Assembly: GCA_025054775.1 (NCBI GenBank)
Contig: JANWZA010000047.1
Location: 62,001 to 126,000, forward strand
Length of the DNA: 64,000 nt
DNA from: Microscillaceae bacterium
Lineage (GTDB): Bacteria; Bacteroidota; Bacteroidia; Cytophagales; Microscillaceae
Direction: 5' to 3'
Shown here: piece by piece, positions 1 through 64,000 of the stretch
Layout: the number at the start of each line of letters is the position of its first letter
Position numbering within the stretch: position 1 is the first letter of the stretch
Program-made: the position numbers and the translations under genes
The notes under the pieces: generated by a model
What the model was told of the DNA's origin: nothing
What the model saw: the letters and a program-made list of their open reading frames with translations, nothing else
Database searches by the model: none

Positions 1-520
1 GTTTACCTATCACACAATTTCCTGCGGCCAAGGCGGGAGCGATTTTCCAAGTGAACAAGTAGAGAGGCAGATTCCAAGGCGATATACAAGCTACCACTCC
101 TAGAGGCACACGATAAGTATAATTCAAAACTTGGGCATTTGTTTGAAAACTTTTGTCTTGTTGGTGCAAAAGTGCTGTAGCGAAAAAACGAAAATTAGCA
201 GCAGCACGCGGAATATCCATTTGCAAAGCCAAATGTAGAGGTTTGCCCGTATCAATACTCTCGGCTAAAGCCAATTTCTCATGATTTTTTTCAATCAAAT
301 CAGCTATTTTAAGCAAAATTTCACAACGATAGGCAGGAGTGGTTTTCGCCCAAATGGGAAAGGCTTTTTTAGCAGCGGCAATGGCTTGTAAAATATCAGG
401 CGAGGCAGAGTCAGGGATTTGACTATACACCTGCCCTGTAGCAGGATTGACATTAGGCAAATATCTATCATTGAGTGGAGCTATCAATTTTCCATCAATA
501 TAGTTAGCAAGAATAGTCAT
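1..520 (-). CDS. Aldehyde dehydrogenase, N-terminal part (cut by window edge)
   Basis: The first 173 residues of an NAD(P)-dependent aldehyde dehydrogenase are visible; the catalytic Cys/Glu half lies outside the window. The protein opens with ANYIDGKL and NPATGQVYSQIP, the usual coenzyme-domain start. It reaches the ISPWNLPLYLF segment, whose Asn is the conserved oxyanion-hole residue, followed by KIAPALAAGNCVIGK. The wording is closest to the 2-hydroxymuconic / 2-aminomuconic semialdehyde dehydrogenase subgroup (ALDH8-like). That would fit tryptophan-kynurenine breakdown, and a 3-hydroxyanthranilate dioxygenase is encoded at 26.9 kb. The substrate is inferred only. The start is the only sensible ATG ahead of the conserved N-terminus, and no overlapping gene lies upstream. 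Confidence 0.93.
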   Translation of the reverse strand, partial: MTILANYIDGKLIAPLNDRYLPNVNPATGQVYSQIPDSASPDILQAIAAAKKAFPIWAKTTPAYRCEILLKIADLIEKNHEKLALAESIDTGKPLHLALQMDIPRAAANFRFFATALLHQQDKSFQTNAQVLNYTYRVPLGVVACISPWNLPLYLFTWKIAPALAAGNCVIGK

Positions 521-907
521 GAATACTTATGAATTAAGTTTGTAGAAAATCTTGTATGTAAATATAAACTTTTAGTTTTGTGTCATAAGTAGGATTTAGC
601 AACTATTATATTTAACAATTATGAAAAGATTTAGTAAAAAGAAAGGGCTTATCAGAGACCATAGCATTTTGAATGCGCCTTATTACCCAACTCCTTTTCT
701 TTCTTAGCAAAAATAGGAAATTTTTGTAAACTTTTTCAAGTTGATTTTGGAATATGAGTAAGAGAATTAAGAGGTTTTTTTATGCAAAATTTAATATATA
801 AATAATATTTTCAAATAATTGAAAATCAATTACTTAAATTTGTGAGCTATTTTGGCATGATATGTGTGTATGTAGCCTTACTATGTAGCTATTGAGTTTG
901 AGTTGTT
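521..907. other. Intergenic region with no recognised feature
   Basis: About 390 AT-rich bases lie between the aldehyde dehydrogenase start and the end of the Lon-N-domain gene, both on the minus strand. I found no open frame that looks coded, no strong hairpin with a T-tract and no copy of the dispersed repeat. It probably holds the promoter of the aldehyde dehydrogenase gene, but no clear TTTG/TAnnTTTG pair was identified. Confidence 0.5.
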
Positions 908-1543
908 TTAGAAATTGAGTGGGTCAAAACGCTTGAAATGTCCGTTCATACGGATAAGGCTTTTAGTACGCTCTATTTCCTTTACAATAGGAATAGCATG
1001 TTTAAGATGCTCTACTAAGTACATTTGGCGCTCTATTTCGGTAGGAAGCCCTAATAGCTCATACTCTTGCTCAATAGATAAACCTACTCTGTGAGCTAAT
1101 TGATAAGATAGAAAAGTTGCCTGTTCGGCGTTAATAGCTATAGAAACTTGCAGAATTTGGTAAAGTTCTTTTACTAAACTAATCAACTGTTCCGTAAGCC
1201 ATAAATCTGCATGGCTGAGGTTCTCGTCTTCCAGAAATTCTACACTTCCCCCTGCATATAGCTTTCCTGCTAGTGGGTTTTCAAAGGAGATTATTTTGAA
1301 GCGTCTTATGCCACGCGTTTCAATATCCATTCTACCATCAAGATACTCTCGGTAAATTTGCACCAGTTGCATTTCTGTGCCTATGGTAGCTATGCTATTA
1401 TTGATAAAAGGCAATATACCGAAAGTCTTTTTTTCTCGTAGGCACTCTTTTATGAGTTGCTTATATCGTGTTTCAAAAATGTGTAGATTTAGCCTTTCAG
1501 TAGGAAAAGGCACTAAATTAAGTGGAAAAAAGGGTAAAATCAT
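908..1543 (-). CDS. Lon substrate-binding (N) domain protein
   Basis: A 211-residue protein consisting only of the domain found at the N-terminus of Lon protease. It starts ILPFFPLNLVPFPTERLNLHIFE, the typical 'P-L-F-P-L..V.FP...L.L.IFE.RY' opening, then has the alternating strand pattern ending near residue 190. The ATPase and serine protease domains of full Lon are absent, so it cannot degrade proteins itself. Such stand-alone proteins are widespread and their role is not firmly known; substrate binding or adaptor function is inferred. The start lies 33 bases after the stop of the upstream membrane-protein gene on the same strand, so the two probably form one transcript. Confidence 0.88.
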   Translation of the reverse strand: MILPFFPLNLVPFPTERLNLHIFETRYKQLIKECLREKKTFGILPFINNSIATIGTEMQLVQIYREYLDGRMDIETRGIRRFKIISFENPLAGKLYAGGSVEFLEDENLSHADLWLTEQLISLVKELYQILQVSIAINAEQATFLSYQLAHRVGLSIEQEYELLGLPTEIERQMYLVEHLKHAIPIVKEIERTKSLIRMNGHFKRFDPLNF

Positions 1544-1576
1544 ATCAGATAATAGCTTATACTTTTTTTCACGATA

Positions 1577-3046
1577 TTAGTCTATATCAATTACAACATT
1601 TCCCAAATCTATGTCATCTTTTCGCAAAGATTTCAGACGTTCAATCTCATTCAATTCATCACGTAAGCGATTGAAAACATAACTTATTGAACCTGTTTGA
1701 GAGTCTACTTCCATATCCCCCCAGAGGTCTTGCACGAGTTGTTTCATGTGGCTTTTGATAGTTGCTGTGCTTAAAGAGGCTTCTTTGCCTGCGTTAATCC
1801 AGCGCTCCAACTTTTCTAAAGTAATGGGTTCGTTATAGTGCTGAAAAATAGCTTTCATTACACGTTTGCGAATGTTATTCTGTACCCTTCGGTAGCGGGC
1901 AGGTTGAATGTAGAAGTATCGTAGAATAGGCACTGTGAAAAATATAGTTGAAAACAATGTAGGAATTGTTCCTAAAAAAAGTGAAATGTAATAAATTTGT
2001 TGAGATGTGAAACCTTGCAAAACCTCATCAACAGGTTCCATGGTCATAGTCATAAAGACTAACCCAAAAATGAGATTAAATACACCCATAAAAATAATGC
2101 CACCGTTTGTCCAAGCATCATTGCCATTGAGGTGGTATTCTGGTTCATATTCATCCCAGTACCATATTACTGGTACATCTTGAGTAGTGTTTTGACTGCG
2201 ACTGAGCTCATAAAAATCAACATAAAGGACTTTATTTTCACTAATTTTAGGCTCACCATTAAAACGCGCAACGCAATCGGCTAGGAAATCTTCAGCCTCT
2301 TCACCTTTCCAACCTGCCAAGCCAATAATTTCAGCCGTAGTAATTAGTCCTTTATTTTTACGTATATACGAGGCCACTTCTTGTTGGTTTGCCAGAGGGT
2401 GAATTTCGGCTCTCTCAGGACCGAAAACAAAATCATACACTGCAGCCACGAAACTCTTTTCTTCTTTTTTTTCCTTGTCTATCACTGCTAGTGGTGAAGG
2501 TGTAGGTTCATATTGTCTATACGTATATCCCTGATTATCAGTAACATAGTAATAGTTGTCAGTATGTGTATTCCAAGTGAGTATATGCTTAAAAATTTCT
2601 CCCAAAGCGTTAAAGAATGCTCCAACCACATTACCTAAACTATCATCATCATCTTTACTTGCTTTGGAAAGCATTACCACAATAATCACTATTAGGATAA
2701 CAATAAACACAACAAAGTAGGTTACTAGTGTAATAGCGATCCAAATTTTGAAAACAATCATAAAAATTTTCCAAAGCGTATTCAAAAAGCCTTGAAAAAA
2801 CTCTGCCCAAGTGCGTTCTCCTCTTCTACGTAAAGACTTGCCAAAGTCATAAATTAAATCCCCGTTTTCTGTTACTTTCAAAGCACAATGATACTTACTT
2901 ATTAAAATTTCTAAAGCACGACGTACACTACCCACGTGCAGTCCTGTAACGGCAACAGCATCGTTAAGGGTAAAAGGCTTATATTTCTCCAACAGCTTGC
3001 TTTCTAGCTCTTGACTGGCTTGCTGTTCTTGGGCAGTATAAGTCAT
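1577..3046 (-). CDS. Membrane protein with winged-helix-like modules, unknown function
   Basis: I do not recognise a named family. The 489 residues have a modular look. Residues about 25-70 resemble a winged-helix fold (TLNDAVAVTGLHVGSVRRAL, then a strand-turn-strand). A long hydrophobic stretch at about 91-126 suggests one or two membrane helices, followed by an acidic patch (KDDDDS). A second similar helical module contains TTAEIIGLAGWKGEEAEDFL. Two further hydrophobic segments lie around 315-377. A third wing-like module follows (PITLEKLERWINAGK, later SQTGSISYVF). Three small DNA- or protein-binding-like modules separated by membrane segments suggest a cytoplasmic regulatory role anchored in the inner membrane. 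It is the first gene of a probable operon with the Lon-N-domain gene. Confidence 0.75.
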   Translation of the reverse strand: MTYTAQEQQASQELESKLLEKYKPFTLNDAVAVTGLHVGSVRRALEILISKYHCALKVTENGDLIYDFGKSLRRRGERTWAEFFQGFLNTLWKIFMIVFKIWIAITLVTYFVVFIVILIVIIVVMLSKASKDDDDSLGNVVGAFFNALGEIFKHILTWNTHTDNYYYVTDNQGYTYRQYEPTPSPLAVIDKEKKEEKSFVAAVYDFVFGPERAEIHPLANQQEVASYIRKNKGLITTAEIIGLAGWKGEEAEDFLADCVARFNGEPKISENKVLYVDFYELSRSQNTTQDVPVIWYWDEYEPEYHLNGNDAWTNGGIIFMGVFNLIFGLVFMTMTMEPVDEVLQGFTSQQIYYISLFLGTIPTLFSTIFFTVPILRYFYIQPARYRRVQNNIRKRVMKAIFQHYNEPITLEKLERWINAGKEASLSTATIKSHMKQLVQDLWGDMEVDSQTGSISYVFNRLRDELNEIERLKSLRKDDIDLGNVVIDID

Positions 3047-3078
3047 GAAATTAAAAAGCTTGTTAGGGCATATTTATG

Positions 3079-3086
3079 CAAAACTA
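3079..3086 (-). promoter_or_regulatory. Putative -7 box for the membrane-protein gene
   Basis: On the minus strand the sequence reads TAGTTTTG, matching the Bacteroidota -7 consensus TAnnTTTG, about 33 bases upstream of the ATG at 3046. No good -33 TTTG lies 19-20 bases further upstream, so this is a weak call. Confidence 0.35.
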
Positions 3087-3091
3087 ATAAA

Positions 3092-3135
3092 AAAAAATGA
3101 AAAAAGGCTACCTCATTACTAAAATTGAGACAGCC
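3092..3135 (-). terminator. Rho-independent terminator of rpmF
   Basis: Reading the minus strand, GGCTGTCTCA and TGAGGTAGCC form a ten-pair stem with two G-U pairs around a ten-base loop, followed at once by TTTTTT, CA and another T-run. It lies 24 bases beyond the rpmF stop codon. Confidence 0.7.
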
Positions 3136-3158
3136 CTGTACCTTTTTTCTCAATACAG

Positions 3159-3362
3159 TTATGCATTCTTTCCTGCTTTCTTAAATCCTTCCACTAGTAG
3201 TTGCCCTCTATAATAAAGGTCATTATCTACCAAGTAAGCTCTATGGTAAAGGTGAGGTGTTTTTGTGGTAGGGCAAATACCGAGCGTTGGTTCAGTTGCC
3301 TTATAGTGTGTACGGCGCTTATCGCGTCGGGTTTTTGAAGTTTTTCGTTTAGGATTTGCCAT
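3159..3362 (-). CDS. rpmF: 50S ribosomal protein L32
   Basis: Structural protein of the large ribosomal subunit. The sequence [22 protein letters not shown] is the diagnostic L32 start, followed by a single CPTT and the Bacteroidota-type tail [16 protein letters not shown]. From this Met the protein is 67 residues, normal for the family. An in-frame ATG four codons earlier (3374) is rejected because L32 begins at the MAxPKRK Met. In many bacteria a DUF177 (YceD) gene precedes rpmF; here no gene precedes it for 500 bases, and the gene has its own promoter and terminator. Confidence 0.96.
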
Positions 3363-3441
3363 GGTTTCAAACAAGAAAACACGAATAATTTACAAACTTT
3401 TGATAAACTGCTTATCGCTTTTTAAGAAAGAGATTAAGCTG

Positions 3442-3472
3442 CAAAATTATGCTTTTTTCAGGACTTTGCAAA
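3442..3472 (-). promoter_or_regulatory. Bacteroidota-type promoter of rpmF
   Basis: On the minus strand TTTG (3469-3472), a 19-base spacer and TAATTTTG (3442-3449) match the -33/-7 consensus of the Bacteroidota housekeeping sigma factor. It implies a 5' leader of about 70-75 bases before the L32 start. Confidence 0.6.
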
Positions 3473-3554
3473 GTTTTAAGCATTTTTTTTGAATTTATGT
3501 TTGTAGTTATATTTTAGGTGTTCCTTTTGCTTTTTTCGTTCTTGCTTAATAAAG

Positions 3555-3644
3555 CAAAAGGGCGGGCTTTACAGGGCTTTGCTAATACTTCAGTGTTCGC
3601 ACCAAGCCCTTGAAACGGGCTTTTCCCTTTCAATCCCTAATGTA
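3555..3644. repeat. Dispersed intergenic repeat, copy A
   Basis: One of four related intergenic segments in this window. The copy contains GGGCGGGCTTTACAGGGCTT, a 'gctaa.acttc' middle, an 'accaagccctt...' arm and the conserved end CCCTTTCAATCCCTAATG. Its internal complementary arms can fold. It lies between rpmF and the acyl-CoA dehydrogenase gene in a 500-base region without genes. Compare the copies at 11321-11400, 46087-46170 and 51687-51745. Confidence 0.75.
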
Positions 3645-3890
3645 TTTTTTGCTTTTCTATTAAAAAATTACAAATCTGCTCTCACACTTCAAGTTAGGCT
3701 AGTTTTATATATTTGAATACGTGACATTCTTTGAAAAGTTGAGAACAAATTACCTTAAAAAACAAAAGTTAGCATAACATTTTCCTGTAAAGTATGGTTT
3801 GTTAAAAAAATCTTAATTTTACAAAGAAAGAATAGTACGTTTTTAATCTAATTCACACATCTAATCCACTACTCAAACTCATCTTGTATT

Positions 3891-5705
3891 ATGACACAAC
3901 AATATTTTAGCAGAAGAAATATCAACTTCATGCTGCATGAAGTCTTCCGAGTAAGTGAACTAACTAAACACGAGTACTTTGCTCACTTTGACAAAGAGGC
4001 AATGGATATGGTAGTAGACTCAGCGGTGCAAATAGCTGATACCTTGCTTAAACCTTATTATGAACTATTAGACAAAGACGAACCTACGTTAGAAAACGGA
4101 GAAATTAAAACTCACCCCCATGTGAAGACTTTTTTGCGAAAAATGGGGGAGATAGGTTTTATCGGAAATATCTTACCTTTGGAATACGGAGGACAACAAA
4201 TGCCCGAGTCATTAGCTGCTGCTACGAATTTTATCATGGGTGCAGCAAATAATAGTTTGACTATGTTTACAGGACTTACCACAGGCGCAGCAAACCTGAT
4301 TATCTCCTTTGGTTCAAAGGAATTACAAGAAACTTATTTGCCTAAAATGCTCTCTGGCGAGTGGCAAGGCACGATGGCTCTCACAGAACCACATGCAGGG
4401 AGTTCATTACATTATATTAGCTCCACCGCCGAACCTACTGCACACGGCTACTACAAAATGCACGGGCAAAAAGTGTATATCTCAGCAGGAAACCACAACC
4501 AAGCCGAAAACACTATCCATTTAATGCTTGCCAAAATCAAAGCTCCTGATACTCCCGCAGGTACAAAAGGAATTTCCTTGTTTGTTGTTCCTCAAAAACG
4601 TATTGAGAATGGTCAGTTAGTGGATAACCACATTTCTAATATTGGCATCTATCATAAAATGGGACAGAAAGCTACCCCTGCTATTCATTTAGCCACAGGT
4701 GAAACAGGAGAGTGTAGAGGCTGGCTCGTGGGTGAACCACACAAAGGGTTGCAATATATGTTTCAAATGATGAACGAAGCGCGCATCGGAGTAGGAATTA
4801 CAGCCACGGCAATCGCCTCTGCTGCTTATTATGCCTCTTTGAAATATGCCCACGAAAGACCCCAAGGACAACGCCTCGGCGATAAAGGCAAAGATCCTAA
4901 CGCACCACAAACTCTTATCATTAACCATGCCGATGTGCGTCGGCTGCTATTCAGCCAAAAAGCCATGGTAGAAGGTTGTCTTTCGCTTATACTGCAATGC
5001 ACACATTACGCAGATATGGCACACATTACTCAAGGTGAGGAAAAAGAGCGATATGAATTATTGTTAGATTTTCTAACTCCCGTAGCCAAAGCCTATCCCA
5101 CCGAAGCAGGAGTTATCTCCGTAAGCAATGGCTTGCAAGTATTTGGTGGCGGTGGTTATTGCAAAGATTTTCCCGTAGAGCAAATGTATCGTGATATTCG
5201 CATTACAACTATCTACGAAGGTACCACTGCCATTCAGTCGCAAGCCCTTTTAGGCAGAAATATCCCACTCAAAAACGGCAAAGCAGCTATGGCTTACTTC
5301 CAAGAAGTAACCAATACTATACAAGAAGCCTACAAATATGACGAATTGAAAAAATATGCCGATTTGCTTAAAGAGGCAGGCACTAGGTTGCAACAAATTA
5401 CCCAACACCTACTTGGCTATGCCTTTAAGGGTGAGGTAGAACTATTTTTAGCTGATGCTACCCTTTATATGGAATATTTTGGCATTGTTGCCGTAGCATG
5501 GCAGTGGCTCAAACAAGGCATCATAGCCAAAGAAGCCCTAATTACAGGAAAAGCCCAAGGCGATGACGTAGCTTTTTATGAAAGCAAAATCCATACGCTC
5601 AAATTTTTCTACCATTACGAATTGCCCAAAACACAAGGCTTGGCTACCCGCCTCTTAGATACCGAAGTGCTAACTATTCCTATGGAAAAGGAGATTTTTG
5701 CATAA
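3891..5705 (+). CDS. Acyl-CoA dehydrogenase, long C-terminally extended type
   Basis: An FAD-dependent dehydrogenase introducing the alpha-beta double bond into acyl-CoA during beta-oxidation. The order is a helical N-domain, a middle strand domain with MALTEPHAGSSL (FAD/substrate loop) and VYISAGNHN, and a helical C-domain. The C-domain carries RDIRITTIYEGTTAIQ, in which Glu443 is the expected catalytic base. At 604 residues it exceeds the 380-residue classical enzymes and fits the group with an extra C-terminal domain (residues about 460-604, FadE5/AidB-like layout). It stands alone with its own terminator. The acyl chain length cannot be told from the sequence. The start gives a complete N-domain. 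Confidence 0.93.
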   Translation: MTQQYFSRRNINFMLHEVFRVSELTKHEYFAHFDKEAMDMVVDSAVQIADTLLKPYYELLDKDEPTLENGEIKTHPHVKTFLRKMGEIGFIGNILPLEYGGQQMPESLAAATNFIMGAANNSLTMFTGLTTGAANLIISFGSKELQETYLPKMLSGEWQGTMALTEPHAGSSLHYISSTAEPTAHGYYKMHGQKVYISAGNHNQAENTIHLMLAKIKAPDTPAGTKGISLFVVPQKRIENGQLVDNHISNIGIYHKMGQKATPAIHLATGETGECRGWLVGEPHKGLQYMFQMMNEARIGVGITATAIASAAYYASLKYAHERPQGQRLGDKGKDPNAPQTLIINHADVRRLLFSQKAMVEGCLSLILQCTHYADMAHITQGEEKERYELLLDFLTPVAKAYPTEAGVISVSNGLQVFGGGGYCKDFPVEQMYRDIRITTIYEGTTAIQSQALLGRNIPLKNGKAAMAYFQEVTNTIQEAYKYDELKKYADLLKEAGTRLQQITQHLLGYAFKGEVELFLADATLYMEYFGIVAVAWQWLKQGIIAKEALITGKAQGDDVAFYESKIHTLKFFYHYELPKTQGLATRLLDTEVLTIPMEKEIFA

Positions 5706-5726
5706 AATCATTTAATTTTCTGCTTC

Positions 5727-5763
5727 AACCTATAAGATTTTCAGAAATCTTATAGGTTTTTTT
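5727..5763 (+). terminator. Rho-independent terminator of the acyl-CoA dehydrogenase gene
   Basis: AACCTATAAGATTT and its exact complement enclose the loop TCAG, and the stem runs into seven T's. It begins 21 bases after the stop. The stem core (CCTATAAG) recurs in the terminator at 7131. Confidence 0.9.
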
Positions 5764-5817
5764 GTATATTAAGAAATTGTTAAATCTGAAAAAAAAATCG
5801 TGAAAAAAATTTGGAGT

Positions 5818-5857
5818 TTTGAAAATGACCTACTGATTTTGTAATATAACCTTTGTA
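5818..5857 (+). promoter_or_regulatory. Conserved upstream block of the first lipoprotein unit, putative promoter
   Basis: The block starting TTTGAAAA, continuing CTACTGATTTT and ending in TAATATAA/CTTTG aligns with the block at 7205-7245 ahead of the second unit. It starts with TTTG, the -33 element, but the -7 element is poor at standard spacing. The promoter role is inferred from position and conservation between the two units. Confidence 0.45.
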
Positions 5858-5978
5858 AGGTTACATATTGTTCAAAATAAATAATAGCTCAAAACAAAAA
5901 TCAATTTTTTATGAAAAACACGTTCTCCCAGATGTTGATGCGCATCGCATCGCGTATTCTACGCGTAAGCGTACCGCC

Positions 5979-6692
5979 ATGTTTTACCTCCAATTATTTG
6001 CCTTGCTTATGGGCATAGTGTTTTGGGGGGCTTGTAGTAAGAAAGTAGAGGTTAGGCCTAATCCCTTAAAGGAAATAAGGCGAACTTCAAATCAAAACCA
6101 CTTAGATAGCTTGGCTAATTCACAAGAATTTAGGGAGCTATTGAGCCAAATTAAAACTTTTTCAGATTTCACCACAATTGCTTTTTCTCAATTAGATTCC
6201 ACTGCAAAAGCTATTAGAATAGCTAAGTTGCAAGCATTGAGTAATCAAGCACCTACACAAGAAAACATTGCAAATATTATTGACTTATTGGGCTTTAGCA
6301 ATGCTGAATATTGGGAAGAATTGAATAAAATTATCTATAAGAGATATGTATTTTATACTGCATTTCAGGAGGTATCTGCTATGAATAGCCCTGATTTACA
6401 AGTCATGTTTCAAGAGGGTTTTGGTAAATTACTTACGCTCCAAAATGGAGCTAATGAACAAAATCCCTGTATTAGGCAACGAGATGCTTGCCAAAGTAGT
6501 GCATATGCTCACTATGGCTTTACTGTTTTTTTTACTTGTCCAGGTACAGGTTTAGCTTTTGCACCATTAATAAGTCCTTTAGGTGCAGGATTATACGCAA
6601 GCCTCTGTATTTCAGGTGCTACAGCTGTTTTACAAAGTGATTTAAGTGTTTGTCAAGCAAATTACTTAGTGTGTGTTAGTTCCTCACATTAA
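5979..6692 (+). CDS. Secreted Cys-rich lipoprotein, possible bacteriocin-like precursor
   Basis: I do not recognise a named family. From the Met at 5979 the product is 237 residues with a lipoprotein signal MFYLQLFALLMG...WGAC. The frame is open back to 5868, but the signal peptide and the parallel gene at 7364 favour 5979. A charged helical stretch of about 130 residues follows, then a C-terminal domain. That domain has C-x6-C at its start, two central Cys around a Gly/Ala-rich hydrophobic stretch (PLISPLGAGLYASLC), and C-x6-C at its end, six Cys in all. The leader-then-compact-Cys-domain layout, and the shared 5' DNA with the fulvocin-like gene downstream, suggest a secreted peptide precursor or toxin. 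That function is inference. The small membrane protein at 6757 follows on the same transcript. Confidence 0.7.
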   Translation: MFYLQLFALLMGIVFWGACSKKVEVRPNPLKEIRRTSNQNHLDSLANSQEFRELLSQIKTFSDFTTIAFSQLDSTAKAIRIAKLQALSNQAPTQENIANIIDLLGFSNAEYWEELNKIIYKRYVFYTAFQEVSAMNSPDLQVMFQEGFGKLLTLQNGANEQNPCIRQRDACQSSAYAHYGFTVFFTCPGTGLAFAPLISPLGAGLYASLCISGATAVLQSDLSVCQANYLVCVSSSH

Positions 6693-6756
6693 AATTGTAC
6701 TATAAATTTATACTATTTGCTATTATCTTATATTCATATCAAACTTTTAATAATGT

Positions 6757-7086
6757 ATGGAAAAGAAGGAAATCATGACAAATAACACTGAAATAGCAAA
6801 GCAAGGAAAAAAATATGCAGCTATTATGTTACTATTGGCTCTACTTGTTTTTGCTTCTCAGAGATATTTCTTTACCAATCATTTCTATAATATTGGTATT
6901 ATAGTAAACTTGATTATCGGTGGTATTATGTTGTTTTACACATTTAGACATTATACTTTATTGAACTTAGCCAATCATCATAGAAAAGAACTATTTGGGT
7001 TTGTCTTAGGTATAATGTCTATGGGGTATTTACTACTATTTTGGTGGGCTATACAAATGTTTTTGCATTATTTTAATATTGTGTAG
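6757..7086 (+). CDS. Small three-helix membrane protein, possible immunity partner
   Basis: A 109-residue protein with three predicted membrane helices: about residues 19-37 (YAAIMLLLALLVFA), 45-63 (IGIIVNLIIGGIMLFYTF) and 81-103 (LFGFVLGIMSMGYLLLFWW). A second ATG at 6775 is preceded by AGAAGGAAATC and could be the true start. It lies 64 bases behind the Cys-rich lipoprotein gene and before a strong terminator, so both are probably one transcript. Small multi-helix proteins encoded next to bacteriocin genes are often immunity proteins. That is the inference here; no family was recognised. Confidence 0.65.
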   Translation: MEKKEIMTNNTEIAKQGKKYAAIMLLLALLVFASQRYFFTNHFYNIGIIVNLIIGGIMLFYTFRHYTLLNLANHHRKELFGFVLGIMSMGYLLLFWWAIQMFLHYFNIV

Positions 7087-7130
7087 TAAAATACTTTAAT
7101 TACTACCAAAACCCAAACTTTTTACTCAAA

Positions 7131-7165
7131 CCTATAAGGTCTTTAAGACCTTATAGGCTTTTTTT
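7131..7165 (+). terminator. Rho-independent terminator of the first lipoprotein unit
   Basis: CCTATAAGGTCTT and its complement AAGACCTTATAGG form a nearly loopless palindrome followed by C and seven T's, 44 bases after the membrane-protein stop. Its core resembles the terminator at 5727, as if the terminator had been copied with the unit. Confidence 0.92.
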
Positions 7166-7204
7166 CTAAAACAACTGAAAAAAATATACTTAAATATTTG
7201 TAAA

Positions 7205-7245
7205 TTTGAAAAAGGCTTACTAATTTTATGGTGTAATTGTTGCTA
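7205..7245 (+). promoter_or_regulatory. Conserved upstream block of the second lipoprotein unit, putative promoter
   Basis: TTTGAAAA followed by CTTACTAATTTT and GTGTAATTG aligns with 5818-5857. The distance to the lipoprotein start is similar in both units (about 120-160 bases). The promoter function is inferred. Confidence 0.45.
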
Positions 7246-7363
7246 AAAGATTACTTTTTAGTTAAATCAAAATTCTTAACCAAAATTTTCGTTTATTTAA
7301 ATCTTAATTTTATGCAAAAACTATCTTTTCAGAGGCTAACTCGCCTCGTGTAAGCGTAGTGCC

Positions 7364-8005
7364 ATGTTTTACCTCCAAGTGTTTGCTCTGCTTATGGGTA
7401 CTATTGGGTTAGGTCTACACTTTGTTTCTTGCAAGAAAAATCATAATGATTTAACATCGTCTTTACCAGTCCCTACTGAAAAAAGCACTAAAATCACGCT
7501 AAATTCATTTAATGGATTATCAGAAGATGAATTAAGAGTTGTTTTCAGTGGTTTATCTCCGGAAGAAAGATAAAGATATCAAATCTGGCAAGAAAAACTC
7601 GAATTCTTGTTATCTCAAAATCTAAGCACAATTCAAAAAAATATCGTTTCAAATCTCAAAAATGATATACCTCATGAATTTTACACAAGTACTTTCTCTG
7701 AAAGTAATAAAATAGCATTTGAGTCAAAATGGATTCCCATATTAAAACCTCATTTCTCCGACAAACAACTACTTAGAGCCTTTGGAACGGTAGAAGCCTT
7801 ATCAATAGAAGTTCCAAGCGATAGTCCGTATCCTGGAGGTAGTAGTTATTGTAATTGTGCCAAAGGTTCGTTATTTAATGTGAATTGTGAATGGATACAG
7901 AAGCTTAGTTGTAGTGATGTTTGCACCAATCCTACAAGTATTGGCTGTGGATTTTTAATGGTATTTTCTTGTAATGAGGCTTGTAAGACTCCTTCTCCAA
8001 GGTAA
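7364..8005 (+). pseudogene. Fulvocin C-like bacteriocin precursor interrupted by an in-frame stop
   Basis: One frame runs from the ATG at 7364 to the stop at 8003, broken only by TAA at 7571-7573. The first part has a lipoprotein signal MFYLQVFALLMG...FVSCKK, nearly the same DNA as the gene at 5979. After the stop, RYQIWQEKLEFLLSQ and the rest of the helical leader continue in frame. The C-terminus (about 50 residues) has eight Cys in the order C-1-C-9-C-7-C-3-C-7-C-7-C-3-C, with Gly-Cys-Gly at the sixth. As I recall the published peptide, Myxococcus fulvus fulvocin C also has eight Cys, starting with CxC and with GCG at the sixth. A readthrough or a restart at a TTG (7607) cannot be excluded, but the latter would lack the signal peptide. 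Confidence 0.75.
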
Positions 8006-8057
8006 GTAATTCTGTTCGCTTTGAATATTGATTTTATATTTTCAACTATTAGAGTTT

Positions 8058-8708
8058 ATGAATACAAAGAATTTTGATTTGTAACTCACTGATTTTCAAT
8101 TTAGTTAGTTTATTTTTTAATCATCGTGGTTATGTGCCTCGGTTGGTTATCGTATTTTTATATCTATTAGTTCTTTTTTTAGCACAGTGTATGCCTTGGG
8201 AACTGTTTACTTAAAGAACTATAAAAGTCCACAAATTAGTATGATAAATTTTAGTTTATTGGAGTTTGACAAAAATAAAAAAGTGATCACACAGAACCTT
8301 ATCAAAAACAAGGATTTGGAGAATCAGCCATATATTTTCGCTTTATGGAACACAGCTTGTGGCTCGTGCATTGCAGAGTTTCCGAGCATTTAAAAGATTG
8401 TATGATAAGTATAAAAGCAAGGTGTAAAAGTTTATTTGATAAATACTTTAGGGGTAGATGACGAGAAGAGGTTAGCTGATTTTCTGAAAAAATTCCCCGA
8501 AAAAACCTTAGATTTACCTATACTTTATGATAAAGATAACAAATTTTGCAAAGCAATTTCTAAGTCATTGGGAGAGGAAGAGAGTATTCCTTTACAAATA
8601 TTTGTAAATAAGCAAGGAGTTATTGAGTATAAACTAACAGGATTTAACAAGGAATTAGAAATCATTTATCCCTTTCATTTAGGCTATATTATTGATAAAA
8701 ACCTATAA
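8058..8708 (+). pseudogene. Frameshifted membrane-anchored thioredoxin-like gene
   Basis: Coding sense is spread over several frames. From 8058 comes a short start (MNTKNF), then in another frame a membrane helix (PRLVIVFLYLLVLFLAQC, about 8137-8192). A segment around 8187-8390 contains ALWNTACGSCIAEFPS, a thioredoxin active site of type CxxC. Then FKRLYDKYKSKV appears in a shifted frame, and from about 8436 VDDEKRLADFLKKFP and IPLQIFVNKQGVIEYKLTG complete a TlpA-like fold. At least three frame changes are needed, so it is probably inactive. Membrane-tethered redoxins next to disulfide-rich secreted peptides would help form or keep disulfides; here both genes of the unit look decayed. Confidence 0.6.
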
Positions 8709-8712
8709 CTTT

Positions 8713-8749
8713 TGAAAAAGATTTTGAGTTTATGAAAAAGATTTTGAGT
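8713..8749. repeat. Two-copy tandem repeat, 20-base period
   Basis: TGAAAAAGATTTTGAGT occurs at 8713-8729 and again at 8733-8749, separated by three bases. It sits directly behind the decayed redoxin gene and probably arose by local duplication. Confidence 0.85.
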
Positions 8750-9012
8750 AATTAAAGAATGATTAAACTTTTGGATTGTAGTTTTCGAATATTTAATCTT
8801 ATAGATTATGCAAATATTGTACTTATCCAAGATTTGGTTGCCTAAATCACGTTTTTTTAACACTATCAGAAATGAAAATAGCCATAGCAGGGGAAAAAAT
8901 AAACCTTCTGCTATGACTACGAATATTTGAAAATTATACCATACTTTTTGCTTATTACCTTGCAAGGGTAAGGTTTTTTCGGGCAAGATCTAAAAACGGA
9001 AGTAGCTTAATT
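8750..9012. other. Intergenic region with no recognised feature
   Basis: An AT-rich stretch between the decayed unit (plus strand) and a minus-strand gene. A minus-strand open frame with one hydrophobic segment spans part of it (8684-8986), but it overlaps the redoxin remnant and has no recognisable family, so it is not called. No hairpin terminator was found. Confidence 0.4.
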
Positions 9013-9627
9013 CTATAAGTCATCTTTTACTGTAGTGGCAGGAGGGCGCACACCTACCAAAAGGCTACTCCATTCGCTGGCTTTCCAAATGCCTTTATCA
9101 TTTTGTTTCATCATAATAGGGCGAGGAGAGTCGGCGCCTGTACTTTTCACAAAAAGTTTAATTTTACCTTCACTTTCGTTGCCACTAGAGGGATTAGTAG
9201 AAGTTTCTACTTGGAAAGGTGTGCTAGCTTTGTAGCCATTCTGCGGGCTTGTTCCCTTGAAATAGCTGGAAGGAATATGTTTGCCCTTGTCTAATTGAGA
9301 AGTAAGTAAACTTTTATTGCTACTGCCTAAATCATAGCCTTTATATCCTTTGCCTTCGGGGGCTTCTGAAAGTACGCTCATATCTACTGAAGAAATGATA
9401 CACTCCATGCCCATAGTAGGTTTTTTGGTATAAAGATACAAAGCTAGTATAAACATGGCTGCCCCTCCTTCAGGAGTAGTAGCTATTTGGTTGCGAAGAG
9501 AAATAAACTCGTCGGTAGAATTAGGTAAACTTTTAATTGTAACTACAGGGCGATTGTTGTTTTGGGCAGAGGCTATGTGAAAATACATAATTGATAACAG
9601 AGCTAAAAAAATGCTTAATTTTTTCAT
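9013..9627 (-). CDS. Secreted conserved protein, probably DUF6935-like
   Basis: A 204-residue protein with a clear Sec signal peptide (MKKLSIFLALLSIMYFHIASAQ, cleavage near residue 22) and no lipobox, so it is exported to the periplasm or outer surface. The conserved-looking part is TTPEGGAAMFILALYLYTKKP (about residues 50-72), then a polar Gly/Ser-rich region and the end GIWKASEWSSLLVGVRPP. From memory this resembles the DUF6935 family of uncharacterised exported proteins; I could not verify that. Nothing in the sequence suggests catalysis. It is separated by 73 bases from the small gene upstream on the same strand and could share its transcript. Confidence 0.75.
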   Translation of the reverse strand: MKKLSIFLALLSIMYFHIASAQNNNRPVVTIKSLPNSTDEFISLRNQIATTPEGGAAMFILALYLYTKKPTMGMECIISSVDMSVLSEAPEGKGYKGYDLGSSNKSLLTSQLDKGKHIPSSYFKGTSPQNGYKASTPFQVETSTNPSSGNESEGKIKLFVKSTGADSPRPIMMKQNDKGIWKASEWSSLLVGVRPPATTVKDDL

Positions 9628-9700
9628 AATTTTGAATAGATTGAAAGTGAAACCATAATTTTTATATCATAACCCATTACAATATTGAGACTTAGGGAGT

Positions 9701-9976
9701 TTAAGTTTTTTCTTTGAAAAAGTGTGGTTTTATGTCCCACTTTCGTACAAAAACCATAGGTTTTCCAATTTTCAACATTTTAGTAGCTTGATTTGGCTCA
9801 AAAACTAAAATAACAGTCTCTACTCCTGGGCAACTCGGCTCGGTACAGTGAATTTGGCTAATGCGCACAATAGCCTCGTTTGTAAGAGCTAATTCCTCTT
9901 GAACCCATGTTTTAAGCGTTTTAGTAGTTTGGCTCAGATCAGGATCACGCGGATTAGTAAAAAATTGGAATACCAT
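9701..9976 (-). CDS. Small conserved protein with C-x4-CPG motif, unknown function
   Basis: A 91-residue cytoplasmic protein without signal peptide or membrane helix. It contains IHCTEPSCPGVETVILVF, a Cys-Pro-rich turn between two strands, followed by KMLKIGKPMVFVRKWDI. Short proteins carrying this 'C-T-E-P-x-C-P-x-x-E-T' signature occur in many bacteria in my memory, but I cannot name an established function. The paired Cys could bind a metal or be redox-active. It is upstream of the exported 204-residue protein on the same strand. Confidence 0.65.
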   Translation of the reverse strand: MVFQFFTNPRDPDLSQTTKTLKTWVQEELALTNEAIVRISQIHCTEPSCPGVETVILVFEPNQATKMLKIGKPMVFVRKWDIKPHFFKEKT

Positions 9977-10101
9977 ACTTCAAATTTTTCGTAAAATAAG
10001 CAGTCAAAGTCTGAAATTAATTTTTTACCTCTTTTGACTACTCGGCTACCACTAGATAAGCAGTTTTTACTATCTTTTTTTCTAAATGATAGGTTAAATA
10101 C

Positions 10102-11130
10102 TTATTTGACTTTAATCACTCTTAATCCTTGGTTAAGTCCATTATCTACTACGTAGGCATAATCTCCCACTACTTCTACTGCGTGATAGGTGTGATTAGA
10201 TTCATTGACTTCAAATTTATACTTCATATTTGCAACATTAGAAACATCTACCACAGAGAGTCCGCCCCAGCCGTTAGCTATGTAAGCAGTATTTCCTAGC
10301 ACTACTGCGTCATAACAATTTGCTTTATCTGTTCCCAGTTCTGAGGCGATAATTCCCCTTTCAACAGGACTACTTGGATTACTTACATCCAAGGCAATGA
10401 AACCTGCTCCCCAGTTAGATAGATAAGCAATATTGCCATATATTTTGATACCTAACATCCAAGGAGCATGTCCGGGTGTGCCAGGGTTATAGTAAGTAGA
10501 AACTAATTGTGGGCTGTTAGGATTAGAAATATTGTAAATTTTCAAATGTCCTCCGTTAGTTCCTCCGTAGAGAAAATTTCCACTTACACAAAGTGACCGA
10601 AACCCTCGTTGGCTTTCAGCATTTGTACTATTGATAATAGTAGCTACTAAGGAGTTGTCTGTTTTATTTCGTATTTGGATAACACCGTTTGGACCTCCAT
10701 CACCACCACCTAAAAAGTAGTAATTTGCGTTAGTAGTAATAGCAGAAGGAAAAAAATTATTTGAGGAGTGAATCTGTGTGGGATTAGAGATGTTGCTCAA
10801 ATCAAAGATAAAGTATCCTTGGTCGTAACCTGCTACATATAAGCGATTGCCATCTACAAATATTTGCCTTGCGTCACCTGCGGCAAAGTTTTTCACCAAG
10901 GTTGGTTCTTTAGGTTTGGATATATCAAAAATGCTTATGCCACGTGTTTTGTGTGCTACAATAGCATACCGATTTTGATATATTTCTAAATCAGTAGCAA
11001 ACTGGGCTTCTCTAAAGGCAACGATTTGCCCTATCTCGTCAGGTCTGTCATTGTTATTATTGGGTTTCGGTTCGTCCTTTTTGCAACCTATAAGTACCCA
11101 AAGCAAGAGTAATACAATAAATTTTTTCAT
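10102..11130 (-). CDS. LVIVD-repeat lipoprotein, beta-propeller-like
   Basis: From the Met at 11130 the product is 342 residues with a lipoprotein signal (MKKFIVLLLLWVLIGCKK, lipid Cys about residue 16). A short Asn/Asp/Pro spacer follows, then about six repeats of the LVIVD type, each with a phrase such as GISIFDISKPKEPTLV, YFIFDLSNISNPTQI, HLKIYNISNPNSPQLV, FIALDVSNPSSPVERG or LSVVDVSNVANMKY. These repeats are predicted to form a beta-propeller on the outer membrane; ligand unknown. An upstream ATG at 11166 is rejected because it adds 12 residues before the signal peptide and lies almost at the predicted transcription start. The gene has its own promoter. Confidence 0.9.
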   Translation of the reverse strand: MKKFIVLLLLWVLIGCKKDEPKPNNNNDRPDEIGQIVAFREAQFATDLEIYQNRYAIVAHKTRGISIFDISKPKEPTLVKNFAAGDARQIFVDGNRLYVAGYDQGYFIFDLSNISNPTQIHSSNNFFPSAITTNANYYFLGGGDGGPNGVIQIRNKTDNSLVATIINSTNAESQRGFRSLCVSGNFLYGGTNGGHLKIYNISNPNSPQLVSTYYNPGTPGHAPWMLGIKIYGNIAYLSNWGAGFIALDVSNPSSPVERGIIASELGTDKANCYDAVVLGNTAYIANGWGGLSVVDVSNVANMKYKFEVNESNHTYHAVEVVGDYAYVVDNGLNQGLRVIKVK

Positions 11131-11179
11131 GAGGGTTATGGTTTTTGTGCTAATGGAGAAGTACAAGGTTATATATAGC

Positions 11180-11210
11180 CAAAAGTAAGTTTTTTTTTTG
11201 ATTTTTCAAA
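11180..11210 (-). promoter_or_regulatory. Bacteroidota-type promoter of the LVIVD lipoprotein gene
   Basis: Minus-strand TTTG (11207-11210), a 19-base spacer and TACTTTTG (11180-11187) match the -33/-7 consensus exactly. Transcription would start near 11173, some 43 bases before the ATG at 11130. Confidence 0.7.
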
Positions 11211-11320
11211 ATTTATACGTGTCTATTCAAAAAAATTTTTTAAAAAAAACGCTTATTACTATATAGTTATTTTTTATTAGGTGTTTCCTTTGTAGTGCAG
11301 AGTAAGCTCATCTCAAGAAG

Positions 11321-11400
11321 AGCGGTCTTTGCAGAGCTTTGCTGCTGCCTCAGTGCTTTATCCAGGCCCTTTTGGGGGCTACCCTTTCAATCCCTAATGC
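11321..11400. repeat. Dispersed intergenic repeat, copy B
   Basis: A diverged copy: 'agcggtctttgcagagcttt', 'gctgcctcagtgcttta', 'ccaggcccttttgggggct' and the well-kept end ACCCTTTCAATCCCTAATGC. It lies in a 640-base region without genes between two divergently transcribed genes (minus and plus). Confidence 0.7.
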
Positions 11401-11760
11401 GTAGAAAGTAACTTCTGAGAGTTCCTAACTTTGGGAGGTCTAACAGATAAGATTTTTTACAAGTATTCAATTTTTGGTTTTGGTCTAAAATTACTATTTA
11501 GCGAAATATATATAATGCGTTTTTATTTTTGCTTTATGCATCAAGTAACGATAAAAGAATTACCGCTGTCGTACATTCTAATACCACCGTCCTAACCTAA
11601 CAATCAAAAAAGCTTAAAAAGTCTTGAATATCCAAGAAATTTGAACATATGGCTTGCTTTCTTTTTGTATAACAGCTAATTTTTTTTTGCTTTGTGGAGT
11701 TGCAAATTCTATTTTAGTTTTCATAATCTGCTCAAAAAAAGGTCAAATTTTGAGTAAAAG
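11401..11760. other. Intergenic region with no recognised feature
   Basis: AT-rich sequence between repeat copy B and the dehydrogenase promoter. Only a 19-codon open frame at 11537 was seen, too short and without context to call. Confidence 0.4.
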
Positions 11761-11802
11761 ATAAAGTTAGTAATATTTTTACCGTATTTACCACAAGTTG
11801 CG

Positions 11803-11810
11803 TACTTTTG
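11803..11810 (+). promoter_or_regulatory. -7 box of the amino-acid dehydrogenase gene
   Basis: TACTTTTG fits TAnnTTTG perfectly; the -33 position holds only a T-rich stretch. A start of transcription near 11817 would exclude the upstream ATG at 11808 and supports translation from 11868. Confidence 0.5.
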
Positions 11811-11867
11811 TTTGCTCAACTTGACAAGACAAAATTTGTAATTACCTATTTTTTTATTGCAAGAACT

Positions 11868-13097
11868 ATGAAAGATTTATTGAAAAAGTACGAAGAGAAA
11901 CAGCCTGAAATTGTGTTTGAATGGAAAGATAGCGAAACCGAAGCTGAAGGCTGGGTGGTTATCAATTCCTTACGCAATGGAGCGGCAGGCGGAGGTACAC
12001 GCATGCGAAAAGGATTAGACCGACGCGAAGTGGTATCGCTTGCTAAAACGATGGAAGTAAAATTTACGGTTTCAGGACCTCCGATTGGTGGGGCAAAGTC
12101 AGGTATCAACTTTGATCCGCAAGACCCCCGAAAGTATCAAGTGTTAGAGCGATGGTACAGAGCGGTTTACCCTTTACTCAAAAATTACTATGGTACAGGC
12201 GGCGACTTGAACGTAGATGAAATTCACGAGGTAATTCCTATTACTGAAAAATATGGCCTATGGCACCCGCAAGAGGGTGTTGTGAATGGATATTATAATC
12301 CATCCAAACCTGAAAAAATAAAAAAAATTGGGCGATTACGCCAAGGTGTTTCCAAAATTTTGGAGGATCCTGAATATACACCTACCACCATAGCTAAAAA
12401 ATACACCGTAGCTGATATGATTACAGGTTTTGGGGTTGCTGAGTCAGTAAAGCATTTTTACCAACTATGGGGGGGAGAGGTTACTCAAAAGCGAGCCATT
12501 GTTCAGGGCTGGGGCAATGTAGGTTCTACTGCTGCACTATATTTATCAAAAATAGGTGTAAAAATTGTAGGCATTATTGACCGTAATCATGGACTTATCA
12601 ACACCAAAGGTTATGACTTGGAAGAGGTGAAAAAAATCTTTGCCTCTCGCGAAAATAATCAACTCATTGCCGAAGATATGCTCTCTTTTGAGGAAACTAA
12701 CAGTAAAATTTGGGACGTACCTGCAGAGATTTTTATTCCTGCTGCCGCTTCAAGACTTGTTACCCAAGACCAAGTTGATAGAATGATAAGTGCAGGTATA
12801 GAAGTAATTGCTTGCGGAGCAAACGTTCCTTTTGCCGATACAGAAATATTTTTTGGTGCTATTGCTGAAAGTGTGGATAATCGTATTTCGCTTATTCCTG
12901 ATTTTATTGCTAATTGTGGTATGGCACGCACTTTCGCTTACCTCATGTCTGAAGATGCCCGCCTAACCGATAGTGCTATCTTTTCGGATATTTCGCAAAC
13001 TATTCGTACTGCCTTAGAAAAAGTACACCAACGAAACCCCCAAAAACAACACATTGCCCAAACTGCTTTTGAAATTGCTCTCAAAGAATTGCTCTAA
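11868..13097 (+). CDS. Glu/Leu/Phe/Val dehydrogenase family protein
   Basis: An NAD(P)-dependent amino-acid dehydrogenase catalysing reversible oxidative deamination to a 2-oxo acid and ammonia. The N-domain has GGTRMRKG and GPPIGGAKSGI, in which Lys corresponds to the substrate-binding/catalytic Lys. GTGGDLNVDE carries the catalytic Asp. The C-terminal Rossmann domain has VQGWGNVGSTAA with the GxGNVG nucleotide loop. At 409 residues the length is normal. The Met at 11868 is chosen over 11808 because family proteins begin close to it and the -7 box overlaps the earlier ATG. Which amino acid it prefers is not visible. It stands alone, convergent with the EcoRI-like cassette. Confidence 0.9.
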   Translation: MKDLLKKYEEKQPEIVFEWKDSETEAEGWVVINSLRNGAAGGGTRMRKGLDRREVVSLAKTMEVKFTVSGPPIGGAKSGINFDPQDPRKYQVLERWYRAVYPLLKNYYGTGGDLNVDEIHEVIPITEKYGLWHPQEGVVNGYYNPSKPEKIKKIGRLRQGVSKILEDPEYTPTTIAKKYTVADMITGFGVAESVKHFYQLWGGEVTQKRAIVQGWGNVGSTAALYLSKIGVKIVGIIDRNHGLINTKGYDLEEVKKIFASRENNQLIAEDMLSFEETNSKIWDVPAEIFIPAAASRLVTQDQVDRMISAGIEVIACGANVPFADTEIFFGAIAESVDNRISLIPDFIANCGMARTFAYLMSEDARLTDSAIFSDISQTIRTALEKVHQRNPQKQHIAQTAFEIALKELL

Positions 13098-13108
13098 ATG
13101 TTCAAAAA

Positions 13109-13140
13109 CCTGCAAAGTAAGTTTCAGCTCACTTTGCAGG
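13109..13140. terminator. Hairpin between convergent genes, probable terminator
   Basis: CCTGCAAAGT and ACTTTGCAGG form a ten-pair stem with a 12-base loop. On the minus strand it runs into TTTTTG, so it best terminates the methyltransferase transcript; it may also act on the plus-strand dehydrogenase, 12 bases after its stop. Confidence 0.55.
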
Positions 13141-13142
13141 TA

Positions 13143-13159
13143 AAATTGTGTAAGTTTTT
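13143..13159. repeat. Left copy of a 17-base direct repeat around the EcoRI-like cassette
   Basis: AAATTGTGTAAGTTTTT here is identical to 15393-15409. The two copies bracket the restriction-modification genes with no other gene between them. Confidence 0.8.
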
Positions 13160-13354
13160 ACGTATGTTTTTTGGATAGTTATAGTACTTAGCCTGAATAA
13201 TCTGTGTTTTATTTGCCTAAATCGTGTGTATTTCCATCAGGTTCAAAAGGCTTGAGTAATTTTGGCATGAATTTACTTTTACAAATATATTTTTATGTTG
13301 CAAACTACTAAAAAATTGTCGGGCAACCCCAACAACTTTGGTTAAGGCAATTAG

Positions 13355-14320
13355 TTAATTGTTTTGTATTCTTTTATTTCTGATTATTATTCTGAAATAT
13401 GAGCATTTTCCATTTATTGATAAATCTTTTCCGTCATTTCCTTTCCTGAATTTAATTATTTCAAATTGGTCTGGATTGAACTTGTGTAAAAAAGTTATAG
13501 GCACACCCATATATCCGTCATAGTCCATAGGTATATCTTCCGTTTTATCAACGTTTATGCCGTCATAATTATCATATTTTGGGTATTTGCTTTCATTACC
13601 GAAATATTTTTTCGTAAGTTGTATATCCTCATGTCTTTTGGGGTAGTCTAAATTTGTCAGCCAAAGGCAATTATTTGGTGATACTATTCTATTTCCAGAA
13701 CTATCTATTCGTGCTTCTGTTCCATAAAGTTCATAGTGTTCGGGTACAATAAATCCTGAAATACCTCTTCCAAGATTTACACCTAACCAAACTTTATTTT
13801 CTTTAATCAGTTTGAAAATTTCTTTGTATGTTATAGCGTTTATATTACCTATAATCAAAAACTTTTTGTCATATCTCACTAATTGCTCAACATATTCTCT
13901 GAATAACGAAAATGGGGGATTAGTAACCACAATATCAGACTGCTTCAATAGTTCAATACTTTCAGCACTACGAAAATCTCCATCACCCTTAAACTCTTTT
14001 ATTTCAAGCGGCATGTTTGGTTCAGTACATTCTACAAAAAAACCTTTTTTTGTATTGTTGGCGTTAAACAAATTTATTTCTTGTTTTTGGTAACAGGCAG
14101 TTATTATTTTTTTTAAACCTAAGTCATTAAAATTTGAAGCAAAATACTTGAAAAAGTTGCTATTTCTTGGATCATCACAGTTACAATAAACTACTTTGCC
14201 CTTAAAGTGACTTTTGTAATGCTGCAATTCATTTTCTATGTCGCAAAGTTGTGTATAGAACTCATCACTTTTTAACTTCTTTGCATTTTGTAATAATTTA
14301 TTTGTTGCGTTCCTTGCCAT
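13355..14320 (-). CDS. EcoRI-type adenine-specific DNA methyltransferase
   Basis: The modification enzyme of a Type II system, methylating adenine within the recognition site using S-adenosylmethionine. The 321 residues match the M.EcoRI family in length and layout. An N-terminal helix region contains KKLKSDEFYTQL. VVYCNCDDPRNSNFFKYF serves as the motif I-like region, NPPF (residues 134-137) is the catalytic motif IV, and long PNNCLWLTNLDYPKRH and GYMGVPITFLHKFNPDQF blocks follow. It begins six bases after the stop of the nuclease gene, so both are probably cotranscribed and translationally linked. Recognition of GAATTC is inferred from the partner nuclease. Acquisition by transfer is likely because this system is best known from enterobacterial plasmids. 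Confidence 0.95.
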   Translation of the reverse strand: MARNATNKLLQNAKKLKSDEFYTQLCDIENELQHYKSHFKGKVVYCNCDDPRNSNFFKYFASNFNDLGLKKIITACYQKQEINLFNANNTKKGFFVECTEPNMPLEIKEFKGDGDFRSAESIELLKQSDIVVTNPPFSLFREYVEQLVRYDKKFLIIGNINAITYKEIFKLIKENKVWLGVNLGRGISGFIVPEHYELYGTEARIDSSGNRIVSPNNCLWLTNLDYPKRHEDIQLTKKYFGNESKYPKYDNYDGINVDKTEDIPMDYDGYMGVPITFLHKFNPDQFEIIKFRKGNDGKDLSINGKCSYFRIIIRNKRIQNN

Positions 14321-14326
14321 ATCGCT

Positions 14327-15166
14327 TCACTTTTTGGTTATCTGATTGAACAAATCACTACCCAAAACTTTAAGAGAAGTTCGTGCAATTTCCATCATAA
14401 TGTCAAACATTTCCTTGCTGTTCCACTTCTCTCCTTTTCCTTGCGTGTAAATAGAAGTTGCTTGAAGCATAATCGTTTTGTCTTTGTGCTTCACAAATTT
14501 ATTCACACAAAGATTAGTGTTGATTGGCATTCCATAATTTGCAGAAGTTAGTCGGTCTAATCTATTCAACATACCCGAGTTGTATTCAAGCATTACCATT
14601 CTTCCATCAGGTCTTTCAATCGCAATCGTTTCTGTTAAAAAGTTAGAGCCTTCTAAAAACAAAACATAAGGAAAATGCGATTCAGCAAGCATAAAGTTAG
14701 CAATTTCTGATATGTTTTTATGCGACCTTTCTATTGCATTCCCCGCAGCCATTAAATCTTGATTATTGTCTTTACCAACTAAAATGCCTTTTTTGATATT
14801 CTCAATATCTTTTCCCTGATGTTTTGCTTCTGAAACTAAAATAACCCTCCAATTATCATTATCGTCTTTTACTTCAATGATTCCGCCATCGGGTATAATG
14901 CTTGAATTTGGGACAAAAAGAGTTTGCCCTAACTCAGGGTCTATTTTTTTCAATGCTTCATTAATCTCTTCTTTCCGAATACTCGTTCTATAACGAAAAG
15001 TCAGTTGTGGATATTCCTCTTCAAGTTGTGCAACAACAAGTTTTGATATTTCCCTAACAGTTAAGTCGTGTAATTTTGCTTTATCTCCGAATAACTTACT
15101 ACTCCCTGCGATTTTTTGTGTTGGTTTGTTAATCTTGTTGATTGATTTGTTTGATTCTTTTGCCAT
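14327..15166 (-). CDS. EcoRI-like Type II restriction endonuclease
   Basis: Cuts unmodified DNA, predicted at GAATTC. The 279 residues align along their length with my memory of R.EcoRI (277 residues), with long identical stretches such as EINEALKKIDP, KHQGKD, DLMAAGNAIERSHKNISEIA and SHFPYVLFLEGSNFLTE. Active-site residues Asp93, Glu113 and Lys115 sit where EcoRI has Asp91, Glu111 and Lys113. The recognition segment AGNAIERSH, including the Asn, Glu and Arg that contact the bases, is intact. The N-terminal 25 residues differ. The nuclease gene precedes the methyltransferase gene, as in EcoRI. No frame damage is visible, so an active isoschizomer is expected. Confidence 0.97.
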   Translation of the reverse strand: MAKESNKSINKINKPTQKIAGSSKLFGDKAKLHDLTVREISKLVVAQLEEEYPQLTFRYRTSIRKEEINEALKKIDPELGQTLFVPNSSIIPDGGIIEVKDDNDNWRVILVSEAKHQGKDIENIKKGILVGKDNNQDLMAAGNAIERSHKNISEIANFMLAESHFPYVLFLEGSNFLTETIAIERPDGRMVMLEYNSGMLNRLDRLTSANYGMPINTNLCVNKFVKHKDKTIMLQATSIYTQGKGEKWNSKEMFDIMMEIARTSLKVLGSDLFNQITKK

Positions 15167-15209
15167 TTCTTAAATTTTAATTTCTATTGTCCTTTAAGTT
15201 GGCAGACAA

Positions 15210-15217
15210 CAAAAATA
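15210..15217 (-). promoter_or_regulatory. Putative -7 box of the restriction-modification operon
   Basis: Minus-strand TATTTTTG fits TAnnTTTG, 44 bases before the nuclease start. No TTTG occupies the -33 position, so the promoter may be weak or differ from the host consensus. Confidence 0.35.
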
Positions 15218-15392
15218 CCTTAGCTCACTAGCCTTTTTTTATTTTGCTTCGCTCAATGAAGATGTGCTACTACGATAACGCTTAGAAGTGTGAGGTTGGT
15301 GAGCGAAACTAACTATTTTAGTAGAACCCGTAAATGTATTTACTTTGTGTACATTCATATTTGGTGATAGATAAAACAAGTTAAATAGCTAC

Positions 15393-15409
15393 AAATTGTG
15401 TAAGTTTTT
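15393..15409. repeat. Right copy of the 17-base direct repeat
   Basis: Identical to 13143-13159 (AAATTGTGTAAGTTTTT). It lies 227 bases upstream of the nuclease start and 90 bases before the TolC-type gene. Confidence 0.8.
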
Positions 15410-15499
15410 TTCGCTTTCGCAACTAACAATAAGAAACTTAAAACATTTTTTCGGTTTCCATAGTTTTTTTTAAGTCCGTTAATTCAATATTTGTAATTT

Positions 15500-16894
15500 A
15501 TGAAACCTGCTACCTATTTTTTTAGATTAGTTCTATTTACTTTTATTTTTAAGACGAGTTTAGCCCAAGCCCAACTCAAAGACAATACACGTGAAATTGC
15601 TTTTTTTGATTTGAACGAGTGCATACGCTATGCACACCAAAATTCAGAGTCACTAAGAAAAGTGAACTTAGATGCCCAAATTGCCAAAGCTAATGTTAAA
15701 GAGATTAAGGCGATTGGCTTGCCACAAGTAAATTTACAGGGGCAGTTTGTAAATAATATTCGTGTTCAGCAAACTATTTTGCCTGATGGAACACTCTTCG
15801 GAGGACCTCCTGGCCCTATTGCCGTAGCTTTTCAGCCCCATTACATTGGGGCAGGCTCTATCCAAATAAGCCAACTCTTGTTTGATGCCTCTTATCTTAT
15901 TGGCTTAAAAGCGGCACGTACCTTGGAGCAGCTTACTACTAAGCAAGTTCAATTGAATAAGCAAACTATTGCTGAAAATGTATCTAAAGCGTATTATACC
16001 GTTTTGCTTAATCAAGAACGGGTAGGCTTACTGGATAAAAATCTTCAACGCTTAGATAGCCTTATCAAAGATACCAAAGCTTTATTCAAAAACGGTTTTG
16101 TAGAAAAAATTGACCTTGACCGCTTGGAAGTAGCTTACAATAACCTCAAAATAGAGAAACAAAAAATAGATAGGTTAATTGACTTTGCCCGAAAAGCCCT
16201 CAAATTTCAAATGAATATGCCTCTTAATGACTCGCTGGCACTCAAGGGAAGTATTGCAGATATCAAGCTAGAAGAAGGTATTTTACAAGAAACTGCTGAC
16301 TATACCAAGCGTTTGGAATACAGCCTACTTAGCACACAAAGAACTTTGCTTAATTTAGATGTAAAAAACAAAAAATCTACTATTTTGCCACGCTTGTTTT
16401 TCGTGTGGAATACAGGGGCAAATACAGGCATGAACAACTTAGATAACTTTTTGAAATTTGGTAAAGTGAATGGACGCCCCGTGTGGTTTGAATATCATTT
16501 TTTTGCTTTAAGTGCAAGTTGGAATCTATTTGATGGCTTTCGTAGGAAATATGCTACGCAAAAAGCTATGTTAGAGGTGCAAAAAGTAGAGCAAGACATG
16601 AAAATCTTAAAGCAAGCTACTGATTTTCAAGTAGAAAATGCCCGTACTACGCTCATTAACAGCCTGGCAGATTTGGAAGTACAAAAACGAAATATGGAAC
16701 TTGCTAGCGAGGTAGCACGAGTGGCTAAAATTAAATACCAAAGTGGTGTAGGTACAAATTTGGAAATTATCAATGCCGAAACCTCTTTCAAAGAGGCTGA
16801 AACTAACTATTATACTGCTCTCTACAATGCTATTATTGCCAAAATAGATCTAGACGTTGCCCTTGGTAAGATGGCAAACTATGGAAAAGATTAG
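15500..16894 (+). CDS. TolC-family outer-membrane efflux protein
   Basis: An outer-membrane channel subunit that would form a trimeric export duct with an inner-membrane pump and an adaptor. A signal peptide (about residues 1-24, ending LAQAQ) precedes the two repeated outer-membrane-efflux units. Long heptad-rich helices occupy roughly 150-245 and 360-440. Typical phrases are LNECIRYAHQNSESL, LPQVNLQGQ, ARTLEQL and a Gly-Thr-x-Leu-Glu (GTNLEIINAETSF) near the end. The length of 464 is normal. No pump or membrane-fusion gene is adjacent, so its partners are elsewhere. It is followed by a terminator hairpin that abuts recQ. Confidence 0.92.
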   Translation: MKPATYFFRLVLFTFIFKTSLAQAQLKDNTREIAFFDLNECIRYAHQNSESLRKVNLDAQIAKANVKEIKAIGLPQVNLQGQFVNNIRVQQTILPDGTLFGGPPGPIAVAFQPHYIGAGSIQISQLLFDASYLIGLKAARTLEQLTTKQVQLNKQTIAENVSKAYYTVLLNQERVGLLDKNLQRLDSLIKDTKALFKNGFVEKIDLDRLEVAYNNLKIEKQKIDRLIDFARKALKFQMNMPLNDSLALKGSIADIKLEEGILQETADYTKRLEYSLLSTQRTLLNLDVKNKKSTILPRLFFVWNTGANTGMNNLDNFLKFGKVNGRPVWFEYHFFALSASWNLFDGFRRKYATQKAMLEVQKVEQDMKILKQATDFQVENARTTLINSLADLEVQKRNMELASEVARVAKIKYQSGVGTNLEIINAETSFKEAETNYYTALYNAIIAKIDLDVALGKMANYGKD

Positions 16895-16901
16895 CTAATT
16901 T

Positions 16902-16944
16902 TGCTTACCCAAGAGCGAATATACCTCTTTGGGTGAGCAATTTT
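16902..16944 (+). terminator. Terminator hairpin abutting the recQ start codon
   Basis: TTGCTTACCCAAGAG pairs with CTCTTTGGGTGAGCAA (one G-U pair and one bulge) and is followed by TTTTT. It begins eight bases after the TolC-family stop, and its T-tract ends one base before the ATG of recQ at 16946. Confidence 0.85.
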
Positions 16945-16945
16945 T

Positions 16946-18862
16946 ATGGAAAACCTACACGAAATATTACAAAAATACTGGGGCTACAAGCAATTTCGCC
17001 CTCTGCAAGAGGAGATTATTCGCTCTGTATTAGCAGGAAATGAAACTCTCGCTCTTTTGCCCACAGGAGGGGGCAAATCCATCTGCTTTCAAGTCCCTGC
17101 TATGGCTTTGGAAGGAATGTGCCTAGTAATTTCGCCTTTGGTGGCTCTAATGAAAGACCAAGTAGAAAATTTGCAAAAAAGAGGTATTTCAGCTACGGCA
17201 ATCTATGCAGGATTGAGCCACAAAGAAATAGGTTTTTTGCTTGATGAATGCATAAAGGGCAATTTCAAATTTCTGTACGTTTCTCCTGAAAGGCTCAAAA
17301 CTGAACTTTTTAGAGAGAGAGCTAAACAAATGAATATCAGCCTTTTGGCTATTGACGAAGCCCACTGCATTTCGCAATGGGGCTATGACTTTCGCCCACC
17401 CTATTTAGAAATCGCCCAATTTCGCACCCTTGTTCCCCAAGCAAAAATTATTGCCTTAACCGCCTCTGCTACTCCTGAGGTGTGCCAAGATATCCAACAG
17501 AAATTAAGTTTTGGGCTAATGCGACGTACTTTCCAAAAAAGTTTTGCACGTGCTAACCTCTCCTACGCTTGCCTCTTAGAAGAAAACAAAGAACAACGCT
17601 TACTCAAAATTTTGCATAATGTACAAGGCACTGCTGTAGTCTATGTTCGCAACCGTAAGCGTACCCAAGAGATAGCTAAATTTTTGCAAAAAAATAAAAT
17701 TAGTGCCGATTTTTACCATGCAGGCTTAAACCTTACCCAACGCAACTACAAGCAAGAGGCTTGGATTAAAGACAAAACTCGGGTTATCGTAGCTACTAAT
17801 GCCTTCGGTATGGGTATAGACAAGCCTGATGTACGTATAGTAGTACATTTAGATTTGCCTGAAAGCTTAGAGGCGTATTACCAAGAAGCTGGAAGGGCAG
17901 GTAGAGATGAAAAAAAGGCTTATGCCATAATACTTTATCAACCTACTGATATTGAGAATCTTACAAAAAATATTGCTCAAAAATACCCCTCCGATGAGGA
18001 TTGTAGGCGTGTGTACCAGTCATTAGCAAATTACTGCAAAGTGCCTCTCCAAGCAGGAGAAATGGAGAGCTATCCTTTTGATTTGGCAGAATTTCAGCAA
18101 AATTTTCAACTTAAAGGTACTATGCCTTACTATGCCCTAAAACGTTTAGAAGCCGAAGGGTTTATCCAACTTAATGAAGCTTTTTACCGAAGTTCCAAAG
18201 TAAAGTTTGCGATAGATTATGAGACCTTGTACGAGTTTCAAATAAAGCACCCCAAAGCAGAGCCAATTATTAGGCTACTACAACGCTTATATGGCGGGGG
18301 TATGTTTAGTCAGTTCGTATCTATTCAGGAAAGTCAATTAGCCAAGTTTTTAGATAAAACTTCACGAGAAATCGTGCAAATGTTAGAACGTTTACAAGAA
18401 TTACAAGTGATAGAATATGAAAAGCAAAATGAAAAACCACAAGTAACCTTCCTTACACCACGCTACGAGAGCAAATATCTACCACTTTCCCCAGAACGAA
18501 ACCAACTTTTGAAACAAAAGGACGAGGCACGTGCCGAAGCCATGAAAAACTACGTACTAAATACTACTCGCTGCCGTACACAACTTATTTTAGATTATTT
18601 CGGTGAAATTAGCTACAAAGCTTGTGGTATATGCGATACATGTTTAACCAAAAAACGAAATAATGAACCTTTAGAATATGATTTTGAAGCATTAAGAATA
18701 CAAATTAAAGATTTTTTACAGGATAACCCCTTGAACATAACCGATTTAGCTAACTTATTTCCCCTAAGCCAAGAAAGTGAATTTATACAAGTTATTCGCT
18801 CTATGGTAGAAACTAATGAACTTGTTTACTTGAAGAATGGTAAAATTGCAGTAAGTACTTGA
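16946..18862 (+). CDS. recQ: ATP-dependent DNA helicase RecQ
   Basis: A 3'-5' helicase of recombination and repair. The order is a Q motif (YWGYKQFRPLQEE), Walker A PTGGGKS, DEAH box (AIDEAHCISQWGYDFRP), motif III (LTASATP), motif V/VI region (ATNAFGMGIDKPDV, YYQEAGRAGRD), and the zinc-binding RecQ C-terminal domain with Cys-rich ACGICDTC near residue 570. A winged-helix region lies between the helicase core and the C-terminus. The C-terminal tail is short and shows no convincing HRDC domain. At 638 residues it is in the normal range. The start is the only ATG ahead of the Q motif and lies immediately behind a terminator hairpin, which may restrict expression. Confidence 0.96.
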   Translation: MENLHEILQKYWGYKQFRPLQEEIIRSVLAGNETLALLPTGGGKSICFQVPAMALEGMCLVISPLVALMKDQVENLQKRGISATAIYAGLSHKEIGFLLDECIKGNFKFLYVSPERLKTELFRERAKQMNISLLAIDEAHCISQWGYDFRPPYLEIAQFRTLVPQAKIIALTASATPEVCQDIQQKLSFGLMRRTFQKSFARANLSYACLLEENKEQRLLKILHNVQGTAVVYVRNRKRTQEIAKFLQKNKISADFYHAGLNLTQRNYKQEAWIKDKTRVIVATNAFGMGIDKPDVRIVVHLDLPESLEAYYQEAGRAGRDEKKAYAIILYQPTDIENLTKNIAQKYPSDEDCRRVYQSLANYCKVPLQAGEMESYPFDLAEFQQNFQLKGTMPYYALKRLEAEGFIQLNEAFYRSSKVKFAIDYETLYEFQIKHPKAEPIIRLLQRLYGGGMFSQFVSIQESQLAKFLDKTSREIVQMLERLQELQVIEYEKQNEKPQVTFLTPRYESKYLPLSPERNQLLKQKDEARAEAMKNYVLNTTRCRTQLILDYFGEISYKACGICDTCLTKKRNNEPLEYDFEALRIQIKDFLQDNPLNITDLANLFPLSQESEFIQVIRSMVETNELVYLKNGKIAVST

Positions 18863-18964
18863 GCTTCATGGTAAAGTACAAATTTGTAGTACAATAAAAA
18901 ATAGACAAGTGCCTTTGGCTAATGAATGTTAATTTCTTACTCAAATATTCATTGCAAATGTACC

Positions 18965-19639
18965 ATGGCAAGGAAAAAATTAGCACGCTTTGCAGAAAAT
19001 CATAGAAATCCACTTGTTATAGAAGCAGGAAAGGAACTTTTTAATACTATTAAAGGAAAATGGCATAGTGTTTTTTTCAAAAATGAAAATCCAATTACCC
19101 TAGAACTTGCCTGTGGGCGTGGTGAGTATACCATCGGTTTAGCTAAAATATACCCTGAAAGAAATTACATCGGTGTAGATATAAAAGGAGCAAGAATTTG
19201 GCAAGGTGCTAATTATGCTTTGAAAGAAAATATGAAAAATGTGGGTTTTTTGCGTACTATTATCCAAAATTTAGAAAACTTTTTTGAGCCACAAGAAGTA
19301 AGCGAAATTTGGATAACCTTCCCTGACCCACGCCCCAAAGGTAATGACGAGAAACGTAGATTGACGCATCCTAGATTTTTAGAAATGTACCGTAAATTAC
19401 TGAAAGACAGGGGATTGGTACATCTAAAAACAGATAATCCTGCCTTATTTGAGTATACTTTAGAAGTCTTGCGAACACAGCCGATTGAAAATCTTAAATT
19501 TACATATAACTTGTATAAGTCGGAACTGCAGGCGTGGCATCACGGGATTAGAACCAAGTACGAAAATATTTTTACAGCACAAGGAGCAAATATTCATTAC
19601 TTGCAATTTAATTTTTTACCACAATCCGCCCAGAGTTAG
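18965..19639 (+). CDS. trmB: tRNA (guanine-46-N7)-methyltransferase TrmB
   Basis: Methylates G46 in the variable loop of tRNAs with S-adenosylmethionine. The conserved SAM loop ELACGRGEYTIGLA, the acidic follow-up NYIGVDIKGARIW and the catalytic WITFPDPRPKG block are all present, followed by RLTHPRFLEMY and HLKTDNP. The Met at 18965 begins MARKKLARF, the usual start for this family in Bacteroidota; an ATG 13 codons earlier (18926) adds an unlikely Cys-rich stretch. The resulting 224 residues are typical. It follows recQ by about 100 bases on the same strand. Confidence 0.94.
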   Translation: MARKKLARFAENHRNPLVIEAGKELFNTIKGKWHSVFFKNENPITLELACGRGEYTIGLAKIYPERNYIGVDIKGARIWQGANYALKENMKNVGFLRTIIQNLENFFEPQEVSEIWITFPDPRPKGNDEKRRLTHPRFLEMYRKLLKDRGLVHLKTDNPALFEYTLEVLRTQPIENLKFTYNLYKSELQAWHHGIRTKYENIFTAQGANIHYLQFNFLPQSAQS

Positions 19640-19766
19640 CTAAGAAATACAAGAGTAAAGTCAAAACATCTCTTTTCCTACATGCTAAACTATTTGGAGG
19701 CTTTATGGTTATCTATGTATCCTTATCATATTTTTTTATTATCTAGCTTCTTGCAATTTTTTTATC

Positions 19767-20378
19767 ATGGTAACGGTTTTAGATAGTCAAATTGTAGATT
19801 TGGTAAATGCTTATTATCAATATGCCCAAGAACATGTTTGTACCTCTGTGGAGAATTTCTGTCAGTATTATATAGCCAAAGAAAAAATGAAAAAAATAGA
19901 TAAGCCCAAGGAAACCACCCTTGCTATTTTAGCAGATACCATAGAAAGCAGATTGGGAATGTTGTTTGGTAGGCTTTCACGGTTTATTAATTTAGAATTG
20001 AAGCAATTAGTAGAGAAGGTGCAAATAGATACCACTGAAGAGATGTGGTATTTGATAATGATTTGGGAATTGAAACAACCTACCAAAAGTGATGTCATTC
20101 ACGATATTATAGCAGAATATAGTTCAGGAATTGCTGTTATCAATCGCTTGTTGGCAAAAGGTTACGTACAAGAATTTCCTGATGAACAAGATAAGCGAGC
20201 TAAACGCTTAAAAATTACACCGCAAGGAGAAAAGAAAGTTTGGGCTTGTTTTCAGCATTTGTCTGTAATGGCACAGGAAGTTTTTGCTAATCTTTCGCAA
20301 GATGAAAAGGAAATTTTGCACCAAATCTTGTATAAATTAGAACAACACCACACTCAACGATATGAAAAAAGCCGATAA
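19767..20378 (+). CDS. MarR-family transcriptional regulator
   Basis: A predicted DNA-binding regulator of 203 residues. The core winged helix is ELKQPTKSDVIHDIIAEYSSGIAVINRLLAKGYVQEFPDEQDKRAKRLKITPQG in essence: a recognition helix around IAVINRLLAKG, then the wing with the Asp-x-Arg pattern (DEQDKRAKRLKIT) characteristic of MarR. Extra N-terminal helices (about 80 residues) make it longer than a minimal MarR protein. Its last 17 bases overlap the carotenoid desaturase gene, indicating one transcript. MarR genes often head carotenoid clusters in Bacteroidota, so control of pigment genes is a reasonable inference. Confidence 0.88.
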   Translation: MVTVLDSQIVDLVNAYYQYAQEHVCTSVENFCQYYIAKEKMKKIDKPKETTLAILADTIESRLGMLFGRLSRFINLELKQLVEKVQIDTTEEMWYLIMIWELKQPTKSDVIHDIIAEYSSGIAVINRLLAKGYVQEFPDEQDKRAKRLKITPQGEKKVWACFQHLSVMAQEVFANLSQDEKEILHQILYKLEQHHTQRYEKSR

Positions 20379-21846
20379 ACCTACTTGTGTTATCATTGGG
20401 GCAGGGATTGCGGGGATTGCCGCTTCAATCCGAATGGCAGTTAAAGGTTATCAAGTGCACGTATTAGAGGCAAATAGTTTTGCGGGAGGCAAACTTTCAG
20501 AATTTGAATTACAAGGGTTTCGTTTTGATGCCGGTCCCTCGCTTTTTACTATGCCGCAAAATGTAGAGGAGCTTTTTAAGATAGCAGGCAAGCCAATTGA
20601 GAAATATTTTGCTTACAAAAAATTAGAAGTAATCTGTCATTACTTTTACGAAGATGGTACAGTCATTCACGCCTTCGCTGATATAGAACGCTTTGCCCAA
20701 GAGGTAGCCCAAAAAACGCAGGTTTCGGCTCAAACTATTAAGCAATTTTTAGCGAAAAGTAGGTTCAAATTTGAAATTACGAATCCCGTTTTTTTGCAAA
20801 AATCTTTGCATAAGTGGCGAAATTATCTCAGCTTATCTACATTAAAAGGTATCTTGAATTTACATCGTTTAGATATTTTTCAAAGTTTACACCGAACTAA
20901 TCAGAAACTCCTCAAAGATGAACGAATGGTGCAATTTTTTGACCGCTATGCTACCTACAACGGCTCTGATCCGTATCAAACGCCTGGTGTTATGAATGTT
21001 ATTCCGCATTTAGAATTTGGCATAGGAGCGTTTTTCCCTATCAAAGGCATGTATAGTATTACGCAAAGTTTGGTTAATTTAGCACAAGATCTAGGGGTAA
21101 GGTTCCATTATCAAACGCAAGCCCAACGCATTGAAATTCAGGGAAATAAGGCGATAGGTGTGCATACTACACAGGGCTTTTTTCCTGCCGAGTGTATTAT
21201 TAGCAACATGGATATCGTAGGAACGTACCATAAACTTCTGCCTCAGCTCAAAGCACCGCAAAAGTTGCTCACACAGCCCAAGTCTAGTTCGGCTATTATT
21301 TTTTATTGGGGAATTTCCCAAATTTTTCCCGAATTATCTTTGCATAATATCTTTTTTAGCCGAAATTATGCAGAGGAATTTAAGCATATTTTTGAGTATA
21401 AAACACTCTATTACGACCCAACCATTTACATTAACATTACCTCCAAAGAAAAACCTGACGATGCCCCAGCAGGCATGGAAAATTGGTTTGTTATGATAAA
21501 TGCACCGCATAATGTAGGGCAAAATTGGGATGAATTAGTGAAACAAGCTAGGGCAAATATCATTCAAAAACTCAATCGTATGCTCAAAACTAACCTTGAA
21601 CCGTTAATTGTATGTGAGCACGTTCTTGAACCACGCACCATTGAGAGCCGTACTTCAAGTACACAAGGAGCCTTATACGGCAACAGCTCTAACAATAGAT
21701 ATGCGGCTTTTCTACGGCATGCTAATTTTTCTACTCAAATCAAAAACTTATACTTCTGTGGTGGGAGTGTTCACCCTGGAGGGGGTATTCCTTTATCTTT
21801 GCTTTCTGCCAAGATTGCTACTGATTGTGTGCCATCAATTCTTTGA
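20362..21846 (+). CDS. Carotenoid desaturase, CrtD/CrtI family
   Basis: An FAD-dependent carotenoid desaturase of 494 residues acting on membrane-embedded carotenoid. The dinucleotide-binding motif CVIIGAGIAGIAASIRMA lies at residues 9-26, and LEANSFAGGKLSEFELQGF is the family's second block. FRFDAGPSLFTMPQ resembles CrtD (1-hydroxycarotenoid 3,4-desaturase) of Bacteroidota more than phytoene desaturase CrtI. The C-terminal FAD block FCGGSVHPGGGIPLSLLSAKIA is complete. Thus I favour CrtD but cannot exclude CrtI. No phytoene synthase or cyclase gene is adjacent. Its end overlaps, tail to tail by 29 bases, the LRR gene on the other strand. Confidence 0.88.
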   Translation: MKKADKPTCVIIGAGIAGIAASIRMAVKGYQVHVLEANSFAGGKLSEFELQGFRFDAGPSLFTMPQNVEELFKIAGKPIEKYFAYKKLEVICHYFYEDGTVIHAFADIERFAQEVAQKTQVSAQTIKQFLAKSRFKFEITNPVFLQKSLHKWRNYLSLSTLKGILNLHRLDIFQSLHRTNQKLLKDERMVQFFDRYATYNGSDPYQTPGVMNVIPHLEFGIGAFFPIKGMYSITQSLVNLAQDLGVRFHYQTQAQRIEIQGNKAIGVHTTQGFFPAECIISNMDIVGTYHKLLPQLKAPQKLLTQPKSSSAIIFYWGISQIFPELSLHNIFFSRNYAEEFKHIFEYKTLYYDPTIYINITSKEKPDDAPAGMENWFVMINAPHNVGQNWDELVKQARANIIQKLNRMLKTNLEPLIVCEHVLEPRTIESRTSSTQGALYGNSSNNRYAAFLRHANFSTQIKNLYFCGGSVHPGGGIPLSLLSAKIATDCVPSIL

Positions 21847-23281
21847 TTTTGCGACTATTTTTTTGGTTTTGATAGAATAAGACCCCTGAAACAATAGCAA
21901 AAAACAGAGCAATAAAAGAAATGAAGGTAATATAACTCATCATTTTGCCTTGCTCTCGCAGGAGGCTTTGCATAAGTTGATGTTCCTTCTCTTGGCGTTG
22001 CACGAGTTGGCGAATAAGACTATCTTTTTCCAAGATTATTTTGATGTTTCGGGCTTCGCGTTCTTTCATTTCGGCTTGTATCTCTAAAAGAGCTTTTTCT
22101 TGTTGGGCAGTGGCTTGTGCGGCTTTCTCTTCCAGTTTACTTTTCTCAATCAATAAATTTTGTAGTTGCTGTGTAAGTTGCTTTTTCTCTGTATCTTCTT
22201 TAAGTTTAACAGTGTTTTGTTGCTCTATGTTTTGTTGTTCGCGGTATCGTGCTACTAAGTTATTCACTTCTACCGAAGTACCGCTTCCTAATTTTTCTAG
22301 CCATTCATAAAGAGATGGGTGGAATGATTTGATAGGATTATTTTTAATGTCTAATCGTTTGAGGTTTTGCAAATTGAGCATATTAGCCTCTAACTTTTCT
22401 AAGTTAGTAAAGCTCAAATCTAGATTTTGCAGTTTGGTCAGTTTAGTTATACATTCAGGGACTATACCGAGTGGATTTTTGGAGACATTCAAATCTACAA
22501 TTCTCTGTAGTAAGGCAAGTTCTTCGGGCAAAGTGGTCAATTGGTTCACTTGTAATGATAGGACTTCTAGTTTACGCAGTCGCGAAATTTCTTTGGGCAG
22601 CCCTGTAAGTGAATTAAAACTTAAATCCAGTATACGTAAGTTAGTAAGTTCAGTAAAAAATAATGGTAAGGAGGTCATTCTCGTTCCGCGCATATTGAGC
22701 ACTTCCAAGTTTTTAAGTTTAGTAATGGATTGTGGGAAGCGCTGGTATTTCGGATTGCTTGAGAAATCTAAGTCTTGTAGATTTATTAAATTACCTATTT
22801 CATACGGCAGGGTACTTAACTGGTTTTGCCCTAATTTTAGCACTTTCAAATTACGCAAATTACCGATACTTTCAGGAATAAGGGTTAGTTGATTATTCGT
22901 AGCTATCAAAACTTGCAAATTCGTAAGATTTCCTATATTGTCAGGAAGTTTGGTTAGCTTATTGTTACTCACATCTAGAAGTTGTAAGTTTCTAAAAGTA
23001 GTAATTTCATTAGGAAGGTTTGTTAAATCATTGTTATAAAGGTATAATTTTTGCAAATTTACTAATTTAGCGATCTCAGGGCTGAGGCTTTTAAGTTTTC
23101 GGTTAGGGTTAGTAAGGCTCAATTTGTATACCTTTTCTGGTTCTTTCAAAGCTTCTTCTAAGGAATAGAACCACTTTTGCTCATTCAGTTCGCTTTCTGA
23201 AAGCAAAGTACCTTGGCTCCAGCTCATAAAAGATTGGAGAAGAACCCCTAAAAAGCAAAAGGAGAGCAGAATAGGTTTCAT
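21818..23281 (-). CDS. Leucine-rich-repeat protein with coiled coil and membrane anchor
   Basis: A 487-residue protein: signal peptide (MKPILLSFCFLGVLLQSFMSWSQG), then about eleven leucine-rich repeats (residues about 65-320) of the form LxxLxxLxLxxNxLTxLPxxI. A Gln/Lys/Glu-rich coiled coil follows (about 340-440), then one membrane helix (about 450-472, YITFISFIALFFAIVSGVLFY) and a short basic tail. The LRR part would be periplasmic and the tail cytoplasmic. The layout resembles the sensor half of Bacteroidota signalling proteins, whose output domain would follow the helix; here only about 15 residues follow. Function unknown; protein-protein binding is inferred. Confidence 0.88.
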   Translation of the reverse strand: MKPILLSFCFLGVLLQSFMSWSQGTLLSESELNEQKWFYSLEEALKEPEKVYKLSLTNPNRKLKSLSPEIAKLVNLQKLYLYNNDLTNLPNEITTFRNLQLLDVSNNKLTKLPDNIGNLTNLQVLIATNNQLTLIPESIGNLRNLKVLKLGQNQLSTLPYEIGNLINLQDLDFSSNPKYQRFPQSITKLKNLEVLNMRGTRMTSLPLFFTELTNLRILDLSFNSLTGLPKEISRLRKLEVLSLQVNQLTTLPEELALLQRIVDLNVSKNPLGIVPECITKLTKLQNLDLSFTNLEKLEANMLNLQNLKRLDIKNNPIKSFHPSLYEWLEKLGSGTSVEVNNLVARYREQQNIEQQNTVKLKEDTEKKQLTQQLQNLLIEKSKLEEKAAQATAQQEKALLEIQAEMKEREARNIKIILEKDSLIRQLVQRQEKEHQLMQSLLREQGKMMSYITFISFIALFFAIVSGVLFYQNQKNSRKIKELMAHNQ

Positions 23282-23409
23282 AAAGACAACGCAAGAACAA
23301 AATTCTCAAGAATTTACAGAAGTAAATTAGTGAAATATATTTTTACAAAAGTAAGTATTTTTTTGGAAAAGTAGCCTATAAATGTAGTTGTTTTCACATA
23401 AAAATTAGC

Positions 23410-26400
23410 TTATTGTTTTACTATTTTTTGCAGCAATATACCTTGTGGGGTTTGTACTTTGAATAGTAATATACCTTTGGGTAAGTCAGCCAATTGTAAG
23501 GTGTGTATTTGGTCAAGGCTCAACTGGGTGCGGTAAAGTTTCCTACCGAGTAAATCCTCAATTTCAAGAGTAGCTTGCCCTAAATTTTGTCCAGTATGTA
23601 ATTGTATCCAATCTTCAAAAGGGTTTGGTGCAAAGCGAATATTTTTCTGCCATTTTTCTACTAATTGTGTAATTGGGCTACGATAGATAACAATATTTTG
23701 CGTAAGCGAATCAGCACAATTTTGAGCATTGCGAGTAACTAATTTTACTGCATAAATTCCTTCATTTTCGTATAAAACAGGCGGTGGATTAGCAACGTTT
23801 GCAGTTTGTCCGTTGCCAAAGTTCCATTGCCATTGTACGGCTCCCTGCGTAGTGCTTTGGAAAGTGAGCGGAACAGCCCCTGCCACACGTAAATCAATAC
23901 TATCGTTAGGGCTAACCGTAAAGCGCGTAACGTGCTCAATAGGGCTGATGGTAATAGCAGTAGCAGGGCTTTCGAAGAGCGAGTCTACACAGGTAACGTA
24001 GTAAGTACGTGGTGAGCGTATATTATTGATTAACAAAGAATTACCTGTAAAAATAGGTATAGAAGGGGGAGGTTGTACGTAAAAAGTGAATCGACTTCCT
24101 CCCTGAGGTACAATGGTATAAGTACTGCCGCTACACACTGCCACGTCATTCAAAATAGGAGTGGGGCTAGTTTGGATTTGTTGGTAGGTTTGTTTAGCTT
24201 GTAAAGTAGCTTGATAAATTTCTGCAAAAGTTTCACCTACCACAAAAGCGAAAGCTACGTAATCCTCTTGCCCCACTTCCAAAAGTGGGATTTTGGCACT
24301 AATTAAATGCGAAACATCTTGTCCGCTAAAAGTTAGCCCTGCTGTAGTATCCTTAGGTGTATCAGAGAGAGCTAAAAATTTCTCTGCTGTAGAAAAGCCG
24401 TCCGCCAAGGGGTTGGCGGCATTGTTGTAAGCGGTGTAATTTTGAAAATTATCTGTAAGTAAAGCAATTCCTGTGTAATACAAATTATTCACATCGTGCA
24501 CGTAGCCTAATTTGAGTTGGTTATTCCATCTTGCTCGGTTGTTATTAGTAAATATTACGTTCCAGTCGGCATATAGCCCTGCAAATAGGTTTACGAGGCT
24601 ACTTGTACCGATGTTTTTAATGCGATATTCTATAATTACAAAATTTTTACGTTGAGGGGTATTCCATGCATAGCTTCTTTGAGTGATTTGCACGTTCAGT
24701 CGGTTAGGGTTGTTAGGGATATCTGTAAACACGGTATTGGTATATGAATAATCTTGGCTTGGGCTAATGTGTTGTCTGAAGGGGACAGAGGTGGTAAAAT
24801 CATTGTCTCGGTTAGGGGGAAAATTGCGTACTGCATCAGAGACTTGGGTGTTGCTTCTACCTACCAAGAAGCCTGCCTCTTGTAACATGCATGTACGTGT
24901 ATTGATGCCTGAAACATTGTTTACAGTGCTCAATCCTGTAAGGTCATAAAAAGCTGGATTTCGGTGTGCCAAAGTGCCGTTATCTGCCAAAGTAAATTTC
25001 AAATTATTTATATCTACTTGAGCGGGGTTGAGTAATACATCTACGGCATATGCAAAATTTTGGGAGCCATAGGTAAAGGTAAAAGTAAATTTTACGATTA
25101 AATTTGTAGGAGCATCGGCTGTGAGGCTTACGATAAAGGCATCGGCTTGGTTGGTGGTAATTGTACCCACAGGAACGTTGGTAAGGCTTGAAGTTGATTT
25201 GCTAATATTAACGAAAGGTGAGTTTTCAATTACGCTTATTTGTAAGTTAGGCAATACATTACCTAAATTACTAAACCTTACAACCATGGGGCGGGTTTCG
25301 TTGTTGTAGATATAACCTTTGTGCGTACTATTAGCAAAAAACACACTATCTACAACAAAAGACAGCTCTTGTAAGGCTTTTAATACATCTAACCTACCTG
25401 AACCTAATTTGCCGATAAAAGCACTATTGCCTGGCAAATTGTAGAGACTTGGGTCAGCAGTAGCTTTCAACCGCTGAATTACTTGCCTTGCTGTAAGTTG
25501 TGGATATTTGGCACGCACCAAAGCTGCTGCACCTGATACAATAGGTGCGGCAAAGGAAGTGCCCAATGAATTTTGGGAAGCACTTTCGGTGTTTATTCCT
25601 TCACCTGGGGCACAAATCCCTACTTTATCATAAAAACTTGAATTAGAAGATTTTACATCGCTGCTGTTGGTACCTGCTACGGCAAGCACCAAATCGTAAG
25701 CTGCAGGATAGTAATAATTAGAATTATTATCGTTGCCTGCTGCGGCTACAATTACTACGTCATATACGGCGACTACGCTTCGCAAAAAATCCATTTCCAA
25801 ATTACTGGGGCTACCTGTTCTACCCCAAGAAGCGTTCACTACCTTGCAATTAGGAAATTTTGCGGCGTATAAAATACCTTCGTAACCTGCAGTGTAAGTA
25901 CTTAGATTAGAATTTGGGGCGACTTTCACTGCTAAATATTTACAATTAAAGGCAATACCTGCTCCCATAATGTTGTTATCTACTTTGGCATTAGAAACCA
26001 ACGTAACTACTACCCCATGCGAACCGCCCAGTACATTGTTATCTCCATCCGCTACATCATCTTGGGTGCCCTGTACAAAATTTCCACCATCAGGGTGAGT
26101 TAGATCCATGCCATTGTCTGTAATACCTACTACCACATTAGCGTTCCCTTTTTCAATATCCCATGCTTGATACATTCCTACACGATTGAGGTGATATTGT
26201 GGAGCACTCCCCACAGGATTTGCCAAGGGGTCATTAGGCACGTAGAGTGGGAAATGCAAATATTTGGGCTCAGCAAATTCTACATTCGTATCTTGTAAAA
26301 GAATGTTGATAGCTTTTTCAATGCTCATTTCAGGAGCAATTTTTACTTCATACCAGCTCAAAGTTTCAGTCAGGGTTTCTTCTGCCATTCGCCTTTGTTG

Positions 26401-26694
26401 AGGGCTAATAGGTTTGGTAAAAGCAAAATCTTGGCGTGTGTAGGCTTGTTTGATTTGTGTAATTTTGGCATCTTGTTTTATACGGGGTTGGATATAATCT
26501 TGAGGGTTTTTAGATAAAAATTGTATGGGTTTAGCAATTTTTACCATAACTGTTTGGGGAATGCAATGGGTTTTTTCATTTACATAAGCGGGTAACTTGA
26601 AGTAACGCTGCCCTATAGCAAATTTGGAACTCAAAATAATGATTAGAACTATCCAGCAATAGGTAGTAGGTACTCTTTTCATAGTTTTTGACAA
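23410..26694 (-). CDS. Secreted subtilisin-like serine protease with PKD and type IX sorting domains
   Basis: A 1094-residue extracellular protease of peptidase family S8. After a signal peptide (residues about 1-29) and a propeptide, the catalytic domain carries Asp193 (VGITDNGMD), His226 (GGSHG), Asn321 (AAAGND) and Ser380 (LGTSFAAP), the complete triad and oxyanion Asn. A central beta-rich region follows. Then comes a PKD-like domain (WQWNFGNGQTANVANPPP, YENEGIYAVKL), and a C-terminal domain (FAPNPFEDW, LPKGILLFKVQT, KIVKQ) of the type A sorting signal. The protein is therefore predicted to leave the cell through the type IX secretion system. The second Met (26682) is an equally good start. 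It is transcribed alone. Confidence 0.95.
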   Translation of the reverse strand: MSKTMKRVPTTYCWIVLIIILSSKFAIGQRYFKLPAYVNEKTHCIPQTVMVKIAKPIQFLSKNPQDYIQPRIKQDAKITQIKQAYTRQDFAFTKPISPQQRRMAEETLTETLSWYEVKIAPEMSIEKAINILLQDTNVEFAEPKYLHFPLYVPNDPLANPVGSAPQYHLNRVGMYQAWDIEKGNANVVVGITDNGMDLTHPDGGNFVQGTQDDVADGDNNVLGGSHGVVVTLVSNAKVDNNIMGAGIAFNCKYLAVKVAPNSNLSTYTAGYEGILYAAKFPNCKVVNASWGRTGSPSNLEMDFLRSVVAVYDVVIVAAAGNDNNSNYYYPAAYDLVLAVAGTNSSDVKSSNSSFYDKVGICAPGEGINTESASQNSLGTSFAAPIVSGAAALVRAKYPQLTARQVIQRLKATADPSLYNLPGNSAFIGKLGSGRLDVLKALQELSFVVDSVFFANSTHKGYIYNNETRPMVVRFSNLGNVLPNLQISVIENSPFVNISKSTSSLTNVPVGTITTNQADAFIVSLTADAPTNLIVKFTFTFTYGSQNFAYAVDVLLNPAQVDINNLKFTLADNGTLAHRNPAFYDLTGLSTVNNVSGINTRTCMLQEAGFLVGRSNTQVSDAVRNFPPNRDNDFTTSVPFRQHISPSQDYSYTNTVFTDIPNNPNRLNVQITQRSYAWNTPQRKNFVIIEYRIKNIGTSSLVNLFAGLYADWNVIFTNNNRARWNNQLKLGYVHDVNNLYYTGIALLTDNFQNYTAYNNAANPLADGFSTAEKFLALSDTPKDTTAGLTFSGQDVSHLISAKIPLLEVGQEDYVAFAFVVGETFAEIYQATLQAKQTYQQIQTSPTPILNDVAVCSGSTYTIVPQGGSRFTFYVQPPPSIPIFTGNSLLINNIRSPRTYYVTCVDSLFESPATAITISPIEHVTRFTVSPNDSIDLRVAGAVPLTFQSTTQGAVQWQWNFGNGQTANVANPPPVLYENEGIYAVKLVTRNAQNCADSLTQNIVIYRSPITQLVEKWQKNIRFAPNPFEDWIQLHTGQNLGQATLEIEDLLGRKLYRTQLSLDQIHTLQLADLPKGILLFKVQTPQGILLQKIVKQ

Positions 26695-26784
26695 ATTTTG
26701 AACTTGCGTAAAGTTACAATTTTTTTTCGTTTAAGCAAAATTGATTGAATGGCTTTTTCTAATCTTACCTTGAAAAATCACAGC

Positions 26785-26801
26785 TAAAAGTAGAATTTTA
26801 G
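26785..26801. repeat. 17-base direct repeat, copy upstream of the dioxygenase gene
   Basis: TAAAAGTAGAATTTTAG is identical at 27487-27503 on the other side of the 3-hydroxyanthranilate dioxygenase gene. With the preceding C this copy has CTAAAA/TTTTAG arms around GTAGAA, an operator-like partial palindrome. Confidence 0.75.
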
Positions 26802-26845
26802 ACTAATTGCTCTACTGAATTCAGTAAAAAATTGACTGAACCTTC

Positions 26846-26877
26846 TTTGGAGTTTTACTCATTTTTTTATAGGTTTG
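26846..26877 (+). promoter_or_regulatory. Bacteroidota-type promoter of the 3-hydroxyanthranilate dioxygenase gene
   Basis: TTTG (26846-26849), a 20-base spacer and TAGGTTTG (26870-26877) match the -33/-7 consensus. The predicted start near 26884 leaves about 37 bases before the ATG. Confidence 0.68.
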
Positions 26878-26920
26878 TAAACTTAAAAACTTTGGTTGAA
26901 CCCTAAAAAACTTCAAAAAT

Positions 26921-27439
26921 ATGTCCTTCAAGGTGTATAATCTCATGCAATGGATTGAGGAGAACAAAAGCACATTGAAACCACCTGTTAATAACAAAGA
27001 AATTTACCCAGGAGGAGATTTTATTGTTATGATAATTGGCGGACCTAATGAACGCAAAGATTACCACTATAACGAAACTGCTGAATTTTTTTATCAAATA
27101 AAAGGCGATATTGTGCTAAAAGTAATAGAGAACAATCAGCCCAAAGATATTCCTATCCGAGAAGGTGAAATTTATTTGCTTCAGCCTAAAACCTTGCATT
27201 CGCCTCAACGCCCTGCTGATACGATTGGTTTAGTGATAGAGCAAAAACGCGCTCCTGAAAATAAGGACGGCTTTGTGTGGTTTTGTGAAAATTGTGGCGA
27301 AAAGCTCTACGAAGAGTATTTTAAGTTGCAAAACATAGTAACTCAATTGCCTGAAATTTTTAATCGCTTTTATAGTACTCCCGAGCATTGCACTTGCAAA
27401 AAATGTGGTACTATTATGGAACGTCCTGTGCGTAAGTAG
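26921..27439 (+). CDS. 3-hydroxyanthranilate 3,4-dioxygenase
   Basis: A cupin dioxygenase that opens the ring of 3-hydroxyanthranilate in the kynurenine pathway, giving the precursor of quinolinate and NAD or of the 2-aminomuconate breakdown route. In 172 residues the iron ligands His49, Glu55 (DYHYNETAEFF) and His93 (KTLHSPQRP) and the substrate Arg97 are present. The C-terminus has the second, rubredoxin-like metal site of the bacterial form (CENCGEKL and CTCKKCG). Nothing else of the pathway is adjacent; the aldehyde dehydrogenase at the start of the window could act downstream. It has its own promoter and converges with the aminopeptidase gene. Confidence 0.96.
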   Translation: MSFKVYNLMQWIEENKSTLKPPVNNKEIYPGGDFIVMIIGGPNERKDYHYNETAEFFYQIKGDIVLKVIENNQPKDIPIREGEIYLLQPKTLHSPQRPADTIGLVIEQKRAPENKDGFVWFCENCGEKLYEEYFKLQNIVTQLPEIFNRFYSTPEHCTCKKCGTIMERPVRK

Positions 27440-27486
27440 AAACAAAGATGGTTTTGTAAATTTTTCAAGTTAGGTAGCTGATTTAT

Positions 27487-27503
27487 TAAAAGTAGAATTT
27501 TAG
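27487..27503. repeat. 17-base direct repeat, copy downstream of the dioxygenase gene
   Basis: Identical to 26785-26801. It lies 48 bases after the dioxygenase stop, between convergent genes. Confidence 0.75.
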
Positions 27504-27638
27504 GGTAGTAAAATTTAATTTGAGTGGAGTATAATTGTCAGCGAAAATAAAAACATAAAATTCTATCGCTTTCTAAAAGTTTGAGACAAAGATTAGGTTT
27601 AGAGTTTTTGGAAAGCTTTGTAAAAAATGTAGCAATTA

Positions 27639-29126
27639 TTACGGAGTAGCGTTAGGCTGTAAACTCATTTGTAAATTTAACAGAAATTGATAAAACAGAC
27701 GTATGCCGAAGGCAGTAGCAATTTTAGATTTGGCAAATTCGCTATCCCCAAAAGCTACCCCTGCAATATCTAAATGGGCATATTTAGGGTGATTTTCAGT
27801 AAAAACTTCTAAGAACTTTGCCGCAGTAATAGCTCCTGCGTAGGGTTTGCCATTGTAGTTTTTGAGGTCAGCCATATCCGATAGAATTTCATCTTTGTAG
27901 CTATCCCAAAGAGGTAATTGCCATAGGCGTTCTCCTGTTTGTTCTCCTGCCTTGAGCAAGGCTTGGGCTAATTCAGGGTTGTTGGTGAATAGCCCTGCAG
28001 CTTCGTAACCTAATGCGGCAATGCAATTTCCCGTAAGTGTAGCAATATCAATTAAGATGTCAGGTTGAAAAGTACGATTGAGATAAGCAATGCCATCAGC
28101 TAAAATGAGCCTTCCTTCGGCATCAGTATCTACAATTTCAATCGTTTTACCTAAATATGAACCAATAATATCGCTAGGCTTGAATGATTTAGCGTCTATG
28201 CTATTCTCTGCCGTAGGTATAACTCCGATTACGTGGAAAGGCAAATTTAACCTTGCGGCTAATTCTACTGTACCTAATACTGAAGCTGCACCGCTCATGT
28301 CTGACTTCATGTAGTACATTCCTGCACTTTCTTTGATAGAAAGCCCTCCTGTATCGAAGGTAATGCCTTTACCTACAAAACCTACTTTAAGCAATGGATT
28401 GCGTGGCTTATGTTCGGTAACAATCAAAAAAGGAGGTTCTTGGCTACCTTGGGCTACGGCAAGTAAGGCATCAAAGCGTTGATTTTCAAGGTCTCGTTTG
28501 TCTAAAATATGAACATGATAGTCATATTTTTGTGCTGACTGGCGTGCCCAGTTTGCTAATAGTTTGGGAGGTTTTTTATTAGGGGGGAGGTTTACTAAGT
28601 CCATCATTTGTCGCTGAATTTCAGCAATAATCACATTTTTGTGCCAAACTTGATGTACCGCTTCTAACAGTTCAGGTTTTACAGCAATTTCCAAGGCAAG
28701 TGTATCAAATCCAAAAGTAGTGTCTTTGTTTTGGTTATCGGTCTTATAGATTGCCAGAAAATATTGGCTTAGTAACATGCCATTGAACAAGCCGTCAATT
28801 TGGTCTATGGTCAGGTGCTGAGCATCTATCCAGAGACTGTTTTTGATTTTATTTTTTTGGTTAAAGAAAAAGGAGCGGGCTATTTTAAGCAGATCCTTAA
28901 ATGTAGGTTCTTTTCCTAATCCTAAAAAGTAAATTCTTGATTTTTCGGTGTAAAAAACCTGCAAATCTTTAGCATTTGCCTTAAAATCTTGTAGTAATTT
29001 TTCGGCTTTGAGGTTATATTGTGCTAAAAAGGCTGTAAGGTCTGCCGAAAGGTTGTCAGTTTGTGGTATAGGTATTAAAATATTTTCGGCTTGTTGATTT
29101 TGTTGGGTAGAAGCGTGAAATTGCAT
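27639..29126 (-). CDS. Leucyl aminopeptidase, family M17
   Basis: A two-metal cytosolic exopeptidase releasing N-terminal amino acids. The C-terminal catalytic domain carries VGKGITFDTGGLSIK (metal Lys and Asp), MKSDMSGAASVLG, and the family signature NTDAEGRL in the form DTDAEGRLILADG, with Asp and Glu metal ligands and catalytic Arg. The N-terminal 180 residues form the less conserved oligomer domain. At 495 residues the length is normal. It is separated from cobT by about 70 bases on the same strand, so cotranscription is possible. Confidence 0.94.
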   Translation of the reverse strand: MQFHASTQQNQQAENILIPIPQTDNLSADLTAFLAQYNLKAEKLLQDFKANAKDLQVFYTEKSRIYFLGLGKEPTFKDLLKIARSFFFNQKNKIKNSLWIDAQHLTIDQIDGLFNGMLLSQYFLAIYKTDNQNKDTTFGFDTLALEIAVKPELLEAVHQVWHKNVIIAEIQRQMMDLVNLPPNKKPPKLLANWARQSAQKYDYHVHILDKRDLENQRFDALLAVAQGSQEPPFLIVTEHKPRNPLLKVGFVGKGITFDTGGLSIKESAGMYYMKSDMSGAASVLGTVELAARLNLPFHVIGVIPTAENSIDAKSFKPSDIIGSYLGKTIEIVDTDAEGRLILADGIAYLNRTFQPDILIDIATLTGNCIAALGYEAAGLFTNNPELAQALLKAGEQTGERLWQLPLWDSYKDEILSDMADLKNYNGKPYAGAITAAKFLEVFTENHPKYAHLDIAGVAFGDSEFAKSKIATAFGIRLFYQFLLNLQMSLQPNATP

Positions 29127-29199
29127 GTCTTTTCAAAGTAATTGGGTATTAAAGTAATTGGATATTTAATTAGGTACAAGATTGCGATGCAAGAATCTG

Positions 29200-30267
29200 C
29201 TAACCAAGCATTACTTCATTTGTGATGTTACTCACCCCTGCTTGCTCAAAGGTTGCCATTTCGTTCAGAAAGATAACTGCAGACTCAAGAAGTGGATAAG
29301 CCAAAGCACAACCTGTGCCTTCTCCGAGCCGTAAATTCAGCCTGAGCAGAGGTTCGGCTTTAAGGTATTGTAATAAGGCCTCGTGTCCACGTTCTGCTGA
29401 TTGATGGCAAAATACAGCATAATCTTTCACATGTATTGAAACCTGACAAGCTACCAACAACGCTACTGAAGCGATAAATCCATCTATTAAAATAAGTAAT
29501 TGATTTTGAGCTGCTTGTAACATTGCTCCGCACATTTGCACGATTTCATATCCGCCCAAAGTTGCCAAAGCAGTTAGCCAGTTAGCACTTTCTAGGGTAG
29601 GTTGATGCAAATGGTAAGCACGTGTGAGCACTTTTTGTTTATGTATTAGTTGAGTTTCGTTTAGCCCTGTGCCTTTGCCGATGCAATCGTGCAAATCAAT
29701 TTTGGTGAAGTGGTGCATGAGCAAAGCCGAAGCTGAAGTATTGCCGATACCCATCTCACCTAAACCAATTATGTTGCATTGTGTGTCTTGGCAAAGTTGT
29801 TGCACCCATTCTGCTCCTTTTTGCAAATGCCATTGGCACTCTGCTAGGGTCATAGCAGGTGAATGGGCAATGTTTTTTGTGCCAAATGCAGTTTTTTGGC
29901 TAATTACGGAGGTATGTGATTGAAAGTCAAAATTTACGCCTGCATCAATAACAGAGAGGGCTATGTTATGTTGCCTGCAGAAAGCGTTAATTGCTGCACC
30001 CCCACGCACAAAATTCAATACCATTTGAGCCGTAACTTCAGAAGGATATGCACTTACCCCCTCTTGGGCGATGCCATGGTCTGCCGCAAATACAGCAATA
30101 TGAGGGTTTTGTAATCGTGGTGTTTCTGTATTTTGTATGCAAGCTATTTGCAAAGCTAGTTTTTCTAATTGCCCTAAGGCTCCTAGAGGTTTCGTTTTAG
30201 TATCTATTTTTTGCTGAATACTCTCTCTCTTTTCTTTGGATACGGGTTTTATGCTGAAATCAAGCAT
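29200..30267 (-). CDS. cobT: Nicotinate-nucleotide-dimethylbenzimidazole phosphoribosyltransferase CobT
   Basis: Makes alpha-ribazole phosphate, the lower-ligand precursor of cobalamin, from nicotinate mononucleotide and dimethylbenzimidazole. Diagnostic blocks are TKPLGALGQLE, VFAADHGIAQEGVSAYPSEVT, the GIGNTSASALL loop, GKGTGL and the C-terminal RLGEGTGCALA with the catalytic Glu. At 355 residues it is complete. No other cobalamin genes are nearby, consistent with salvage rather than de novo synthesis, or with dispersed genes. It begins 20 bases after the LytM peptidase gene. Confidence 0.95.
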   Translation of the reverse strand: MLDFSIKPVSKEKRESIQQKIDTKTKPLGALGQLEKLALQIACIQNTETPRLQNPHIAVFAADHGIAQEGVSAYPSEVTAQMVLNFVRGGAAINAFCRQHNIALSVIDAGVNFDFQSHTSVISQKTAFGTKNIAHSPAMTLAECQWHLQKGAEWVQQLCQDTQCNIIGLGEMGIGNTSASALLMHHFTKIDLHDCIGKGTGLNETQLIHKQKVLTRAYHLHQPTLESANWLTALATLGGYEIVQMCGAMLQAAQNQLLILIDGFIASVALLVACQVSIHVKDYAVFCHQSAERGHEALLQYLKAEPLLRLNLRLGEGTGCALAYPLLESAVIFLNEMATFEQAGVSNITNEVMLG

Positions 30268-30287
30268 ACAATTTTAGATAAAAACTT

Positions 30288-31262
30288 TTACGATAAAGAT
30301 TGATTTTCTGCTGAAGCTAACTTCAAAATCTTATCGTATTCCTCTGGAGTAAGGTCGTTAAAGAAATAATATACAGGGTTTACTTTTTCGCCTTTGTAAA
30401 TTACTTCATAATGCAAGTGTGGGGCAGTAGAAAAACCCGTGCTACCGATATAACCAATGCATTCCCCACGTTTGACTTTTTGCCCTACCTCTACTTTGAA
30501 GGCTGACATATGGGCGTATAAGGTTTCATAACCATAGCCATGGTCAATAATTATGGTATTACCATATCCTCCCATGTATTCTGCTTTTACTATTGTACCA
30601 CTTCCTGAGGCATAGATAGGTGTACCATGGGGTGCGGCAAAATCTACTCCTGGGTGAAATTGAGCCACTTTATAGATAGGGTGAATACGAATACCAAAAC
30701 CTGAGGAAAGTCGCGTAAGTTCTTTGTTTGAAATGGGCTGGATGGCAGGAATGGAAGCCAACATTTTGGATTTGTTTTTTACTAGTTTTGCAATCTCATC
30801 ATAGGATTTGCTTTGTACGTACATCTTACGTTTTAATTGGTCTATTTTTTTTAGTGTTCCAATAATTATTTCCTCTTGCTTTAGCCCTTTTTTCAACAAA
30901 TCTTTGTACTTGTCGCTTCCTCCTGAACCTGCCTCACGCACTGAGGTTGGAATAGGGTCTGCTTCAAAAACAACGCGGTAGATATTATCGTCGCGATGTT
31001 GAAGAGCTTTAAGCATCTCATTAGCTTCGGTTATTTGCTTATTAAGTAGTTCGTAATGCAATAAAAGCTCCTCGTTTTCTTTTTTAAGCATAATTTCCTG
31101 TTCCGTCTTGTAATATTTACCGTAGAGCATAGTTAGCCCTACCGCTAAAATTAAAGAGAGCGTAAAAAAACCTAAAAGATTGATTATTACATCAATAGTA
31201 CGGGTTTTTACACGCTCATATCTGCAAGTTTCTGGATTGTAATAGTATTTAATCCTTCCCAT
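30288..31262 (-). CDS. M23-family (LytM) peptidoglycan endopeptidase, membrane-anchored
   Basis: A 324-residue protein with a cytoplasmic start, one membrane helix (about residues 24-46, IDVIINLLGFFTLSLILAVGLTM), a periplasmic coiled coil (about 50-170) and a C-terminal zinc metallopeptidase. The metal ligands are visible as HPGVDFAAPHG (His and Asp) and PHLHYEV, with YAHMS in between. Unlike EnvC/NlpD divisome activators, which lack zinc ligands, this one looks catalytically competent. It heads a likely operon with cobT; the functional link is not obvious. Confidence 0.93.
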   Translation of the reverse strand: MGRIKYYYNPETCRYERVKTRTIDVIINLLGFFTLSLILAVGLTMLYGKYYKTEQEIMLKKENEELLLHYELLNKQITEANEMLKALQHRDDNIYRVVFEADPIPTSVREAGSGGSDKYKDLLKKGLKQEEIIIGTLKKIDQLKRKMYVQSKSYDEIAKLVKNKSKMLASIPAIQPISNKELTRLSSGFGIRIHPIYKVAQFHPGVDFAAPHGTPIYASGSGTIVKAEYMGGYGNTIIIDHGYGYETLYAHMSAFKVEVGQKVKRGECIGYIGSTGFSTAPHLHYEVIYKGEKVNPVYYFFNDLTPEEYDKILKLASAENQSLS

Positions 31263-31387
31263 TTCTCTAATTTGTTTATCAACTCAGAATAACTAACTTC
31301 GCACTTGTTTTTATTGTGCAAAGTTCTTACCAAATCAAATCAGTTGTTAATGATTACTTTTATTTAGACCTAAGCGTCAAAACTTTG

Positions 31388-31395
31388 CAAAGATA
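31388..31395 (-). promoter_or_regulatory. Putative -7 box upstream of the LytM-cobT operon
   Basis: Minus-strand TATCTTTG fits TAnnTTTG; it is 126 bases before the LytM gene start and no -33 TTTG was found at the right distance. Confidence 0.3.
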
Positions 31396-31527
31396 TAGTT
31401 ATTTTTTGGTAAGTTCCTAAAAAAGTGGGCATAATTTTTCTTTATTAGAGAAAATCATAATCCAAACTTGTGAATTTTTTTTTCTTGCGAACTTTCCTAA
31501 ATCAGGAAGCTTGAAAACTGTTTTGAG

Positions 31528-33345
31528 TTAGTTAAGTTCAAATTGTAATTTTACCAAATTTTGGTAAATGCCTTCGTGCAGTTGTAAGAGTTGGTCGTGT
31601 GTACCTTGCTCTACAATTTTGCCCTCGTGCAATACATAAATTTTATCTACCTTTCGAATAGTTGCCAAGCGGTGGGCGATAATAATAGTGGTACGGTTTT
31701 TCATCAATTCATCAAGTGCCTCTTGTACCAATTTTTCGGAGTCAGCATCTAAGGAACTGGTAGCTTCGTCTAAAACCAAGATTGCAGGGTTTTTCAAAAT
31801 TGCCCTTGCGATAGCAATGCGTTGGCGTTGCCCTCCTGAAAGTTTTACACCGCGCTCACCTACAATGGTCTTAAATCCTTCGGGAAAAGACTGAATAAAT
31901 TGTAAAGCATTAGCCCTTTGTGCCGCTTCTTGTATCTCCTCAAAAGTAGCTGAAGGTTTGCCATAGCGAATATTCTCTTCTATCGTACCCCCGAAAAGTA
32001 GCACTTCTTGTGGCACTAAGCCGATATTTTGCCGCAAGTGCGTCAGGTTTAGGTATTGGATAGGTTGGTTATCTATCCAAATACTTCCTTGATTAAGCGG
32101 ATAGTATTGTGCCAAAAGTTGTGTAATGGTGGTTTTTCCTGCCCCGCTCTGCCCTACGAGAGCCACTTTTTGTCCTGCTTCAATTTGTAGGTCAATGCCT
32201 TTTAGCACCATTACATCTGGACGTGTGGGATAAGCAAAATACACGTTTTCAAAGCGGATATTTCCTTGCAAACGTGGAAAATTTTGTTGAGTAGTGGCTA
32301 AATCAATTTCAGGTTTTTCGTCCAAAATTTCTAAAATTCTTTCTGTAGAGCCAAGTGTTTTTTGGATTTGCCCATACATTTCTCCTAATCCACCTACTGC
32401 TCCCCCAATGAAAGCAGTATAAATAATAAACGAGGTAAGTTCTCCTATGCTTATCTGCCCTGCAGCAACCAACGAAGCTCCGTAAGCCAACACTACCACG
32501 ATAGCCCCAAAAATTGCAAAAATAATAAATGAAGCAAACAAGCCGCGCGCCAAAGCTGCTTTGATAGCCTGCCGTACCACACTTTGCAAACTATTTTGAT
32601 AGCGTTGCGACTCATACCATTCATTAGTAAACGATTTCACCGAGAGAATAGACTGTAATGTTTCCTCTACCACTACATTGGCTTGGGCTAATTCGTCTTG
32701 GGCTTTTTTGGCTAACTTGCGAATATATTTTCCAAAAAACATGGCAATCACAATCACCACGGGAAAGGTAGCTACCATAAGCAAAGTGAGTTGAGTTGAA
32801 ATCCAAAGTAAAACACTAATTCCTACAATTAAAGTAGCTATTTGCCTAAAAAACTCCGCCAAAGTAAAAGCAAGTGTATCTTGTAGAGTAGCTACATCAG
32901 AGGTGAGACGGCTGGTGAGTTCTCCTATGCGTCTTTGTTCAAAGAATGAAAGGTGAAGACTAATCATTTGGTTGTAGAGTTTTTGCCGAATTTGTGCCAT
33001 TGTTCGTTCGGTAACATTAGCAAAAATCCAAATCCGAATAAAAGAAAAAAATGACTGCAAAAGCAATACGCCAAACAAAATAAGGCTCACTCGTTGGATG
33101 GAAGGAAAATAATCGGATAAGTTTTTGCCTGTGGCTACATCAATCAGTTTGCCTGCTAGATAAGGAAAAGAGAGTGCCGTAAAAGTAGAAAATACTAAAA
33201 AGAGCATACCCAAAGCAAACCAACCTGCATAAGGGAACATAAACTGAAAAATACGTAAGGATTTTTTAAGCGTAGTCGCATTGATTTTTACTTTGGGCAA
33301 AGCTTCGGGCTGGCTATGGTTGGTTTCTTGTGTTTTTGAGGACAT
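31528..33345 (-). CDS. ABC transporter, fused permease and ATP-binding protein
   Basis: A half-size ABC exporter (605 residues) that would act as a homodimer in the inner membrane. Residues about 35-330 form the six-helix membrane domain with the intracellular coupling sequence. The nucleotide-binding domain carries Walker A (GQSGAGKTT), Q-loop (GLVPQEVLLF), signature LSGGQRQR, Walker B with catalytic Glu (ILVLDEATSSLD) and the switch His (IIAHRLATI). The substrate may be lipid or drug and is not visible from sequence; MsbA/BmrA-like proteins have this form. A -7 box TATCTTTG lies on the minus strand at 33375-33382. Confidence 0.94.
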   Translation of the reverse strand: MSSKTQETNHSQPEALPKVKINATTLKKSLRIFQFMFPYAGWFALGMLFLVFSTFTALSFPYLAGKLIDVATGKNLSDYFPSIQRVSLILFGVLLLQSFFSFIRIWIFANVTERTMAQIRQKLYNQMISLHLSFFEQRRIGELTSRLTSDVATLQDTLAFTLAEFFRQIATLIVGISVLLWISTQLTLLMVATFPVVIVIAMFFGKYIRKLAKKAQDELAQANVVVEETLQSILSVKSFTNEWYESQRYQNSLQSVVRQAIKAALARGLFASFIIFAIFGAIVVVLAYGASLVAAGQISIGELTSFIIYTAFIGGAVGGLGEMYGQIQKTLGSTERILEILDEKPEIDLATTQQNFPRLQGNIRFENVYFAYPTRPDVMVLKGIDLQIEAGQKVALVGQSGAGKTTITQLLAQYYPLNQGSIWIDNQPIQYLNLTHLRQNIGLVPQEVLLFGGTIEENIRYGKPSATFEEIQEAAQRANALQFIQSFPEGFKTIVGERGVKLSGGQRQRIAIARAILKNPAILVLDEATSSLDADSEKLVQEALDELMKNRTTIIIAHRLATIRKVDKIYVLHEGKIVEQGTHDQLLQLHEGIYQNLVKLQFELN

Positions 33346-33374
33346 AGCAAGTAAGAATAAATAATTTCAAAGTG

Positions 33375-33382
33375 CAAAGATA
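33375..33382 (-). promoter_or_regulatory. Putative -7 box of the ABC exporter gene
   Basis: TATCTTTG on the minus strand, 30 bases before the start codon; the -33 region is not consensus. Confidence 0.4.
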
Positions 33383-33432
33383 GTACAAGAAACGGACTTT
33401 TGCTATACCTCAAGTATGAATATGGGAGAGAT

Positions 33433-35943
33433 TTAGCCTAATTTCACACCTACAACTAAAATATCATCTATTTGATTCTCGTTGCCCTCTTTCATCCAAT
33501 TTACTATCGTTTCTTGTAATACTAATTTCTGCTCATTCATAGGTTTTGAATAGTTTTTCAAAAATAATTCTTTCATTTGGGCAATACCAAACTTCTTGTT
33601 GTCTTTACCACCGAATTGGTCTTGGTAGCCGTCAGAAAAGAGGTAAAAGGAAGTGGGTTTGTCTATGGAAATAGTATGTTTGGTAAAAATACGTTCTTTT
33701 TCATGCTGTTCGCCACCGATGGGCATTTTATCGCCTTTAATAAAAAAGAGTTCGTTTTCTTGAATATAAACCAAAGGGCTTTTTGCTCCTGCAAATTCTG
33801 CTAGGTTATTGATTTGGTCAATTATAATTAACGCTATGTCCATACCGTCGCGGTTGTCGGTTTCAGCTTGTTTAAGAGCAGAGCGAATACGTTTGTGAAG
33901 ATAGTATAAAATTTCCTCAGCTTCCAAGATATTTTGGTTAAATATAAGTTCGTGTAGAATTTCGGAAGCTACCAAGGTCATAAAAGCTCCGGGAACGCCA
34001 TGCCCAGTACAATCAATAACTGCTAAGACTTGCTTATACATTTCCTGCTCAAGGAAAAAGAAATCACCAGAGACCACGTCTCTGGGTAAAAAAAGTGCGA
34101 AACTTGCAGGGAAAACCTTTTTCAAATCCTCTTCTGTGGGTAGGATAGCATTCTGAATACGTTGAGCATAGCTAATACTATCTAAGATGGCTCTGTTTTT
34201 CTCTTCTAATTGTTCTTTTTGTGCCATAATGGTATCCATGGCTGAACGCAACTCCTCGTTAATGGCATTCAGTTCAGCATTAGACTCCAAAATTTCTGAT
34301 TTTTGCACTTCCAGTAAAAGGTTGTTCTCTTCTATCAAGAGTTTTTGTATTTTCAGCTTTTTATTACTTTTTTGCTTCTGTATGTATGCCCAAAGGAAAA
34401 TGGTGATTAAGATAATACTAGCTGCTACAATTACTAAGAATAGATTTTGTTGTAATCGTTTAGCCTCGCGTTCGGCTTGTAATTCTTTTTCTTTGAGTTG
34501 CTTTTCTTTCAGAAGTGCTTCTTCGCGTATTTTTCGCTCATTTTCGCGGGCTTGCTGTTCTATTTTTATTTTTTGTAGTTCGCTTTCTTTCAGTTTATTT
34601 CCTTGGATGGCTAATTCGAGAGCTTGGCGTTGGAGTTGGGTTTCTTGACGTTGCTTTTCTAAAAGAAGGCTGTTAGTACGGGCTTGTTCACGAAGTTGGG
34701 TCTGTTCCAAGTCAGCTATGGAGATTTTGTGCTTTTGGCGTTCTATTTCAAACTCTTGTAATGTTTTCTCTGCTTTGAGCTGATAATTTGCCAAATCCAA
34801 GGCTTTCAAATCTTTTTCGGCTTGTAAGAGTTTGAGTTCGTTTTCGGTTTCTTCGGAGAGTTTTTGACGTTCCAAAAGGCTTCGTTGGTAGATAATTTGC
34901 CGATTAAACAAACTATCAGACAAGATGCTATATTGCTTATATGCCTCTAAAGCTGCTTTATTTTGGTTTCGTAAACTGTAATAAGAAGAAAGCGTTTCGT
35001 AGGCATCTTTTTGGGCTTCTAAATACTTACTCTTTTCTGCTGTAGCAAGGGCTTTTCGTGTGTAAGGTTCTACCTTATTCAATTCTCCTGTATAAAGATA
35101 GGTTTTTGCCATTAGATTGAAAATATTTGCTCTTTCTTCTAAGGTTGCCTTTTCATCTTTGCTCAATGATAGCTCAGCGAACATAAGGTATTGTTTAGAT
35201 TTAGCAAATTCATTTTGCGATTGATACAAAATAGCCAAATTTGTAAGTATAGTTCTGTATTCGGTAGAGGTAGTATTATTGAGTTCTTCTTGTAATTTTT
35301 TAGCTTTTTCAAGATAGATAGTAGCCTGAGTAGTTTGGTTGGTTTTTTGGTAGCCAAAACCGATATTATTCAAGGTAATAGCTTGGGCTTGTTTATCTTG
35401 TTGTTGTTCATACAAAGCGAGGGCTTGCAAATTATACTCTAGTGCTTTATTGTAGTTGTTGTTTAGATTGTAAAGATTTGCCAAATTACTCAATAATTTT
35501 GCTTTTTGTGCGGGGCTAGCTGTATCATTTTGAGCATTTAATACTTTTTCATAATAAGGAATAGCTTGTACATACTTTTGGTCGGCTTGGTAAGATTGTG
35601 CAATCTTTTCGTTTAAGAAATTATTTTTTTGGGCTAAGTCCGCAGGCTTGATTTCTTGATAAATCTCTTGGGCTTTTTGGTAATATTCTACGGCTTTGAG
35701 GTGGATTTTCCAATCATTACAAATTTCAGCAATAGCTATGTTATTTTGAGCAAGTTGGCTTTTTTGGTTACTCTTTTCCAGTAATACTCCATTGAGATAC
35801 AAGCATTTGAAAGCCGAAGCATACTCCTGTTGTTTGCGATGCTTTTGTGCGGCTTGCATTAGGCTGTCGCTTTGTGCTGTGGCTAAATGGCAGTATAATG
35901 TGATCCAAAAAGGTAGACATAGTTGTGGTATTTTTCGTGTCAT
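33433..35943 (-). CDS. TPR sensor with SpoIIE-type serine phosphatase domain
   Basis: An 836-residue membrane signalling protein. A signal peptide (about 1-23) is followed by tetratricopeptide repeats (about 25-330) with typical A-x-x-x-Y-x-x-A-L spacing in the periplasm. A long coiled coil rich in Gln/Glu/Lys follows (about 345-500), then one membrane helix (about 503-526, FLVIVAASIILITIFLWAY), a second coiled coil and the cytoplasmic PP2C-like SpoIIE domain (about 590-836). The latter has SISYAQRIQNAILP, DVVSGDFFF, DCTGHGVPGAFMT and FLFSDGYQDQFGG, the metal-binding Asp positions. It would dephosphorylate a protein such as an anti-sigma-factor antagonist; the partner is unknown. The start is five bases from the end of the TonB-receptor gene, indicating one transcript. 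Confidence 0.92.
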   Translation of the reverse strand: MTRKIPQLCLPFWITLYCHLATAQSDSLMQAAQKHRKQQEYASAFKCLYLNGVLLEKSNQKSQLAQNNIAIAEICNDWKIHLKAVEYYQKAQEIYQEIKPADLAQKNNFLNEKIAQSYQADQKYVQAIPYYEKVLNAQNDTASPAQKAKLLSNLANLYNLNNNYNKALEYNLQALALYEQQQDKQAQAITLNNIGFGYQKTNQTTQATIYLEKAKKLQEELNNTTSTEYRTILTNLAILYQSQNEFAKSKQYLMFAELSLSKDEKATLEERANIFNLMAKTYLYTGELNKVEPYTRKALATAEKSKYLEAQKDAYETLSSYYSLRNQNKAALEAYKQYSILSDSLFNRQIIYQRSLLERQKLSEETENELKLLQAEKDLKALDLANYQLKAEKTLQEFEIERQKHKISIADLEQTQLREQARTNSLLLEKQRQETQLQRQALELAIQGNKLKESELQKIKIEQQARENERKIREEALLKEKQLKEKELQAEREAKRLQQNLFLVIVAASIILITIFLWAYIQKQKSNKKLKIQKLLIEENNLLLEVQKSEILESNAELNAINEELRSAMDTIMAQKEQLEEKNRAILDSISYAQRIQNAILPTEEDLKKVFPASFALFLPRDVVSGDFFFLEQEMYKQVLAVIDCTGHGVPGAFMTLVASEILHELIFNQNILEAEEILYYLHKRIRSALKQAETDNRDGMDIALIIIDQINNLAEFAGAKSPLVYIQENELFFIKGDKMPIGGEQHEKERIFTKHTISIDKPTSFYLFSDGYQDQFGGKDNKKFGIAQMKELFLKNYSKPMNEQKLVLQETIVNWMKEGNENQIDDILVVGVKLG

Positions 35944-35948
35944 AGTTT

Positions 35949-38198
35949 TTATTTGAATGAAAAACTAATCCCTAAATACATCATGCGAAGCGGTTGTGGG
36001 TTGTAAAGCAAATCACCAAAACCATAGGCCCCTGCGCCTGCAAAAACAGTATTGAATACGTTTGTAATCTTACCATATAATATAAGATTGTTACTTACAT
36101 CTACATTAGCCTGCAAATTCATGAGGTAGAAGCCTTTTATCAAAAACTTTGACTCCCAGTAATCCTCTTTTGCATCGATACTTCGCGAATACCAGTTACT
36201 TGCAAAATAATTGCTACAAACAATCCAAACATTTTTGAATAGCTTGAAAGAAAATTGCCAGAAGCCTAACCATTGCGGCATCTCCCTGAAGGCATTGATG
36301 CGCCCTTTTTCTTGTGGCAACTCCTCTTCCCCTTTTGCATATGATAGGTTAAAAATAGAACTAATTTTATATTTGGTAAGATTACTTGCTCGTAAACTCA
36401 ACTGTATTCCGCGTAATAAGGCAAATGCTTTATCATCATTAAAATATTTTACAGTAGTAGGTGTCAAGCTATTAGGATAAAGTACAGGATCTATCTCTGT
36501 CTGGCGGGCATCAATAAGTCTACGAATTTGATTTTGGTAAGCTACTACTTCTATATTTACTTTGTTAGAGAGTTGATATCTACCTCCAAACTCAAAATTA
36601 GTAGCATTCTCAGGCTTCAACTGTGGATTAGGTACTGCCAAATACAAAATTTGTCCTCCCACAGGAATAGCAATAGAATTATAGCTGTTGTTAGGTGTAG
36701 GGGCCTTGAAGGCTGTACCCCAAGAACTTCGCAATGAAGCCTTATCTGTTAGCTTATACAAGAGGGCTAAACGCGGATTAAAACTATCCCCATATTTAGA
36801 ATGGATATCATATCGTAAGCCTGCAATCGCTATCAACCTACTTTTGCTGTAATAACCTTGCAAGAAGCCTCCTACGTTGGTATAAACAATAGGATTGTAA
36901 CCAAATTTTCCGAAAAGTGGGTCTGAAAGGTCTATACTTCGGGCAAAAGGTCGGTAGGCTTTGGTATCAATAGGGCGAGGCAAATCGTTAGTTTTGGGTA
37001 AATTGCCACTAATCTGATAAATTGCTCCTGCGGTAAGTTCAAAATTCGGATTTATTTTGTAGGTAATAATTTGCTCTGCCATTACATCGTCAGCGGCAGC
37101 ATACTTATATTGCCTGCCATTTTCTCCACCTTCAAATACTAGAGCAAAAGAACTCTGCTTGTCTAAGCGATAATTGAGCCACGAAAGGTTAGTAGTAAGT
37201 GAAAATCTATCCAGAGTTTTTTGATAAATCCCTGTGATTTGTCGTACACGCTCTCCCCAAAAAGTTTCGGGGTTGTAATAAAAGTAAGAACTTGTTTCTT
37301 GCCCTATTGAGCTATGCTCTCTGCGATACATTTGGCTAGTAGTAATCAAAAAATCTCCTATACGCACATTTAGCCCAAAAGAGTAGGCTTGGCGTGGAAT
37401 ATTAGAAAATTCAGGTCGGCTATTTGAACCCTTATAATTAGGTGTATAGACAGGTACACCTTGCACAAAATCAGGATTGTAGTTTTGCGGATTCCACAGA
37501 TTATTATTGGTGGGCAAGTTCAAATCATCTTGTTTGCTATAATTCCCCCAAAGGGTGTATTCTATGGTGCGTTTTTTAGCTTTCCCCACATCTAACGCGC
37601 TGCCTACCAAAAAATGATTATTAAAATAACCAAACTGCCCTGTACTTGTGCCTGCCTGAGTAATGGTATTATCTTCAGGGTTTTGGGTAACGATGTTAAT
37701 AACACCTCCTAAAGCGTCAGCTCCGTAGATAGCTGAGGCAGCACCTGTGATTACCTCTATACGTTCTACTTGTTGAATAGGTAACTGTTCACCTATGGGC
37801 ATACCCAAAGCTACACTTGGAGCAATAGGAATACCATTGAGCAAAATTTTCATGTAGTAATTGCCACGTAAACCGCGTACCAAAAAAATTTCTCCTTCTA
37901 TGCCATTACCTACTCGCGAAACTCGTACCGTAGGTACTTCCTGCATGGCTTCAGCGAGGCTCTTGTAGCCATTTTGGCTAATTTGTTCTTTGGTAATTAC
38001 GTGAATAGTTACAGGTAAATCCGCAATTTTTTTCTCCGAACGACTGGCAGAAACTACGGTCTGGTCATAAATACTTATATCTTTTCTCAGATCCTCCGCT
38101 CCGAGTCTTTCTATATTTTGGGCAAAAATTTTAGAAAAAACGCAATAAAAAACGATACAAAGTAAAATTTTTTCAAAGGCAAGCATAAAGATAAACAT
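35949..38198 (-). CDS. TonB-dependent outer-membrane receptor
   Basis: A 749-residue receptor: signal peptide, plug domain (TVVSASRSEKKIADLPVTIHVITKEQI through GADALGGVINIVTQ, about residues 48-175) and a 22-strand barrel ending with the aromatic signature YLGISFSFK. It lacks the N-terminal carboxypeptidase-like domain of SusC receptors, and the plug resembles the CirA/FepA/BtuB type, so a metal chelate or cobalamin is possible. The ligand cannot be told from the sequence. It is immediately upstream of, and probably cotranscribed with, the TPR-SpoIIE phosphatase gene, an uncommon pairing. Confidence 0.93.
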   Translation of the reverse strand: MFIFMLAFEKILLCIVFYCVFSKIFAQNIERLGAEDLRKDISIYDQTVVSASRSEKKIADLPVTIHVITKEQISQNGYKSLAEAMQEVPTVRVSRVGNGIEGEIFLVRGLRGNYYMKILLNGIPIAPSVALGMPIGEQLPIQQVERIEVITGAASAIYGADALGGVINIVTQNPEDNTITQAGTSTGQFGYFNNHFLVGSALDVGKAKKRTIEYTLWGNYSKQDDLNLPTNNNLWNPQNYNPDFVQGVPVYTPNYKGSNSRPEFSNIPRQAYSFGLNVRIGDFLITTSQMYRREHSSIGQETSSYFYYNPETFWGERVRQITGIYQKTLDRFSLTTNLSWLNYRLDKQSSFALVFEGGENGRQYKYAAADDVMAEQIITYKINPNFELTAGAIYQISGNLPKTNDLPRPIDTKAYRPFARSIDLSDPLFGKFGYNPIVYTNVGGFLQGYYSKSRLIAIAGLRYDIHSKYGDSFNPRLALLYKLTDKASLRSSWGTAFKAPTPNNSYNSIAIPVGGQILYLAVPNPQLKPENATNFEFGGRYQLSNKVNIEVVAYQNQIRRLIDARQTEIDPVLYPNSLTPTTVKYFNDDKAFALLRGIQLSLRASNLTKYKISSIFNLSYAKGEEELPQEKGRINAFREMPQWLGFWQFSFKLFKNVWIVCSNYFASNWYSRSIDAKEDYWESKFLIKGFYLMNLQANVDVSNNLILYGKITNVFNTVFAGAGAYGFGDLLYNPQPLRMMYLGISFSFK

Positions 38199-38763
38199 TT
38201 ATCTTTTTTGTTTACAAAAACTATTCTAAAAAATAATTTTTACTTACTCGGCATGCAAAATTATACAATGAAATTATTTATGATGTAGAAGATTTCCAAT
38301 CAAAGGTTTATTTTTAGGGGTTTAATCCAAAATAGATTTTTTATGGAAATCTCAAGCAAGGATAGTATTCGTAGGTAGATATGCTACCTTCATTTTATAC
38401 GCAGAGCGAACAAAAAATAAATCCTAAACAATTTTGGCTATTTTTTTACTACCTCTTCTGCAGACAATAAGGGTAGCTTGATTTTATAGTTACTTGACGC
38501 ATAGGGTAGAAGAAAGGTCTCATTGTCTATTTCGCCAAATAGTCATCATACGTGTTAGACCAAAACCCTCTTTTTTTACTCAATGGATAGAATTGCAACT
38601 TGCTTGTAAGCAAAAAAATACTTAGGTAGAGTAAAAAAATACTCAAAACTTCTCTTTTGTGTAAATAATTTTGCGCAAAAGTTTGTAATTTTGAAGTTAG
38701 AATAAAAAAATGTCTTTTTGAGTAAAAAACCTAAATCTTGTTTTAGATTCTAAACCCAAAGAC
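38199..38763. other. Divergent intergenic region without recognised genes
   Basis: About 565 AT-rich bases between the TonB receptor (minus) and ftsK (plus). Several TAnnTTTG-like boxes occur: minus strand TAATTTTG at 38256-38263, and plus strand TAATTTTG twice around 38663-38694. None has a TTTG at the ideal distance. No open frame or hairpin terminator was convincing. Confidence 0.4.
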
Positions 38764-41586
38764 ATGGCAAAAACATATTACAGGGAAAATACGTACAAAA
38801 ATCAGCCCAAAAGCTTATCTTCCTTTTTTGTCCAATTATTTGCACAAAAGGTTTTAGCTAACGATAATACACGACAAGCAATAGGGCTATTTTTGCTTAT
38901 TGCCTCTTTTGGTTGTACTCTTGCGTTTACTTCTTACATCTTCACAGGCAAAGCTGACCAAAGTATTATAGATGGCTTATTTTCTACTAGCTTTACCGAG
39001 TCAGGTAAAGAAGTGGAAAATTGGCTTGGATTAAGTGGAGCATTGATAGCTCATTTCTTTATCTTCAAGTTATTTGGTATAGCCTCCTTTGCCCTCCTAC
39101 CTGTATTTTTTGCCATAGGCTGGGAACTTACTTTCAAAAGCCCACTCTTTGAGTGGAGAAAATCTTGGAAAATTATTGCTTTTATCCTTGTTTGGGTAAG
39201 TACTTTTTTTGGCTACCTTGCAGGTAAAGAGGGTGAGATGAGCCTTTGGAGTGGAGCAGTAGGCTTTGAAATAGCTTTTATTTTGCAAGCCTTAATTGGA
39301 GCAGGTACATGGTTGGTGCTAATTGTGAGTCTGCTTGTTTTCGTAGTTTATGTATTCAAAGTAAATACAAAATTTGATATGAAAAATAATATTTTCACTC
39401 AAATTATTAAGGAGTTCAAACCCATAGATAAGTCAGAATTCAATCAATTTAAGCAGGCACTAAAAACAGAGAATACCGCACCCCAAACTACTAATGCCAA
39501 CGAAGAGACCAAACTTACACCTATTAACCAAGCCGCTAATCACAGCAGTAACAATATTATTTTAGAAATTGAAGACTTTGAAACTACTGATGTAGAAAAT
39601 AATACTGAGAGAAATTTTAATAAACAAACATCTACAAATCAAGACAAACACACACAATCCCTTACTGACCAACCAAGCAAGGGCGAACAAAAAGAAGAAA
39701 GCTTACCTAAAACCACCCCTCAAGCTATTCCAAAAGAGAAAGCTATTAAAACAGAAACTAAAAACAAAAAAATATCCTTGGAAATCAATCCCGAATCATT
39801 GCCTACTCAAGACCCCCTTCAACTTGAAGAGGAAATCTCACCGCTAGATACTCCATATGAAATGCGTGCCACAGGGCTAGAATCAAAAATCAGATTTAAG
39901 AAATTAGAGGAAAATGCACCCGAAAACGATAATCTTGAATCAGAGGAGAATTTTGATGATTTGAATGAAATTAAAGGGCTAAAAAGTATTAAAGATGTAA
40001 AAAAAGTAATTAACGATGAGGATACAGCAGACGAGCTACAGGACTCAGTGTTCAAGAGTGAAATTGGTGAGTATGACCCTACCCTAGAATTAAGCCGCTA
40101 CCAGAAACCTACCCCCGAACTACTTAACGAACCACCAATAAGCAGACGCCAAGTAACTAATGAAGAGTTAGAAGCAAATAAAGATAAAATTGTAGAAACA
40201 TTGAGTAACTATGGCATTGGTATTTCACAAATTAAAGCTACTATCGGTCCTACTATTACACTCTATGAAATAATTCCAGAGGCAGGAGTGCGCATTACAC
40301 GTATCAAAAATTTGGAAGACGATATTGCTTTAAGCCTCTCTGCTTTGGGTATTCGCATTATTGCCCCTATTCCAGGTAAGGGTACAATAGGCATAGAAGT
40401 CCCTAACAAAAAACGAGAGATTGTAACTATGCGAAGTGTGATAGAGGAGGAAGCTTTCAAGAATACTGACAAAACATTGCCTATCATTTTAGGCAAAACC
40501 ATTTCTAACGAAGTTTATGTCGCCGATTTAGCCAAAATGCCGCATCTACTTATAGCAGGTGCCACAGGGCAAGGAAAATCCGTAGGATTAAATGTATTTT
40601 TAGCCTCCTTACTCTACCGCAGGCACCCTGCAGAATTAAAATTTGTTTTGATAGATCCTAAAAAAGTGGAACTTACCATTTTTAATAAAATAGAACGCCA
40701 CTTCTTAGCAAAACTACCCGGAGATGACGAGGCTATTATTACTGACACTAAAAAGGTTATCCATACGCTAAATTCCTTGTGTTTAGAAATGGATAATCGC
40801 TATAACTTACTCAAAGATGCTGCCTGCCGAAATATTAAAGAATATAACAAAAAATTCAAACAACGTAAGCTCAACCCTAAAAAAGGACATCGGTACTTAC
40901 CATACATCGTTTTGGTGATTGATGAGTTAGCTGACTTAATGATGACCGCAGGCAAAGAGGTAGAGCAACCAATTGCACGCTTGGCACAACTAGCAAGAGC
41001 TATTGGTATTCACTTGATTGTTGCTACCCAGCGCCCCTCAGTCAATGTAATTACAGGAATTATTAAAGCGAACTTTCCCGCTAGAATTGCCTTCAAAGTA
41101 ACCTCAAAGATAGACTCACGTGTGATTTTGGACATGGGAGGAGCAGAGCAACTCGTGGGCATGGGAGATATGCTTTTCACTATGGGTTCTGACGTGATTC
41201 GTTTGCAATGCCCTTTTTTGGATACCCCCGAAATAGAACGCATTTGTGATTTTATCGGTGAACAGCAAAGCTATCCAAGTGCTTATGAACTGCCCGAAGT
41301 ACCTATGGAGAACACCGTAAGTAACGAGGTAAGTAGCTTGAATACTGGAGATGAAGAACGCGACTCCCTTTTTGAGGAAGCAGCACGTATCATTGTACTA
41401 CACCAACAAGGTAGCACTTCACTTTTGCAGCGTAAGCTCAAATTAGGCTATAACCGAGCAGGACGAATTATTGATCAACTAGAAAAAGCAGGTATAGTCG
41501 GACCTTTTGAAGGAAGCAAGGCTCGCGAAGTACTTGTTCCTGACGAGTATGCCTTAGAAAGATTACTAAATTCTTTGAATAAGTAA
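38764..41586 (+). CDS. ftsK: DNA translocase FtsK/SpoIIIE
   Basis: A membrane-anchored ATPase that pumps chromosomal DNA during division. The 940 residues comprise four or five N-terminal membrane helices (about 35-200), and a long acidic, Gln/Thr/Lys-rich linker (about 215-430). The motor follows with alpha/beta domains (Walker A GATGQGKS, Walker B IVLVIDELADLMM, and ATQRPSVNVITGIIKANFPARIAFKV). A C-terminal winged-helix gamma domain (LLQRKLKLGYNRAGRIIDQLEKAGIVG) would read the polar DNA sequences. The first Met sits right before the basic start of the membrane part. It is transcribed alone; a TetR-type gene follows 130 bases later. Confidence 0.95.
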   Translation: MAKTYYRENTYKNQPKSLSSFFVQLFAQKVLANDNTRQAIGLFLLIASFGCTLAFTSYIFTGKADQSIIDGLFSTSFTESGKEVENWLGLSGALIAHFFIFKLFGIASFALLPVFFAIGWELTFKSPLFEWRKSWKIIAFILVWVSTFFGYLAGKEGEMSLWSGAVGFEIAFILQALIGAGTWLVLIVSLLVFVVYVFKVNTKFDMKNNIFTQIIKEFKPIDKSEFNQFKQALKTENTAPQTTNANEETKLTPINQAANHSSNNIILEIEDFETTDVENNTERNFNKQTSTNQDKHTQSLTDQPSKGEQKEESLPKTTPQAIPKEKAIKTETKNKKISLEINPESLPTQDPLQLEEEISPLDTPYEMRATGLESKIRFKKLEENAPENDNLESEENFDDLNEIKGLKSIKDVKKVINDEDTADELQDSVFKSEIGEYDPTLELSRYQKPTPELLNEPPISRRQVTNEELEANKDKIVETLSNYGIGISQIKATIGPTITLYEIIPEAGVRITRIKNLEDDIALSLSALGIRIIAPIPGKGTIGIEVPNKKREIVTMRSVIEEEAFKNTDKTLPIILGKTISNEVYVADLAKMPHLLIAGATGQGKSVGLNVFLASLLYRRHPAELKFVLIDPKKVELTIFNKIERHFLAKLPGDDEAIITDTKKVIHTLNSLCLEMDNRYNLLKDAACRNIKEYNKKFKQRKLNPKKGHRYLPYIVLVIDELADLMMTAGKEVEQPIARLAQLARAIGIHLIVATQRPSVNVITGIIKANFPARIAFKVTSKIDSRVILDMGGAEQLVGMGDMLFTMGSDVIRLQCPFLDTPEIERICDFIGEQQSYPSAYELPEVPMENTVSNEVSSLNTGDEERDSLFEEAARIIVLHQQGSTSLLQRKLKLGYNRAGRIIDQLEKAGIVGPFEGSKAREVLVPDEYALERLLNSLNK

Positions 41587-41715
41587 AACTATTAGACCTG
41601 AAATTAGGCATAAAAATTTTTGATTTGCAACCCTTTGACTCCCAAAGTTAATTTTTCTTAAAATGTACAAAATTAATCTTATACAAGGTAAATACCATAA
41701 ATAAGACAAGGGATT

Positions 41716-42396
41716 ATGTCTAATTTTACGAGTATCAAAATCAATGTTTCACACAAAATTTATCTGCGCGATCCCGAACAAACGCAATTAGGGCGAAAAA
41801 TCATTAACCATAGTATCCGCTTAATAGACGAGTTAGGCTTTGAGGCTTTTACTTTCAAAAAATTAGCTATCCGTATCAATTCTACTGAAGCCTCTATTTA
41901 TCGTTACTTTGAAAGCAAACATCACCTGTTAGTCTATTTGGTATCTTGGTACTGGGGTTGGTTGGAATATCAAATTGATTATCAGACACATAATATAGCC
42001 TCAGCCGAACAACGTTTACGCATTATTATTAAGATATTAGTTGAAATGTTGAAAAAAGAATCTAACTTTTCGTATATTAATGAAAGTGCCTTACATCGCA
42101 TTATTATTTCAGAGTCAACTAAGGCATATCATACCAAAAATGTTGTCTTAGAGGATGAGAATGGCTTTTTTGGTAGTTACAAAGTTTTGTGTGAAAAAAT
42201 TGCACGCGTTATATCAGAAATCAACCCCAACTACCCTTATCCACGCGCCTTAGCTAGTACTCTACTAGAAGTGGGGCACCAACAAATATTCTTTGCTCAA
42301 TATCTCCCTGTAATGACTGAATTTAAGGTAAACCAAGATAATTATATTTCTATCCTAAATTACCTGGAAGAATTGATATTCAGACAACTACGATAA
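41716..42396 (+). CDS. TetR/AcrR-family transcriptional regulator
   Basis: A 226-residue regulator. The N-terminal DNA-binding domain (residues about 22-75) has IDELGFEAFTFKKLAIRINSTEASIYRYFESKHHLLVYL, matching the TetR helix-turn-helix with the terminal Y-R-Y-F-x-x-K signature. The C-terminal helical region (about 80-226) would bind a ligand and dimerise; it includes a Trp/Tyr-rich stretch (WYWGWLEYQIDY). No nearby target gene is obvious, as secDF faces it tail to tail. Confidence 0.9.
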   Translation: MSNFTSIKINVSHKIYLRDPEQTQLGRKIINHSIRLIDELGFEAFTFKKLAIRINSTEASIYRYFESKHHLLVYLVSWYWGWLEYQIDYQTHNIASAEQRLRIIIKILVEMLKKESNFSYINESALHRIIISESTKAYHTKNVVLEDENGFFGSYKVLCEKIARVISEINPNYPYPRALASTLLEVGHQQIFFAQYLPVMTEFKVNQDNYISILNYLEELIFRQLR

Positions 42397-42739
42397 AGAA
42401 AAGAGATGTAAAAAAATGAGTCGTGTATTCAAACAAGGTAGTGTTCATGAATGAAAGTATTTTTGTAAAAATTAGTTACAAGTTAAAATTCTTTGTGTTT
42501 TGCCTTGCATAAGTAATGTATGAAGTAGTTTCTAACCTCTTTTGCCGAAGAGAATATTTCACCTTGTTTAGACATTGAATGAATTGGCAAAAATTTGATA
42601 GCTTTGGCAGTTCTGACTAACAGTAACCTGAACTTTTTGCTTAATCAATAACTAGGTAAATGACAAGATGTCAAACTACGACTAATTTCGTATTGCAAAT
42701 AAAAAGAAAAGAAATAAGATAGAACTATTAGGAAGAAAT
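42397..42739. other. Convergent intergenic region without recognised genes
   Basis: About 340 bases between the TetR-type gene and the secDF terminator. No coded frame, repeat copy or plus-strand terminator was found. Confidence 0.4.
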
Positions 42740-42775
42740 AGGCATTTGATTTTGTAAAATACTAATCAAATGCCT
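42740..42775 (-). terminator. Terminator hairpin of secDF
   Basis: AGGCATTTGATT and AATCAAATGCCT form a 12-pair perfect stem around a 12-base loop, 22 bases beyond the secDF stop on the minus strand. It is flanked by A/T-rich DNA, but the T-tract after it is weak (TATTTCTT). Confidence 0.6.
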
Positions 42776-42796
42776 AAAAAATTAGGAAATATCTAT

Positions 42797-45700
42797 CTAT
42801 GCTGTATTAGTTGCTAATTTTTTGTCAGTAGCGGGGGTAGTGGGTGTATTGCGTTTGAGGTCTAGAATAAGTGGGGCTGCTACAAAAATAGATGAGTATG
42901 TTCCAAAAATGATACCTACAAGCAACGAGAATGAGAACCCTCGCAAAGTTTCACCTGCAAAAAAGAGCAATACAATCACCACCAAAATTGTGGTAGTACC
43001 TGTTACGATGGTTCTACTCAAAGTATCGTTAATAGCAGAATTGAGTTGTTTTGCAAAGTCGGCTTTTTCTATATCAGGGGAAAACTCACGAATACGGTCG
43101 AATACCACCACGGTATCGTTGATAGAATAACCCACTACGGTGAGCAAGGCGGCAATATATACTTGGTCAATTTCTAAATTTAGCCCCAGCAAACTTGCCA
43201 CACCTGTTAAAGCTAACGTAATTAGTACGTTATGGAAAAGCGAAACTGCCGCACCTACGCCATATTTCCAGCTACGGAAGCGAACATAGATGTAAGCAAA
43301 AAGCATTACCAACGATAGCACCACAGCCCATTGTGCTGTTGCACGAATATCATCAGCAATACTTGCTCCTACCTTAGACGAACTAATTACTTCAGGATTA
43401 AGGTTTTTGTATTTTTCCAAACCTGCAAATACAATTTGCTCTACTTTTTTGCCTGCCTCTTCTGACTCGTCTTCAATCAAATAGCTGGTCGTAATCTTTA
43501 CTTGGTTGTTCGCTCCATAAGTTTTTACCTCGGTACCTGTTTTTACATTGTTTTTGGCGAAGGCTTCTACAATTTGCCTACGAACTTCGTTCACAGGAAT
43601 AGCTTGTTCAAATTTTACAATATAAGAGCGTCCACCTTTGAAGTCCACTCCCAGCGTTAAGCCTCCTTGTATGAAAATGGTAACAAAACCCAGTACAATA
43701 ATTACCAACGAAATAAGATACGCTTTTTTACGCATACCCACAAAATCAAAGTTCGTTTTCTTAAACTTTACATTTTGCAATAGCGGTGCGAAGCTAATCG
43801 GTTGTTTGTCAGGGTTGCGGGCAATAAATTCAATGATAACGCGGCTCAAAAATACAGCACAAAATACCGAAACTACTATACCTATCATTAGCGTTACGGC
43901 AAAACCTTTTACTAGACCACCTGTACCCAGAAGGTAAAGAATAAGCCCTGTGAGGAAAGTAGTTGCATTGGAGTCAATGATAGCACTCAAAGCTTTTTCA
44001 TATCCCAAATTGATAGCTTCTTTCATACTTTTGCCCAAAGATAATTCTTCTTTTAAGCGTTCATAAATCAATACGTTAGCATCTACTGACATGGCCACTG
44101 AAAGCACGAAACCCGCAATCCCTGAAAGCGTGAGTGAGGCTCCAAATTGTGCTAAAATTCCTATCGTGAAAAAGATATTTACTAAAAGTGCCAAATTGGC
44201 AATACCGCCGCCTTTGGTATAGTAGAAAAACATAAAACTAAACACTATTAGCACACCAATAAGCGAAGAGATAAGTCCTTGCGAAATAGCCTCTTTCCCC
44301 AAAGAAGGTCCCACAATTGCCTCCTCTACAATGCGCGTAGGGGCAGGCAGTTTTCCTGCTTTGAGTACGTTTGCTAAGTCATCAGCCTCTTCTATCGTAA
44401 AGTTACCTGAAATTGACGAACTTCCATTGGGTATTTCACTACGCACATAAGGAGCAGAGTAGACATTATCGTCAAGTACAATTGCAATACGACGGTTGAT
44501 GTTATCTGCTGTAATTTTTCGCCACTTGCGCGCTCCTACCCCATTCATTTGCATCAATACCTCAGGTCTGCCATTGTCATCAAAATCTCTTCGCGCATCA
44601 GTAATTACATCTCCTTCCAAAAGGGCCTTCCCATTGATACCTTTTTTCACTGCAAAGAGAGTCATTTTGCCCTGCTCGTCAGGTTTTACACTCCACAAAA
44701 AGCGACAATTGCTTGGAAACATCGTCCGCACTTCTGCACGTGAAAGCAATTCATTCACACGACTTGTGTCTTTAATAGCTACTGCCAAGCCCTCAGGAGA
44801 ATAGCTGAACAAACGATTAAACAACGGACTTTGCGTTTCTTTTTTTGCCGTATCTTTTTTAGTTTCTTTCTTTTCAGCTACCTTTTTGGCAGTGTCCTTA
44901 TCTTTGGCTTCTTTTTTTGTTGTATCTTTTTTGCCCTCATCGGTTTTAGCTACCAAGTCCGTATTTTCTTCGGTTTTTTGCGTAGTATCTTTTTTTGCTT
45001 CGTCTTGGGTGTCTGTTTTGGCAATCAATTCACTGCCTGCATCTTGTTTTTTATCGTCTTTTTTCTGCTCTTTGCCTTTTTCTTGTTGGTCTATTTTGTT
45101 CAAATATTTGCTAAATTGGTCTAAACTACTTCCCAATTCGTTCATTTCCCACACCTCCAAAAACTCTAATTTCGCTGAACCTGACAGAAGTTTTCGCACC
45201 CGTTCAGGATTGTCTGCCCCAGGAAGTTCTACCAAAATACGGTTCGTGTTAGGTACTTTTTGTACGTTGGCATTTGCCACGCCAAACTTATCCACACGAG
45301 TACGAATAATGTTAAAAGAGCGGTCGAAGGCTCCTGCCACCTCGCTTTCAATCATTTTCATAATTTCGGCATTAGTAGAGTTGAGGCTCACTTTGCCGCG
45401 ATTTGCCGTATTGGTAAAAATAGGGGCTAATTTGCCACCTTTTGTAATCTCCTCATAAGCCTTTAAGAACAAGCGAGTAAAGGGCTGACTACTATTTTTT
45501 TGCATTTCACGCGCTTGGGCAAGGGCTTTATTAAAGTTCGCATCAGGGCTGTTGCCTGCAAGGGCTTTAATAATTTCCACAGGCGAAACTTCCAACATTA
45601 CGTGCATACCCCCTTGCAAATCCAACCCGAGAGCTAATTCTTTTTCTTTTACCTCTTTGTAAGTAAAAGAAGTAATTCCTAAAAAGTTATATACAGGTTC

Positions 45701-45880
45701 GTTCCACAATGAGTCCAAATATTTTTGGCGTTTCTTAAAATCTACATTTCCTTTGGCATCAGTGGCGAAGGCAGTCGCTTTGTTCTGAATGTTGCGTGCC
45801 ACAAATGTAAACGAAAGGTAATACACACACAGCAAGGCTATGATTACTGTAAGCCAAATAATTGCACTTTTGTTTTTCAT
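42797..45880 (-). CDS. secDF: Fused protein-export membrane protein SecDF
   Basis: The SecD and SecF halves of the Sec translocon accessory complex in one chain of 1027 residues, which uses the proton gradient to complete export of proteins. The SecD half starts with one membrane helix, the ALGLDLQGGMHVMLEV block and the periplasmic P1 domain, then helices with VDANVLIYERLKEEL. The SecF half begins about residue 715 (TNFDFVGMRKKAYLIS) and contains GVDFKGG and SINDTVVVFDRIRE. An insertion of about 90 residues, almost entirely Lys/Asp/Glu/Thr (around 255-350), interrupts the P1 region and is far longer than in typical SecDF. Fusion of SecD and SecF is usual in Bacteroidota. Confidence 0.96.
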   Translation of the reverse strand: MKNKSAIIWLTVIIALLCVYYLSFTFVARNIQNKATAFATDAKGNVDFKKRQKYLDSLWNEPVYNFLGITSFTYKEVKEKELALGLDLQGGMHVMLEVSPVEIIKALAGNSPDANFNKALAQAREMQKNSSQPFTRLFLKAYEEITKGGKLAPIFTNTANRGKVSLNSTNAEIMKMIESEVAGAFDRSFNIIRTRVDKFGVANANVQKVPNTNRILVELPGADNPERVRKLLSGSAKLEFLEVWEMNELGSSLDQFSKYLNKIDQQEKGKEQKKDDKKQDAGSELIAKTDTQDEAKKDTTQKTEENTDLVAKTDEGKKDTTKKEAKDKDTAKKVAEKKETKKDTAKKETQSPLFNRLFSYSPEGLAVAIKDTSRVNELLSRAEVRTMFPSNCRFLWSVKPDEQGKMTLFAVKKGINGKALLEGDVITDARRDFDDNGRPEVLMQMNGVGARKWRKITADNINRRIAIVLDDNVYSAPYVRSEIPNGSSSISGNFTIEEADDLANVLKAGKLPAPTRIVEEAIVGPSLGKEAISQGLISSLIGVLIVFSFMFFYYTKGGGIANLALLVNIFFTIGILAQFGASLTLSGIAGFVLSVAMSVDANVLIYERLKEELSLGKSMKEAINLGYEKALSAIIDSNATTFLTGLILYLLGTGGLVKGFAVTLMIGIVVSVFCAVFLSRVIIEFIARNPDKQPISFAPLLQNVKFKKTNFDFVGMRKKAYLISLVIIVLGFVTIFIQGGLTLGVDFKGGRSYIVKFEQAIPVNEVRRQIVEAFAKNNVKTGTEVKTYGANNQVKITTSYLIEDESEEAGKKVEQIVFAGLEKYKNLNPEVISSSKVGASIADDIRATAQWAVVLSLVMLFAYIYVRFRSWKYGVGAAVSLFHNVLITLALTGVASLLGLNLEIDQVYIAALLTVVGYSINDTVVVFDRIREFSPDIEKADFAKQLNSAINDTLSRTIVTGTTTILVVIVLLFFAGETLRGFSFSLLVGIIFGTYSSIFVAAPLILDLKRNTPTTPATDKKLATNTA

Positions 45881-46086
45881 GTTTTTGGTCTAAAATTTTA
45901 ATTTTTATTTGAAATGGGTAGTTTTTCGTGTTTTAGCGTATCGTGCAAAAGGCAATGCCGAAATTAAAAATCTGCATTTTTTTTTTTTTGCACAAAATAT
46001 TTTTATTAGTGATTTTTCTTATCTTGTAAAGAGATAAAACATTTGTTGGGCGTTCCCTTCGCCCTCTTCGCTTTGCTCAAAGGGCT

Positions 46087-46170
46087 TCGGGGCGGGCTTT
46101 ACAGGGCTTCGCTAACGCTTCGGTGCTTCGCACCAAACCCTTCGGGTTTGCCCTTTCAATCCCTAACGCA
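46087..46170. repeat. Dispersed intergenic repeat, copy C
   Basis: The best-preserved copy. It contains GGGGCGGGCTTTACAGGGCTT, CGCTAACGCTTCGGTGCTTCG, an ACCAAACCCTTCGGGTTTG hairpin arm and the end GCCCTTTCAATCCCTAACGC. Two hairpins (CGCTTCGGTGCTTCGCACC.. and AACCCTTCGGGTT) are apparent. It lies between secDF and the small gene at 46176, both minus strand. A GC-rich inverted 'ggcgttcccttcgccc' motif precedes it at 46049. Confidence 0.85.
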
Positions 46171-46175
46171 TTTTC

Positions 46176-46607
46176 TTATGGAGCATTGATAGCGATATGA
46201 TGGCAAAAAGTCTTTTGAAAAAATGGTAGCAAAGCAATAGCTACCTTACGAATAGAAGGGGTGTAAGCTGCAACTTGCGGTACTATCGCATATAAAAAAT
46301 TGAAATTCACTGCACAAAACAGCACCGAAACTGAACTTGTAGGCACTACATAGGCAGGTTTCAGTTCGGGAAACGTACTTTTTTCAGTATCTTCGGTTTC
46401 TTCAGAGGCAGATTTTTTCGCTTGCTTGGTAGTGGGTTGGTTCAAAGTATTTTTTGCCACGGCAAGCGTTTCTTTATCCTCAAAAATGGCGTTTTGAGGC
46501 AAAAAGAAGCCACTTTGCATGGTTAGAAATGACACTAACCATACATACCATGCCCACCTATGCCTGGCTTGGGCCTTACTAATGATATTTTCTTTGCTAG
46601 CTTTCAT
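46176..46607 (-). CDS. Small membrane-associated protein of unknown function
   Basis: A 143-residue product I do not recognise. An N-terminal basic stretch is followed by a Trp-rich hydrophobic segment (about residues 16-37, WAWYVWLVSFLTMQSGFFL), a charged middle (about 55-82, rich in Thr/Lys/Glu) and a second hydrophobic half (about 88-135) with little sign of regular helices. It might be an exported or membrane-tethered protein. It lies upstream of secDF but is separated by repeat copy C, so joint function is doubtful. Coding is supported mainly by the open frame and codon-like composition. Confidence 0.55.
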   Translation of the reverse strand: MKASKENIISKAQARHRWAWYVWLVSFLTMQSGFFLPQNAIFEDKETLAVAKNTLNQPTTKQAKKSASEETEDTEKSTFPELKPAYVVPTSSVSVLFCAVNFNFLYAIVPQVAAYTPSIRKVAIALLPFFQKTFCHHIAINAP

Positions 46608-46761
46608 TTGAAATGCAAAATTACGCTTTTTTTAATTTTGAAAATAATTTTGCTATTTTTTGTCGTAAGTTTGTACTCAAATCCATGTTCTGAAACCTAC
46701 TTGTCTGTTTTTACACAAATCTTGCGTAAGATGCTCCATTTTTTTACCTAAATTTTTACTT

Positions 46762-49026
46762 ATGACCGAAGAGAGAGTTACAAAGGAAGCCTTATTTGGG
46801 CAAATGGACTTCAAAACCCTTGCTGAGAATCCTGACTTCAAAGAGGATAGTGTTCGGGAGGTGCTTATTTTGCCGATTTTGCAAAAACTAGGCTACAAGC
46901 CTGAGAATATTGTGCGAAGTAAGACCTTAAAACACCCTTTTCTAACCATAGGTAGCAACCAAAAGCGTGAAATCAAACTCGTTCCTGACTATCTTTTGAA
47001 AGTAGAAGGAAGTTATGCGTGGGTATTAGATGCCAAGTCTCCTAAACAAAAAGTAAATGACAAGCGCCACGTTGAGCAGGTGTATAGCTATGCCTCGCAC
47101 CCTGAAATTCGGAGTATCTATTTTGCCTTGTGTAATGGGATAGAATTTGCACTTTACCGCCGAGAGCAGACCAATACCCCTATTCTGTATTTTTCTTTGG
47201 ATGAGATAGAATACCATTGGGAAAAGTTAAAAATGTTTCTTTCTCCGAGTAGTTTTCAAGCGGGCAAAAGTATTAGCTATGAAAATACAAGTACCCTCAA
47301 ACAAGAAACTTTTGACTATGCTACCCGACCTCTTTTGGAGGAGATTCCTGTAAAGAAACAGGCTGCGAAACGGCACTTTGGCGTGCATGGTTACTTTACC
47401 AAGCAGACGTGGAATGTGGTAGCTGAATATATTAAGAATTTTAGCAAGCCAGGGGACTTGGTGTTAGATCCATTCGGAGGCAGTGGGGTTACGGCAATTG
47501 AGGCAATGATGAACAACCGCAAAGCAATTAGCATAGACCTCAATCCGTTAGCGGTGTTTTTGGTGCAGTCGCTTATTGCTCCTGTAAAAGAGAGCGAACT
47601 TGCCGAAGCCTTCGAGCAGGTGAAAACTCAGTATCAAAAACTTGAACCCAAAACGGAAGTGGAGATACAAAAAGCCCTCAAAAAGTATCCAAAACCTAAA
47701 CCTTTGCCTTTACCCAAAGGGTCAGACGTGCCAACAGTGCGGGAACTGTTTAGCGACAAACAAGTAGCTCAATTAGGTTTGTTGAAATTCTTAATCAAAA
47801 AGCAAAAAAATGAAAATATTAGAAAGTCGCTCATGCTTATGTTCTCAGGAGTAGTTACTCGTATCAACCTTACCTACCATATAAGTAAATCTGTAAAAGC
47901 TAAAACAGGATTTGGAGGTGATGCAGCAGCCTTTCGGTACTATCGTTACCGAATCGCTCCTTATCATACAGAGGTTGATATAATGAAATGTTTTGAACTG
48001 CGGTATAAGAAAGTACTTGCGGCTAAAAAAGAAATAGAGTATTTCATCAACGAACAGACGATTTCGGATATTCAAATTTTGAAAGGTACAGCCACCGATT
48101 TGAAGTTTTTACCACGAGAGAGCGTAGATTATATTTACACAGACCCACCCTACGGCAAAAAAATCCCTTATCTTGACCTCTCAGCTATGTGGAATGCGTG
48201 GTTAGATTTGGACGTAAGCGAAAAAGATTATGAATTAGAGGCCATAGAAGGAGGTTCCCACGAAAAGAGCAAACAGGAGTATAACCAACTTATAGCAAAG
48301 AGCATTCAAGAGATGTATCGAGTGCTCAAATTTGATCGTTGGCTTTCGTTTGTGTTTGCCCACAAAGACCCTGAGTTTTGGCACTTAATCATAGAAACAG
48401 CAGAGAGTTGTGGTTTTGAGTACGTAGGGGCAGTACCCCAAAAGAACGGACAAACCAGCTTCAAGAAACGGCAACACCCTTTTACAGTATTGTCAGGGCA
48501 ATTGATTATCAACTTTCGCAAAGTACGTAATCCGCGTGCTATCATGAAAGCGAATTTAGGGATGGATATTGCCCAAATCGTGATGCAAACTATTGAGGGA
48601 ATTATTGCCAAATATAACGGGGCGAGTTTAGAGCAAATCAATGATGAATTGATTATTAAGGGATTAGAATTAGGTTTTTTAGATTTGCTCAAAAAACAAT
48701 ATTCTGACCTGACCCCTATTTTATTAGATAATTTTGACTACGACGAGAAAACCGAATTATTTACACTTCGTAAGAATGCTCGCTTTAAGACGAATATAGA
48801 TGTCAAATTGCGGATAAAGTATTATCTGATAAGCTACCTGCGGCGTATGGAACGTGCAAATTACTATCCTACTTTTGATGAGATTACGCTTAATATTTTG
48901 CCTTTGCTTAAAAATGGGCTAACTCCCGAGAATCAAACCATTTTAAGTGTTTTGCAAGACATTGCAGAACGCATAGGTCAAGATCGCTGGAAACTTCGCC
49001 AAGAAGGGCAAACAAAATTATTCTAA
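46762..49026 (+). CDS. Single-chain protein with PD-(D/E)xK nuclease-like and adenine/cytosine N-methyltransferase domains
   Basis: A 754-residue protein. Residues about 20-170 look like the HsdR/Type-I-R N-terminal nuclease fold: FKEDSVREVLILPILQKLGY, then Pro75-Asp76 (KLVPDYLLKV) and Asp90-Ala-Lys92 (WVLDAKSPK), fitting PD-(D/E)xK. From about 185 a DNA amino-methyltransferase follows. Asp236-PFGGSG is the SAM loop (motif I), then a roughly 200-residue variable region that may read the target. Asp461-PPYG is the catalytic motif IV, followed by a block with SFVFAHKDPEFWHLIIETAESCGF. The C-terminal 180 residues are helical. The order motif I, variable part, motif IV matches the alpha class. 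It may be a stand-alone restriction-modification enzyme (Type IIG-like) or a regulatory methylase. gatB follows after 23 bases, an unusual operon neighbour. Confidence 0.85.
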   Translation: MTEERVTKEALFGQMDFKTLAENPDFKEDSVREVLILPILQKLGYKPENIVRSKTLKHPFLTIGSNQKREIKLVPDYLLKVEGSYAWVLDAKSPKQKVNDKRHVEQVYSYASHPEIRSIYFALCNGIEFALYRREQTNTPILYFSLDEIEYHWEKLKMFLSPSSFQAGKSISYENTSTLKQETFDYATRPLLEEIPVKKQAAKRHFGVHGYFTKQTWNVVAEYIKNFSKPGDLVLDPFGGSGVTAIEAMMNNRKAISIDLNPLAVFLVQSLIAPVKESELAEAFEQVKTQYQKLEPKTEVEIQKALKKYPKPKPLPLPKGSDVPTVRELFSDKQVAQLGLLKFLIKKQKNENIRKSLMLMFSGVVTRINLTYHISKSVKAKTGFGGDAAAFRYYRYRIAPYHTEVDIMKCFELRYKKVLAAKKEIEYFINEQTISDIQILKGTATDLKFLPRESVDYIYTDPPYGKKIPYLDLSAMWNAWLDLDVSEKDYELEAIEGGSHEKSKQEYNQLIAKSIQEMYRVLKFDRWLSFVFAHKDPEFWHLIIETAESCGFEYVGAVPQKNGQTSFKKRQHPFTVLSGQLIINFRKVRNPRAIMKANLGMDIAQIVMQTIEGIIAKYNGASLEQINDELIIKGLELGFLDLLKKQYSDLTPILLDNFDYDEKTELFTLRKNARFKTNIDVKLRIKYYLISYLRRMERANYYPTFDEITLNILPLLKNGLTPENQTILSVLQDIAERIGQDRWKLRQEGQTKLF

Positions 49027-49049
49027 ACACATTAAATACAACCCTAATT

Positions 49050-50519
49050 ATGCAACCTACTACTGCTTTGGAAACCATTATCGGCTTGGAAGTTCACGTA
49101 CAATTAGCTACTAAGAGCAAACTTTTTGCCTCAGATAGCACCGCCTTTGGTAGCGAACCTAACAGCCAAACCAGCCCCATCACCTTAGGGCACCCTGGCA
49201 CTTTGCCTAAAATCAATCGCATTGCTATAGAATATGCTATTCGCATGGGCTTGGCTTGCAAGGCACAAATCGCATCTTTTATTACCTTTGACCGAAAAAA
49301 TTACTTCTACCCTGACCTCCCGAAGGGCTATCAAATTACCCAAGACAAAACCCCTATTTGTAAAGGGGGATTTGTCTGCATAGGCTATGCTCAAAACCAA
49401 CCTAAAATCATTCCTTTGCACCATATCCACTTAGAAGAAGATGCGGGCAAGTCTTTGCATAGGGCTGAAAATGACGAATATAGTTATATAGACTATAACC
49501 GTGCGGGTGTGCCATTGATAGAAATTGTAACTCAACCTGTTCTCCGCTCTGCAGAAGAGGCACAGGCTTTTTTAATGGAGATTCGGCGAATGGTGCAATA
49601 TTTGGGCATTTGCGACGGCAATATGGAAGAGGGTTCTTTACGTTGTGATGTAAATATTTCTCTCCGACCTGAAGGCTCTACCCAACTGGGAACACGTGTA
49701 GAAATTAAAAATCTAAATTCCTTTCGGAATGTAGCCAAAGCTATCACCTTTGAGCAACAAAGACAAATGGCTCTATGGCAAGCAGGAAAGGCAACTGAAA
49801 TTGTGCAGGAAACGCGCCAGTTTAATACCCAAACCTACGAAACTACTGCCTTACGCACTAAAGAAAATCTGAACGATTACCGCTATTTTATCGAACCTGA
49901 CTTGCCGCCTGTAATCATTTCACAAAGTTGGTTAGCAGAGATACAAAAGCAACTGCCCTTACTACCGCATCAATGGTTTGAACGGCTTACACAACACTAC
50001 CGACTTTCTAACTATGATGCCGAAATATTACTTGAAAATCAGAACTTTGTACTCTATTTTGAGCAAGTATGCCAACATACCACATGCTATAAGGCTGTGG
50101 CAAATTGGCTTAACAATACGCTCAAATCTTATTTTAACGAAAATACTTTACCCATAGAAATTACCTCTTTCCCAAGAGCTGATTTGTTGGCAGAGTTGAT
50201 AGAAATGGTTGCCCAACAACAGATTACACAAACTATAGCCCAACAGAAAATTTTTCCACTTTTGATGCAAAATCCGCATACTTCACCCAAAAAAATTGCT
50301 CAACAGTATAACCTTTTGCAAGAGAATAATACCGTCCAACTGCAAGCAATTATTAGTGAGGTACTAACAAAATTTGAGGCAAAGGTACAAGCTTACAAGA
50401 AAGGTAAAAAGGGCTTGTTTGATTTTTTTACAGGGGAAGTTATGAAAAGAAGCCAAGGCAAAGCAAGCCCATTGCTTATCAAAGATTTGTTGGAAAAGAT
50501 GTTAAAATCATTGAAGTAA
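49050..50519 (+). CDS. gatB: Asp-tRNA(Asn)/Glu-tRNA(Gln) amidotransferase subunit GatB
   Basis: The tRNA-binding and kinase-like subunit of the GatCAB complex, which amidates mischarged Glu-tRNA(Gln) or Asp-tRNA(Asn). The signature ETIIGLEVHVQLATKSKLF opens the protein, followed by FYPDLPKGYQITQ, MEEGSLRCDVNISLRP and the LKENLNDYRYF-type block (TKENLNDYRYFIEPDLPP). The C-terminal YqeY-like helical domain is complete. The 489 residues are normal. gatA and gatC are not in the window. The start is 23 bases after the nuclease-methyltransferase stop, so the two may share a transcript. Confidence 0.96.
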   Translation: MQPTTALETIIGLEVHVQLATKSKLFASDSTAFGSEPNSQTSPITLGHPGTLPKINRIAIEYAIRMGLACKAQIASFITFDRKNYFYPDLPKGYQITQDKTPICKGGFVCIGYAQNQPKIIPLHHIHLEEDAGKSLHRAENDEYSYIDYNRAGVPLIEIVTQPVLRSAEEAQAFLMEIRRMVQYLGICDGNMEEGSLRCDVNISLRPEGSTQLGTRVEIKNLNSFRNVAKAITFEQQRQMALWQAGKATEIVQETRQFNTQTYETTALRTKENLNDYRYFIEPDLPPVIISQSWLAEIQKQLPLLPHQWFERLTQHYRLSNYDAEILLENQNFVLYFEQVCQHTTCYKAVANWLNNTLKSYFNENTLPIEITSFPRADLLAELIEMVAQQQITQTIAQQKIFPLLMQNPHTSPKKIAQQYNLLQENNTVQLQAIISEVLTKFEAKVQAYKKGKKGLFDFFTGEVMKRSQGKASPLLIKDLLEKMLKSLK

Positions 50520-50529
50520 GTAACTATAA

Positions 50530-51180
50530 TCAAAATAATACCCCGTCCTGCATTGTGAGTTTACGGTCTGCCATAGAGGCTAATTCGTAGTTATGCGTAA
50601 CTATGACAAAGGTTTGCTTAAACTGCTCCCGGAGTTGAAAAAAAAGCTTATGCAATTCCCTAGCGTTGTGCGAGTCCAAGTTACCACTTGGCTCGTCAGC
50701 AAATACTACGGCAGGTTGATTGATTAGTGCTCTTGCAATAGCCACGCGTTGTTGCTCTCCTCCTGAAAGTTCGGCAGGAAGATGGGTAGCGCGGGCTTTC
50801 AATCCTAACATTTCCAATAATTGTTCGGCTTGTATTTGGGCTTCTTTGCGGTTTTTTTTTGCCAAGAGTGCTGGCATGAGTACATTTTCTAGGGCAGTAA
50901 ATTCAGGTAAAAGGTTATGAAATTGAAAAACAAATCCAATTTTTTGATTTCTGAATGTGGCTAATTTTTTTCCTTTCAGTGTACTGATTTCCGTACCATT
51001 CAGCCAGACTTCACCCTTGTCGGCTCGGTCTAGGGTGCTTAAAATATGTAAAAGTGTACTTTTACCTGCTCCTGAGGCCCCTACAATAGATACGATTTCT
51101 GCTTGTGCAATTTCTAAATTTACACCTTTGAGTACGGTAAGGTTTCCGTATTTTTTTTCAATGTTTTGTGCTTTTACCAT
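50530..51180 (-). CDS. ABC transporter ATP-binding protein, LolD-like
   Basis: A 216-residue ATPase of the LolD/MacB group, which pairs with FtsX-like permeases in lipoprotein release or macrolide/peptide export. Walker A is GASGAGKS, Q-loop [17 protein letters not shown], signature LSGGEQQR, Walker [13 protein letters not shown] and switch TFVIVTHN. The LolD hallmark [14 protein letters not shown] is present. The Met at 51180 is preferred to 51198, as the family begins directly before the first strand ([12 protein letters not shown]). The permease gene is not adjacent. It ends ten bases from gatB, tail to tail. Confidence 0.92.
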
Positions 51181-51198
51181 AGTTTTTGAAAAAGACAA

Positions 51199-51234
51199 AG
51201 CAAATATACATCAAAAAAATGATGTATATTTGCT
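51199..51234 (-). terminator. Perfect 15-pair inverted repeat, probable terminator
   Basis: AGCAAATATACATCA and its exact complement enclose six A's. On the minus strand the hairpin is followed by TTGTCTTTTT and lies 23 bases after the DUF2795 stop. It also contains TATATTTG boxes on both strands, so it may serve as a regulatory site for the ATPase gene 19 bases downstream. Confidence 0.6.
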
Positions 51235-51256
51235 TCACAAAGAACGAGTACATTTA

Positions 51257-51478
51257 TTAGTACTCGTCTTCGTTAAAGAAAAAGTCTTCTTTGGTAGGAT
51301 AGTCGGGCCATATTTCTTCTATGCTTTCATAGGGCTGCCCGTCGTCTTCCAGTTTTTGTAAATTTTCTACTACTTCCAAAGGGGCGCCTGTGCGTATGGC
51401 GTAATCAATCAATTCCTCTTTGGTGGCTGCCCATGGTGCATCTTCTAGATAAGACGCAAGTTCAAGAGTCCAATACAT
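51257..51478 (-). CDS. DUF2795 family small protein
   Basis: A 73-residue acidic protein highly conserved among Bacteroidota, starting MYWTLELASYLEDAPWAATKEELIDYAIRTGAP and ending in DYPTKEDFFFNEDEY. The helical LEVVENLQKLEDDGQPYESIEEIW is the DUF2795 core. The function is not established. The Met at 51478 is chosen because the family begins there; the frame stays open to 51571 but the added residues are unlike the family. A hairpin terminator follows. Confidence 0.93.
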   Translation of the reverse strand: MYWTLELASYLEDAPWAATKEELIDYAIRTGAPLEVVENLQKLEDDGQPYESIEEIWPDYPTKEDFFFNEDEY

Positions 51479-51686
51479 AGTTTTGTTACGTTGGATTATG
51501 TGGTTTAGAATAAAAGAAATTGTTTTTATTTTTTTGTGAAAATAACAACATTTCTCTTGAAAATAGTTCAAAAAATATGCAAAAATCTTTATTTTTAGTA
51601 TTCAAATCAAAGATTTTTTTGTGTATTAGGTTATGGCAAAAGTTACCGAGTCATTTTTGGGCTTTTCTCACTACTTTTTTTTTCAC

Positions 51687-51745
51687 TAGGGCTCAAAGAG
51701 GCTTTGTGTTAGCCTCTTGTGGCTTAGCTTCAATTCCTAACGCGC
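51687..51745. repeat. Dispersed intergenic repeat, copy D (degenerate)
   Basis: A shortened copy recognised by 'agggctcaaagaggcttt', 'tagcctcttgtggctta' and the end GCTTCAATTCCTAACGCGC, close to the conserved CCCTTTCAATCCCTAACGC. The body is eroded. It lies between the DUF2795 and DUF349 genes. Confidence 0.5.
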
Positions 51746-51846
51746 TATGTATAGTTTTAATTTTAATTACCCGTTTGCTTTTTTAGCTAAGGGTTATAGA
51801 TAGTTGAACGTTTTTATTTTTGATGTGTTAGCTATTTTTTAACAAG

Positions 51847-53220
51847 TTATCGCACATTTTTGTTTCTTAATCCGCTTTTCAGGCTACGAAGTTCGGCTTC
51901 TAAATCTGCTAAAATAGTTTTTTTCACTTGTATCTTGCGTTTTTGTACTTGTAGGTTATTTTGCATATTCCGTATTTGCATCATTTTCTCTTTTTCTATT
52001 TTTGCTTTCTTTTTATTATTCGGATTACCGCTAGCATTTGTCTTAGCACTTGCTAAGGTTTTTTGTATATTAGTTTCTGCTAGTTGATACTCCCGCTCAT
52101 CTCTGCGGATAAGCTCTCGCATGAAACTGGTTTTAATGCGCAATTTATCCTCACGTGGTTTTAATTCTATATTAGGATATTTGCGTTTTACTACCCGAAG
52201 CAGGTAATTATATTCAAAGATCTTATCGCAGGCATTACGAAAACGGTTGTAGATATCCTCGTCTAAACATTTGAAGGTGTTGGAAAGTTTTTTCCAATCC
52301 ATGAGCAAGGTTTTGGCAATTTCTGCTGTTCCTTCTTTGTCTGAATTGACTAATTTCTCTGCTTCATAGCATAGGCGTTTTTGTTCGGTATTACGTATGC
52401 CGAGGGCATCCAGTTCGGCATATTTTTCTTTATAGGGTTTGTAATTTTTGTATCGTTGAAAAAAGTAGTCATTGATATTTTTGAAGCGTTCCCATAATTT
52501 GGTGGCTTTTTTATGTGGAATTTTACCTGCTGTTTTCCAGTTCTTTTGTAGTTCTCTAAATTCTTCGAATGCTTTTTCAAAGTCGTCAGAGTCTTTAAGT
52601 TGCTCGGCTTTTTCTATAATGAGTCTGTAATTTCGCAAATTTTCTTTAATTGCTTTGGCTCTTGCTTTGTAGAATTGCTTTTTGAGTTCAAAGAATTTTT
52701 TTATCCCTTCATTAAAGCTACGTTCTAGTTCTTCTTCGTATTCGGCAGGTGCGGAACCTGTTTTTATCCATTTCATTTTCAGTTCGCGCACTTCGTTAGT
52801 AACATCCTTAAATTCAGGAGCTTGTATAATTGCTGTTATTTCAGATAGAAGAGCTCTTTTGATTTCTAAATTTTTAATTCTATTGGCTGCAATCAGGTTG
52901 CGTAGTAAGGCTTCTAGCTTGTCAAGTTTATCAAACAGGGCAACGAAATCACCTAAGCCGTCAAATTCGCTTAGGTATTTTCTCATGTGAATTAGTTTCA
53001 TGAGATAAGAGCCTTTGTTTTGGGCTTCTGAGATCAACCTTTCTAATTCATTAACTTTATTTTGAGCAATTTCAAACCTTCGTTCAAAATATTTGATTGA
53101 AGCCTCAGGAGACTCTTTTACAACGCCAATCTGTCTATCAGGAAAATTTAAGTATCCTTTTAGAAAGACCTTATCATCTTGAATATAACCATACTCATGA
53201 TGGATAGTGGGGTTTTCCAT
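51847..53220 (-). CDS. DUF349-containing coiled-coil protein
   Basis: A 457-residue, mainly helical protein. DUF349 repeats appear as ELKMKWIKTGSAPAEYEEELERSFNEGIKKFFELKKQF and FRELQKNWKTAGKIPHKKATKLWERFKNINDYFFQRYKNY in essence, each W-K-x-x-G spaced motif followed by R/F-rich helix. About four such units span residues 60-345; a Lys-rich coiled coil closes the protein. DUF349 proteins in Bacteroidota are cytoplasmic with unestablished roles. No signal peptide or membrane helix. It follows tig on the same strand after a terminator. Confidence 0.9.
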   Translation of the reverse strand: MENPTIHHEYGYIQDDKVFLKGYLNFPDRQIGVVKESPEASIKYFERRFEIAQNKVNELERLISEAQNKGSYLMKLIHMRKYLSEFDGLGDFVALFDKLDKLEALLRNLIAANRIKNLEIKRALLSEITAIIQAPEFKDVTNEVRELKMKWIKTGSAPAEYEEELERSFNEGIKKFFELKKQFYKARAKAIKENLRNYRLIIEKAEQLKDSDDFEKAFEEFRELQKNWKTAGKIPHKKATKLWERFKNINDYFFQRYKNYKPYKEKYAELDALGIRNTEQKRLCYEAEKLVNSDKEGTAEIAKTLLMDWKKLSNTFKCLDEDIYNRFRNACDKIFEYNYLLRVVKRKYPNIELKPREDKLRIKTSFMRELIRRDEREYQLAETNIQKTLASAKTNASGNPNNKKKAKIEKEKMMQIRNMQNNLQVQKRKIQVKKTILADLEAELRSLKSGLRNKNVR

Positions 53221-53365
53221 TGTATTTTATATATTTTTAGTTGTAAAGATTAGGTGTTCTGTTTATATTGTTCTAATTTTGCAATTTTACAAAAAAAAAC
53301 ATTTTTTTCAAAAAAATACTTGGGTATTCTGTAAAATCTCATTCATATTTTATACCAAAAAAAGC

Positions 53366-53409
53366 AAACTGCCTAAAAAACAGAGGATATGCGTTTTTTT
53401 AGGCAGTTT
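53366..53409 (-). terminator. Terminator of the trigger factor gene
   Basis: AAACTGCCTAAAAAA pairs perfectly with TTTTTTAGGCAGTTT; the minus-strand hairpin is followed by GCTTTTTTTGG. It lies 25 bases after the tig stop. A-tract and T-tract symmetry means it could act in both directions. Confidence 0.88.
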
Positions 53410-53433
53410 TGAGGTATCGTTTGTGAAAAAATA

Positions 53434-55038
53434 CTATTTACCTGCGAGTTTTACCTCTTCAGTAAGAGACTGCTTACTTTGAGTTTCTGTTTCAGTTTCT
53501 TCTTTTTCAGCGAGGTTTACCTCTGGTTGGAGTTGTCGTTTTTTTATTATTTCGTTGTATTCAGCGGCAGTAATAGGCACAGGCACTATTGTAATCTTAT
53601 GTTCAATAATATAATTCAATAGCTTTTCTTCTGCTAATGTTGAATAAGCATCTTCTTTCATTTTTTCGTAGTGGGGATTATTTTTAGGATTGTGAATAAT
53701 CTCCCTCACTTGCTCACTAATTATTTCTTGAATAGCTTTTGCGGAATTGTTTTCACTTAAGTAGAGGCTGTATAGGTTATACAAATCTTTATAAAGTTTT
53801 AACACTATCTCCTCGTTAGATATTGGAGGAAGGTTGAATTTTCGTTCTAAATGCCTACGAATAAACTGCCACTTATAGCTTTTTATTGACTTTTCAAGTT
53901 CGTTAGCTATGCTATTTCTATCTATCGAAGTACTTTGATTCGAGTTTATTTCAACAAGAAAGTCTATTAGAAAGTCTTTTGAAAACTCTACTTGTGTATT
54001 TTCAATCAAATATTTTTTGATTTCAAGTCCTAAAAATTTTTTGGCAGCTTCTTTATTGGCTTCTGTACTTTTTTGTATGGCAAATTCTCGGAGTTGTTCT
54101 TCATTTTCAATGGGCTTTTCTACGCGGATGTTGTTGCTTTCTATGACTTTGTGAAAAAACTCAGGGGTTTTTTCAGGTAACTGCAAACGAATTATTTTTT
54201 TTACCTTTAGTTGATATTGTCCTTGCAAGGTTTGTATTTGCTCTTCGGTAAAGCCTAGTAAGTATTTAAGGTATTGATTTTCTTGGAACAGTTGTTGAAT
54301 ATCAAAATAGATTGTGCTTTGATTATCTTTTCCTTCAAAAAGAGTGAGAATGTTTTGGCTAATTTTTTCAGTAGGGATTGCCACAAACAACTCTGCCCTA
54401 TCTTGAGCATTGTCTTCTTGCTCGCTTTCGGTTTTTGCTTGGTTTTCGTTTTTTTCTTGTTTTTTCGCTTCTTGCCAATATTTTTCAAACTTGGCTTTCT
54501 CCTCTTCTTCTACAGGGCTAAGAAAGCCTAGCACCATATCTCCTTTGGTAATTACTTCTACTTCAACATCTTTTTTTTGTGTTTCGTAAAATGTATCAAG
54601 AATTTTATCTACATCTTTATCAGAAAGGACAATATCATATAAATTGTTAGGGAGTTGTGTGAAGTTAATTTCCCCTATATTTACAAGTCCTACCTTAAAC
54701 CAAAATTCGCGGTCTGCCTCACTCTTAAAAGAGCTTTTCTTTTCATATTCAGTAGCTCTAATAGGAAAGCCCACGGTTTCCCATTTTTGCTCTTCAAGGA
54801 ATTTGGTTACTGCTTGCGAAGCTATTTTGGCTGTCTCTTCTTCTATGATGTATTTCCCATAGATTTTCTTTATTAGTTGTGCAGGGGCGTGTCCTGGTCT
54901 AAAGCCTTTAATTTGGGCTTGCCGAGCGTATTTTTTGAGGGTTTGGTTTACAGCCTCTTGGCTATCTGCCTCTTCTACTACTACACGTATTACACTAACA
55001 AGCTCGTCTTGGTCGTGGCTAAAGTATTCCGTAATCAA
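53434..55038 (-). CDS. tig: Trigger factor (ribosome-associated chaperone), extended form
   Basis: A ribosome-bound folding chaperone. The ribosome-binding domain is visible (about residues 1-125, with QAQIKGFRPGHAPAQLIKKIYGKYI containing the G-F-R-x-G-x-x-P signature). A central region takes the place of the prolyl-isomerase domain, and a helical C-terminal chaperone domain (about 290-500) follows. At 534 residues it is about 80-100 longer than typical Bacteroidota trigger factors. The excess is a Glu/Lys/Gln-rich insertion (about 178-215) plus an acidic tail. Whether the isomerase domain is active cannot be judged. tRNA-Leu lies just upstream on the same strand. Confidence 0.92.
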   Translation of the reverse strand: MITEYFSHDQDELVSVIRVVVEEADSQEAVNQTLKKYARQAQIKGFRPGHAPAQLIKKIYGKYIIEEETAKIASQAVTKFLEEQKWETVGFPIRATEYEKKSSFKSEADREFWFKVGLVNIGEINFTQLPNNLYDIVLSDKDVDKILDTFYETQKKDVEVEVITKGDMVLGFLSPVEEEEKAKFEKYWQEAKKQEKNENQAKTESEQEDNAQDRAELFVAIPTEKISQNILTLFEGKDNQSTIYFDIQQLFQENQYLKYLLGFTEEQIQTLQGQYQLKVKKIIRLQLPEKTPEFFHKVIESNNIRVEKPIENEEQLREFAIQKSTEANKEAAKKFLGLEIKKYLIENTQVEFSKDFLIDFLVEINSNQSTSIDRNSIANELEKSIKSYKWQFIRRHLERKFNLPPISNEEIVLKLYKDLYNLYSLYLSENNSAKAIQEIISEQVREIIHNPKNNPHYEKMKEDAYSTLAEEKLLNYIIEHKITIVPVPITAAEYNEIIKKRQLQPEVNLAEKEETETETQSKQSLTEEVKLAGK

Positions 55039-55114
55039 TGTTTTGAATGATTTAGGTGGTTATTTATTGATTATCAATTAGGTGATGTAAGTATCTGGAT
55101 ATCAATGCAATAAA

Positions 55115-55142
55115 CCCTCAACTTGAAGAAAATAGCTGAGGG
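55115..55142 (-). terminator. Possible terminator of the tRNA gene
   Basis: Minus-strand CCCTCA...TGAGGG is a six-pair stem followed by TTTATT, 19 bases beyond the 3' end of the tRNA. The stem is short, so confidence is modest. Confidence 0.45.
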
Positions 55143-55160
55143 CTCGCTTATATCATGGAG

Positions 55161-55242
55161 TGCGGATGGAGGGACTCGAACCCCCACGCCTTGCGGCGCC
55201 AGATCCTAAGTCTGGTGCGGCTACCAATTACGCCACATCCGC
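55161..55242 (-). tRNA. tRNA-Leu (UAG)
   Basis: The minus strand folds as a class II tRNA of 82 bases. The acceptor stem GCGGATG pairs with CATCCGC, with discriminator A. The D-arm contains TAATTGGTAGCC. The anticodon stem CCAGA/TCTGG encloses loop CTTAGGA, giving anticodon TAG, and a long variable arm CGCCGCAAGGCG and T-loop GTTCGAGTC follow. It reads the CUA/CUG family of Leu codons. No CCA is encoded. It stands alone. Confidence 0.97.
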
Positions 55243-55351
55243 TGTAGTTTAATAAGAACTTGGCTTACAAAAGTACAACTTTTTTTTTAGTTATGAAAAA
55301 AGTAAGCAAAACGTTTTTATTTTTTTTCAAAAAAAACTGAAAATCACGATT

Positions 55352-56467
55352 TTATTTTTTTTCAGATAGAAATATGATGAGCTTATTGCGGTTATCAGAA
55401 TACACTAAACTGTTAGCAAGCATAAAGTAATTTTTTTTCTCTATACAAAAATCATAGCCTGCTTTGGCTACTTCTAATCGGTTGTCGTCAAAAGAGAGAA
55501 TTTTCATAAATTCTGCTATTTGGGCTATTGTAAAACATTTGTACGTAGAAAATAGCTGTTTCATCATGTTCACGCGCGTGTTCTCAAAACTTTGTTCATT
55601 AAGTGTACTTATCATTTGAGCAAAGTCAGAGGCACTAACACTACAATTTAATGGATGGTTGTTAGGATTAAGATTGTAGAGGTTTTGTTGTTGGCGAATA
55701 AAATTTTGTAAATCTTGCTGATGAATTGTATTAGAAAATACTTGTACGGCTTGATTGTAATTGTCTATATCAAAACAGCGAACGTAGGCTTGTTTGAGCA
55801 AATTTAAGCGATTTATCTCCAAGTCTAACAGAGTAGCTAAACGCATAAGTTGAGAGACTGCCCAGCAATACTGATTCAAGGAGCGGTTAATTGCTGTAAT
55901 GCGAGCATTGTCTCCATTAAGGGTAGCGATAGGCTGGGCGAGTAGCATAAATTCACTTTCTGAGAGGGGGGTAGAGCAGTTTCGGTTACCGCTATAGCTA
56001 AAATAATTTGGATAATTAAGAGCAGGGAAGTTGAGTGTAGGAACAGGTGAGTTAGGAGTAGTAGGGGTAGGTAGGGGAGAAACTGCACTACCACGTTGCA
56101 TTTGTACGTAGTCATGTAATATGAAGACATTTGAAAAATACAAAAAACTATTATATACTTCATAGAAATTCTGTTTATCAAAAACAGTATGATAGGCTTC
56201 TTTGGCAAAGTCTAATCTTGATAAATCGTCTTGAAAAAGTAGGGCAATTTCTTTTACTTGGTTGGCGGTAAGGCAATTGGTACGTACTAATTGTTTAGCA
56301 AGACGTAATTGCTGTATGGCATTAGGTTGATTAGCAATTTCGCGCCTTTTTTGCTCAAAGGCAAAATGATTTAAGGGCATATTGCAAGGAGAAGATACTT
56401 GAGCCAAAAGTGAATATTGGTAATATAAAGTGAGCAATAAAATAATACGAACAAATTTTCTTGGCAT
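55352..56467 (-). CDS. Exported protein with three DUF4476 repeats
   Basis: A 371-residue protein with a signal peptide (about 1-23, ending LLAQVSS) and three helical repeats of the DUF4476 type, at about residues 28-118, 157-255 and 275-362. Each has a Cys-Pro/Ser start, 'F......I', an 'R-L/I-x-x-x-K-Q' helix, 'QV/I-x-x-I/L' and 'A-K-x-A-Y' near its end (for example TANQVKEIALLFQDD and FAKEAYHTVFDK). A Pro/Thr/Ser-rich linker separates the first two. Most family members have one copy. The role is unknown; protein interaction at the cell surface or periplasm is an inference. Confidence 0.88.
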   Translation of the reverse strand: MPRKFVRIILLLTLYYQYSLLAQVSSPCNMPLNHFAFEQKRREIANQPNAIQQLRLAKQLVRTNCLTANQVKEIALLFQDDLSRLDFAKEAYHTVFDKQNFYEVYNSFLYFSNVFILHDYVQMQRGSAVSPLPTPTTPNSPVPTLNFPALNYPNYFSYSGNRNCSTPLSESEFMLLAQPIATLNGDNARITAINRSLNQYCWAVSQLMRLATLLDLEINRLNLLKQAYVRCFDIDNYNQAVQVFSNTIHQQDLQNFIRQQQNLYNLNPNNHPLNCSVSASDFAQMISTLNEQSFENTRVNMMKQLFSTYKCFTIAQIAEFMKILSFDDNRLEVAKAGYDFCIEKKNYFMLANSLVYSDNRNKLIIFLSEKK

Positions 56468-56840
56468 AATATCTACGAAGAGTGTTTACGACGAACTTAT
56501 CTAATATTTATTATGGATTTGCCTAAAATATTGTATAGCAAAGGGTTAGGGGGTACTCAAAAAAGAGCACTTTTGCCCTGGAAATAAAAAAGTTTCTAAA
56601 AAATGAGTACCTAAGCAAAGATACGATAAAAAAATTATTCTACCTCATCTTTCCCTTAGAAAAAGAGAGGATAAAAAAAGTCTTGGTGAGCTAAGGCTCA
56701 TAAAAGTTTCTTGCAAGAGGTGAAGGGTAGGTATCTTGAAAAGGAGTTTGCAAAGCTATGAAGGGCAATTCTTATGAGGTTTTTGATTATTGGGCTTGTT
56801 CTAATAAGAATACAATTTTGCAAGTATATAACAAGAAAGC
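56468..56840. other. Intergenic region with one putative -7 box
   Basis: About 370 bases between the DUF4476 gene start and the OmpA terminator. Minus-strand TATCTTTG at 56616-56623 fits TAnnTTTG but is about 150 bases from the ATG. No coded frame or repeat copy was seen. Confidence 0.35.
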
Positions 56841-56870
56841 ACCTGCAAAGTTTCTCTAAACTTTACAGGT
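56841..56870 (-). terminator. Hairpin after the OmpA-family gene, probable terminator
   Basis: ACCTGCAAAGTTT and AAACTTTACAGGT form a 13-pair stem with one mismatch and loop CTCT, starting 24 bases after the stop on the minus strand. The following sequence (GCTTTCTTGTT) is moderately T-rich. The stem core resembles the hairpin at 13109. Confidence 0.65.
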
Positions 56871-56893
56871 ACTTTCTTTATAGTTTTCTGTTA

Positions 56894-58324
56894 CTACTCA
56901 TCGACGTGAATTTCTACACGTCTGTTAGCGGCACGCCCTGCAGGAGTAGCATTGGTTTCAATAGGTCTATCTTGTCCAAAACCTTGAGCAGAAATACGTG
57001 AAGCATCAATACCTTTATCAACAAAATACTTTTTCACTGCATTGGCTCTGCGCTGTGAAAGGTCTTTATTAAAAGTAGGATTGCCTTGGTTGTCAGTATG
57101 TCCTTCTATTCTAAATTTAGCAAGGGGATACTCTTTCATTAAAGCTACAATAGCATCTAATTCAGGATAAGAGGCTCTTGTAATAACATCACTATTAGTT
57201 TCAAAGTTGATTTGCTTAGCACTCATAGCTAATTTTTTCTCCACTTCTTGTATTTTTTCTTTTTCTATGGCAGGACAACCATCGTTAGCAACTATACCTT
57301 TCACGTTAGGACACTTATCACGATTATCAGGTACGCTGTCGCCATCGCTATCAGGGCAACCTTTGAATTGAGCCAATCCTGCTTGGTTAGGGCAATCGTC
57401 TTGGTTATCAGCAATGCCGTCGCCGTCGCTATCAGGACAGCCTTGCAAAGCAAGCAAACCTTTTACGGTAGGACATTTATCGTCTTTGTCAGCAATTCCG
57501 TCTCCGTCAGCATCGGGGCACCCTTTGGTTTCAGCAAGTCCTGGTTCGCTAGGGCAGACATCTTCTTTGTCAATAATATTATCGCCGTCAGTGTCAGGGC
57601 AACCATCAAATTTGGGTAGCCCTGCCTCGTTAGGGCATTTATCTTCCGAGTCCTTGATTCCGTCGGCGTCGGAGTCAGGGCAACCTTTGAAGGCTTCTAT
57701 GCCTTTCACATCAGGGCATTCGTCTTCGTCATCAGCAATACCATCTCCATCGGAGTCTTTACCTAAACCTAATCTAAATTTTAGTCCTATACCGTGGTGC
57801 AAATATTTAGGATAGGCCTTATAAGTAGGTATAGCATTGTAGGAAGTTTGTAGGTTAATTCCAATATTTCTATCTATCCAGTAAGTAAGTCCTGCTCCTA
57901 TATTCCAGTTGAAAGGATCTTTGTCTTCAATTCTATTCCAACCTGCTCCTGCATAGATGTAGGGTTCAATCTTGAAATCTTCTTTCAAAATATAGCCATT
58001 AGCAAAAGAGTATTGTACCCCTAGATTGAGGTCAAATAATCCGAAAGTGCTTTGGTTAAAAAAATCTCTCGGGTAGTCCAAAGTGGATAAAGCTACTGCT
58101 CCGAAAGCATTCACTCCAGAGGTAATATAACGTGTAGCGAATGCTTGGGCGCCTCGGTTCCAGTTCTTTGTTTGAAAGGCTTGTTGTCCATTTACACCTG
58201 CAAAATCTATTAGGGAATAGTTGAAGCTAAATGCCCAAGGGGAGTATTGGTTTTGTGCTTGTATATTAAAAAACAAGCATATTCCTAACAAAGTGAAAAG
58301 TTGTTTAAGTTTTTTCATACTCAC
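56894..58324 (-). CDS. OmpA-family protein with thrombospondin type-3 repeats
   Basis: An outer-membrane anchor of 476 residues that ties the membrane to peptidoglycan. Signal peptide (MKKLKQLFTLLGICLFFNIQAQ, if Met3 at 58318 is used), then an eight-strand-like barrel (about 25-190). Six acidic calcium-binding type-3 repeats follow (about 193-340, DSDGDGIADDEDECPDVKG and variants, each with paired Cys). The C-terminal OmpA domain (about 362-476) has FETNSDVI, RIEGHTDNQG and DLSQRRANAVKKYFVD, which hold the diaminopimelate-binding Asp and Arg. It has its own promoter and terminator, as expected for a highly expressed porin-like protein. Confidence 0.95.
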   Translation of the reverse strand: MSMKKLKQLFTLLGICLFFNIQAQNQYSPWAFSFNYSLIDFAGVNGQQAFQTKNWNRGAQAFATRYITSGVNAFGAVALSTLDYPRDFFNQSTFGLFDLNLGVQYSFANGYILKEDFKIEPYIYAGAGWNRIEDKDPFNWNIGAGLTYWIDRNIGINLQTSYNAIPTYKAYPKYLHHGIGLKFRLGLGKDSDGDGIADDEDECPDVKGIEAFKGCPDSDADGIKDSEDKCPNEAGLPKFDGCPDTDGDNIIDKEDVCPSEPGLAETKGCPDADGDGIADKDDKCPTVKGLLALQGCPDSDGDGIADNQDDCPNQAGLAQFKGCPDSDGDSVPDNRDKCPNVKGIVANDGCPAIEKEKIQEVEKKLAMSAKQINFETNSDVITRASYPELDAIVALMKEYPLAKFRIEGHTDNQGNPTFNKDLSQRRANAVKKYFVDKGIDASRISAQGFGQDRPIETNATPAGRAANRRVEIHVDE

Positions 58325-58383
58325 GTAAGCGTTTAGTAAAATTAGTAAAAAAAAAATAGATAAAAAGAATAGTTAAATTTTTG

Positions 58384-58414
58384 CAAAAATATGTTTTTTC
58401 AAATTGACAACAAA
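58384..58414 (-). promoter_or_regulatory. Bacteroidota-type promoter of the OmpA-family gene
   Basis: Minus-strand TTTG (58411-58414), a 19-base spacer and TATTTTTG (58384-58391) fit the -33/-7 consensus, about 60 bases ahead of the start codon. The -33 element overlaps the end of the preceding terminator. Confidence 0.62.
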
Positions 58415-58451
58415 AAAAGCCCTCTTATTTTTTGTTACAAGGGCTTTTTTT
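58412..58451 (-). terminator. Terminator of the outer-membrane barrel gene
   Basis: AAAAAAAGCCCT pairs with AGGGCTTTTTTT around a 16-base loop; read on the minus strand the stem ends in a seven-T run. It starts 12 bases after the stop at 58463. Confidence 0.93.
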
Positions 58452-58462
58452 GTATTTTTTTT

Positions 58463-59290
58463 TTATTTTGAAGGTGCATCAGAGGCACTACCGCCACCAC
58501 TATTCCAGAACCGATAGCCGATAGTAATAAGAAAAGCACCGAAAAACCCTTTTACATCTTTATTCTTGGTAATACCACCTAAATTTACGGCGTATCGCAG
58601 GTCCAAATCAATATTAGTGTCGGGGAAGGTATAACCTACACCGAGGTCTGCTCCCCAAGTGAAGCGTTTTACCTCTAATATACCACCTTCTTTGGTCATG
58701 AGGTTAGCCTTACTTTGTGTAAGGGGTATGTTCCCACCTACGAAATTGACGGCAGAGTTGGCTTCAATATTTCCCTGTGTGAAGTTAGTGATTTCAGAAG
58801 CGACGGGAAAAATCAGTGAAGGACCTAAAAAAGCACGGTATTTGCTTGCAAAAGTACTTCCGAATATTATAGGCACACGGATAGCTTGATATGTCACTTC
58901 GGCACGGTTACTTAGGTTAGCAAATATGCTATTATCTTGAAAAGAAATAGGTAAGCCACTTCTAACCTCAACTAAGGCGTTTACATCGGTTCTTGAAGTT
59001 GATTTTTGTTTTAATAAAAAGTGGTTATATTCTGTTTCTATCATTACAAAAAAATTTTCTGTCAAGTTATACTTGGCATATATGCCTGCTACTCCTCCAA
59101 AACCCATACCTCCATTCTTATTTTTAATTTCAGGAATGACTGCTGTCGTACCTGCTACTGGTTGTGCTGGTGTGCTAAAATAGCCTGTGGTCCCAGTAAA
59201 ACCGCCTTTCACACCAACAGCGAGTTGAGCGAAGGCAAGAGGTTTCTGCAATAGGAAATATGAAAATGTTATTAAAAATATTTTTTTCAT
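58463..59290 (-). CDS. Outer-membrane beta-barrel protein (PorT-like family)
   Basis: A 275-residue protein: signal peptide (MKKIFLITFSYFLLQKPLAFAQ) then alternating aromatic/polar strands typical of an 8- to 10-strand outer-membrane barrel, beginning LAVGVKGGFTGTTGYF and ending FFGAFLITIGYRFWNSGGG. Strand phrases such as GFGGVAGIYAKYNLTENFFVMIETEYNHF in essence match the Bacteroidota PorT/OMP_b-brl_2 group. Function unknown; the PorT similarity is structural, not proof of a secretion role. It lies upstream of the OmpA-family gene on the same strand, separated by a terminator. Confidence 0.85.
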   Translation of the reverse strand: MKKIFLITFSYFLLQKPLAFAQLAVGVKGGFTGTTGYFSTPAQPVAGTTAVIPEIKNKNGGMGFGGVAGIYAKYNLTENFFVMIETEYNHFLLKQKSTSRTDVNALVEVRSGLPISFQDNSIFANLSNRAEVTYQAIRVPIIFGSTFASKYRAFLGPSLIFPVASEITNFTQGNIEANSAVNFVGGNIPLTQSKANLMTKEGGILEVKRFTWGADLGVGYTFPDTNIDLDLRYAVNLGGITKNKDVKGFFGAFLITIGYRFWNSGGGSASDAPSK

Positions 59291-59357
59291 TGTTTAAGTA
59301 AAGTTGGGAGTTTTTTAGTAAAAATAATACAAAAAAATAGAAAATATTGAAAATAAA

Positions 59358-60791
59358 TTAGGGATTAACCAAAGTTACACGTTTGAAACGACTTACATCT
59401 AATTTGGGTATGGTTGAGCCATAGTGCTTATTAATTCGCTCAATGATTTCATTTGCTATTACTGCATTAGCTGCTTGAGTGAGGTGAATTCCATCGAGGC
59501 TAAATACTCCCCCAGAAACGAAATCTAAACGGAAGGGGACACCGTTTACACGATAGCCATTAGCTTGATTATTGCGAATTAGATTCAAGGTTTCATTTAC
59601 ATCGTAGAAAGCCAAGCCCATTCTCTCGGCTTCTCTGCGAAGGATGGTATTATAGCGAACAATTTGACTATTCACTGCGGCTACTTCAGCGCGGTCTAAA
59701 ACGTGCTGTGTAGTAAGTGGGTTGTTAGGGTCCAAACCATAGGGAAAAGGTTGCCCTGCTCCGTAGGTTGTGCTACCTATACGTGCATATTCAGCAAGGC
59801 TCCCTAAAAAGTATAAATCTCCTGTATCGGCAGTGGCAGGAAAGCCTAAAAGATTGCAAGCGGGATTAGGTGCTAAAGGAAGTGCATTAGGAGAAGAGGC
59901 ACGTACTCCAGAGGCTGTTTGTATAAAAAGTTGTCTTACAGGAGCAGCACAGGGGTTTTGGGCTCTTAAGGCGGCGTTTACTTGGCTTAGGATAGTATTA
60001 ACAGACACGGTATTGAAAAAAGCTGCACTCGTTACAGAGGGAATACTTACGACAATTCCCTGCCTGCGTGCTTTACCTTCTGCATCGGGGTTGGCTAATA
60101 CATTCAAGAGAGCTTTGCAATTCGCCTCAAAGGTAGCATCGCTGGTCATAGGAACTAAACCTCCGCTAGTAGCGTACCCTAAGGCATCATTATTTCCTAT
60201 CCAGCAAGAAAAAAAGGTAGCGCCCTGTATGTTTTCTGCGACGTATTGTAAATATGTTTTCAAAGGTTGGTCGTCGGGAAGTAAGCGTTCGAAATAAGGA
60301 TTACCTAGTTGAGAACCATACCCTGGCTGTTGCACGTTCTCCATACGAATTCCAGGAACACCTAAATTCTGATTCGGTCCTGTAAATTTTGTAAAAAGTG
60401 GGGAATTCATAGAGTTTAGCCCACGAATTGCTTGTGGTGGAATAATTGCAGTACGAGGAGTAGGGCTTTGCGGCGTAGGCAAACCTGTAAGTACGAGGTA
60501 ACCCGTTCCGTTAGCCTGTGCTTCTGAAAAAAGAGGTTGAATAAAATCTCCTCCACCTACTAATTTGAATTGCTGTGCCAAGAGTGCAGGATAGGAGTTG
60601 AGTTGCCCTTCGCGGTACAAACCGTTATCAGCAAAGCCTGCAGTGAGCGAATTGCCTACTGCCACGTATTTTGTAAAATCTGCATTGCCTTTTGAAGGGG
60701 CAGGAGCACTCTCTTCTTTTTTGCAAGCTACCATCAAGGTAGATAGCCCAAGCAAAACAGTTAAGATAAAATGTAGTCGTTTATTTATCAT
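59358..60791 (-). CDS. SGNH/GDSL-family hydrolase, surface lipoprotein
   Basis: A 477-residue predicted esterase or lipase. A lipoprotein signal leads to Cys23 (LSTLMVACKK). The SGNH blocks are visible: block I YVAVGNSLTAGF with nucleophile Ser48, block III FFSCWIGNNDALGY (Gly-x-Asn-Asp), and block V SLDGIHLTQAANAVI (Asp-x-x-His). A large Pro/Gly/Asn-rich insert separates them. The family acts on ester substrates of lipids or carbohydrates; the substrate is not visible. No neighbour gene clarifies its role; the barrel gene is 67 bases downstream on the same strand, so cotranscription is possible. Confidence 0.9.
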   Translation of the reverse strand: MINKRLHFILTVLLGLSTLMVACKKEESAPAPSKGNADFTKYVAVGNSLTAGFADNGLYREGQLNSYPALLAQQFKLVGGGDFIQPLFSEAQANGTGYLVLTGLPTPQSPTPRTAIIPPQAIRGLNSMNSPLFTKFTGPNQNLGVPGIRMENVQQPGYGSQLGNPYFERLLPDDQPLKTYLQYVAENIQGATFFSCWIGNNDALGYATSGGLVPMTSDATFEANCKALLNVLANPDAEGKARRQGIVVSIPSVTSAAFFNTVSVNTILSQVNAALRAQNPCAAPVRQLFIQTASGVRASSPNALPLAPNPACNLLGFPATADTGDLYFLGSLAEYARIGSTTYGAGQPFPYGLDPNNPLTTQHVLDRAEVAAVNSQIVRYNTILRREAERMGLAFYDVNETLNLIRNNQANGYRVNGVPFRLDFVSGGVFSLDGIHLTQAANAVIANEIIERINKHYGSTIPKLDVSRFKRVTLVNP

Positions 60792-61148
60792 AGTTCGGAA
60801 TTGGATAATGTAAAAAAATAGGAATATTCAAATGAGTTTTTGTATTTTGGGTTGCAAGTTATGAAAAAAATCTAATAAATATTTTTTAGATTATTTTTTG
60901 TTAAAACATACAACTTGTAAGAATGAAAATTGTTTTTTCTTTGCCAAACAAAGAAGTGAAATACCAAGTTTTATCGATTTGTCTGTGGTTTTGAATTTGC
61001 TTCATTTTCATAGAAGTTGAATTTCTCAATGTTTTGAGAGCGGTTACAATTCTCAACTTCATATAAGGAATTAGAACTCTATTCAAATTAGAATAGGTAA
61101 GTTCTTGGATTAGTGCCGTAGATTCTCTCTTACGCAGTTGAGGATATC
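60792..61148. other. Intergenic region without convincing genes
   Basis: About 357 bases between the GDSL and helix-hairpin-helix genes, both minus strand. An 83-codon frame starting with TTG at 61152 and overlapping the preceding stop by four bases is open to 60901, but resembles no family known to me and is rich in basic residues. It is left uncalled. No terminator hairpin was clear. Confidence 0.4.
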
Positions 61149-63257
61149 TCAAAACTTAATTCGCATTTGTACTTTTATATCACTACGGGTACTGCCTTGT
61201 ATCTGTTCCAACCCTGAGCCAATAGAAGTTTGGTTAGGAAAATCAAAGCGAGCATAACGTAGCCACAAATCTAATTTGTGAGTAAATTGGTAGCGAAGCA
61301 TAAAGTAGGTGCGTAGTCCTCGCCCTGAGTAAGCAGGAATAGAAAAACTAAACAACACGTCGCGTTCGGTAACGTATTGGCGGTTATCAAAGTCATCCGT
61401 ATCAAAGCTGGCAAAACGCATGTCAAAATGCCATTTTTTGTAATCTAACCCCAAATCTTGTACTACTACAAAGCCATGCGTTACGCCAAGCGTTTGGTAG
61501 AAAGTGCTATACTGCACACGTGAATGCATAGAAAATATTTTTTCTGAGCGATAGTTTACGTCGAACATGTAATTTCGGCGGGTAGCAGGGCGTACAAAGT
61601 TAAGGTTAGTAGTATTATTTTTTTGGTTTTGCTCTCTTATTTGTTCACGGATTTGGGCAAAAACACTAATTTTTTTGCTAAATTGATACGTGATGCGTGC
61701 CAAATATTCACTTCCTTGCGAATTAACGGCATCCACGCCGAAGCGAAGCCAAGGGAATGAAAATTTGTCGTAGTAAGCATTAAATTGCACTTTTTTGAAT
61801 GGTGCAATTTTAATTCCCCAGTATATACCGCGTTCATTGATGGGTCGTGAGCCTTCACTAATAGGGGAGCCGAAAAAGGTGTGAAAATTACGGTCATAGC
61901 TTCGCAAGTGCATAGCCATTTCTACATTAGGGGCAAGGCTTACGATAGTACCTAAAACTGCTCCTCGTCCCCTACTTTTAGATTGGGCGGCCTCACCAAA
62001 GAAGTTGAAGTTTTGCCAATTTCGGTTAAAATGAATGCCAATGTTATAGTTTTCGCTTCCGTTGAATTCGTATTGGTTGTAATTTCGTTCTATCCTTCGC
62101 AAAGGTACAGAATATTGTGTATAGACAAAAGTAGTACCTAATTGCAAATTTTTGTCTTTGCTGCTATAAGCTATGTTCGTTCCAAGGGTATTTTCAAGGA
62201 TATTGCCTTTGGCATTAATTTCTGACTGAGTTCTACGAAAACCTGTGGATTGGATAGTAGCCACAAAATTTTCTACAAATCCTGCAAGTGTATCTATATC
62301 CGTGGTAAGGATATTGCCATCTCTGCGTATACGTGAGGCGAAGCCTGTAATATCAAATCTACCTATTTGATAAGTAGCAGCAGCACCTCGTAAAAATACC
62401 GATTCTAATACACTGGTATAGGGTCGGATACCCAAGTGAGGGCGTTTCATGGTGGTTACCGTTTCACTGCCTTTGCCCATGACAAATCCTGCGGACATGA
62501 GCAAGCCTTGCCCAATTTGTAATTGGTAATCACCCAAGGCGATTGCCTTAAACTTTCCTTTATTCTGAAAAAAAGCGTGGTAAGATAGAAAATCGAAGCC
62601 GTAACGGTTAGTGCTTGGATCCCATACAAGTTGCTCACCTGAATCTTTTTCAAGGGTAAAGCCAAGGCTAAAATCGTTAATATGGCTTACACGATAGCGA
62701 GCATACAAGCGTTCGGGAGTTCCCAAATATCGTTGTGGAGTAGCGCCTTCGGGAACGGGCAGGAAGCCTCGCCTTTGCTCTAGGACTCTATCTATACGGA
62801 GAATAAGGTAATGGTTTTCTTTTTCATTCAAGATACGCTTCCAGAGAGGTTGTCCTCCTACGTTAATACCCTCGTCTATCACGGTTACAAAAGGTAATAG
62901 CCGTTGTATGGTCAATAAATCAAACTCGGGAATAGCTTGTAATTCGTACAAAGTGAGCAAGTTACCAAATTGTTCTCGATATTTCAAAAAATGATTGATT
63001 TGGGCTTGTGAAAGGATAAATAGACTTTCTAAATCTTCGCGCTTGGCGGTATTCAAGTTAAGTGGATTGCGGTATAACTGAAATAAGGTTTCATAAATTG
63101 CTTCGTAGTTTAGGTCTTCTTTTTGTTGTGGAAAGAGGTCAATGATAAACGCATCAAGGTCTATTTCAGGGCGGTTAGGAGTTTGTGCCAAAGTGGTATA
63201 GATAGAAAAGAAACTCAAAATAAGCCTTAAACTTTTCAGTAGGTTATTTTTTCTCAT
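61149..63257 (-). CDS. Outer-membrane barrel protein with N-terminal helix-hairpin-helix motifs
   Basis: A 702-residue exported protein. After the signal peptide (about 1-25, ending TTLAQ), residues about 60-135 hold helix-hairpin-helix motifs of the ComEA type: NPLNLNTAKREDLESLFILSQAQINHFLKYREQFG, then LYELQAIPEFDLLTIQRLLPFV in essence. The rest (about 170-702) is a large beta-barrel with alternating Tyr/Arg/Phe strands, ending SDIKVQMRIKF with the terminal Phe typical of barrel proteins. The combination is a recurring Bacteroidota family of unknown function. Helix-hairpin-helix units bind DNA in ComEA, so nucleic-acid contact at the envelope is conceivable but unproven. A minus-strand -7 box TACCTTTG at 63291 precedes it. 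Confidence 0.88.
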   Translation of the reverse strand: MRKNNLLKSLRLILSFFSIYTTLAQTPNRPEIDLDAFIIDLFPQQKEDLNYEAIYETLFQLYRNPLNLNTAKREDLESLFILSQAQINHFLKYREQFGNLLTLYELQAIPEFDLLTIQRLLPFVTVIDEGINVGGQPLWKRILNEKENHYLILRIDRVLEQRRGFLPVPEGATPQRYLGTPERLYARYRVSHINDFSLGFTLEKDSGEQLVWDPSTNRYGFDFLSYHAFFQNKGKFKAIALGDYQLQIGQGLLMSAGFVMGKGSETVTTMKRPHLGIRPYTSVLESVFLRGAAATYQIGRFDITGFASRIRRDGNILTTDIDTLAGFVENFVATIQSTGFRRTQSEINAKGNILENTLGTNIAYSSKDKNLQLGTTFVYTQYSVPLRRIERNYNQYEFNGSENYNIGIHFNRNWQNFNFFGEAAQSKSRGRGAVLGTIVSLAPNVEMAMHLRSYDRNFHTFFGSPISEGSRPINERGIYWGIKIAPFKKVQFNAYYDKFSFPWLRFGVDAVNSQGSEYLARITYQFSKKISVFAQIREQIREQNQKNNTTNLNFVRPATRRNYMFDVNYRSEKIFSMHSRVQYSTFYQTLGVTHGFVVVQDLGLDYKKWHFDMRFASFDTDDFDNRQYVTERDVLFSFSIPAYSGRGLRTYFMLRYQFTHKLDLWLRYARFDFPNQTSIGSGLEQIQGSTRSDIKVQMRIKF

Positions 63258-63626
63258 ATCCTTTCGGAATTTTCATGCTAGAAAACATTTCAAAGGTAAG
63301 GAAAAAAAAGAGGTTTTTCTGTTAAAAATGAAAATTTAACGATTTCTTAACATTGGATTTTTTTATTTATTAAAAGTTTGTAAATACAAGAAATTTTGAC
63401 TTATAACTTACAACTTGGTGGTTTTTGGAGCTAATTTTTTATGAAGATTATTAGAAGGCCTCTATTGATTAAATCTCTTATTAAGGTTTATTTTGGGAAA
63501 CATAAACTTACAGCAAGTTATTATTTTTATACAAGACAAACATTTTTTTAGGGTTTATTTTGCAAAAGCATAGCTTACGCTCAAAAAGATATAAGTTATG
63601 AGCTGAATTAAGTTAGTTTTAGTAAG
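63258..63626. other. Intergenic region with one -7 box
   Basis: TACCTTTG on the minus strand (63291-63298) fits TAnnTTTG, 34 bases before the helix-hairpin-helix gene start, without a -33 partner. The rest of the 370 bases holds no repeat copy, coded frame or clear terminator for the E1 gene. Confidence 0.4.
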
Positions 63627-64000
63627 CTAAAACAATTTTGGAAAACGCACGGGCTCGGCTTCATGCATGATTTCATACACTTTTTCAAATACATCTTCGG
63701 TATTAGGCTTAGAAAAGTAATCACCATCACTGCCATAGGCGGGTCTATGGTCTTGTGCGGTAAGTGTGGCAGGTTGGGAGTCTAGATAGCGATAGGCTTG
63801 CTGCTTTTCAAGAATTTGTTGTAGGATAAAGGCTGAGGCTCCTCCTTCTACGTCTTCGTCTGCCACTAATAAGCGGTTAGTTTTCTTAACTGATTGCACG
63901 ATGCTGTGGTGAATATCAAAAGGTAAAAGGGTTTGAGCATCAATCACTTCTGCTTCAATTCCTACTTTAGCCAGCTCTTCTGCGGCTGCCATAACAATAC
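63627..64000 (-). CDS. 2-oxo acid dehydrogenase E1, C-terminal part (cut by window edge)
   Basis: The last 123 residues of a thiamine-diphosphate-dependent E1 enzyme; the frame is open beyond the window edge, so the Met at 63992 is internal. The visible part is the transketolase C-terminal fold: [28 protein letters not shown], then [21 protein letters not shown] and the end [24 protein letters not shown]. The wording matches the beta part of pyruvate or branched-chain 2-oxo acid dehydrogenase, which in many Bacteroidota is fused to the alpha part; which one applies here cannot be seen. Confidence 0.88.

Follow-up and report, generated by a model that had tools for sequence, protein, structure and literature searches.

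A predicted one-polypeptide restriction-modification enzyme with an N-terminal PD-(D/E)xK domain and a hypervariable segment inside its methyltransferase core

Results

The window analysed here, a 64,000-nucleotide stretch of a Microscillaceae bacterium contig, contains at 46762..49026 on the forward (+) strand an intact open reading frame (ORF) with an ATG start that encodes a predicted nuclease-methyltransferase fusion of 754 aa; all features of this gene given below lie on the same strand. Near the gene start there is no exact match to a Bacteroidota-type promoter pattern. A first-pass annotation had read the ORF as joining a PD-(D/E)xK nuclease-like domain to an amino-methyltransferase (MTase), and this reading is borne out by motifs that are in place and conserved in relatives. 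These relatives come from a scan of a species collection, in which the best 80 of 147 were kept (61-79% identity in the best segment); they are the closest ones, and counts made on them say little about distant members of the family.

The nuclease motif P75-D76 (46984..46989) is kept by 78/79 (P) and 79/79 (D) of the readable relatives among the best 80 of 147, and in the same set the first position of D90-A91-K92 (47029..47037) is Asp in 73/79 and Glu in 6/79 while A and K are each found in 79/79. The erosion of PD-DxK residues that was looked for in homologues was therefore not seen, D76 and K92 both standing at 79/79. Q106 and Y110 (47077..47091), which we take to form a QxxxY motif, are both present in 80/80 of these best 80 of 147 relatives. 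In the MTase part, motif I reads DPFGGSG in the sequence (residues 236-242, 47467..47487), with D236, G240 and G242 in 80/80, P237 in 74/80 and F238 in 77/80 of the best 80 of 147, and motif IV reads DPPY (residues 461-464, 48142..48153), with each residue in 80/80 of them. Given this conservation among relatives, the combination of PD, DAK, DPFGGSG and DPPY is, at the level of sequence, more than a chance pattern. The 754-aa protein thus presents a SAM motif, then an insert, then a catalytic motif, and the earlier claim that DPFGGSG and DPPY stand in alpha-class order holds. Pfam matches N6_N4_Mtase in two stretches (4.5e-17), and in PADLOC the top hit is PglXI (2e-41), with Type II MTases coming next.

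The MTase domain filled both fold searches made with the whole protein, and the N-terminal domain (residues 1-165, 46762..47256) was for this reason folded separately. Modelled alone, it reached a mean pLDDT of 90.6 and, in VIA-align comparisons, matched the HsdR fragment 3h1t (Z 12.5, 135 residues, 4.2 Å), BpuSI 3s1s (Z 11.8, 139 residues, 3.6 Å), DrdV 7lo5 (Z 10.8, 148 residues, 3.9 Å), EcoR124I HsdR 2w00 (Z 9.0, 135 residues, 5.0 Å) and BsaXI 8w2p (Z 8.8, 139 residues, 7.0 Å); because a mitoribosome chain also scored Z 8.8, only values above about 10 carry weight. The top Foldseek row was DrdV (E 5.9e-4), the sole row below 0.001. Among the N-domains of 76 relatives, Pfam matched HSDR_N_2 in 37 (best 1.3e-10), HSDR_N in 37, MmeI_N in 3 and BpuSI_N in 1, while the window's own N-domain fell below the HSDR_N cut-off (18.3 and 22 bits vs 25.1). 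The structure prediction that had been set as a test of the nuclease-like domain thus gave a predicted nuclease fold, and the comparison with the N-domain of a Type I R subunit is supported by the model, which lies nearest to HsdR 3h1t.

Within the full-protein model (pLDDT 84.3), residues 195-590 (47344..48531) form a SAM-dependent MTase fold with a best Z of 17.9 to 6zxy (2.9 Å over 176 residues); the fold matches to this core are generic and RNA MTases, a point against reading the protein as a restriction-modification (R-M) enzyme. Modelled strands at 233-236 and 254-259 are followed by a long, mostly helical stretch at 262-425 and then by strands at 437-441 and 455-460, the last ending at DPPY. 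This strand order places an insert of residues about 277-436 (47590..48069), a predicted target-recognition domain (TRD), between MTase strands 2 and 3. The insert holds one cysteine, C410. The C-terminal region (residues 601-754, 48562..49023) is conserved and mostly helical in the model; a PDB sequence search with it, up to E 1, matched nothing, and an HTH-like role for it is conjectural.

The first-pass annotation had also described a variable region ahead of DPPY and proposed a family survey of it. The region is real, and its hypervariable core spans residues about 331-435 (47752..48066). In the pair L034/L035 this segment is 44% identical in amino acids and 56% in bases, and the other five segments are 76-99% identical in amino acids. 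Because the eight pairs examined and the segment itself were chosen after inspection, the p-values are descriptive and not tests: Fisher p 4.3e-28 for L034/L035, 7.4e-23 for L029/L034 (46% identity in the segment), 9.1e-12 for L026/L038, two copies from one metagenome bin (56%), 2.7e-5 to 2.0e-13 for four further pairs with a weaker excess of differences, and 1.0 for L029/L035, which are 92% identical there and show no excess. An excess was thus found in 7/8 pairs, and the pace of change in the segment differs from pair to pair. In same-genome pairs from five bins, it was less alike than the flanks in 14/14 (0.46-0.69 vs 0.72-0.97), and of the 90 pairs whose flanks reach an identity of 0.80 or more, 24 had a segment identity under 0.60 and a minority showed no drop in the segment. 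Among some close relatives, the survey therefore shows this stretch to be much more variable than the remainder of the protein; other relatives probably share a specificity, as several of these 90 pairs are no less alike in the segment than in the flanks. The L034 segment is foreign to the otherwise agreeing pair L029/L035, and this sequence pattern fits exchange of the segment better than uniformly relaxed constraint. Residues 331-435 are best read as a candidate TRD that is diversifying or being swapped.

The absence of an adjacent specificity or helicase gene, noted at first inspection, extends to the family. When 861 ORFs from 81 loci (the 80 relatives and the window) were clustered, no partner gene recurred; besides the family itself, the only clusters present in at least 4 loci were one in 11 loci, with an ABC-type ATPase-like lead, and one in 5. 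Among the 146 adjacent ORFs, the 116 with a length of 80-700 aa were scanned, and every PADLOC or Pfam family was matched at most 3 times. In total, 82 PADLOC families had a match to one or more of these 116 ORFs; since single neighbours match defence families, some copies sit near other defence genes. In the window, gatB follows the gene on the same strand after 23 bases, a scan of the gap found no terminator-like site, and read-through into gatB is possible on this sequence. The adjacency that had seemed odd at first is thus real as a local arrangement, but a conserved operon with gatB was considered and rejected. Apart from the window, L021 is the sole locus of the 81 with gatB among its ORFs, and there it is not adjacent; in the three related genomes in which both genes were found (G001, G009 and G011), each is on a separate contig. 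Judged by these comparisons, the pairing is incidental.

Elsewhere in the window, 13355-14320 (-) and 14327-15166 (-) form an EcoRI-type R-M pair (EcoRI_methylase 1.3e-132, EcoRI endonuclease 2.5e-149), so that a conventional Type II system is probably present in the host as well, some 32 kb from the gene. The ORF at 42797-45880 (-), of 1027 aa, reads as an apparent fusion of SecD and SecF, an arrangement common in Bacteroidota.

The best 80 of 147 relatives are mostly full length, a few ending at contig ends, and 79 of them could be assigned by record title to 11 phyla. A quick tree of these 80 required 18 changes of phylum label, where the minimum possible is 10 and the shuffled mean 43.6; this scatter is consistent with horizontal spread without proving it, as paralogues, and binning errors in metagenome assemblies, can inflate label changes. 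The family is patchy, with a match at 1e-30 in 12/96 related genomes and 9/296 genomes of the phylum, partial or broken copies included; two genomes, the gene's own among them, are common to both lists. Nine of the 12 matching relatives carry a full-length open copy, G009 and G063 have copies broken by stops, and G079 has the N-domain alone. In the phylum list six of the 9 genomes carry a full-length open copy; in G189 two contigs share the pieces of one copy, G378 is limited to the N-domain, and G380 gives a partial core match.

We considered and set aside a plasmid or phage gene, as no matching record covered 80% of the query (0/85 plasmid, 0/4 phage). A full-length relative is found on three IMG/VR contigs. 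On one of these (L131, 1-5255) it lies near a large serine integrase (phrog_95, 1.8e-89) that follows an apparently truncated gene, comM-like by reading and seemingly interrupted by the integrase; the position of this copy implies that the gene can travel as cargo. Two plasmids carry frames limited to the N-domain (L109 4328-5203 and L110 5998-6921; 44 and 47% identity) and, together with the G079 and G378 copies, these make up a set of open frames, each about 290-340 aa long, whose match is confined to this domain. A split two-gene version of the enzyme was rejected, the standalone HSDR_N plasmid proteins H13 and H14 being without an annotated MTase gene within 6 kb on either side. In L035 (2898-5945) the open frame of the relative extends upstream to about 1016 codons; the start of this extension resembles, by reading, a phage-type DNA-binding domain, and it could reflect a fusion or an artefact of assembly.

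The gene's own genome also encodes a sister methyltransferase, P0002 (L002 1483-3783, contig C55), of 766 aa and 33% identical over query residues 196-747. It is without the N-domain and has about 190 residues beyond the aligned part, an extension kept in four further copies from three related genomes, with IDVIW and FExEEST invariant across the five rows. Pfam and PDB sequence searches gave no identification of this C-terminal domain, which covers about residues 617-766 of P0002; its sequence may hold a D...ExE nuclease site, placed at the opposite end of the protein.

Discussion

We propose that this 754-aa protein is a complete stand-alone R-M enzyme in which one polypeptide marks the cell's own DNA and cuts DNA that is unmodified, a reading that we reach by computation only and consider likely to be right. 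The first-pass annotation had raised a compact one-gene R-M enzyme as a possibility, and the predicted fold, the uneroded catalytic residues, the lack of a partner gene, the variable segment and the patchy occurrence of the family all support it. Counting against it, besides the generic MTase fold matches, are the sub-threshold HSDR_N score of the window's own N-domain, the failure of the C-terminal region to match any PDB sequence, and the stop-broken copies in two of the 12 matching genomes. In our model, the insert of residues 277-436, perhaps together with the C-terminal helical region, would read a specific DNA sequence; the MTase would methylate an exocyclic amino group at that site, most likely adenine N6, given that DPPY presumably points to m6A as a general rule; and the tethered N-terminal PD-(D/E)xK domain would cut DNA at the unmodified site. 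Cutting would probably take place when two enzyme molecules pair transiently on the DNA, as has been reviewed for Type IIG enzymes (PMC3874165). New specificities would come from the exchange or rapid divergence of residues 331-435. As a single chain and a single recognition segment serve both activities, swapping this segment would alter the two at once. In this model, which base is methylated, cleavage, dimerisation and the role in defence are parts that we infer.

Type IIG enzymes (IIC; BpuSI, DrdV, MmeI family) resemble the window protein in having nuclease and amino-MTase in one chain with the nuclease at the N-terminus, and the modelled N-domain is like those of BpuSI and DrdV (Z 11.8 and 10.8). 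Type IIG enzymes are described, however, as gamma-MTases with an N-terminal cleavage domain (PMC3874165) and specificity at the C-terminus (PMC4389544), whereas the recognition segment of the window protein is an internal insert placed ahead of a catalytic motif that reads DPPY. We therefore do not file the protein in the Type IIG lineage, even though it would work alike; it is best read, on the predicted structure, as a Type IIG-like enzyme working on an internal-TRD MTase core that resembles BrxXI and not on a gamma-class core. The order given for alpha MTases in another paper, FxGxG - TRD - DPPY (PMC5867850), is that of the window protein, with DPFGGSG at 236-242, the hypervariable segment at 331-435 and DPPY at 461-464. 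The same paper assigns HVO_A0079, annotated as Type IIG, to the alpha subtype, and this earlier claim concerns a group, RM.Aco12261II/HVO_A0079, that is set apart from the window protein by its description: 1088 aa for HVO_A0079 and 1117-1185 aa, NPPY, and N-terminal regions in which the authors saw no significant similarity within the group (PMC5867850). Relatives of the window protein may be listed under Type IIG in REBASE, and in the open-licence literature searched we recognised no publication naming this architecture. The modelled N-domain is also like that of HsdR of Type I systems (3h1t, Z 12.5; 2w00, Z 9.0), from which the protein differs in having no motor domain in Pfam and no HsdS or other conserved subunit among its neighbours. 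A match to one PHROG with the name DNA helicase (residues 145-262, 1.3e-8) was rejected as a motor region, since it overlaps the end of the N-domain and MTase motif I.

Many bacteria keep orphan MTases, and the protein might likewise be a solitary or regulatory DNA MTase whose nuclease-like domain aids binding or folding without restriction, in line with the finding that no separate nuclease gene recurs alongside. A non-catalytic domain should erode, however, and none of the 79-80 readable relatives among the best 80 of 147 shows a change at D76, K92, Q106 or Y110; moreover, a conserved regulatory mark would not go with a recognition segment that diversifies between close relatives, and we regard a solitary MTase as improbable. 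The PglXI match (2e-41) would instead suit a subunit responsible for modification in a multi-protein system, BREX-like or other, with partners elsewhere in the genome, as would the position of the insert: BrxXI of Type-3 BREX is described with a large insert between strands 2 and 3 and HTH-like C-terminal domains, which recall the insert and helical C-terminal region found here (PMC12839542). The same description gives BrxXI a short N-terminal lead-in only, without a nuclease, and an insert that carries a Zn finger of four cysteines (PMC12839542), whereas the window protein has a nuclease domain, no such finger and no BREX neighbours. As no neighbour recurs and the only PglZ-domain match in the genome lies on another contig, in a gene reading like a PorX response regulator (receiver part by reading), we reject membership of BREX itself and hold a subunit role of this kind to be quite unlikely. 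PD-(D/E)xK domains are also nuclease effectors in BREX and BREX-related systems, according to the same paper (PMC12839542), and a self-destructive anti-phage effector can be imagined in which the MTase part would respond to a state altered by phage and the nuclease would degrade the DNA of both cell and phage; a conserved MTase site together with a diversifying recognition segment fits sequence-specific self-marking better, and we give this explanation the least credence.

Returning to the stand-alone R-M enzyme, we speculate, with slightly less than even confidence, that the protein represents a separate one-protein R-M lineage, in which a BrxXI-like core with an internal exchangeable segment recruited nuclease domains independently, at the N-terminus here and perhaps at the C-terminus in the sister family, and which would thereby have come to Type IIG-like function by a path of its own, not through the gamma-class ancestor held in common with Type I. 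If active, the protein would be a stand-alone enzyme of 754 aa with its specificity confined to some 100 internal residues, a stretch in which near-identical proteins already differ in nature, making the rules that connect motif to sequence testable through the methylomes of natural variants. Such an enzyme would connect methyltransferases of the BREX type with classical restriction and could explain methylation motifs that are still unassigned in Bacteroidota, Cyanobacteriota and other phyla.
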